Of a stretch of DNA of 34,765 bases, positions 1 to 34,765 are shown piece by piece. Each line of letters starts with the position of its first letter. Position 1 is the first letter of the stretch. The notes under the pieces are model-generated. The model did not search any database and was not told the origin of the DNA. It was given only the letters and a program-made list of their open reading frames with translations. The position numbers and the translations under genes were made by a program. Source of the stretch: Ruminococcus sp. (GTDB lineage Bacteria; Bacillota; Clostridia; Oscillospirales; Ruminococcaceae); contig JAAYBK010000091.1 of assembly GCA_012718885.1 (NCBI GenBank), positions 1 to 34,765 of the forward strand, read 5' to 3'.

Positions 1-334
1 GGTTGTTGTGGAGTATCTTCATGCTGGTCAGTCCCTCAGCAGCGAAGAAGTCCTCCATTTTTTTCTTTGTTGTCCACCAGTAATCGTGATTGCCTTTGAG
101 TATGATCTTCTCTCCGGGCATCCTCTCGATAAAGCTGAAGTCAGGAAGTGCCTGCTGAAGCGACATTCCCCAGGAGATATCGCCTGCCAGAACAACTGTA
201 TCCTCCGGCTTTATCAGCTCCATCCAGTTCTTTTCGATCTTCTCCTGATAGTCCTGCCAGCCGGCAAAGACGCTCATAGTCTTGGAGGGATCGCTGAAGC
301 TGAGGTGAAGATCGCCGATAACGAAGAGGCTCAT
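1..334 (-). CDS. metallophosphoesterase, partial (C-terminus lies outside the window)
   Basis: Reverse-strand translation from ATG at 334: MSLFVIGDLHLSFSDPSKTMSVFAGW...VVLAGDISWGMSLQ...GNHDYWWTTKKKMEDF; GDLH, GDxxW and GNHDYWW are calcineurin-like phosphoesterase motifs. Open to the window edge. Confidence 0.85.
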   Translation of the reverse strand, partial: MSLFVIGDLHLSFSDPSKTMSVFAGWQDYQEKIEKNWMELIKPEDTVVLAGDISWGMSLQQALPDFSFIERMPGEKIILKGNHDYWWTTKKKMEDFFAAEGLTSMKILHNN

Positions 335-336
335 GC

Positions 337-1830
337 TTATATTCCCAGTGTCCTGAGGACGTATTCCTTCTGGTCTGCCTTATCTATAACGTCATTGAAG
401 CGCTCAGGCTTGTTCTTGAGATCAGCAAGTGCAGCAGGGATATCCAGCTTTGAAAGCTCTGCGATCCTGTCGACCTTAGCGTACTCGTCAATATCAGAAG
501 CCTTTCCTTCAAGAGCCTCAAGAACAGCAGCACTGAACTTGTAGGGGCTTGCAGTTGAAGCGATGACAGTCTTTGTTGTATCGCCTGTAGCTTCTCTGTA
601 GTCGTTGTATACCTTTACTGCTACGGCAGTATGTGTATCGCAGGTATATCCATACTTTTCGTATATAGCGTGGATAGTCTCCTTTGTCTGCTCATCGTCA
701 CAGAATCCGCCGCAGAATTCCTCCTGAAGCTTTGCCTTTACGTCAGCAGATACCTCATATCTTCCCTCGGATGCGAGCTTGCCAAACCAGTCACGGATAA
801 CAGCATCGTCTCTTCCTGTAAGGAGATAAAGCAGTCTCTCAAGGTTGCTTGAGATAAGGATATCCATTGAAGGCGAAACTGTTGCAAAGAACTTTCTGTT
901 CCTGTCGTAAACGCCTGTATTTATGAAGTCTGTGAGAACGTTGTTTACGTTTGAAGCACAGATTAGCTTATTTACCGGAACGCCCATGTGCTTTGCATAG
1001 TAAGCAGCAAGGATGTTTCCGAAGTTTCCTGTAGGAACAACGATGTTGATCTTGTCGCCGAGAGCGATCTCGCCGTCCTTAACAAGCTCAGCGTATGCTG
1101 AAACATAATATACAACCTGAGGAACAAGTCTGCCCCAGTTGATAGAGTTTGCAGATGAGAATACGATGCCGTTATCAGCAAGCTGCTTTTTCACGTCCTC
1201 ATCAGTGAAGATTGCCTTGACACCATTCTGACAGTCATCGAAGTTACCCTTGATAGCGCATACTCCTACGTTTGCGCCCTCCTGAGTCTTCATCTGACGC
1301 TTCTGCATCGGGCTTACGCCGTCCTCGGGGTAGAATACCAGTATGGAAGTACCCTCAACGTCCTTGAAGCCTTCAAGAGCAGCCTTTCCTGTATCTCCTG
1401 ATGTGGCAACGAGGATAACTATCTTCTTGTCAAGATTTATCTTCTTTGCAGAAGTTGTAAGGAAGTAAGGCAGAATCTGGAGAGCCATATCCTTGAATGC
1501 ACAGATAGGACCGTGCCACAGCTCCAGCATATAAGTTCCGTCGAAAAGATGTGCAAGCTCAGCAATGCTCTCTGTCTCAAAGTTCTTTGTTGAGTAGGCA
1601 TTGTCTGTGCAGTAGTGTATCTCAGCGTCAGTGAAATCTGTGAGATACTTTGAGAATATATAAGCAGCTCTGTCAGCATACTTCATGTCGCCGACAGCCT
1701 TTATCTCGTCAAGTGACAGCTCCGGTATAGTCTCAGGCACGAAAAGTCCGCCGTCAACGGATATACCCTGAGTGATGGCCTCTGCGCTTGTGACCTTGAC
1801 CTTGCTGTTTCTTGTGCTGTTGTAGAACAT
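337..1830 (-). CDS. thrC: threonine synthase
   Basis: 497 aa; MFYNSTRNSKVKVTSAEAITQGISVDGGLFVPE, FKDMALQILPYF (PLP lysine region), VATSGDTGKAALEGF, PTGNFGNILAAYYAK. Confidence 0.95.
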   Translation of the reverse strand: MFYNSTRNSKVKVTSAEAITQGISVDGGLFVPETIPELSLDEIKAVGDMKYADRAAYIFSKYLTDFTDAEIHYCTDNAYSTKNFETESIAELAHLFDGTYMLELWHGPICAFKDMALQILPYFLTTSAKKINLDKKIVILVATSGDTGKAALEGFKDVEGTSILVFYPEDGVSPMQKRQMKTQEGANVGVCAIKGNFDDCQNGVKAIFTDEDVKKQLADNGIVFSSANSINWGRLVPQVVYYVSAYAELVKDGEIALGDKINIVVPTGNFGNILAAYYAKHMGVPVNKLICASNVNNVLTDFINTGVYDRNRKFFATVSPSMDILISSNLERLLYLLTGRDDAVIRDWFGKLASEGRYEVSADVKAKLQEEFCGGFCDDEQTKETIHAIYEKYGYTCDTHTAVAVKVYNDYREATGDTTKTVIASTASPYKFSAAVLEALEGKASDIDEYAKVDRIAELSKLDIPAALADLKNKPERFNDVIDKADQKEYVLRTLGI

Positions 1831-1841
1831 AATATCACCCT

Positions 1842-2218
1842 TTAAAAAATGAAATTGTAGCCTGTGGTATCATAGGCATTTGGAATATAATCAATGCTGA
1901 GCACCCTGCCCTCCTGAATGATGACTTGTGCGACATCGAATCTGGGCTGGAGCATACTTGGATGCTTGCAGCAATAATCAGCGGCTGTTTTGATTATGAG
2001 TCCCTTTTGCGCTTATTAACGGCCTCAAAGCCGGTAACAAGACTGTCGGGACGTCTGGATTTTACCTCCACAAAGGCAAGATAGTCGCCGTTTTCTGCGA
2101 TGATGTCTATCTCTCCGCCCTTTATCCGGTAATTCCTTGCGGCTATCCTGTATCCACGCTCAGTGAGGTAAGCGCAAACGCTATCCTCCCCAAGCTTTCC
2201 CGTTTCACTCCTGGTCAT
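1842..2218 (-). pseudogene. yraN: YraN family (UPF0102) endonuclease-like protein with an apparent frameshift
   Basis: ORF 1994..2218 gives MTRSETGKLGEDSVCAYLTERGYRIAARNYRIKGGEIDIIAENGDYLAFVEVKSRRPDS..AVNKRKRDS*. Stepping back one base near 1998-2009 continues as LIIKTAADYCCKHPSMLQPRFDVAQVIIQEGRVLSIDYIPNAYDTTGYNFIF* ending at 1842, which is the typical YraN C-terminal half. Confidence 0.8.
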
Positions 2219-2828
2219 AGAGCTTCTTTAGGAAGGACTTCCTGTGGACGTCGGATATGCCGAATTCGTTCAGCTTTTCATAGTGGAGCTTTGTGCCGTA
2301 GCCCTTGTGCTGTTCAAAGGCGTACTGCGGATACTTCTCCGCAAGCTCCTTCATGTACCGGTCACGGGATACCTTAGCCAGCACTGACGCTGCGGATATG
2401 GAAGCAGAGGTCGCATCCCCCTTTATCACATACCTGCACGGGCAGTCAAGCTGCGGCAGCCTGTTTCCGTCGATCAGTGCAAGGTCAGGCTTTATGCCAA
2501 GCCCCTCCACTGCTCTACTCATAGCGAGCATAGTCGCATTGAGAATGTTCATGCTGTCTATCTCTTCAACAGAAGCTGTTGCAACACAGTATGCTTCCGC
2601 ATTGTCCCTGATAACGTCAAAAAGCTCCTCTCGGCGCTTCTCGGATATCTTCTTACTGTCGTTGAGATAATCTATCAGCAGGCCGTCCCTCAGGATCACG
2701 GCAGCGGCATATACATCCCCTGCCAGAGGGCCTCGTCCTGCCTCGTCAACTCCGCATATAACGGGATATTCCCTGCGAAGCTCCGAATCGTAGTCAAAAA
2801 GCTCCTTGTGGAGCACTATCCTCGGCAT
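2205..2828 (-). CDS. rnhB: ribonuclease HII
   Basis: ICGVDEAGRGPLAGDVYAAAVIL, DSKKISEKRREELF, LIDGNRLP, KGDATSASISAASVLAKVSRDRYM are RNase HII signatures. Confidence 0.96.
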   Translation of the reverse strand: MPRIVLHKELFDYDSELRREYPVICGVDEAGRGPLAGDVYAAAVILRDGLLIDYLNDSKKISEKRREELFDVIRDNAEAYCVATASVEEIDSMNILNATMLAMSRAVEGLGIKPDLALIDGNRLPQLDCPCRYVIKGDATSASISAASVLAKVSRDRYMKELAEKYPQYAFEQHKGYGTKLHYEKLNEFGISDVHRKSFLKKLYDQE

Positions 2829-3709
2829 TACTTCTCCTTCTTAGGCGGTAGCTCAAGAGTTATGCGTCCCAGCTTTCCGCTGCGGAACTCGTCCATAACG
2901 GTAATTGCTGCTCTTTCGGTGTTTATCTCGCCGCCGGATATCATCATGCCACGTTTCCTGCCCACTTTTTCAAGCAGGTCAAGTCCGGTGTCGCCTTCCT
3001 CAGCCTCCACCTTGTAGCGCTCAGCAAGTGCCGCAGGATAATTCTCTGAAAGGTAACTGAGAAGCTTCATAGCCAGCGTCTCTATGTCAAGTATATCATC
3101 GCTTATAGCGCCTGTGAAGGCAAGTCTGATCGCGATCTCCTGATCCTCGAACTTCGGCCAGAGAACTCCGGGCATATCCAGCAGCTCAGTGCTGCTATCC
3201 AGCTTCACCCACTGCTTTGTACGGGTAACGCCGGGTCTGTCCTCGGCCTTTGCACGCTTTGAACCTGCAAGGCGATTGATGAAGGTGGATTTTCCGACAT
3301 TCGGTATTCCCACCACCATGAGCCTTACCGCAGCCGTACTCATACCGCTCCGCTCACGCTTCTCCATCAGTTCTTTCAGAACCTTTGTCCTTACGGCAGG
3401 AAGAACATTTTTCAGCCCTTTGCCGGACTTACAGTCAATAGCCACGGCTTCTGCACCGTTGTTCCTGAAATAGTTTATCCACATCTGAGTGGCTTTCTCA
3501 TCTGCAAGGTCGCATTTGCTGAGGATTACTATCCTCGGCTTGCCGTTTGTCAGATGATCCATCTCGGGATTCCTGCTGCTGAGAGGCGCTCTTGCGTCTA
3601 CTATCTCAGCAACGGCATCAACGAGCTTCAGGTTGGCTGTGATGAGCCTTCTCGTCTTTGCCATATGCCCCGGGAACCACTGTATCTGCTTCATATCGTT
3701 GTTATCCAC
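2828..3709 (-). CDS. rbgA: ribosome biogenesis GTPase RbgA/YlqF
   Basis: QIQWFPGHMAKTRRL N-terminus, circularly permuted GTPase motifs (LSKCDLAD, GIPNVGKSTFINRLAG, DMPGVLWPKFEDQ); adjacent to rnhB. Confidence 0.95.
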   Translation of the reverse strand: MDNNDMKQIQWFPGHMAKTRRLITANLKLVDAVAEIVDARAPLSSRNPEMDHLTNGKPRIVILSKCDLADEKATQMWINYFRNNGAEAVAIDCKSGKGLKNVLPAVRTKVLKELMEKRERSGMSTAAVRLMVVGIPNVGKSTFINRLAGSKRAKAEDRPGVTRTKQWVKLDSSTELLDMPGVLWPKFEDQEIAIRLAFTGAISDDILDIETLAMKLLSYLSENYPAALAERYKVEAEEGDTGLDLLEKVGRKRGMMISGGEINTERAAITVMDEFRSGKLGRITLELPPKKEK

Positions 3710-3725
3710 AGTGACCTCCTGTCTG

Positions 3726-4334
3726 TCACTTTATCCTTCCGATGCTTCCGGAAGGAGCTACACGGAAAAGAACCTTTCCGATTATATTATCCACAGCCAC
3801 ATATCCCAGCTCAGCTGAGCGGCTGTCCCTTGAATTTCTTCTGTTATCGCCCATTACATAAACGTATCCCTCCGGAACTGTAACGGGATAATGGCCTATA
3901 AATGCGCCCTCATCTGTATGAGTAAGGCCGCTGATATAGTCCTCATGGTACTCCTTGCCGCCCACATAGACTATGCCCCTCTCAAAGTCGAAATCCACAG
4001 TCTGTCCGGCACAGGCGATCACTCTTTTCACCAGAATGATATTCATGCCACGGCCATGAACAAGCTCGCCTTCCTCATTCATAGTAACAGATTCATCAGC
4101 GTTGAAAACAATGATATCTCCCTGCTTCGGGTTCTTACAGAAGGAGGTAACGATGACCTTGTCCTCCGGCTTCAGGGTATCCATCATGGATTCCCCCTTT
4201 ATAGTGGTCACATGGAGAAAATAAGTGAATACCATGCCGGCGATCAGCATGGTAGCAAAAAACATCTCAAGGAATCCGCACACCGCTTCAAGCGGTGCCG
4301 GAAGTCCTTTTTTCATCTTAGTTAGCAGACTCAT
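3726..4334 (-). CDS. lepB: signal peptidase I
   Basis: N-terminal TM segment, KGESMMDTL (Ser nucleophile), ILVKRVIACAGQ (Lys base), YVMGDNRRNSRDSRS. Confidence 0.94.
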   Translation of the reverse strand: MSLLTKMKKGLPAPLEAVCGFLEMFFATMLIAGMVFTYFLHVTTIKGESMMDTLKPEDKVIVTSFCKNPKQGDIIVFNADESVTMNEEGELVHGRGMNIILVKRVIACAGQTVDFDFERGIVYVGGKEYHEDYISGLTHTDEGAFIGHYPVTVPEGYVYVMGDNRRNSRDSRSAELGYVAVDNIIGKVLFRVAPSGSIGRIK

Positions 4335-5079
4335 TCTTTGAATTGAAGAGGAACTTGAACTTGTCGAAAGGCTGATATCTCAGTATAGCCTTGCCGTAGA
4401 TCTGGCTCTTCTTGATGAGGCCTACGCCTGCATCACGGCTGTCTGAGGAAGCCTCTCGGTTATCTCCCATTACAAAGTAGTAGCCGTCCGGCACCTTGAA
4501 TGGATACTTGCCGTTGAAGCCTGTAAGCGGATCTGTTCTTGCGTCCTTCATAACGTATGGCTCATCCAGCTCCTTGCCGTCAACATAGGCCTTGCCGTCC
4601 CTGATGTCTATCTCCTGGCCGGGAGTAGCAATGACACGCTTTATTATACATTCCTTAAGACGGTTGCCGTCGATATTAACTGCCACAGGATCACCGTTCT
4701 CGTCGATATCATAGGCCTTGTCATTGTCAACTACGACTATATCGCCGTATTTAAGGTTGAAGTATACGGTGCTCATCATTATCTTGTCGTTATTTTCAAG
4801 AGTAGGGTTCATTGAACCTCCCACAACGCTTACCGGGTGCAGAAGGTAAGTGAATATCATTCCTATTATAAATATAGTAACCAGTGTTGACTCCACCACA
4901 TCTATGGTGTCCTCGAGAAGACGCTTTCCGAATGACTTTTCCCCGTCATCCTTTTTGCTTTCAGCCTTCTTCTCAACGATCTCCTCAGCCTTTTCAGCCT
5001 CTTCTGTCACTTCTTCTGCTATATTCTCGGAAGCCTCTTCCAGTGTTTCCTCATTTATTATATCCTTTTCTTCATCCAT
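4318..5079 (-). CDS. lepB: signal peptidase I (second paralogue, with Glu/Lys-rich N-terminal extension)
   Basis: Start placed at MDEEKDI because an AGGAGG lies 7 nt upstream (ORF track begins at 5097). VGGSMNPTL, IIKRVIATPGQ, FVMGDNREASSDSRD. Confidence 0.93.
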   Translation of the reverse strand: MDEEKDIINEETLEEASENIAEEVTEEAEKAEEIVEKKAESKKDDGEKSFGKRLLEDTIDVVESTLVTIFIIGMIFTYLLHPVSVVGGSMNPTLENNDKIMMSTVYFNLKYGDIVVVDNDKAYDIDENGDPVAVNIDGNRLKECIIKRVIATPGQEIDIRDGKAYVDGKELDEPYVMKDARTDPLTGFNGKYPFKVPDGYYFVMGDNREASSDSRDAGVGLIKKSQIYGKAILRYQPFDKFKFLFNSKNESAN

Positions 5080-5123
5080 GGTGAAGCCTCCTGACATTTT
5101 TGATTTAAAAATAATTATGTAGC

Positions 5124-5146
5124 AAAAAAGGGACTACACGTCCCTC
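5124..5146 (-). terminator. Rho-independent terminator after rplS
   Basis: Minus strand AGGGAC-GTGTA-GTCCCT followed by a T run. Confidence 0.75.
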
Positions 5147-5201
5147 AAGGAATAAGATGAGTCAGGCAGAGATCCTCTGCCTGAGCTCAGTCTGCAGCCT
5201 C

Positions 5202-5546
5202 TTAGCGGATCTGCTCCTTGACCTTGGCAGCCTTACCAACTCTGTCTCTGAGATAATAAAGCTTGGCTCTGCGAACCTTACCGTGTCTTACGACCTCAAC
5301 CTTGTCAACAACAGGTGAGTGGAGAGGGAAAACTCTCTCGATACCGCAACCGTGAGCAACACGTCTTACAGTAAATGTCTCGCTGATACCGCCGTGCTTC
5401 TTGGCGATAACTGTTCCCTCGAAGACCTGAATACGGCTCTTGTCGCCTTCCTTGATCTGTACGTGAACCTTTACAGTATCACCTACATTGAATTCAGGAA
5501 CATTTTCCTTCATGCTTGAATCGCTGATTAACTTGAGTGCATCCAT
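5202..5546 (-). CDS. rplS: 50S ribosomal protein L19
   Basis: [60 protein letters not shown]...[23 protein letters not shown]. Confidence 0.97.
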
Positions 5547-5760
5547 TTTACTTTTCCTCCTAAAATTTCCGGATATTCATAAACTGCTCCGCCAAAGCGT
5601 TCAGCATTCGCAGCGGCGGAAAGGAGCTCTGAGGTCATTCATCACAATACGTCTTATACCGGCTTCCTGACAGTCAGCGGACTAACCGATTTAATGTCTT
5701 TCGGCATTAACCCTCATCTGAATGATAAAATCATAACAGACGGATTTCAAATGCTTTTAT

Positions 5761-5789
5761 ATAATACCACACTTTGCAGAAAAATGCAA
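5761..5789 (-). promoter_or_regulatory. putative sigma-A type promoter for rplS
   Basis: Minus strand TTGCAT-17 nt-TATTAT, with TGTGG preceding the -10. Confidence 0.6.
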
Positions 5790-5819
5790 GTGTTTTTTGC
5801 AAAAAACAGGAAAAAAATT

Positions 5820-6611
5820 TTATTTCTTTTTAAGTATGGCCGATGCGGCATGGTGAAGCACTTCAAATTCCGGCGGAGCTATCCTTTCGAGGAGTGAAAT
5901 ATGCTCTTTTTCCCAGGCAGCGATCTCCTCCGGTGTAAGAGAAGCTCCTACTCCACGGCAGGCCTTCATACGGCCGTTCCAGCTCTCACGGGTAAACGGC
6001 ACCATGATATCATACGCTTCACGAGCCTCGATATCAAAGTAACGCTCTGCTATCTCCGGAACGAAGACCGGTGTGCGCTCATAACCGCCTCCCGACCATG
6101 AGGGATTGTGCTTCAGCACCAGTTCCTCACTGGCTTTGGCAAGCGCATCATCACCCGGTACCCACGCCATAAACAGTATGACCAGTCTTCCGCCGTCCTT
6201 CAGAAGCCTTGCCAGTTTCGGGATCACCTTGTCATAGTCAAAATAGAAGAAGCACTGACAGGCAGTTATCACATCGAATGTGCCGTCCGGGAAGTCGATT
6301 TCCTCCGCCGGAGACACGATGAAATCTATCTTCATCCCCTCTTTTTCGGCAAGTATCCTTGCCTGGGCTATCTGATTCTCTGAAATGTCAGAGCCTGTCC
6401 ACTCAGCACCGTAATGGTACATATTTCTCGGCACAACTCCTGAACCCGTACCGAGATCGAGGACTTTCTGTCCTTTGATGCAAAGTCCTCTGTCAGCTAC
6501 CTTCTGAAAGAAGACCGGCGGATAGATGTCCCTGTATTTTGCATAATCCTCTGATGTTTTTCCGAAGTCGAATTCCTTTCCCCCGTCTATTTTCCTACTG
6601 AATATATCCAT
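5820..6611 (-). CDS. class I SAM-dependent methyltransferase
   Basis: KVLDLGTGSGVVPRNMY, GSDISENQIAQAR, FDVITACQCFFYFD, LLKDGGRLVILFMAW. Confidence 0.92.
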   Translation of the reverse strand: MDIFSRKIDGGKEFDFGKTSEDYAKYRDIYPPVFFQKVADRGLCIKGQKVLDLGTGSGVVPRNMYHYGAEWTGSDISENQIAQARILAEKEGMKIDFIVSPAEEIDFPDGTFDVITACQCFFYFDYDKVIPKLARLLKDGGRLVILFMAWVPGDDALAKASEELVLKHNPSWSGGGYERTPVFVPEIAERYFDIEAREAYDIMVPFTRESWNGRMKACRGVGASLTPEEIAAWEKEHISLLERIAPPEFEVLHHAASAILKKK

Positions 6612-6620
6612 AGCAGTACC

Positions 6621-7277
6621 TCACTTAAATATACTATCATCCTCGCAGAGTATAGCCCTGCGGACGAATTTCTCCGCTTCAAAGGGCTGTGCTCCGGAAT
6701 TTTTAAGTGCCTCAACAAAGAGCGTCGGATTGTAGTTGGTCTGGGTTCCCGCCGGGAGCCTCATAACGATATTAACCGAGCCCTCTCCCTTTTCGCAGGA
6801 GATCACCTCCATATCCGGCTTTATGTCCACAGTCTTTATGCCCTTTTTAGTCTTCTTCTCGATGAGTATCTCATCGCCGGAAATGAGCCTGTTTATGTCC
6901 TCCATAAGCTTGTCAGCATCATCTGCCACCAGTGAGAAGCTGTATTCAGCCTTTGCGATAGCTGTTATCTTCTGCTCCTGGACTGCCACGGAGATTATCC
7001 CCATTCCCTCCGGCATTACAGCGTTCAGGCGGTCTCGTATCTCCTCCATTGACATATTGTCGTCGGTGATGTTGAAGTCCAGTATCTCGCACTCGCTCTC
7101 AAAGCCCAGTGAAAGTGCCAGTGCAAAGGCATAGTACGGGTGGGGATTGAAGCCCTCGGTGTACCATATGGGCAGTCCCGACCGGCGGAAGGTCCTGAGC
7201 ATACAGCGGTTCAGGTCAAGGTGGGATATGTACTTTGCCCGTCCGGTCTTCTTAAACGTTGCTCTTACTCTCAGCAA
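6621..7277 (-). CDS. TIGR03936 family radical-SAM-associated protein (DUF2344)
   Basis: RATFKKTGRAKYISHLDLNRCMLRTFRRSGLPIWYTEGFNPHPYYAFALALSLGFESECEILDF; overlaps its usual radical-SAM partner. Confidence 0.88.
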   Translation of the reverse strand: MLRVRATFKKTGRAKYISHLDLNRCMLRTFRRSGLPIWYTEGFNPHPYYAFALALSLGFESECEILDFNITDDNMSMEEIRDRLNAVMPEGMGIISVAVQEQKITAIAKAEYSFSLVADDADKLMEDINRLISGDEILIEKKTKKGIKTVDIKPDMEVISCEKGEGSVNIVMRLPAGTQTNYNPTLFVEALKNSGAQPFEAEKFVRRAILCEDDSIFK

Positions 7278-9114
7278 AACATTCCCTCCCCACTTTTTTA
7301 TTCACTCCGCAGCCCGAACATCTCAGGCGGCAGTTAGGCGTTGTCACGGACTTATGTGCTGTCTTGTTCTCGCGGACGAAGAACTCCTTTGATACCAGGT
7401 AATCCAGATGATCCCAGGGAAGTATCTCGTCGTACTCAAAGCGTCTGTTTGCGTAGAACGATGTGTCGATACCGCACTCATTGAACGCTTCCATCCACTT
7501 GTCAAAATGGAAGTATTCCTCCCAGCTATCAAACTTGCAGCCCTTCTTCCAGGCAGTATAAATAGCCTTGCAGAGCCTTCTGTCGCCCTTTGCAAGTATT
7601 ACCTCGAGCTGGCTGACGTTAGGATCGTGGTAGCTGACCTTGATCTTCTTGGTCTTTACCGAATCCAGCAGCAGCTTCTGCTTATGCTCTATCATCTCGC
7701 GGGTGTCCTGAGGCTCGAACTGGAAGGGCGTAAACGGCTTCGGAACAAATGTGGCGCAGCTTATGGATATCTGCACTCCTCTTCCCTTGGGGCGATCCTC
7801 GATACTGTAGAACAGATCGATTATGCGGTTCGCAAGGTCTGCGATGCCCACGATATCCTCGTCGGTCTCAGTGGGAAGTCCCATCATAAAATAGAGCTTC
7901 ACCGCAGAATATCCTCCCTTGAAGGCAATCGTACAGGTGTTCATTATCTCCTCCTCACTGACGTTTTTGTTGATAACGTCACGGAGACGCTGAGTACCTC
8001 CCTCAGCGGCAAAGGTCAGTCCGCTTTTACGCACCTTCTTTATCTTTTCCAGCAGAGATTCAGAGAAGTTGTCCACACGGAGAGATGGCAGAGAGAGGTT
8101 TATCCTCTCAGCAGCAGTATAGTTGATAAGCTCCGTCAGCATAGGATCAATCTCCGAGTGATCGCTGGTACTCAGGGAAGCCAGCGACACCTCATCGTAG
8201 CCGGTATTCTCGCAGAGAGCCTTTGTCTCACGGCATATAGTCTCAGTGTGCTTTTCACGGAACGGGCGGTATATGAAGCCGGCCTGACAGAAACGGCAGC
8301 CTCTTATGCAGCCCCTCAGTACCTCGACAGATACTCTGTCGTGAACTATCTCTGTAAACGGAACAACGAAATTCTCCGGGTAGTAAACGCTGTCAAAGTC
8401 CTTTATTATGCGCTTTCTTATCACTTCAGGAGCACCGTCTGATACTACAAGATGATCGATAGTGCCGTCCTCCTTGTAGACGAAGCTGTAGAATCTCGGC
8501 ACGTATATGCCCTCGATATGGCAGGCCTTTCGCAGGAACTCAGTCTTTGTCGCCCCCTGCTGCTTCATTTCCCAGTAGAGATCCATAAGTTCAAGATTGA
8601 CCTCCTCGCCCTCTCCGAGCACAAAGATGTCGAAGAAGTCTGCAAGAGGTTCCGGATTACAGACGCAGGGGCCTCCGGCGATGACGATATTCGTCAGCTC
8701 GTCTCCCCTGTCCGCAGCAAACACCGGCAGACCTGCAAGATCAAGCATATTCAGTATATTCGCATAGGAAAGCTCATATTGCAGAGTAAATCCTATGATA
8801 TCGAAGTCACGTATGGGGGCAAGGCTCTCCAGTGCATAGAGCGGAATGTCGTTCTCACGCATTATAGCCTCAAAGTCTTCAGAGGGCGCAAAGCATCTCT
8901 CGCACCAGTAGTTCTCCCTCTCGTTTGTCAGGGAGTAGAGTATCTTCATTCCCAGATGCGACATACCGATGTCGTAGGTATCCGGGAAACAGAATGCGAA
9001 TCTTACATCTATCTTTGACTTGTCCTTGGTGACACTGCCCACCTCTCCGCCGATATAGCGTGAGGGCTTCTGCACATCCAGCAGATGCTTCTCAATTTTA
9101 TCTTTCAGCTCCAT
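7252..9114 (-). CDS. TIGR03960 family B12-binding-domain-like radical SAM protein
   Basis: KPSRYIGGEVGSV, FCFPDTYDIGMSHLGMKILY, EVLRGCIRGCRFCQAGF (CxxxCxxC), AAEGGTQRLRDVINKN. Start placed at MELKDKIEK with GGAGG 5 nt upstream (ORF track starts at 9132). Confidence 0.92.
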   Translation of the reverse strand: MELKDKIEKHLLDVQKPSRYIGGEVGSVTKDKSKIDVRFAFCFPDTYDIGMSHLGMKILYSLTNERENYWCERCFAPSEDFEAIMRENDIPLYALESLAPIRDFDIIGFTLQYELSYANILNMLDLAGLPVFAADRGDELTNIVIAGGPCVCNPEPLADFFDIFVLGEGEEVNLELMDLYWEMKQQGATKTEFLRKACHIEGIYVPRFYSFVYKEDGTIDHLVVSDGAPEVIRKRIIKDFDSVYYPENFVVPFTEIVHDRVSVEVLRGCIRGCRFCQAGFIYRPFREKHTETICRETKALCENTGYDEVSLASLSTSDHSEIDPMLTELINYTAAERINLSLPSLRVDNFSESLLEKIKKVRKSGLTFAAEGGTQRLRDVINKNVSEEEIMNTCTIAFKGGYSAVKLYFMMGLPTETDEDIVGIADLANRIIDLFYSIEDRPKGRGVQISISCATFVPKPFTPFQFEPQDTREMIEHKQKLLLDSVKTKKIKVSYHDPNVSQLEVILAKGDRRLCKAIYTAWKKGCKFDSWEEYFHFDKWMEAFNECGIDTSFYANRRFEYDEILPWDHLDYLVSKEFFVRENKTAHKSVTTPNCRLRCSGCGVNKKVGRECFAESKSNV

Positions 9115-9128
9115 AATATCCTCCGGTA

Positions 9129-9521
9129 TCATTTCATGCTGTCTTCTGTGAATCTGAACGGCATAAAGTCAGAAAGCCTGAACCAGCCGTTTGCCAGGAT
9201 AATGACCATATCGCTGGCGCAGAACTCGCTGAGCACCTGCAAACAAGCTCCGCAGGGATTGCAGGGCTTTGTGAAATCCTCAGTGCTGCTGCCGGCTATA
9301 GCAATGGCCTTAAAGCCGGTAACGCCCTCGGATACCGCCTTGAAAACCGCAGTCCTCTCGGCACAGTTTGTCAGCGAATAGGAAGCGTTCTCGATATTGC
9401 AGCCGGTATATACCTTACCGTTATCGGCAAGGAGAGCTGCTCCGACACGGAAACGGGAATATTTGCTATAGGAATTCTCAGCAGCCTTTACAGCCATTTC
9501 GTAAAGCTCACCGTTTGTCAT
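9129..9521 (-). CDS. cdd: cytidine deaminase
   Basis: YSKYSRFRVGAALLADNGKVYTGCNIENASYSLTNCAERTAVFKAVSEG...PCNPCGACLQVLSEF: CAER and PCxxC zinc motifs. Confidence 0.96.
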   Translation of the reverse strand: MTNGELYEMAVKAAENSYSKYSRFRVGAALLADNGKVYTGCNIENASYSLTNCAERTAVFKAVSEGVTGFKAIAIAGSSTEDFTKPCNPCGACLQVLSEFCASDMVIILANGWFRLSDFMPFRFTEDSMK

Positions 9522-9733
9522 TTTCTGCCTCCGCGACCTGCGCCAAGCTTCTTCTTTTTTCCATCGGGAGTTACGATGTATGTATTCTCAAGCTGTCCGA
9601 GCAAATTTCCAGTAACAGCAGCTCTGTACTCGTTTCTAAGCTCGGTCTGCTCAGCTTTTTCAGCCTCGGTAAGTCCCTCAGCTTTGGACTTCCTTGCAAG
9701 CTCGTTTATGCGGTCTATTTTTTTCTGATCCAT
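9518..9733 (-). CDS. DUF896 (YnzC-like) small protein
   Basis: MDQKKIDRINELARKSKAEGLTEAEKAEQTELRNEYRAAVTGNLLGQLENTYIVTPDGKKKKLG. The longer ORF 9518..9889 extends upstream into the intergenic repeat. Confidence 0.9.
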   Translation of the reverse strand: MDQKKIDRINELARKSKAEGLTEAEKAEQTELRNEYRAAVTGNLLGQLENTYIVTPDGKKKKLGAGRGGRK

Positions 9734-9761
9734 AATGGCACCTCTTAAAAAAATAATAAAA

Positions 9762-9876
9762 CGCCGAAGGCGGCAAGAAATGGGAGTCCAGAGGGTTGTT
9801 AATCCTCTGGCAGGGGGAGAACGAGGGGGACGGCGTCCCCCTGAAAAACAGTCCAGACAGCGAAGCGAATCTGGAC
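9762..9876. repeat. chain of short intergenic hairpins (candidate dispersed repeat)
   Basis: CGCC-gaa-GGCG (9762-9772); CCAGAGG...CCTCTGG (9788-9810); AGGGGGACG-g-CGTCCCCCT (9824-9842); GTCCAGA...TCTGGAC (9851-9876). Confidence 0.7.
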
Positions 9877-9985
9877 GGACGCTCTGCATAGATATCCCCC
9901 GGCTCGGCCGGCAGGATAATTTCCATTTCTCTAATCATTACATTATTGTAACATGATTTCGCAAATAATTCAAGCCTTACCACTG

Positions 9986-10020
9986 GATTTTTCCACCGCA
10001 ATATGCTATAATGTTTACCG
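9986..10020 (+). promoter_or_regulatory. putative sigma-A type promoter for the SDR-HD gene pair (approximate coordinates)
   Basis: TGGATT-17 nt-TATAAT with TGC immediately before the -10 (extended -10 like). Confidence 0.5.
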
Positions 10021-10048
10021 ACAATAAAATTTCCCAAGGAGGAAACCT

Positions 10049-10753
10049 ATGAAAAAAGCTCTTGTCACCGGCGGTGCAGGCGGTATCGGCTCTGCGATAT
10101 GCCGCAGGCTCGCTCTGGACGGTTACTCCGTCATAATAAATTATTCCCGTTCAAAAGAAAAAGCTGAGGCTCTTGCCGCTGAGATATCCGGTCAGGCTAT
10201 AGACTTCGATATCTCCGATACACAAGCGGTCAGTGACGCTTTCGCTCATATAGGCCGCATCGACCTGCTTGTGAATAACGCAGGGATTTCCGAGATTGAT
10301 CTTTTCCACTGCATTTCCCCGGAAAAAGCTGCAAAGATCATGTCCGTCAACCTTGTCGGTGCAATGAACTGTGCCCGGACAGCCCTGCCGGATATGATAA
10401 GAGCCGGAACAGGCTGCATCATAAATATATCCTCCATGTGGGGACAATGCGGAGCCTCCTGCGAGGTAGACTATTCCGCCTCAAAAGCAGGACTTATCGG
10501 CTTCACAAAAGCTCTTGCCAAAGAAGTCGCTCCCTCGGGGATAAGAGTGAACTGCGTTGCTCCAGGATTCATCATGACAGAAATGAACAGCCGCTTCTCC
10601 GAGGAGGATCTGGCGCTGATACGCGAGGACATCCCACTGGGAATATTCGGAAAACCTGAGCATATCGCCGACGCAGTCTCCTTCCTCGCCTCACCGCAGG
10701 CAGAGTATATCACCGGTCAGACTCTCGCCGTCAACGGCGGAATGGTCATATAG
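10049..10753 (+). CDS. SDR family oxidoreductase (FabG-like; possibly EF-P 5-aminopentanone reductase/YmfI type)
   Basis: MKKALVTGGAGGIGSAICRRLALDGYSVIINYS, NNAGIS, SASKAGLIGFTKALAKEVAPSGIRVNCVAPGFI; preceded by AAGGAGG. Confidence 0.92.
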   Translation: MKKALVTGGAGGIGSAICRRLALDGYSVIINYSRSKEKAEALAAEISGQAIDFDISDTQAVSDAFAHIGRIDLLVNNAGISEIDLFHCISPEKAAKIMSVNLVGAMNCARTALPDMIRAGTGCIINISSMWGQCGASCEVDYSASKAGLIGFTKALAKEVAPSGIRVNCVAPGFIMTEMNSRFSEEDLALIREDIPLGIFGKPEHIADAVSFLASPQAEYITGQTLAVNGGMVI

Positions 10754-10761
10754 GAGGGCTT

Positions 10762-11361
10762 ATGCTGAATATGGACGACAGGCTCCGCAGCCAGATAGGC
10801 TTCATGCTGGAGCTGGATAAAATGAAAACGCTGTACCGTCAGACATATGTGCTGAATGAGGACAGAAAGGAAAATGACGCAGAGCACAGCTGGCACCTGG
10901 CTGTTATGGCATTCCTGCTGGCAGAGCACTCAAACCAGCCGGTAGATGTGCTGAAGGTGATGAAAATGGTGCTCATCCACGACGTTGTGGAGATAGACGC
11001 CGGCGACACCTACTGCTATGATGCCGAGGGAAACAAGACTAAGGCTGAACGTGAGGAAAAGGCTGCCCAACATATTTTCGGTCTCCTTCCTGTGGATCAG
11101 AAGGAAGAGTTCTATGCACTGTGGCGTGAATTCGAGGAGGCAGCTACTGCCGATTCAAAATTCGCCAACCTCCTGGACAGATTGCAGCCTATTCTGCTCA
11201 ACTACACAAGGGACGGCATCTCCTGGAAAGAACACGGCGTTTACTCGGATCAGGTCAGGGCAAGGAATCTACACAGCAGCGAAGCTTCGGATGATATTGC
11301 TGCCATTATCGAGGATATTATCAGCGATGCCGAAGCTCAGGGCTTTCTCAAAAGTCGATAG
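10762..11361 (+). CDS. HD domain-containing protein (YfbR/HDDC2-like nucleotidase family)
   Basis: ENDAEHSWHLAVMAFLLAEHS, VLIHDVVEIDAGDTYCYD, LLDRLQPILLNY. Confidence 0.9.
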   Translation: MLNMDDRLRSQIGFMLELDKMKTLYRQTYVLNEDRKENDAEHSWHLAVMAFLLAEHSNQPVDVLKVMKMVLIHDVVEIDAGDTYCYDAEGNKTKAEREEKAAQHIFGLLPVDQKEEFYALWREFEEAATADSKFANLLDRLQPILLNYTRDGISWKEHGVYSDQVRARNLHSSEASDDIAAIIEDIISDAEAQGFLKSR

Positions 11362-11451
11362 TAAATCTGCACAAATCAATATCACATCAACAGTGCACTA
11401 TTACTGATACGCCGAAAAAGGTGAAATGTTTGTGATATTTTTTTATATAGC

Positions 11452-11482
11452 TTGAACTTTTTTTCAGTTTGTGCTATAGTAT
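11452..11482 (+). promoter_or_regulatory. putative sigma-A type promoter upstream of the LTA synthase-like gene
   Basis: TTGAAC-17 nt-TATAGT, preceded by TGC; AT-rich context. Confidence 0.55.
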
Positions 11483-11545
11483 AATATGTGTATGTAAAAA
11501 ACACGACAGTTAAAATATAATTTCAAAATAGAGGGATGATAATTA

Positions 11546-13468
11546 ATGGCTGAAAAGTCAAATGAAACAATCAACAGCGAGGCACTTCCATCCAATGACA
11601 AAATGGCGGATGTTACCGACGCTGTAAAAAATGTTGGGGAGAACAAAGAGGAGCCTGTAAAAAAGGAAAAATTCCAAAGGCTGAAACGATTTTTCGCTAA
11701 GCGTGCAACTCACACGGATAAGTACAAGAAGATCAATCTCTTCCTTATGCTGATATATCCGCTGTTTATAATGTCCATTGCGGAAGTAACTCAGGGCAAG
11801 GGATTTGCCCGATATTTCAGGCTCTGGAGCGACCACACCGGCGCAATGACCTTCGGTCTGATAATCACCGCCGCAGTCTTCATACTGTTCCTGTGCATCT
11901 TCAAGCACGGCTGGGCGGCAGTGGCCATACAAAGTGTATTGTTCATGTCTCTCGCTACAACCGAGCTGTTCAAGTACAATACCAACGGAAATCACCTCAT
12001 AATCTCAGATATGAGAGTCGCCAAGAGCGTCAAGAGCCTGAAATCTTTTGCATATATCAAGATCACACCGCAGCTGATACTGTCCTACATAATAGTGATC
12101 GCCTTCATTGCTCTGGTGTTCTACTTCAACCCCAAGCTCAAAGCAAAACCTATCCCCCGTACAGCTTCCGTTGCAGTATGTGTTCTCGTGGGATTCGGAA
12201 TGATAGTATGCCCGCCATTCTACAAGCCGATATACTCATTCTTCAAGGTTGATACAACTTCCGCTACAAACGATCTTCTCCTCAAGGAGAAATTCAATAA
12301 CAATGGCTTCTTCACTTTCCTTGTGCAGACAGCCTCAGAGGACTTTGCAAACCGCCTCAAGGAGCCTGAGGACTATACAAAGGATCATGTAAAGCAGATC
12401 CTCAACATCAATGTTGACAATAGCGGTGACTTCAACGGCGGCAAGAAGCCTAACGTTATCGTGATAATGAGCGAGTCAAACGCTGATTTCCGAGTTTTCG
12501 ACCAGCTCGATATCGGCGAGGATGTTTATAAATACTTCGATGAAGCCTGTGAAGAAGGCAAGGGCGGAAGGATCATCACTCCTACCTACGCAAGCTGGAC
12601 TGTAAGAGCAGAGTTCGAGCTCATGTTCGGTCTTCCTGTAAGAGGACTTAACGATCCTAATATGCCTCAGAGAGAGCTTGCTGACAGAACTCTCCCGGCT
12701 ATGGCTCAGTACTATGACAGCTGGGGATACAATACAGCTTACGTTCATCCTTTCCAGGCAAACTTCTACAGCAGAAACAAGATCTATCCGAGATTCGGAT
12801 TCAAAAATATGATATTCCATGATGACTACGACGGAACTACAGATTTCACTGTTGACGTTGATCATTACGGAACTTATGTAGATGATAAGTCAATATTCGA
12901 TCAGCTTGTTGATCTGATAAAAACATCTGACGAGCCTATGTATATCCACACAACTACTATGCAGAACCACCAGCCTTACAATCAGGGCGAGGATCCTGAC
13001 GCTGAGTTCGACAACTACCTCCAGTGGATACAGCACTCCAACGAAGGTCTCCATGTATTCCTTGAAGACCTGAAGAAGATTGACGAACCTACTCTGGTAT
13101 TCTTCGTCGGAGACCATTTCCCGTCACTCAGAGGTGAGACCAGCGTCTACAATGAGCTCGGACTTACAGGAAATAATTGCAGCATACTCTACGAGCAGTC
13201 CTACTTCCTCTGGTCCAACTATGACGCTGACTTCTCAAAGGTACCGGACGAAAAGTTCTCATTCTTCTATGTGCCTTATGTACTGCTGGATATAATCGAT
13301 GCTCCCCATGACGCATTTATCGAGAAGATGATGCAGTATATGAAGAAGATGCCGATCTACTCCACATCATATGATCCGGAAACACCTCACGACAAGGATC
13401 TGGATATGCTGACCTACGACAGAGTTGTGGGCAAACTTTACTCTACTTCACCAGTTACTGACGATTAA
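11546..13468 (+). CDS. LTA synthase family protein (membrane sulfatase/phosphoglycerol transferase type)
   Basis: N-terminal TM segments; PNVIVIMSESNADF, TPTYASWTVRAEFELMFGLP (position of the LtaS catalytic Thr), TTMQNHQPYN, LVFFVGDHFPSLRGE. Confidence 0.9.
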   Translation: MAEKSNETINSEALPSNDKMADVTDAVKNVGENKEEPVKKEKFQRLKRFFAKRATHTDKYKKINLFLMLIYPLFIMSIAEVTQGKGFARYFRLWSDHTGAMTFGLIITAAVFILFLCIFKHGWAAVAIQSVLFMSLATTELFKYNTNGNHLIISDMRVAKSVKSLKSFAYIKITPQLILSYIIVIAFIALVFYFNPKLKAKPIPRTASVAVCVLVGFGMIVCPPFYKPIYSFFKVDTTSATNDLLLKEKFNNNGFFTFLVQTASEDFANRLKEPEDYTKDHVKQILNINVDNSGDFNGGKKPNVIVIMSESNADFRVFDQLDIGEDVYKYFDEACEEGKGGRIITPTYASWTVRAEFELMFGLPVRGLNDPNMPQRELADRTLPAMAQYYDSWGYNTAYVHPFQANFYSRNKIYPRFGFKNMIFHDDYDGTTDFTVDVDHYGTYVDDKSIFDQLVDLIKTSDEPMYIHTTTMQNHQPYNQGEDPDAEFDNYLQWIQHSNEGLHVFLEDLKKIDEPTLVFFVGDHFPSLRGETSVYNELGLTGNNCSILYEQSYFLWSNYDADFSKVPDEKFSFFYVPYVLLDIIDAPHDAFIEKMMQYMKKMPIYSTSYDPETPHDKDLDMLTYDRVVGKLYSTSPVTDD

Positions 13469-13478
13469 GGGGATTAAC

Positions 13479-13871
13479 ATGATAACACCAGTAATCGGAA
13501 CAAAAGGCAGCGCTGAACTCACTGTATCAGCAAAAGAGCTGGCTGTAAATATCGGCAGCGGCAGCCTTGAGGTCTTCGCTACCCCGGTAATGACCATGCT
13601 TATGGAAAAAGCCGCCTGCAACTGTATACAGCAGTTCCTTGAAGGCGACGAGACCACCGTTGGCACTGAGCTTTCAATAAAGCATACCTCCGCAACTCCG
13701 GAAGGTATGAAGGTGACAGCAGAGGCTGTCCTCACAGAAGTGAACGGCCGTGAACTGATATTCGATGTGTCAGCCGCTGATGAATCAGGCTCTGTAGGCT
13801 GCGGAACTCATCACCGCTTCCCCGTGTTCGGTGAAAAGTTCACTGCAAAGACAAAATCAAAGTTAAAATAA
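13479..13871 (+). CDS. thioesterase family protein (FlK-like hotdog)
   Basis: Start moved to ATG 13479 (ORF track starts at 13425). VFATPVMTMLMEKAACNCIQQFLEGDETTVGTELSIKHTSATPEGMKV...GCGTHHRFPV. Confidence 0.85.
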   Translation: MITPVIGTKGSAELTVSAKELAVNIGSGSLEVFATPVMTMLMEKAACNCIQQFLEGDETTVGTELSIKHTSATPEGMKVTAEAVLTEVNGRELIFDVSAADESGSVGCGTHHRFPVFGEKFTAKTKSKLK

Positions 13872-13873
13872 TG

Positions 13874-13911
13874 AACAGCTCCCCTGATCCAGACGTTCAG
13901 GGGAGCTGTTT
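13874..13911 (+). terminator. Rho-independent terminator
   Basis: AACAGCTCCCCTGA-tccagacgt-TCAGGGGAGCTGTTT. Confidence 0.85.
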
Positions 13912-14072
13912 ATATCTCCCTGTATTTAGCCTTCCGTCCACACATGAAATTCTGTTACAGCAATGTGTTTTTTTAATCAGCATATTTTCTATCGCTTATC
14001 ATAATATTATCACATTAAAGCTTATAATAATAATCAATGAAAAAAATCTGTATAAGTGAAAGGATGATCTCT

Positions 14073-15605
14073 ATGTCAGACAATTTCAACGAATACAATA
14101 ACGATATGATCGATAATAGTAATTCAGGCGCTCAGCAGAGGCCTCATTATGATAACTACTATGCAGATACCGTTATCCAGAGTGAGGAATCCGCTGCACC
14201 ACAGACTGATAGCTCGGGATCATATGCATATGTTTCCGAAAATGCTCCTAAGCCTAAGAAGCGCAAAAACCACGCCTTCCTCAAGGCAGTTGCTTTTGTG
14301 CTCTGCCTTGGTATAGTAGGTGTTGGCTCAGTTCAGGGCTATAAGATCTACAGGGACAACAAGGACGGTTCTGAGCTTTCAGAGCCGGAAAAAGAGGAAA
14401 AGACCTCCTCTGCTTCAAAGGATGTGGAGCTGAATTACTCGGAAGATGCGGAAGCCGAAGACACTCCCAGCATTATCACACTTGCTGCCCGTGAGGATTC
14501 AAAGCCGATACCGGACATCGTTGATTCAATCATGCCTTCTATCGTAGGGGTATCCTCCAACTTTGAGATCACTCAGAACTACAGCTTTTTCGGATGGGAA
14601 TCCGGTCCGCAGACAAAACAGATGACAGGTACAGGTACAGGCTTTATAATTTCCGAAGACGGCTACATCGTTACAAACGCTCACGTTGTATTTGATTCCG
14701 AATATAATTCTGGTCCGGCTCTTGAGGTCTCTGTAATGTTCAGTGACGAGAGCGAGCATGATGCTAAAATTGTCGCTTATGATGTTGAGACAGATATCGC
14801 TGTCCTTAAAGTTGACGAAACAGGACTTACTCCTGCCACTCTTGGAAACAGTGATGAACTCCGTGTAGGCGAACTGGTTATCGCTGTAGGAAATCCTCTC
14901 GGATTTGAGCTTTTCGGTTCAGTAACAAGCGGAATTGTATCAGCTCTTAACAGAGATATCTCCATTAATGAAAAGAGTATGTCACTTATCCAGACAGATG
15001 CTCCTATCAACAATGGTAACTCCGGCGGACCGCTCCTTAACAGCTGCGGTCAGGTAATAGGTATAAACTCAGCAAAGATGTCCTCAAGCTACGGTTCCGC
15101 AAGCGTTGAAGGACTTGGATTTGCCATCCCGATAACAGATGCTAAAAAGATCATTGACGATCTTATCAACTATAAGCACGTTAAGGGCAGACCTCAGATC
15201 GGTATCTCTACTAAAGACGTTACAGAGAGCATTTCACGCTACTACAATATACCTATGGGAATCTGGATCACAGAGATTACAGATGGAAGTGCTGCAGATG
15301 AGGCAGGTCTTGAACAGGGAGATATCATTATCGATATCGAAGGCGAGGCTGTAAAGACAGCAGAAGAACTCAACGCCATAAAGAATCAGTACAAGGCCGG
15401 CGATACAATCAACCTGACTGTCTACAGACGCGGCGAGGATATAAAGGTAGAGGTAACTCTCCAGGATGCCGACGAACAGCAGGAAAAGGAAACCGAGGAC
15501 AGCGCCGAGAAAAAAGAAAAGCGTCAGCCTGCAACAGCAGCTCCAAGACAGTCAGATCCATATGAAGACTTTGACGAGTTTGGATTTGGCCAGTTCCCCT
15601 TCTGA
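14073..15605 (+). CDS. HtrA/DegP-like trypsin family serine protease with PDZ domain
   Basis: N-terminal cytosolic segment plus one TM; TNAHVV (His), ETDIAVLKVD (Asp), NNGNSGGPLLN (Ser); C-terminal PDZ (EITDGSAADEAGLEQGDIIIDIEGE). Start chosen from GAAAGG spacing. Confidence 0.93.
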   Translation: MSDNFNEYNNDMIDNSNSGAQQRPHYDNYYADTVIQSEESAAPQTDSSGSYAYVSENAPKPKKRKNHAFLKAVAFVLCLGIVGVGSVQGYKIYRDNKDGSELSEPEKEEKTSSASKDVELNYSEDAEAEDTPSIITLAAREDSKPIPDIVDSIMPSIVGVSSNFEITQNYSFFGWESGPQTKQMTGTGTGFIISEDGYIVTNAHVVFDSEYNSGPALEVSVMFSDESEHDAKIVAYDVETDIAVLKVDETGLTPATLGNSDELRVGELVIAVGNPLGFELFGSVTSGIVSALNRDISINEKSMSLIQTDAPINNGNSGGPLLNSCGQVIGINSAKMSSSYGSASVEGLGFAIPITDAKKIIDDLINYKHVKGRPQIGISTKDVTESISRYYNIPMGIWITEITDGSAADEAGLEQGDIIIDIEGEAVKTAEELNAIKNQYKAGDTINLTVYRRGEDIKVEVTLQDADEQQEKETEDSAEKKEKRQPATAAPRQSDPYEDFDEFGFGQFPF

Positions 15606-15670
15606 GTTCGTTCAATAAGTAATTATCACTACTCTTCTCCTTATTATGTGCCAGAGTAATGGCGAAAAAT

Positions 15671-15716
15671 AACCGACATATATGCGTGATGCATATATGT
15701 CGGTTATATGTTTTTT
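15671..15716 (+). terminator. Rho-independent terminator
   Basis: AACCGACATATATGC-gtgat-GCATATATGTCGGTT followed by ATATGTTTTTT. Confidence 0.85.
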
Positions 15717-15759
15717 ACAACAGAGCTCGTTGACTGACTCGTAGCTTCCTCATAATATC

Positions 15760-15793
15760 AAGAACCCGATGCTGAATACATCGGGTTCTTTTG
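15760..15793. terminator. hairpin, possible bidirectional terminator between convergent genes
   Basis: AAGAACCCGATG-ctgaata-CATCGGGTTCTT with a short T tract. Confidence 0.6.
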
Positions 15794-15810
15794 TACTTAT
15801 ACGGTAATTT

Positions 15811-18800
15811 TTATATATCAACGGGTATTGATCTTTTGAGCTCGAAAGAGTACAAATACGCAGCTTTGACTTTTTTTCTCATTGTCAGCTCGATAGCCGA
15901 GCGGTAAAGTCTGAGCTGAACGCTGTAGCGCTCTGCAAGGCTGCTTGCCGAAGACCCTCTGTCGGACTTATAATCCACAATTACTATCTGCCCGTCTTCT
16001 TCAAACATAAGGTCAACAATGCCCTTTATCATACCGTCTGAACGGCTGAGTACCTCCATAAGATCGCTGTCGATATCAAGCTGACGGACTGCGACCATGA
16101 ACTTTTTCTCACGCCACACATTTTCCGCAGACCTTATCCTTGCATAAAGCTCGCTTTCAAAGAAAGCCGATACAAGCCCTGCATCAACTGCGGAAGCCTG
16201 CTCTGCCGTAAGGAAGCCATTGGCAGTCATCCTTTCTGCCTCAGCCTCAGGAGACTTTATGGCCTCCTCAAAATCACAATACTGGAAAAAGGTGTGCAGC
16301 GCAGTACCTCTCTCCGCACCTGTCAGCTTCTTTGCTCCGGTGCAGAATCTCGGGCGTTTCAGTCTGAAATCGAACTCCTCGTCGTCACCCTTGAACTTTC
16401 TTGTTATCTGAGTAACACTAAGCTTTGCCGGCATTTCCGACAGTCTCCGGTCATATGGATGAGCTATCAGCTCCATGAGCTGGCCGCAGATCATTTCGTC
16501 CGGCTCAGCCTCCTCCGGGATCTCCTCCGAGAAGATATCCTCTGCCGTCACGGGATGAGCTGTCTCCCAGGTGAAAAGATCTCCGCCATATAAAGCTGCC
16601 GGCAGCCCGTATCCGCTGGTCAGTCCTATCCCCTCAGCTATCTCACGGAACGAGCTGTGGCGGAACAATACCGGCCAGAGCCAGTCAGAAAACGATTTTG
16701 CCTCGCTGACCGCATCAAATATATCTCCGCCCCGTACTACACAGCCGTCCAGCAGGCTCTGAACACGCTTCAGAGACTTTTCACCGCATTTCAGATTGAT
16801 GAACAGCTTCTGCCTTGCCCTTGTCAGGCCGACATAGAGCAGTCTCATCTCCTCGCTCCGGGTACTGCGGTTCTCCTCCTCGGTGAGCATGGTGTGCTGG
16901 AAGGTCTTGTATTTACGGACGATCTCCGGATCATAGAGAGTATAGCCAATCCTGCCGTCCGCCGAGCACATCACTGCGTCGCTGTCAAAGCGGAACTGGT
17001 GCGAGGTCTCTGCGATGAAAACAAATGGATATTCAAGTCCCTTTGAGCCGTGGAAGGTTTGTATGGACACATAGTCACCCGAGGAAGCAGAAGCCTTTCC
17101 CTGAGCAATATCGCCGTTCTCAAGCACTCTGTCGATATGGCGGATGAAGCCGCCAAGTCCTCCGGAGCCCTCGTATGCAGCAGAGCTCTCGTAGTTCTCC
17201 GCATACTGTATCAGTGTACGCAGATTCGCCCTTTTCTTCTCGCCGTCACTGCTGAGCTGCATAACAGAGATAAAATCTGTGGTATCGTAGATACGGGATA
17301 TCAGCTCCCCAAGCGTCATCGTAACAGCGTCCAGCCTGAACGAATCCAGCGCCCTGAGAAAATCAGAGCATCTCTCCCGGAAGAACATATCTCCGCAGTC
17401 CGGATACTCTCCGGCTTCGATCCTGAGTAGTACCGAATATATAGGACGCTCACGGTCAAGAGATTTTATGAATGCAGTCTCCCCTATGGTGAACATATAC
17501 ATCGGCGATGTCATTACTGCCATCATGGGAATATCCAGCAGCGGGTTATTTATTATCCTCAGAAGATCAGTCAGGACTGCGATCTCCCTTGAGCGCAGAT
17601 ATCCTCCGTCATCCCTGCCACGGGCAGGGATACCTCTTTTTTCCAGCTCCTGAGCATATATGCTCACGTACTTATTGCCACGGACGAGGATGCTGAAATC
17701 TGACGGACAACAAGGCCGTCTGCTCCCGTCCTTGGTTATGACCTCAGTGCCGTTTCTTATCATCTCAGCGATCTTGTCTGCGGTATACTCCGCCTCACTG
17801 TTCCTTGCAGCAGAAGTCTCCGCATCCTCCTCGGGATCGTCAAATACCAGTCCGATATGCGTCTTCACATCCTCCGTGCCGGAATACTCCTGCGCTCCGA
17901 AATACAGCATTTCATCCTCGTTATAGGCTATATCGCCGCATTCCGGGCTCATTATCTGCGAGAACACATAGTTTACAAAATCGATAACGCCCTCAGAGCT
18001 GCGGAAATTCCTGTTGAGTGATATAGCCTTGTTCTCGCAGGTACTCTCCTCGGTATACGGTTCGGAGCTGTTAAGGGTATTGATGAAATTCTTAGGGTTC
18101 GCCAGTCTGAAACGGTAAATGGACTGCTTAACATCGCCTACTAGGAAGACGTTATTGCCATACATCGGCTGTCCGTTCTCATCGTGCTTGTAGTTCTTCG
18201 ATATGAGCTTGAATATCAGATCCTGCTTGTTATTTGAGTCCTGATACTCATCTATCATTATTATGTCATAGCTCTCCGCAGTCCGAAGAGCAGTTTCCGA
18301 CTGTATCAGCCTGCCCTCGCTGTCGGTATCTGCAAGTAGCTCCAGCGCCAGCCGCTCGCCGTCGTCAAAGCTTATTGCGTTTTTCTCACATTTGCGCCGC
18401 CAGACAATCTCCTGATACTTTCTCAGCACCTGCGTCAGTATCTCCGTTACAGTTCCGGCTTCTCGGTAATCGCTCTCCACGGAAGCAGTGCTGTCGATGA
18501 CTGCCGCCGGTATCTTTTTCAGCACATCCCTTCTTGCCTTGTAGATATCACGCAACGCCTTATTATGTGGAGTTTTAGCGGTAACACGCTCAAGCTGGGC
18601 AAATGAGGTCAGCCTGTCTGCCTCATCCTCATCGGGGAAGCGGCCTGAGCGAAGGATATCCCTCAACTCGCAGAGCTTGTCATAATCCTCCTCTGCCGTG
18701 GCAAAGGACTTCTGAGCCTGGGGATAGTTCTCCCTGTCCGGGAAAATGGCAGGCATAAGGTCGAGACAGTCTTCAGCTATACGGACGCCCTTTTCCACTC

Positions 18801-19446
18801 TTCTCATCAGAGAGCTGTGCAGAGCTTTATAGTATATTGAATCACGGAATGACTTATGATACTCCTCAACAGCCTTATCCAGCCATCTGTCACGCAGGGC
18901 AACTGACGAGAGGAATGAATCTGCCTTGCTGATAACTCCCATGAGCGCCCTGCTGTTCTTTATGCAGAAACGGTCATAGAGATAGGATATCTTGTCATAT
19001 TCATTCTCGGTATAGTAATCGAAAAGCTCCTCCATAGCCTGTGACATCAGCACGCTGGTGTCGGTCTCGTCCAGCACTCCGAAGCCGGAGGTAATGCCCT
19101 GATCGGTTATATTGTCTCTCAGGAGCTCAAAGCAGAAGGAGTTGATAGTTGAGATCTTTGCGCTCTGGAGAAGTATCTGCTGCCGGAGAAGATGAGGATT
19201 TCCCGGATCATCAGTTATCATTGCACGCAGCTTGTTGTCGAGACGCTTTTTCAGCTCTGCTGCCGCATCGTTTGTAAAGGTAACGATTATCATCCGGTCG
19301 GCATGAACGCCGGACTGTGGATCGGCAATGAGCTTAACAAGTCTCTCTGTCAGGACGGCTGTCTTGCCGCTTCCGGCTGCCGCAGAGACTATAACAGAGG
19401 CATTTCTTGCATTTATCGCATCCTCCTGCTGTTTTGTCCATGCCAT
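15811..19446 (-). CDS. addA: ATP-dependent helicase/nuclease subunit A
   Basis: 1211 aa; WTKQQEDAINARNASVIVSAAAGSGKTAVLTERL (Walker A), MIDEYQDSNNKQ, FLVGDVKQSIYRFRLANP, QTFHGSKGLEYPFVFIAE, MRLLYVGLTRARQKL, C-terminal nuclease GIVDLMFEEDGQIVIVDYKSDR. Confidence 0.97.
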   Translation of the reverse strand: MAWTKQQEDAINARNASVIVSAAAGSGKTAVLTERLVKLIADPQSGVHADRMIIVTFTNDAAAELKKRLDNKLRAMITDDPGNPHLLRQQILLQSAKISTINSFCFELLRDNITDQGITSGFGVLDETDTSVLMSQAMEELFDYYTENEYDKISYLYDRFCIKNSRALMGVISKADSFLSSVALRDRWLDKAVEEYHKSFRDSIYYKALHSSLMRRVEKGVRIAEDCLDLMPAIFPDRENYPQAQKSFATAEEDYDKLCELRDILRSGRFPDEDEADRLTSFAQLERVTAKTPHNKALRDIYKARRDVLKKIPAAVIDSTASVESDYREAGTVTEILTQVLRKYQEIVWRRKCEKNAISFDDGERLALELLADTDSEGRLIQSETALRTAESYDIIMIDEYQDSNNKQDLIFKLISKNYKHDENGQPMYGNNVFLVGDVKQSIYRFRLANPKNFINTLNSSEPYTEESTCENKAISLNRNFRSSEGVIDFVNYVFSQIMSPECGDIAYNEDEMLYFGAQEYSGTEDVKTHIGLVFDDPEEDAETSAARNSEAEYTADKIAEMIRNGTEVITKDGSRRPCCPSDFSILVRGNKYVSIYAQELEKRGIPARGRDDGGYLRSREIAVLTDLLRIINNPLLDIPMMAVMTSPMYMFTIGETAFIKSLDRERPIYSVLLRIEAGEYPDCGDMFFRERCSDFLRALDSFRLDAVTMTLGELISRIYDTTDFISVMQLSSDGEKKRANLRTLIQYAENYESSAAYEGSGGLGGFIRHIDRVLENGDIAQGKASASSGDYVSIQTFHGSKGLEYPFVFIAETSHQFRFDSDAVMCSADGRIGYTLYDPEIVRKYKTFQHTMLTEEENRSTRSEEMRLLYVGLTRARQKLFINLKCGEKSLKRVQSLLDGCVVRGGDIFDAVSEAKSFSDWLWPVLFRHSSFREIAEGIGLTSGYGLPAALYGGDLFTWETAHPVTAEDIFSEEIPEEAEPDEMICGQLMELIAHPYDRRLSEMPAKLSVTQITRKFKGDDEEFDFRLKRPRFCTGAKKLTGAERGTALHTFFQYCDFEEAIKSPEAEAERMTANGFLTAEQASAVDAGLVSAFFESELYARIRSAENVWREKKFMVAVRQLDIDSDLMEVLSRSDGMIKGIVDLMFEEDGQIVIVDYKSDRGSSASSLAERYSVQLRLYRSAIELTMRKKVKAAYLYSFELKRSIPVDI

Positions 19447-22400
19447 CAGTCCTTCCTCCTTTCCTTATCCTTTTTGCCAAGGATCTCCTCTGCCTCGACA
19501 AGCTTCTCCGTCTCCGGCAGTCTGTATCTTTCCATTCTTGAATTGCCGCATATATTCACGTAATCACAGAAATCGCAGGGCTTATCCTTTCCGGTTATCA
19601 GCGGAACCGCCTCTGCGTCTCCGGAAAGCAGCGACTCCGCCATTTCACGCAGCTCGCCGTACACGTAGTCTCTCAGCCTGCCCATACTCTCGCCGGATAT
19701 ACAGCCGGAGGAGCGGCGGTCGATATCTCCGGAGGAAGTGAGCTTGACAGGGATGAATCTGCCCTCAACACCCGTCTCCATGGCTTCCAGCACATCCAAA
19801 TCCTCCAGCACAAGTCCGCTGGTCCTTAGTCCGGATTCTATCACCGGCTCATTCCTGCCCTCGATACGATGCGGCTCAAGCTTGACATCGCTGAGCTGTA
19901 TAGGAGAATAGAGCACTCCTGCCGGACGGTATCCCTCGTAGATACCGCCGTTATCAGTGGCAGCAAAAAGGTACAGCAGCATCTGTAGATTGATGCCGCC
20001 GGCCAGTGTTTCCGGAGTTATTGTCTTGCGGCTGCTCTTGTAGTCAACGATTCGCAGGTACCTTCCGCCGTTGATATCACATACGTCCGCACGGTCGATG
20101 ATGCCGCCGAAAAACAGTTCCTTGTCTCCGCCGAAGCGCAGCACCACCGGAGAGCTTTTTCTGAGATCAAGCTCGTATTTATCCGGTACGAATGAGGTGT
20201 TCATAAGAGCGTGCTGAGTATGGAGAATAACGTCTCCCAGGCGCTCTGTAAGCTTGTTGTACATCAGCTCAAATCTGGCATTCTTGCCGAATTCGCCTGC
20301 CAGCTTGTCTGTACGGTACTTATCAGCACACCGGCTTATAGCGCTCTTTATCTCATCATATGGCATTGTCACGAAGTCATTTTTGGAGTGCGAACCAAGT
20401 ATGTTCCTGAAACATTCATGTATGAGCTCACCGGATATCCTTGCATCCAACTCCACCTTCTCACAGGTTTGCAGCCTCAGGCATTTGTTGCAGAAGTATT
20501 TGAAATGGCAGAGATCGTACTCCTCCAGATTAGACGGCGACAGCCTCAGAGGCTCGAAGCTTTTCAGCTTCTGCATTATCTCCGTATCCACATGAAAATC
20601 CTGTGTATATCCGGATCTGCTGAGGACATAAGCTGTCCTGCGGCGATATTCCGGCTCGCTCATAAGTATCTTTTTCAGGGAAGCCACCGACACGGAATTA
20701 CTGTTCCGCTCCTGCATATAGTGGTAGAAGGCAGAATGCATAGTCACACCGTAATAATGGGGCGGTATCTGCTGCTCGGTGACGAGAACGCCCTTTCCGA
20801 ACATGGAAAGTATCTGATCCACCGGCGGTGCAGGGTATTTTGCCTGACCTGAAAGGTCGGAAAGCGGATAGCTTATACAGAACCGCTCCGAAGCTGCTGA
20901 AAGAGATTTGTAGACGATCAGTCGCTCTGATGCGATCAGGTCGGAAAGCGGACGTGATATCTCAATGCCGCTCTTTGACAGCCTCAGCTTGTCATTTTCG
21001 GAGAAAAGACCGTGAACGCTGACATTGTTCGGGAAATCCCCGTCATTTGCGCCCATAACAAAGACAATCCTCGGGGAATTGAGCCTTGCAGTTCTTGCCG
21101 ATGCAGCTATGACTGAATCCAGCGTCTGAGGCGGAACAGAATAGGTTATCCTGCTTATCATAGAGCGTATCATAGCCGAAAGCTCAGAGAAGCCGATCTC
21201 CCTTTCGCCGAGGGTATCGCTGATACTGTCAAGTATATCTATCAGGCAGCCCCAGAGCCTCTTCAGCTCTGAAGCCTCAAAGTCACGGTCATTCCGCACC
21301 AGCGCTCCCATAAGACGGCCTGTATTCTTCTCAGCACCGCAGTTTATGAGATACTCGTAAAGCAGCCGGCAGGCCTTCTCAGCAGTGAGCTTCCTGCCCA
21401 GCTTTTTACGGAGAGAAAGCACCGGAGCGATGAAGCCCTCCCTCATACTCTCCAGCATTTCAATGTCAGGATCCTCCGCTTCAAAGGGAGCTGCCCACAT
21501 CTCTCCGTCTATCCCCCATTTGTAGCAGTAATTCTCCAGCAGGGATACATCTGTCAGGGAATAGTCAAGGATGCCGCTTTTCAGTATGCGGAATATATGC
21601 TCCGTCCTCAGCTTCTTAGCAGTGAGAAGATCAAGCAGCGAGGTGAAGAAAACCATTATTGCAGTATGGTTTACAGGCCGCTCTATACTGAGGAAATAAG
21701 GGATATCATAGCGCTCGAAGGCTGCCTTCAGCACCGCAGCATAGGCGGCAATGTCATTGGAGAGGACAGCCATATCGCTGAATCTGAGGGAGGGATCGGC
21801 ACAGATCAGCCTTTTGATAGTGGCGCAGACGTACTCCGCCTCGCTGTACATATCTCTTGCCTCAAAGACCGTGATATGCTCTGCCACCGGAACATCCCCT
21901 GCTCCTTTTTTGAAGCTCCGCATAATATGCCCGCTCATATATTCAAGATCGGGATACCTGAATCTGTGGCTCCTGCCGCAGGAAGTAATCTTGTACTGCA
22001 TATTGAGCTCCCGGCAGATATCAGCTATCCTGCGGAAGGTAGTGTTTACCGATTCAAAAAGAGTATACTCCCCGGCATCAACATCGTCAGTGCGGAGAGT
22101 TATTGTAACATTTTCAGCGGAGGATATCATATACCTCAACATTTCAAGCTGGTCGCCGGTAAAGCTCTCAAACTCATCCAGATATATCTCCTTGCCGCAG
22201 AAATACCTGTTGAAGTTGGCTATCTTAGCAGCCTCACGGATATTCTCAAGTGAATCCTTGAAGCCGTACTCACTCATAAGCTGCTCATACTCAAAATAGA
22301 TACCTGCAACATCCAGGGTCTTGTCACGGAGCCTGTCCTCCTCAAGGAGAGCCTTTTCCGTGAGCAGCTCCGGCTGTATGCCCGAACGCTTCATATCGCT

Positions 22401-22784
22401 GATAAGTGTCAGCAGTTCCTCCGCAAATCCGCTCTGAGAGCTCTGGCGGCGGAAGAACCTGAGGCTTTCCGGTCTGTTCCTGACAGTATCTATTGCCTGA
22501 TATATTAGGATCATCCTTGCCAGCTCGTCAGCATACTCCCCGTTCCTGTCGGGCTCTCCGTAGAGCTGGAAGAGCTGTCTTGCAAGTCCGGTAAAGCTCA
22601 GCGAATAAAGCTCATTGAATTTTTCCGGTCCGATGAAATCATAGAGGTTCTTGTCGAACTCGTAGGAATACTGCTCCGGCACAAGTATGACCTGCTGAGC
22701 GCCTTTGTCAGCCATAGCCTTTATCCTGCCGAACATCATAGTGGACTTGCCGCTGCCGGCCTGTCCGATAATAAACTCTATCAT
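19446..22784 (-). CDS. addB: ATP-dependent helicase/nuclease subunit B
   Basis: MIEFIIGQAGSGKSTMMFGRI (start moved from 22823), nuclease GGIIDRADVC...LRIVDYKSS, Fe-S type cysteines CHFKYFCNKC and CDFCDYVNIC; overlaps addA start. Confidence 0.95.
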   Translation of the reverse strand: MIEFIIGQAGSGKSTMMFGRIKAMADKGAQQVILVPEQYSYEFDKNLYDFIGPEKFNELYSLSFTGLARQLFQLYGEPDRNGEYADELARMILIYQAIDTVRNRPESLRFFRRQSSQSGFAEELLTLISDMKRSGIQPELLTEKALLEEDRLRDKTLDVAGIYFEYEQLMSEYGFKDSLENIREAAKIANFNRYFCGKEIYLDEFESFTGDQLEMLRYMISSAENVTITLRTDDVDAGEYTLFESVNTTFRRIADICRELNMQYKITSCGRSHRFRYPDLEYMSGHIMRSFKKGAGDVPVAEHITVFEARDMYSEAEYVCATIKRLICADPSLRFSDMAVLSNDIAAYAAVLKAAFERYDIPYFLSIERPVNHTAIMVFFTSLLDLLTAKKLRTEHIFRILKSGILDYSLTDVSLLENYCYKWGIDGEMWAAPFEAEDPDIEMLESMREGFIAPVLSLRKKLGRKLTAEKACRLLYEYLINCGAEKNTGRLMGALVRNDRDFEASELKRLWGCLIDILDSISDTLGEREIGFSELSAMIRSMISRITYSVPPQTLDSVIAASARTARLNSPRIVFVMGANDGDFPNNVSVHGLFSENDKLRLSKSGIEISRPLSDLIASERLIVYKSLSAASERFCISYPLSDLSGQAKYPAPPVDQILSMFGKGVLVTEQQIPPHYYGVTMHSAFYHYMQERNSNSVSVASLKKILMSEPEYRRRTAYVLSRSGYTQDFHVDTEIMQKLKSFEPLRLSPSNLEEYDLCHFKYFCNKCLRLQTCEKVELDARISGELIHECFRNILGSHSKNDFVTMPYDEIKSAISRCADKYRTDKLAGEFGKNARFELMYNKLTERLGDVILHTQHALMNTSFVPDKYELDLRKSSPVVLRFGGDKELFFGGIIDRADVCDINGGRYLRIVDYKSSRKTITPETLAGGINLQMLLYLFAATDNGGIYEGYRPAGVLYSPIQLSDVKLEPHRIEGRNEPVIESGLRTSGLVLEDLDVLEAMETGVEGRFIPVKLTSSGDIDRRSSGCISGESMGRLRDYVYGELREMAESLLSGDAEAVPLITGKDKPCDFCDYVNICGNSRMERYRLPETEKLVEAEEILGKKDKERRKD

Positions 22785-22847
22785 AATACCTGCCTGTCCG
22801 CATAAAATATGCATACCGATCATTGACCGGTATGCATATGATGCTTA

Positions 22848-24557
22848 TCAATATCCGTTAAGGTGGTTATTCTTCATAATTGAAGGGAAGGGGTAGTACG
22901 CATAGTTCAGATTAACATTAGTTGAGACTCCGTTCACCTGTCCGCTGCCTGTATACTGCCAGAGGCTGTATGAACCTGAATACTGAGGCTTTTCAACATC
23001 GTGATTAGCTACCCAGACATCATATTTCTGGAAGATAGATGGCTGTAGCTTATTGCTGAGGAAGCTTGCATAGCTCTTTATGGCTATGTAGTAGCCCTTG
23101 CTTTCCATATAGGAGCAGAATGTATCAGCGATAGCGCTGATCTGCTCTGCGTTCATACCTGAGATACCGGGACATCCCATTTCTACGTATACCGGGTACT
23201 CAAACTTATAGCTCTTTATAGTATTATAGAACAGCTCTGCTTCCTTCTTGGCCTCTGAAGTATTTGTAGCGTAGCTGTACCAGTATACTCCGCAGTCGAG
23301 GCCGGACGCCTTTGCAGCTTTGATGTTCTTATCGAAGTACTTGTCCTTCTGATTCTCATACATACCGTATCCTGCACGTATGATCGCAAAGTCAACGCCT
23401 GAAGCCTTGACCTTTGCCCAGTCTATATCGCCCTGCCACTCAGATACGTCAATGCCCTTTGCAACACCGGTATTAGCCGGCTTGACACCTGTTGACTCAG
23501 TTACAGGCATAGACGATGGGAGCGGTGATGAAGAATTGACATAAGTATCAGGGGAAACGATGTAGGGATAATTCAGATAGCAATGATCCATATCTACATC
23601 AGTAGATATGCCCTTGACCTTGCCTGTCCACGAATACTGCCACATACCGTAGCTGCCGGTATACTGCTGCTTCAGCTTTGACTCTGTTATGCCAACGCTT
23701 GCGACCCATACATCATACTTCTCACGCACATTATCATATATCTTTGTCATAAGCAGATTTGAATAGCTGTAAAGACCTACATAATAGCCCTTTTCCTTGA
23801 GGGTCGAGCAGAAGGACTCTACCATGATAGAGATGATATGCGTAGGAAGTCCCATCTGGGAAGAATCCTCTATATCGAAGTATACAGGGTACTGGAGCTT
23901 ATAGTTCTTGATAGCTTCATAGCAAGACTCAGCCTCATTCTGTGCGGCCTTCTTTGCTCTGTACCGTGTTCTCTGATCGTCGGTAGTGAGCTTTTTGTAC
24001 TCCGGATCGTTCTCACATTCCGCAATAACGTCCTTATTGGAGGGAGTAGCGTAGCTGTACCAGTAAACGCCCACATCCATGCCTACGGCCTGAGCATTTT
24101 CGATGTTGTACTTGAAGGTAGTATCTATCTGATTAGGATACTTCTTTGCGTAGCCGTATCCTGCTCGTATGATAGCATAGTCAACTCCGCTTTCCTTTAC
24201 AGCCTTCCAGTCGATCTTGCCCTGTGCATAGGAAACGTCAATGCCCTCCTTCTTCATGTATCTGCTTGGCGGCGGCGGTGGTGTTTCCTTTACAGTAACA
24301 AAGTCCTGATGAGCGTTGTAGATATCGAACACATTGAATGGTTCTTCAGCGGCCATATCCTGCTCATCAGTTGAAATAGCATCTGCTGTTGATATTGACG
24401 CTTTACTTTCCGCATTATTTGTGCTATCATATATATCAGAGACAGGATTCTCTGATATCTGACCGGCATTGGCGGTCAGCAGTGATGCAGTGGGAAATAC
24501 TGCTGTTGCTAACACACAAGATAATACTGCGGAAAGCAGCCTTTTAGAACAAATCAT
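22848..24557 (-). CDS. secreted protein with two tandem GH25 (lysozyme) domains; second domain lacks D-x-E
   Basis: Signal peptide MICSKRLLSAVLSCVLATAVFPTASLLTANA; domain 1 EGIDVSYAQGKIDWKAVKESGVDYAIIRAGYG...YPVYFDIED; domain 2 KGIDVSEWQGDIDWAKVKASGVDFAIIRAGYG...YPVYVEMGC. Confidence 0.93.
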   Translation of the reverse strand: MICSKRLLSAVLSCVLATAVFPTASLLTANAGQISENPVSDIYDSTNNAESKASISTADAISTDEQDMAAEEPFNVFDIYNAHQDFVTVKETPPPPPSRYMKKEGIDVSYAQGKIDWKAVKESGVDYAIIRAGYGYAKKYPNQIDTTFKYNIENAQAVGMDVGVYWYSYATPSNKDVIAECENDPEYKKLTTDDQRTRYRAKKAAQNEAESCYEAIKNYKLQYPVYFDIEDSSQMGLPTHIISIMVESFCSTLKEKGYYVGLYSYSNLLMTKIYDNVREKYDVWVASVGITESKLKQQYTGSYGMWQYSWTGKVKGISTDVDMDHCYLNYPYIVSPDTYVNSSSPLPSSMPVTESTGVKPANTGVAKGIDVSEWQGDIDWAKVKASGVDFAIIRAGYGMYENQKDKYFDKNIKAAKASGLDCGVYWYSYATNTSEAKKEAELFYNTIKSYKFEYPVYVEMGCPGISGMNAEQISAIADTFCSYMESKGYYIAIKSYASFLSNKLQPSIFQKYDVWVANHDVEKPQYSGSYSLWQYTGSGQVNGVSTNVNLNYAYYPFPSIMKNNHLNGY

Positions 24558-24660
24558 TTCTCACATTCTCCTTTTAATATCCATTTTTTCTTCTTACCCA
24601 TTATCCATCCTTCAGGGTGATTCTTCTTCATTAACCTTTGTGTAACCCTTTTGTAACGTA

Positions 24661-24689
24661 ATTATATCATAAAACAAGTGACAATTCAA
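24661..24689 (-). promoter_or_regulatory. putative sigma-A type promoter for the tandem GH25 gene
   Basis: Minus strand TTGAAT-17 nt-TATAAT. Confidence 0.6.
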
Positions 24690-24804
24690 GAGGGTAATAA
24701 AAAAAACATGTGCAAAAAAATATATTTTGTGTATAATGTTAATTTCATTACCAACTTTTTGGCAATTATACATATAGTATTTCGTAGAAACAGGTGAAAA
24801 AATC

Positions 24805-25761
24805 TTGAAAGAATTTGTGATAAATAACAATGACAGTGGCCAGAGGATAGATAAATTTATCCAAAAAGCCATGCCGGATATGCCGAAGAGCATGATGTAC
24901 AAGCTTATCCGGAAAAAGGATATCAAGTTGAACGGCAAGCGATGCGAGCTGTCAGCCCGGCTGAGCGAGGGCGATGTCGTAAGGGTCTACGTAAAGGATG
25001 AGCTGTCCGCTGTCCGTGAGCAGGATCTTAGCTTCATGGAGGCCTCGTCAGAGCTTGAAATAGTGTACGAGGACGAAAATATCCTTGTTGCGAACAAGCC
25101 TGCGGGAGTAGAAACTCATCCCTCCTACGGCGAAGTGAAGGATACTCTCATCGACAGGATAAAGAAGTATCTCTGTGAAAAAGGCGAATATGATCCCTCA
25201 TCGGAAAGCTCATTTTCCCCTGCGGTATGCAGCCGCCTTGACAGGAATACTGCCGGGCTTGTAACTGCCGCAAAGAACGCAATGGCTCTCCGTGAGGTAA
25301 ATTCCGCAATACGCAGCGGAGAGCTGCACAAGATATACCGGTGTATCTGCGTCTCGTCCCTGCCGAAGGAAAGTGATATCATAACCGCTTACCATAAAAA
25401 GGATACTGCCAGGAATACAGTCCGCATATCAGACTCCCCGGAGGAAGGATTCAAGGAGATACGCACCGGCTACAAGGTCCTGAAACAGAACAAGGGCCTC
25501 TTCCTTGTGGAAGTGACCCTTTTTACCGGACGTACTCACCAGATAAGAGCTCACCTTGCACATATCGGCTCCCCTCTTCTCGGTGACGGTAAATACGGTG
25601 ATGTTGCCGTCAATAAGAGGTATGGAGTCTTTCAGCAGGCTCTCTGTGCTTACGCAGTAAGATTCTCTCTGCCAGAGGAGTCTCCTCTTAGCTATCTCAA
25701 TACAAAGGAGATATGCTCCGGAACTCCCGGATTTGAAAAGAAATATTTCTCCGTCAGTTAG
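24805..25761 (+). CDS. RluA family pseudouridine synthase with S4 domain
   Basis: TTG start with a GGTG-containing weak SD; S4-like GQRIDKFIQKAMPDMPKSMMYKLIRKKDIKLNGKR; ENILVANKPAGVETHPS; SRLDRNTAGLVTAAK; GRTHQIRAHLAHIGSPLLGDGKYG. Confidence 0.93.
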   Translation: MKEFVINNNDSGQRIDKFIQKAMPDMPKSMMYKLIRKKDIKLNGKRCELSARLSEGDVVRVYVKDELSAVREQDLSFMEASSELEIVYEDENILVANKPAGVETHPSYGEVKDTLIDRIKKYLCEKGEYDPSSESSFSPAVCSRLDRNTAGLVTAAKNAMALREVNSAIRSGELHKIYRCICVSSLPKESDIITAYHKKDTARNTVRISDSPEEGFKEIRTGYKVLKQNKGLFLVEVTLFTGRTHQIRAHLAHIGSPLLGDGKYGDVAVNKRYGVFQQALCAYAVRFSLPEESPLSYLNTKEICSGTPGFEKKYFSVS

Positions 25762-26605
25762 GCTGTCCGACTCTGTGACGAAGGTTATCCTCCTTGAGCT
25801 CTCTGCCCTCAGCGATCAGTGACCGCATTTTCTGTGCGTCGCCGCTCCTGAGGGCTTCGCTGTATTTACCCAGATTTTCTATGAGCAGATCAAGCTCGTA
25901 TTGCAAATGCTGGCGGTTCTGCATGAACAGATCAGTCCACATATTCTCATTCATGGTAGCGATCCTGGTCATATCCTGGAAGCTGCCGCCGCTGAATCCA
26001 CATTCAAGTCCGAGCTCAGGGCTCTTTACATATGCACTGGAAACGATATGTGCAAGCTGCGAGGTATATGCGATCATCTTATCGTGATTCTCAGGAGAAG
26101 TCTCCACTATCTTTCCAGCACCTATCTCCTGTGCCAGCTTTTTCAGGGCCTCAGTATCCTCCGGCAGGCTGTCCTCAAAGGATGCAACAATGAAGTTTGC
26201 GTTCTGAAACAGTTCGCCTGTACTGTTGTAATAGCCGCCAAACTCCTTGCCGGCCATTGGGTGTATACCCAGATATCTCAGGCCATTCTGCTCAGCGATC
26301 TCCTTCATACGGTAGGAGAACTCGCCCTTGATACCGCAGACATCGGTAATCAGGGTGCCTTTTGTGATACTGCCGGCATTTTCCCGGAGAAATCTCTCCG
26401 CAGCCTCAGGGAAAAGGGCGATTATAATAAGGTCATAGCCTTCAGGATTTCCGTCGTATGCGTTGTCTATAGCAACATCACGCATTGCTGCCATTTCAAT
26501 ATCGTGGTTGCGGTCGCAGCCTGTAACGGTATGGTAGGTATATTTTTTCATGGCCTTGCACATTGATCCGCCGATAAGTCCAAGTCCAACAACGAGTATT
26601 TTCAT
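25754..26605 (-). CDS. tyrA: prephenate dehydrogenase
   Basis: MKILVVGLGLIGGSMCKAMKKYTYHTVTGCDRN; LITDVCGIKGEF; GIHPMAGKEFGGYYNS; HDKMIAYTSQLAHIVSSAYV. Confidence 0.93.
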   Translation of the reverse strand: MKILVVGLGLIGGSMCKAMKKYTYHTVTGCDRNHDIEMAAMRDVAIDNAYDGNPEGYDLIIIALFPEAAERFLRENAGSITKGTLITDVCGIKGEFSYRMKEIAEQNGLRYLGIHPMAGKEFGGYYNSTGELFQNANFIVASFEDSLPEDTEALKKLAQEIGAGKIVETSPENHDKMIAYTSQLAHIVSSAYVKSPELGLECGFSGGSFQDMTRIATMNENMWTDLFMQNRQHLQYELDLLIENLGKYSEALRSGDAQKMRSLIAEGRELKEDNLRHRVGQPN

Positions 26606-26636
26606 ATGTCATTCCTCCGGTTAAGTTGTTTATTAT

Positions 26637-26665
26637 ATTATAACGCTTTAAATGGCAAAAGTCAA
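26637..26665 (-). promoter_or_regulatory. putative sigma-A type promoter for tyrA
   Basis: Minus strand TTGACT-17 nt-TATAAT. Confidence 0.65.
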
Positions 26666-26751
26666 GTGCTTTTGTATTTTTAACACCTTCCTACTCTTCC
26701 GCATACAATATTCTGAGAGAACACTCTCATTTCATCGAAAGGATGGTCAGT

Positions 26752-27489
26752 ATGCCTAAGGTCTTTTTAAGCCCCTCTACCCAGGAATGGAATCAATACG
26801 CCACAAGCGGAAATGAGGAGATGTACATGAACCTCCTCGCCGACCGGATCGAGCCATATCTACGCTCATGCGGGATAGAGTATGTCAGAAATGATCCGGA
26901 CAGAAATGTGAACGGCGCAATCCAGGATTCAAACGCCGGCAAATATGACGTACATCTTGCACTTCACTCAAACGCCGCTCCGGAAAATCTTGCAGGCAGG
27001 CTCCGTGGCGTGGATATATATTTCGCACCTAAAAGTGCTCTCAGCGAAAAGCTGGCGAATATCATCGCAAACAATATGAAAATGGTCTATCCGATACCGG
27101 ATAAGGTACGTGCCCTCCCCACCTATACCCTTGGAGAAGTCCTGCGCACAAAGGCAGTTGCGGTATTATGTGAACTGGGATATCACGACAACTATGCAGA
27201 CGAAGCCTGGCTGAAGAACAATCTCGATCAGATCGCAACAGTAATTGTGCGGTCGCTCTGCGATTACTTCGGGATACCATTTGTGCCTGCCGGCCCGGTA
27301 GTCACCGGAATGGTTATGACAGACGGAAGCAATCTCAATATCCGCAGCTATCCCTCCACATCAGCCGCCATTATCGGCTCCATACCAAACGGAGCATCTG
27401 TAACTATAAACGGAAACATCAACGGCTGGTACGTTATCAACTATCAGGGAACTATCGGATATTGCAGCAGCGATTATATCATATATTAA
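26752..27489 (+). CDS. N-acetylmuramoyl-L-alanine amidase (Amidase_3 type) with C-terminal bacterial SH3 domain
   Basis: MPKVFLSPSTQEWNQYATSGNEEMYMNLLADRIEPYL, HLALHSNAAPE, VLCELGYHDNYADEAWL, SH3-like GSNLNIRSYPSTSAAIIGSIPNGASVTINGNINGWYVINYQGTIGYCSSDYI. Start set by GAAAGG spacing (ORF track 26743). Confidence 0.9.
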   Translation: MPKVFLSPSTQEWNQYATSGNEEMYMNLLADRIEPYLRSCGIEYVRNDPDRNVNGAIQDSNAGKYDVHLALHSNAAPENLAGRLRGVDIYFAPKSALSEKLANIIANNMKMVYPIPDKVRALPTYTLGEVLRTKAVAVLCELGYHDNYADEAWLKNNLDQIATVIVRSLCDYFGIPFVPAGPVVTGMVMTDGSNLNIRSYPSTSAAIIGSIPNGASVTINGNINGWYVINYQGTIGYCSSDYIIY

Positions 27490-27542
27490 AAGAGCCTGCG
27501 TTCTCAGCTTGTCCGCCAGAATGACTGATAGATATACACAAA

Positions 27543-27577
27543 ATAAGGGTGTGATAATAGAATTATCACACCCTTTA
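27543..27577. terminator. bidirectional Rho-independent terminator between convergent genes
   Basis: AAGGGTGTGATAAT-agaA-TTATCACACCCTTT flanked by A- and T-rich tracts. Confidence 0.75.
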
Positions 27578-27581
27578 ACGG

Positions 27582-29006
27582 TCATTTATCCTTTTTCTGA
27601 GTTGGCTTCTTCTTTTTCTTCTTGTCCATTTTCGGAACAGCATATATGGGCTTCAGCGGCTTTGCCTTGCTCTTGAAGAGCACCCATGAGTATATGCAGA
27701 TCAGGATGTAGATAACGCAAAGTATCGTTGCTATCATCCATGCGTTCTTGAACCACTTTGACTTATGGAAGCGCTTTGCAGCCTCGATATTGTACTTTGA
27801 CTTGGAGCGGTTAACGTCCGATACAGCCACCAGCTCTACCTTGCCCAGCTCTTCGCCGGAATACTCCAGTGTTACCTCGCCCAGAAGGTCGCCCTTCTTT
27901 ACCGGAGCACGGAGAGAACTGTCATACCAGGTTATCTTATCCTTCTTTATAAGAGAAGTGTCTATCTCGTCATACCAGAGAAGTGAGAACTCCTCCTTAG
28001 GACGGGCAAGCACATAATCATTTCCCTCGGCAAGTGATACAGGAAGCTCTCCCACCTCGGCAGTATCCGCAAGTATAACCTGATAGGAGAAGTGATTAAA
28101 GCCCCAGTCGAAAAGTGCAGCAGCATCCTCGATATGATAAAAGGTCATGTTGCCTTCAGAGTCATTGAATGGAGCCTTGAGAAGAACTGCAAGGTAATTG
28201 TTTCCGTCCTTGCTGGCAAGAGCAACGATATTTCTTCCGGCTGCCACGAGATTTGCAGTCTTTATTCCCTTAGCACCCATATAATACAGGGTACTGTCAG
28301 GATCCATCATAACATTGCTGTGCTTCCATACCCACTCGTCAATGTGCTTATGGCGCTCGGGATTCGGAACTACAGGAGTATAATTATAAGTAGTAGCTAT
28401 TGTCTCGAAAAGCGGAACGCTAAGCGCATACCTTGTGAGAGCTGCCATATCACGGGCTGTGGTATACTGATTCTCGTCATACATTCCGGTAGGATTAGTG
28501 AAGTGAGTTGAATTCATCCCCAGCTCGGCTGCCTTGTTGTTCATCTTATCAACGAAAGCGGAAACACTGTCGCCGCCTACATGATAGGCCAGAGTCTGTG
28601 AAGCCTCCACTGAGGATGTGAGCATCATACAGTAGAGCAGATCATTGATAGTGAGAACATCTCCGTCGCAGAGATCACAATCAGGAAGATCATCGCTGTA
28701 TTCATTTTCACTTATTTCATTGTACACCGGAGTATAAACCTCGGGATCGAGAGTGAGCTCCTTGTTGAGATCAGGACATTCCTCCAGTACAATGACAGCA
28801 GTCATTATATTTACCAGCGGACCCGGCATCTGCTTTGTATCGGGATTCTTTTCGTGGAGGACGATATCTGCATCAAGATTCACCAGGATCGCAGATTCAC
28901 TTTTGAGCTGAGTGCTCAGCGGGAAATTAACGGCCTTTGCTTCTGGTATATATACAAACGGCAGCAGGAGTATTATAGCTGCTATCATTGAGAAAAATCT
29001 TTTCAT
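27582..29006 (-). CDS. D-alanyl-D-alanine carboxypeptidase-like (peptidase S11/DacF fold) membrane protein, catalytic motifs altered
   Basis: Signal peptide; SAILVNLDADIVLHEKNPDTKQMPGPLVNIMTAVIVLEE, LLYCMMLTSSVEASQTLAYHVGG, STHFTNPTGMYDENQYTTARDMAALTRYAL, GAKGIKTANLVAAGRNIVALAS; C-terminal TM and Lys-rich tail. Confidence 0.88.
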   Translation of the reverse strand: MKRFFSMIAAIILLLPFVYIPEAKAVNFPLSTQLKSESAILVNLDADIVLHEKNPDTKQMPGPLVNIMTAVIVLEECPDLNKELTLDPEVYTPVYNEISENEYSDDLPDCDLCDGDVLTINDLLYCMMLTSSVEASQTLAYHVGGDSVSAFVDKMNNKAAELGMNSTHFTNPTGMYDENQYTTARDMAALTRYALSVPLFETIATTYNYTPVVPNPERHKHIDEWVWKHSNVMMDPDSTLYYMGAKGIKTANLVAAGRNIVALASKDGNNYLAVLLKAPFNDSEGNMTFYHIEDAAALFDWGFNHFSYQVILADTAEVGELPVSLAEGNDYVLARPKEEFSLLWYDEIDTSLIKKDKITWYDSSLRAPVKKGDLLGEVTLEYSGEELGKVELVAVSDVNRSKSKYNIEAAKRFHKSKWFKNAWMIATILCVIYILICIYSWVLFKSKAKPLKPIYAVPKMDKKKKKKPTQKKDK

Positions 29007-29132
29007 AAGCGCTCCTTTATCAATTGCGGTATCTCCGCATAATCATACATTAAATATTATATCACATTCTTTTGCTTTTTTAAAGCCCTTTTTCAAATTT
29101 TTTCAAGAAATTTTCTCCATTATCATATATTG

Positions 29133-29161
29133 TTGCATTTAGGCCAGCAGTGTGGTATAAT
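29133..29161 (+). promoter_or_regulatory. putative sigma-A type promoter with -10 inside a perfect dyad
   Basis: TTGCAT-17 nt-TATAAT (29133-29138 / 29156-29161), TGTGG before the -10. Confidence 0.55.
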
Positions 29162-29184
29162 GAATGAAGAGCATTCATTATACC
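29154..29184. repeat. perfect 13-bp inverted repeat
   Basis: GGTATAATGAATG-aagag-CATTCATTATACC. Confidence 0.9.
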
Positions 29185-29317
29185 TTATCCGAATGCCCTT
29201 GCAGATACGCAGATCTCAGATCTGCTCCCTGCATATCGGGCAATTATATCACAACGCTTCGCTTTTGTGGTATAATATATTCATAATATATACATTATTG
29301 TTACGGAGGAACTATAA

Positions 29318-29980
29318 TTGATCTACGTTACAGGAGACACACACGGAGATATAAGCAGATTCAAAGAACCCGGAATGAAAAAGCTCCGCAGCGGCGATAC
29401 CCTCATCATCTGCGGCGATTTCGGGTTCTTCTGGGACGGCTCACGTAAAGAGCAGTCCATTATAAAAAAACTTGCCTCGTAGGACTACACTATCGCCTTT
29501 GTTGACGGCTGTCACGAGAATTTCGATATCCTCGAAAAATACCCCGTTACCGAGTGGAACGGAGGAAAAGCCCGTATCATCGCCGGCAATATCGTTCACC
29601 TCATGCGTGGACAGGTCTATACAATCGAGGGCAAGAAGATATTCACCTTCGGCGGCGGCCACAGTCAGGATTTTGAGTTCCGCCATGACAGCGAATGGTG
29701 GGAGCGTGAGCAGCCTTCCCATGACGAGATACGTGAAGGTCTTGCCAACCTGGAAGCAAACAACAATACTGTTGACTATATCATCACCCACGAACCCCCT
29801 GCCTCATTGAAGGACTGCCTGAACGTTGACGTTCTTCAACGCCTTGAGGTACACGCTTTCTTCGAGGATATAATCAAGACCTGTACATATAAGAAATGGT
29901 TCTTTGGAAAATGCCATATCGATAAGCACATCCCCATAAAATTCTTTGCGGTATTCGGAAATGTTACGCCGCTTAAATAA
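29318..29980 (+). pseudogene. metallophosphoesterase interrupted by one in-frame TAG
   Basis: Single frame from TTG 29318 (after ACGGAGGA): MIYVTGDTHGDISRFKEPGMKKLRSGDTLIICGDFGFFWDGSRKEQSIIKKLAS*DYTIAFVDGCHENFDILEKYPVTEWNGGKARIIAGNIVHLMRGQVYTIEGKKIFTFGGGHSQD...ITHEPP...FFGKCHIDKHI; TAG at 29480-29482. Confidence 0.85.
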
Positions 29981-30028
29981 AATACAGCAATAAGTTACGG
30001 AAGCAGATACATCAACAGAGGTGATACT

Positions 30029-30904
30029 ATGACTCAGTACGGAACTAAGGTAAATATCGGACAAACAGAAATAAACATCCTTACAGAAGGAAACGGCAAT
30101 GCAACAATAGTTTTCATGGCAGGCTCTGGAATCGGCTGCCCTGCCCTTGAATACAAGCCCCTGTACCGCAGGATATCAGACAGATACAGGATCGCTGTTA
30201 TTGAAAAGGCAGGCTACGGTCTGAGCGGTCCTGCCCGCACACCACGAACAGTGGAAAATCTGGTAGAGGAAAGTAGAACAGCACTGAAGACTCTCGGCAT
30301 AGAACCGCCATACATTCTCGCTCCCCATTCCTATTCAGGTTTTGAGGCAATATGGTGGGCAAACACCTATCCTCAGGAGGTAAAAGCCATCCTCAGCATC
30401 GATATGGGACTGCCAAACATGATGAGCGCCCAGGCAAAGGAGATACCAGACCAAAAGAAAAAAGCAATGGTCGATCAGACAAGAAAGCTCATGAAGAGGA
30501 TTGCAAAACGTGGACTCCTTGCAAAGCTTCTTAGGAATAAAACTGTGAACGCCTCCGGTCTCCTTACAGGCAGCGAGCTGACTGATGAGGAAAAGCTGAC
30601 CTATGAGGAGGTCTATTACAAAAACGCTGCAAGTGAAGCAGTTTTTGAAGAATCCGTCCTTGCTGCGGAAAACGCCGAAAAGGCCGGAAACACCGGCTAC
30701 CCTTCCTGCCCTGTCTGCTTTATCGTTAGCAATATGAAAGTACCTGTGAAGGCTCTGACCTGGCAGCAAGCAGCAAAAGATTATGCCGGAAATTGTAAGG
30801 ATCAGGAGATACACCTCCTCAACGAAGACCATATGATGTACACTAAAATACCTGATAAAATGATAAGCATTTTCACAGATTTTCTTAGCAGACACAATAT
30901 ATAG
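30029..30904 (+). CDS. alpha/beta hydrolase
   Basis: IVFMAGSGIGCPALEYKPLYRRISDRYRIAVIEKAGYGLSG, YILAPHSYSGFEAIWWANTYP, C-terminal HLLNEDHMMY. Confidence 0.9.
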   Translation: MTQYGTKVNIGQTEINILTEGNGNATIVFMAGSGIGCPALEYKPLYRRISDRYRIAVIEKAGYGLSGPARTPRTVENLVEESRTALKTLGIEPPYILAPHSYSGFEAIWWANTYPQEVKAILSIDMGLPNMMSAQAKEIPDQKKKAMVDQTRKLMKRIAKRGLLAKLLRNKTVNASGLLTGSELTDEEKLTYEEVYYKNAASEAVFEESVLAAENAEKAGNTGYPSCPVCFIVSNMKVPVKALTWQQAAKDYAGNCKDQEIHLLNEDHMMYTKIPDKMISIFTDFLSRHNI

Positions 30905-30910
30905 TAATAA

Positions 30911-31270
30911 AAGGCAGCTCCGTAAGCGTGATGCCTATATAGCTGTATATGTTGATTACTCGGAGAAAACCTTTCTGAGGAAAGGTTCTTCCCCAAACCC
31001 CTTTCCAAAGACTTTTAATCTTAATTTTCCCCAGATAGGGCGCACGCAAGTAAAAAAGCCCATGTAATAATACATGGGTGCGCCCTATCTGGGGAAAATT
31101 TAAAACTGAAAGTTTTAGGAAGGGAGTTTGAGGGTGACTCCCCGCAGTGCGGGGAGATGTCACGCAGTGACAGAGGAGACCGCCTCCGTCAGAGGAACCC
31201 TTTTTCAAAAGGGTTTCCCTCAATATCTAACGTATACAGCTATATAAACATCACGCTTACTGAGCTGCTT
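30911..31270. repeat. ~360-bp imperfect palindromic intergenic element (MITE-like or large structured repeat)
   Basis: Outer arms 30911-30953 and 31229-31270 are inverted copies with few mismatches (core GTAAGCGTGATG..TATATAGCTGTATA). Inner arms 31021-31045 and 31078-31103 are near-perfect (TTAATTTTCCCCAGATAGGGCGCAC). Confidence 0.85.
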
Positions 31271-31332
31271 TTTCCGCATAATCAGACATATTTCGTCATA
31301 GACTATATCATCAACAGAATCGAGGTATAGCT

Positions 31333-31803
31333 ATGAAAAAAATCAAATGGACAGATCTTATAATATTCATCGTCACCGCAGAGCTTGTGGGAACGCTGTC
31401 AGCGCTACTCTCCGGACAGTACAGGGACATTTTCAGCGAGCTGAACAAGCCTCCGCTGTCGCCTCCGGCAATATTATTTCCTATAGTATGGGCAATTCTC
31501 TACGCACTCATGGGAATAGGAGCATATCTTGTATACGTCTCTGAGGACAGCGGCGTCAGGACATTCTCGCTGCGTGTTTATATATTGCAGCTTGCAGTCA
31601 ATTTCTCCTGGAGCATAATCTTCTTCCGTTTTGAGCTTCTCGGACTTGCGGCAGTTGTTGCTGTTATCCTTGCGGTTCTGGTAGCAGTCATGGTTCGGGC
31701 ATTTTACCTTACACGGCCGCTGGCAGCATATATCAACCTGCCATATCTTGCATGGAGCATTTTCGCTTCATACCTTGCAATTGGCAATGCAGTCCTGAAT
31801 TGA
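31333..31803 (+). CDS. TspO/MBR family protein
   Basis: Five TM segments; LNKPPLSPPAILFPIVWAILYALMGIGAYLVY, QLAVNFSWSIIFFRFELLGLA. Confidence 0.93.
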   Translation: MKKIKWTDLIIFIVTAELVGTLSALLSGQYRDIFSELNKPPLSPPAILFPIVWAILYALMGIGAYLVYVSEDSGVRTFSLRVYILQLAVNFSWSIIFFRFELLGLAAVVAVILAVLVAVMVRAFYLTRPLAAYINLPYLAWSIFASYLAIGNAVLN

Positions 31804-31832
31804 TTGGCAATTTTTTTACCATATATTTTGCA

Positions 31833-31861
31833 TTGATTTAACGAATATCCTCTGCTATAAT
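31833..31861 (+). promoter_or_regulatory. putative sigma-A type promoter for the 18-codon ORF
   Basis: TTGATT (31833-31838)-17 nt-TATAAT (31856-31861), TGC immediately before the -10. Confidence 0.65.
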
Positions 31862-31864
31862 AGA

Positions 31865-31884
31865 ATTATCCCAAGAGGGATAAT
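31865..31884. promoter_or_regulatory. perfect 8-bp dyad overlapping the predicted transcription start
   Basis: ATTATCCC-AAGA-GGGATAAT. Confidence 0.6.
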
Positions 31885-31904
31885 CCACACAGGAGGTAAA
31901 GACT

Positions 31905-31961
31905 ATGTGCTGCAATAACATATGGAAGCTTCTCTGCAAGCTCTTCGGCTTAGGCTGCTGA
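31905..31961 (+). CDS. candidate 18-aa cysteine-rich hydrophobic peptide (MCCNNIWKLLCKLFGLGC), missing from the ORF track
   Basis: ATG...TGA, AGGAGG at 31891-31896 with 8-nt spacing, own promoter upstream and own terminator 6 nt downstream. Confidence 0.6.
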   Translation: MCCNNIWKLLCKLFGLGC

Positions 31962-31967
31962 TATGAG

Positions 31968-31999
31968 AAACTCCCCCGGTGCTTACGGGGGAGTTTTTT
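31968..31999 (+). terminator. Rho-independent terminator after the 18-codon ORF
   Basis: AAACTCCCCCG-gtgctta-CGGGGGAGTTTTTT. Confidence 0.88.
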
Positions 32000-32003
32000 C
32001 TAT

Positions 32004-32561
32004 TCAATTCTCATTATACGGAATATCCTTAGCCTCTCTTATATCCTCAGGCTCAGGATGAACATCATTATCCTGTGATAAAGGACGCTTACTGCGTATC
32101 ACCCTTAACTCCAGGGGATGAAATTCAGGATAGCCGTGCTGAGCACTTACATATCGTTTCTTTTTCTCATGGAGATATGCAATATAACCATTAAAGGCAA
32201 ATAACGCCCATACAGGAATGATCGCAAAGGCTGCTTTTTCATTTATAAGCAACAGCAGCATAAGCGACGCAATAGCCGGACATATAAGACTTTTACGCCA
32301 TATCACAAGTATTACAGCTAAGATCAGGTATATGCCCGCTATTATAAAAATCTTGTTTACAAACATTTCTGTGATCTCGATAATCAGATATACGAAATTA
32401 CAAAAAAGGAAAAAAACGCGATATAACTGCATTTTCTTATTATATTCAAGACAAACAGTTCTGACAGTCTCATATTCATTTACAGCCTGCTTGAATTCCC
32501 AGGCCTTTTCCTCATCACATTCGATCACAAACTGATGATAAGCTTCTTCCGGAAGAGTCAT
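32004..32561 (-). CDS. hypothetical membrane protein
   Basis: 185 aa with several central hydrophobic segments (LFCNFVYLIIEITEMFV, IFIIAGIYLILAVILVIW, AFAIIPVWALFAFNGYIAYL) and a charged C-terminus; family not recognised. Confidence 0.75.
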   Translation of the reverse strand: MTLPEEAYHQFVIECDEEKAWEFKQAVNEYETVRTVCLEYNKKMQLYRVFFLFCNFVYLIIEITEMFVNKIFIIAGIYLILAVILVIWRKSLICPAIASLMLLLLINEKAAFAIIPVWALFAFNGYIAYLHEKKKRYVSAQHGYPEFHPLELRVIRSKRPLSQDNDVHPEPEDIREAKDIPYNEN

Positions 32562-32610
32562 ACTTATTCACCTTCTTAATTCGCATCAAGCATGAGAGGT
32601 CCTGCTGCTA

Positions 32611-33408
32611 TTATTTTTCGCAGCTGTGAATTACTTTGACCGGACATGCCTCCATGCACACGCCGCAGCCGGTACACTTCTCGTAATCGATAGCGGCATG
32701 GAAATTCTCGACCTTTATTGCCTCGTTAGGACACTTCTTCTCGCATATCTTACAGCCGATACAGCCGTTCTTACAGTTGAGCTTTGTCACCTTTCCGTTA
32801 TCCGCAGATGAACAGAGCACATCGATATGCTTAGCAAGAGGCTTTATCTCTATGAGCTGATTAGGACAGACTGCCGCACACTGTCCGCAGGCGCCGCAGA
32901 GTGCAGGAGTGACCTTTGCAACTCCGTTTTCAATGCGAATTGCCGAATGTTCGCAGACATTCATACAGTCTCCAAGTCCGATACAGCCATATTTGCACGT
33001 TCCGGTTCCGCCGTAGAATCTCTTGACGGCTTTGCAGGACTGAACTCCGTCAAAAACAAAAGCTGACTGAGTTGCGTTGCAGTCGCCGTTACAGTGAACA
33101 ACAGCGACCATAGGAACAACATCTGCTGCAGCAGTTCCGAGGATAGCTGCGATCTTTCCGGCAGCGTCTGCTCCTCCGGGACGGCAGAGGTTAGTGGGAG
33201 CACCCTTCTGTATTATTGCTGCCGCATAGTCGGCACAGCCTGCATATCCGCAGGCACCGCAGTTTGCCTGCGGGAGAGCCTCCCCTATTTTTTCTATACG
33301 CTCATCCACCTCAACGTGGAAGACCTTTGCGGCTACTGTCAGAAGAATACCGGCCATCATTCCGCAAAGTCCTACGATCAGCGCAGGTATAACATATGTC
33401 ATTATCAC
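32611..33408 (-). CDS. rnfB: Rnf electron transport complex subunit B
   Basis: ALPQANCGACGYAGCADYAAAI; ferredoxin-like clusters CGACGQCAAVCP, CIGCKICEKKCP, CTGCGVCMEACP. Confidence 0.95.
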   Translation of the reverse strand: MIMTYVIPALIVGLCGMMAGILLTVAAKVFHVEVDERIEKIGEALPQANCGACGYAGCADYAAAIIQKGAPTNLCRPGGADAAGKIAAILGTAAADVVPMVAVVHCNGDCNATQSAFVFDGVQSCKAVKRFYGGTGTCKYGCIGLGDCMNVCEHSAIRIENGVAKVTPALCGACGQCAAVCPNQLIEIKPLAKHIDVLCSSADNGKVTKLNCKNGCIGCKICEKKCPNEAIKVENFHAAIDYEKCTGCGVCMEACPVKVIHSCEK

Positions 33409-33417
33409 TGCACCTCC

Positions 33418-33996
33418 TTAATTGAACAGTCCCGAAAAGCCCATGAAGCTTACGGAAACTATAGAGGCTGCAATGAGAGTTGCAGGCACGCCCTTGAAAG
33501 TCTCTGGAATGTCAGCGTACTCCATTTTCTTTCTTACGCCGGAGAATATCACCAGTGAGAGCATAAATCCAAGTCCGCCGCCGAGAGCGTTGACTATGGA
33601 TTGAACAAAGCTGTAGCCATTGTCGATATTGAGAACAGTTACACCGAGAACGGCGCAGTTTGTAGTGATAAGGGGCAGGTACACACCAAGGGAGCTGTAT
33701 AGCGAGGGTATGCACTTTTTCAGCATAGTCTCAACGAGCTGTACAAACAGGGCGATGACCATGATGAATACAACCGTATCCAGATATTCCAGCTCATTCG
33801 GCACAAGTATACCGTGGTGTATGGGATATGTTACCAATGTGGCGCATATCATAACGAATGTTACCGCAAGTCCCATTCCTGTGGCACTGTCAAGCTTTTT
33901 TGAAACGCCGAGGAAGGGGCATATTCCCATGAATTTTGAAAGCACGAAGTTGTCTGTCAGCATTGCTGCCAGAAGTATTATCATCAGACTTTTCAC
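33418..33996 (-). CDS. rnfA: Rnf electron transport complex subunit A
   Basis: TDNFVLSKFMGICPFLGVSKKLDSATGMGLAVTFVM; LPLITTNCAVLGV. Confidence 0.95.
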   Translation of the reverse strand: MKSLMIILLAAMLTDNFVLSKFMGICPFLGVSKKLDSATGMGLAVTFVMICATLVTYPIHHGILVPNELEYLDTVVFIMVIALFVQLVETMLKKCIPSLYSSLGVYLPLITTNCAVLGVTVLNIDNGYSFVQSIVNALGGGLGFMLSLVIFSGVRKKMEYADIPETFKGVPATLIAASIVSVSFMGFSGLFN

Positions 33997-34667
33997 TGAC
34001 AGTCACCTGCCTTTCCGCAAGTCTCAGCATGGGGACATCCGCTGCACCCAAGTTCCTGAGGAGGCTTTTTGTTAGAGAGCTTGTTTACAGCTGCGATTAT
34101 CACGCCCAGGGTGAAAAATCCGCCGGCAGGCATGATGAAGAGCAGCATAGGATTGTCGTGGATGACTGGGATATCCATTCCCATCCACTGACCTGCTCCG
34201 ATGATCTCACGTATCGAACCCATGAGGAAGAGAGCAAGTGTAAATCCGATACCCATTCCTATGGCATCACAGGCTGAGGAGACTACTCCGTTCTTGCTTG
34301 CGAACATCTCAGCTCTTCCGAAGATAATACAGTTTACAGTTATGAGAGTGAGATAGATGCCAAGGCTGTCATAGAGGTCAGGCACGAAGCCCTCCAGCAG
34401 GAAGCCGATAAGGGTAACGAAGCTTGCTATGATAACTATGAATGAAGGGATACGCACCTTGTCCGGGATAACCTTTCTCAGTGCAGAAATAACTATATTT
34501 GAGCCCAGCAGTACGAATGTGGTCGCAAGACCCATACCGATACCGTTTTTAGCCTGAGTAGTAACTGCAAGGGTAGGACACATTCCCAGCAGCATTACCA
34601 GAGTGGGGTTCTCTTTGATTATGCCCTTTGTGATCTCGTGTCCGAGAGACATTTTCTTATCTGCCAC
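33993..34667 (-). CDS. rnfE: Rnf electron transport complex subunit E
   Basis: ENPTLVMLLGMCPTLAVTTQAKNGIGMGLATTFVLLGSN; LTLITVNCIIFGRAEMFA. Start placed at GTG 34667 (ORF track begins at 34715, inside rnfG). Confidence 0.93.
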   Translation of the reverse strand: MADKKMSLGHEITKGIIKENPTLVMLLGMCPTLAVTTQAKNGIGMGLATTFVLLGSNIVISALRKVIPDKVRIPSFIVIIASFVTLIGFLLEGFVPDLYDSLGIYLTLITVNCIIFGRAEMFASKNGVVSSACDAIGMGIGFTLALFLMGSIREIIGAGQWMGMDIPVIHDNPMLLFIMPAGGFFTLGVIIAAVNKLSNKKPPQELGCSGCPHAETCGKAGDCQ

Positions 34668-34765
34668 TGAGTATCGCCTCCTTGTTCTCGTTATATACAT
34701 CCATTGCAGCAGCAACGGCCTTTCTCATTCCCTTTGAGGAGAATGTAGCTCCGCTTATAGCGTCA
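34657..34765 (-). CDS. rnfG: Rnf electron transport complex subunit G, C-terminal fragment
   Basis: DAISGATFSSKGMRKAVAAAMDVYNENKEAILSGR*; DxxSGAT is the covalent-FMN motif of RnfG/NqrC. Continues beyond the window. Confidence 0.88.
   Translation of the reverse strand, partial: DAISGATFSSKGMRKAVAAAMDVYNENKEAILSGR

Follow-up and report, generated by a model that had tools for sequence, protein, structure and literature searches.

The question raised by this locus is whether an 18-codon ORF standing by itself in a Ruminococcus genome is a true gene and, if it is, what a peptide of that size could do. The ORF, MCCNNIWKLLCKLFGLGC, lies on the plus strand at 31905-31961 of the window (the whole 34,765-nt stretch of DNA that was analysed), its TGA stop codon at 31959-31961 included. 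The initial annotation of this DNA described a self-contained, expressed-looking monocistronic peptide gene, and the signals it listed are all present where it placed them. The promoter occupies 31833-31861 (plus strand), with a -35 element TTGATT at 31833-31838, a 17-nt spacer and a -10 element TATAAT at 31856-31861 that is accompanied by an extended -10 TG. The Shine-Dalgarno sequence AGGAGG (31891-31896, plus strand) is 8 nt before the ATG at 31905, and an intrinsic terminator (AAACTCCCCC..GGGGGAGTTT; 31968-31999, plus strand) follows 6 nt after the stop codon, with a hairpin at 31968-31996 and a T tail that runs to 31999. This terminator stands just before the end of the next gene, which is indeed on the opposite strand (32004-32561, minus) and convergent. 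One feature was absent from the earlier description: an inverted repeat, ATTATCCC-AAGA-GGGATAAT, at 31865-31884 (plus strand), which would form a 5'-terminal hairpin at the predicted mRNA start, the transcription start being placed by prediction only at about 31868. The predicted mRNA of the window was more structured than shuffled sequences (z = -3.3), an Rfam search of the window gave no match at gathering score, and the copy number in the window's own genome is one.

The same arrangement was found in many related genomes. With a 184-base query, homologues of the element turned up in most genomes of the genus, and the loci that were read show the same layout of promoter, repeat, Shine-Dalgarno sequence, short Met-Cys ORF and terminator. 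When a 150-position sequence profile of the whole element was applied to a genus sample of 100 genomes, 67 carried the element at E <= 1e-8 and the next best match was at 1.4e-5 (hand count). Of these positive genomes 65 had been read beforehand, and the two added by the profile (G132 and G047) were read afterwards. Genus matches to the profile at E 1e-5 to 0.01 were taken as background unless read, and so were matches with E above 0.003 in a separate homologue search. The promoter sits inside a conserved TTTTGCATTGATTTAAC..TGCTATAAT box whose ATTGA and TATAAT columns are invariant across homologues, and the Shine-Dalgarno sequence is kept as well. The host genus is Ruminococcus, R. flavefaciens group. 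A pattern scan of named genomes gave 41 stretches, including the R. flavefaciens strains ATCC 19208, YAD2003, SAb67, ND2009, MA2007 and YL228, and pattern scanning also placed the element in rumen MAGs. About a third of the genus is without a recognisable copy, and therefore the element is not essential everywhere.

A longer branch of the peptide, MCNFNFxCxSxWxLLCxLFGxGC, occurs with the same layout in other Clostridia families. Its promoter is ACATTTGnAAAA..GTTACAAT and its start repeats take forms such as TTGTC-CTCGCGA-GACAA. Within the family of the host genus two further genera have this branch, and in a second family (f14) it was found at E <= 0.005 in 10 of 121 genomes, all ten of which were read; two copies in that second family (L107 and L173) have no clear 5' repeat. 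One further peptide, MCNFDFASVLEILRQLCGFGC (L166), falls inside the class and outside the order by its kinship label. The G047 locus encodes two tandem 23-residue peptides, MCNLKCFGDLFRMLCSLCGNCCK and MCNFAGICDIFKMLCGLCGNCCK, which look intermediate between the two branches. The genus profile found no further members in a sample of 399 drawn from across the phylum, and plasmid and phage searches gave no copy. A match on a viral contig (L165) was rejected as chance, for it has no ribosome site and its frame stops after three codons. Judged from sequence, then, the ORF is one member of a family, previously without a name, of tiny helical peptides with four cysteines. The earlier picture of a self-contained gene holds, and the gene is no lone case: 75 or more different peptides, spread over several Clostridia families, make up the family.

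Several loci carry more than one copy of the ORF. Two or three tandem ORFs under one promoter and one terminator were seen in L020, L022, L027, L031, L073, L074, L076, L083 and L204; the tandem copies are identical in L020 and L022 and different in L027, L072 and L076. Such tandem ORFs on one transcript suggest a dosage effect, or a mixture of peptides where the copies differ. L016 (at 1582 and 1792) and L067 carry head-to-tail copies of the whole unit from promoter to terminator, and the peptides encoded are identical, which points to gene conversion or to a duplication of recent date. Just past the peptide gene, L026, L030 and L018 have interspersed repeats, with AAACCCTTTT.. and long inverted repeats among them.

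The ORF is almost certainly a real, translated and conserved peptide gene. Among pairs with at least 50% amino acid identity, mismatches by codon position were 768/354/1923, with pN 0.12 and pS 0.59. Because that identity filter favours a low pN, the count was repeated without any amino acid filter on pairs at nucleotide identity 0.75-1 (75-99%), where mismatches by codon position were 370/184/1457 and 1115 synonymous codon changes stood against 605 nonsynonymous ones, the pairs being non-independent. These counts indicate that the peptide is under purifying selection, and despite the non-independence of the pairs the direction is unambiguous. The synonymous bias that the initial annotation had proposed to look for is thus found, and the ORF survives the search for frameshifts and stops in homologues that was to have spoken against it. 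In a genus alignment of 58 peptides, which excludes one aberrant peptide (L025), Met1, Cys2 and Cys11 are invariant. Recurrence of the element with this protein-coding conservation is far beyond chance.

The 5' hairpin is conserved in a different way. The stems of relatives differ and yet pair: TCCC/GGGA, TTGTTCC/GGAACAA, TTGTC/GACAA, CGTC/GACG and, in L204, TGTTC/GAACA. Since the stem sequence varies while pairing is kept, it is a hairpin that is conserved and not a fixed sequence. G-U pairs occur in some stems (TTGTC/GGCAA in L129, for example), and loops range from 3 to 24 nt. RNAalifold run on a plain MAFFT alignment of the leaders found no consensus pairs, because MAFFT misplaces the 3' arm and so breaks the arms; the case for the hairpin consequently rests on per-sequence pairing and on an arm-swap permutation test. 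A stem of at least four Watson-Crick pairs is present in 72 of 83 leaders compared with about 44% of shuffles, which is a modest control. A leader's own 5' and 3' arms gave -6.47 kcal/mol against -4.99 kcal/mol for swapped arms (0 of 5000 permutations, with relatedness uncontrolled). In L030, L031, L049, L050, L077 and L157 the loop has grown to about 19-24 nt with the stem kept, and in L031, L049, L050 and L157 the stem has changed to TTGTTCC/GGAACAA. Insertions of this size in the loop are easier to reconcile with an RNA hairpin than with a DNA operator, but in the branch with TCGCGA, where the palindromes are short, an operator function of the inverted repeat is also conceivable. The loop is this self-complementary TCGCGA in six longer-branch copies (L104, L112, L129, L141, L162 and L171), and the longer-branch promoters often carry repeated GTTACAA; either could be a regulator site, or the loop a kissing loop. 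At the other end of the transcript, 72 of 94 copies have a terminator-like structure within 75 nt past the stop codon, compared with 5.9% of shuffles, and the terminator hairpins are unrelated in sequence among copies. Many of the copies without such a structure are upstream members of tandem pairs.

The peptides themselves were compared as a set of 75 distinct sequences of 16-26 residues. Conserved across them are the Met-Cys start and an amphipathic "NIWKLLCKLFGxGC" helix, whose core of 10-11 residues is polar or charged on one face and has a mean hydropathy of 0.36. The hydrophobic moment has its maximum at 100 degrees, the period of an alpha helix, with a value of 0.57 compared with 0.29 for shuffled sequences, in agreement with the amphipathic character first proposed. 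Cysteine makes up about 25% of the residues after Met and at least four cysteines are present in 71 of 75 peptides, so that the conservation of cysteine that the initial annotation had asked about is borne out. In two peptides (L112 and L114) the central cysteine is replaced by serine and a new cysteine appears three residues on, on the same side of the helix (LSQLCGFGC); having a thiol on that face would thus seem more important than where exactly it sits. The L166 peptide has three cysteines only, and a peptide of G132 has arginine for the central cysteine and yet six cysteines in total; therefore only the N-terminal cysteine is close to absolute. As the residue after Met is Cys, and the specificity of methionine aminopeptidase is established, the Met is probably removed. 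Searches of Pfam-A, NCBIfam and PHROGs gave no match at a cut-off of E <= 1 save a chance Pfam hit (E 0.22), and PDB sequences gave no match either; the family-library queries were relatives of 20-26 aa, as peptides below 20 aa fell under the submission length. A literature search on such peptides, partial in its coverage, returned nothing relevant, and small-protein catalogues could list the sequences unnamed.

The genes around the element differ between lineages. Upstream in the window, outside the transcript unit, is a tspO gene of the TspO/MBR family (31333-31803, plus strand; PF03073, E 1.3e-38). No other neighbour is as common in the genus: tspO directly precedes the peptide gene in 48 of the 65 genus copies that were read. 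About 30 nt separate the tspO stop from the promoter of the peptide gene, and tspO diverges to 50-60% identity over the genus with the order kept. In copies that lack tspO its place directly upstream can be taken by a metallophosphoesterase gene, and other families have unrelated neighbours. On these grounds the association with tspO is read as inherited gene order and not as a functional pairing. Downstream, rnfB is often found in the genus in convergent orientation. In the window, convergent rnfB/rnfA-type genes (Rnf ferredoxin complex) lie at 32611-34715, beyond the small membrane protein gene at 32004-32561; in several relatives genes of this type directly follow the peptide gene.

Taken together, these features suggest a model that we hold tentatively, rating it as a whole a little short of an even chance: the gene would produce a stable monocistronic mRNA for an amphipathic metal or redox micro-protein at the membrane surface. 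A strong promoter of its own would give an mRNA of about 130 nt with a hairpin at each end. Structures at the 5' end stabilise bacterial mRNA, as reviewed in PMC3997798, where work on the B. subtilis aprE leader is among that cited for such stabilisation. The short 5'-terminal stem-loop of the peptide mRNA should likewise protect it against 5'-end-dependent decay, the terminator would close the 3' end, and the consensus ribosome-binding site would allow steady translation of a peptide of 16-26 residues. Probable removal of Met would expose the N-terminal cysteine, and the peptide may fold into a short amphipathic helix that rests against a partner protein or the inner membrane surface. The cysteines, at least four of them (at the N-terminus, in the helix and in a C-terminal G-x-[GC]-C), might jointly bind a soft metal, with zinc, iron-sulfur or copper type sites as candidates, or serve in thiol redox chemistry, the site probably being formed in an oligomer. 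Since there is no co-transcribed gene and the neighbours differ between families, the peptide is read as acting in trans. We infer the stability of the mRNA, the membrane location and the metal or redox role from sequence features. The membrane or metal/redox peptide named among the roles in the initial annotation may hold, though as inference only. A counterpoint is that four cysteines in so short a helix could form disulfides that are structural or that link molecules. The further proposal that these peptides are in themselves complete metal, iron-sulfur or redox proteins, docked at the membrane, leaderless, made without a maturase and expressed from a hairpin-stabilised mRNA, we regard as unlikely, although not fanciful.

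Other explanations of the locus were weighed against this model. That the product is a regulatory small RNA, with the ORF incidental or secondary, would agree with the short transcript, with the conservation of the 5' hairpin and terminator and with the strong folding of the window RNA (z -3.3). However, such an RNA would not account for the third-position and synonymous bias in a strict frame, nor for a Met-Cys start, helix and cysteine pattern that are conserved over deep divergence, and it is the peptide that is conserved between branches whereas the loop and terminator sequences are not. The codon data have thus largely refuted this explanation already, which we consider very improbable; a pure small RNA role is rejected by the synonymous bias. 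Still harder to credit is an attenuator leader peptide that senses cysteine, even though the ORF is short and Cys-rich and its terminator begins 6 nt past the stop. The initial annotation had argued against such a leader, and the convergent gene downstream in the window supports it; in addition, the genes downstream differ between genomes and are convergent or unrelated, tandem ORFs share a single terminator, and residues besides cysteine are conserved.

A type I toxin-like peptide, one that would damage the membrane of its own cell, with an antisense RNA or the 5' hairpin keeping it silent, is improbable, although less so than the two explanations above. The peptide is very short and hydrophobic, the mRNA looks stable and there are tandem duplications; Fst and Ldr share the small size and the short, structured mRNAs (PMC7472228). 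However, antisense promoter-like sites occurred in 30 of 99 copies compared with 31% in shuffles and had no shared position, by a scan for consensus only, and the downstream side is occupied by a convergent protein gene. The Shine-Dalgarno sequence is of consensus type and lies outside the hairpin, all copies are chromosomal with none in the plasmid or phage searches, a membrane-spanning segment would need more than the roughly 11 hydrophobic residues present, and the four conserved cysteines are foreign to those toxins. The secreted or toxic role put forward in the initial annotation is accordingly unsupported, with no mobile location, antisense antitoxin promoter or signal sequence found. 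Small amphipathic helices of such size are often subunits. The peptide might act in trans on a single partner protein, such as a redox or membrane enzyme, as its cofactor or regulatory subunit, and the cysteines of the peptide would then be structural or bind the cofactor of the partner. The frequent position of the gene beside tspO, rnfB or both within the genus would fit. Yet conservation of the neighbourhood stops at the genus, and even there the peptide gene persists where tspO is absent, with the metallophosphoesterase gene directly upstream; therefore no partner is indicated. We regard this explanation as doubtful, but more credible than a toxin.

The family is real, conserved and unnamed in the libraries searched. 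It demonstrates that conservation across families of abundant rumen and gut bacteria is possible even for a gene too short for normal gene calling (16-26 codons), and that such a micro-gene can keep its own promoter, 5' hairpin and terminator while being absent from the protein libraries searched. These peptides exemplify a class that has been overlooked in Ruminococcus and its relatives. If they do prove to be complete metal or redox proteins, few directly encoded proteins of that kind now known would be as small. A four-cysteine amphipathic helix of this length is small enough for synthesis, so its role can be tested at once in Ruminococcus and relatives.

Comparison with known systems places the peptide between several of them. 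SpoVM of B. subtilis, at 26 aa, is a short amphipathic micro-protein. Micro-proteins like SpoVM have in common with the peptide a stand-alone tiny gene, an amphipathic helix and the lack of a signal sequence; they differ in that the peptide has at least four cysteines, a count that is retained, and neither a recognised sequence relation nor a link to sporulation was seen. Type I toxins (Fst/Ldr, Ibs) resemble it in length (16-35 aa), hydrophobicity, short structured mRNA and tandem copies. In contrast to them, the peptide gene is without a conserved antisense promoter or a membrane-spanning stretch and has conserved cysteines and a consensus Shine-Dalgarno sequence. SCIFF and other Cys-rich precursor peptides of Clostridia are likewise small and contain cysteine, whereas the peptide is about half as long, with no leader and no NCBIfam match; among neighbouring genes read by eye none resembled a radical SAM maturase, and the peptides are too short for the usual leader. 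Stabilising 5' stem-loops of the B. subtilis aprE leader type resemble the peptide mRNA in having a hairpin at the extreme 5' end and strong ribosome binding. In contrast to them, the 5' hairpin of the peptide mRNA comes with an entire micro-gene that is conserved, its stem varies in sequence with compensation, and its stabilising effect is putative. With metallothioneins and other small Cys-rich metal binders the peptide shares a high cysteine content, but it is a hydrophobic amphipathic helix rather than a polar chain, and it has four or five cysteines rather than many.
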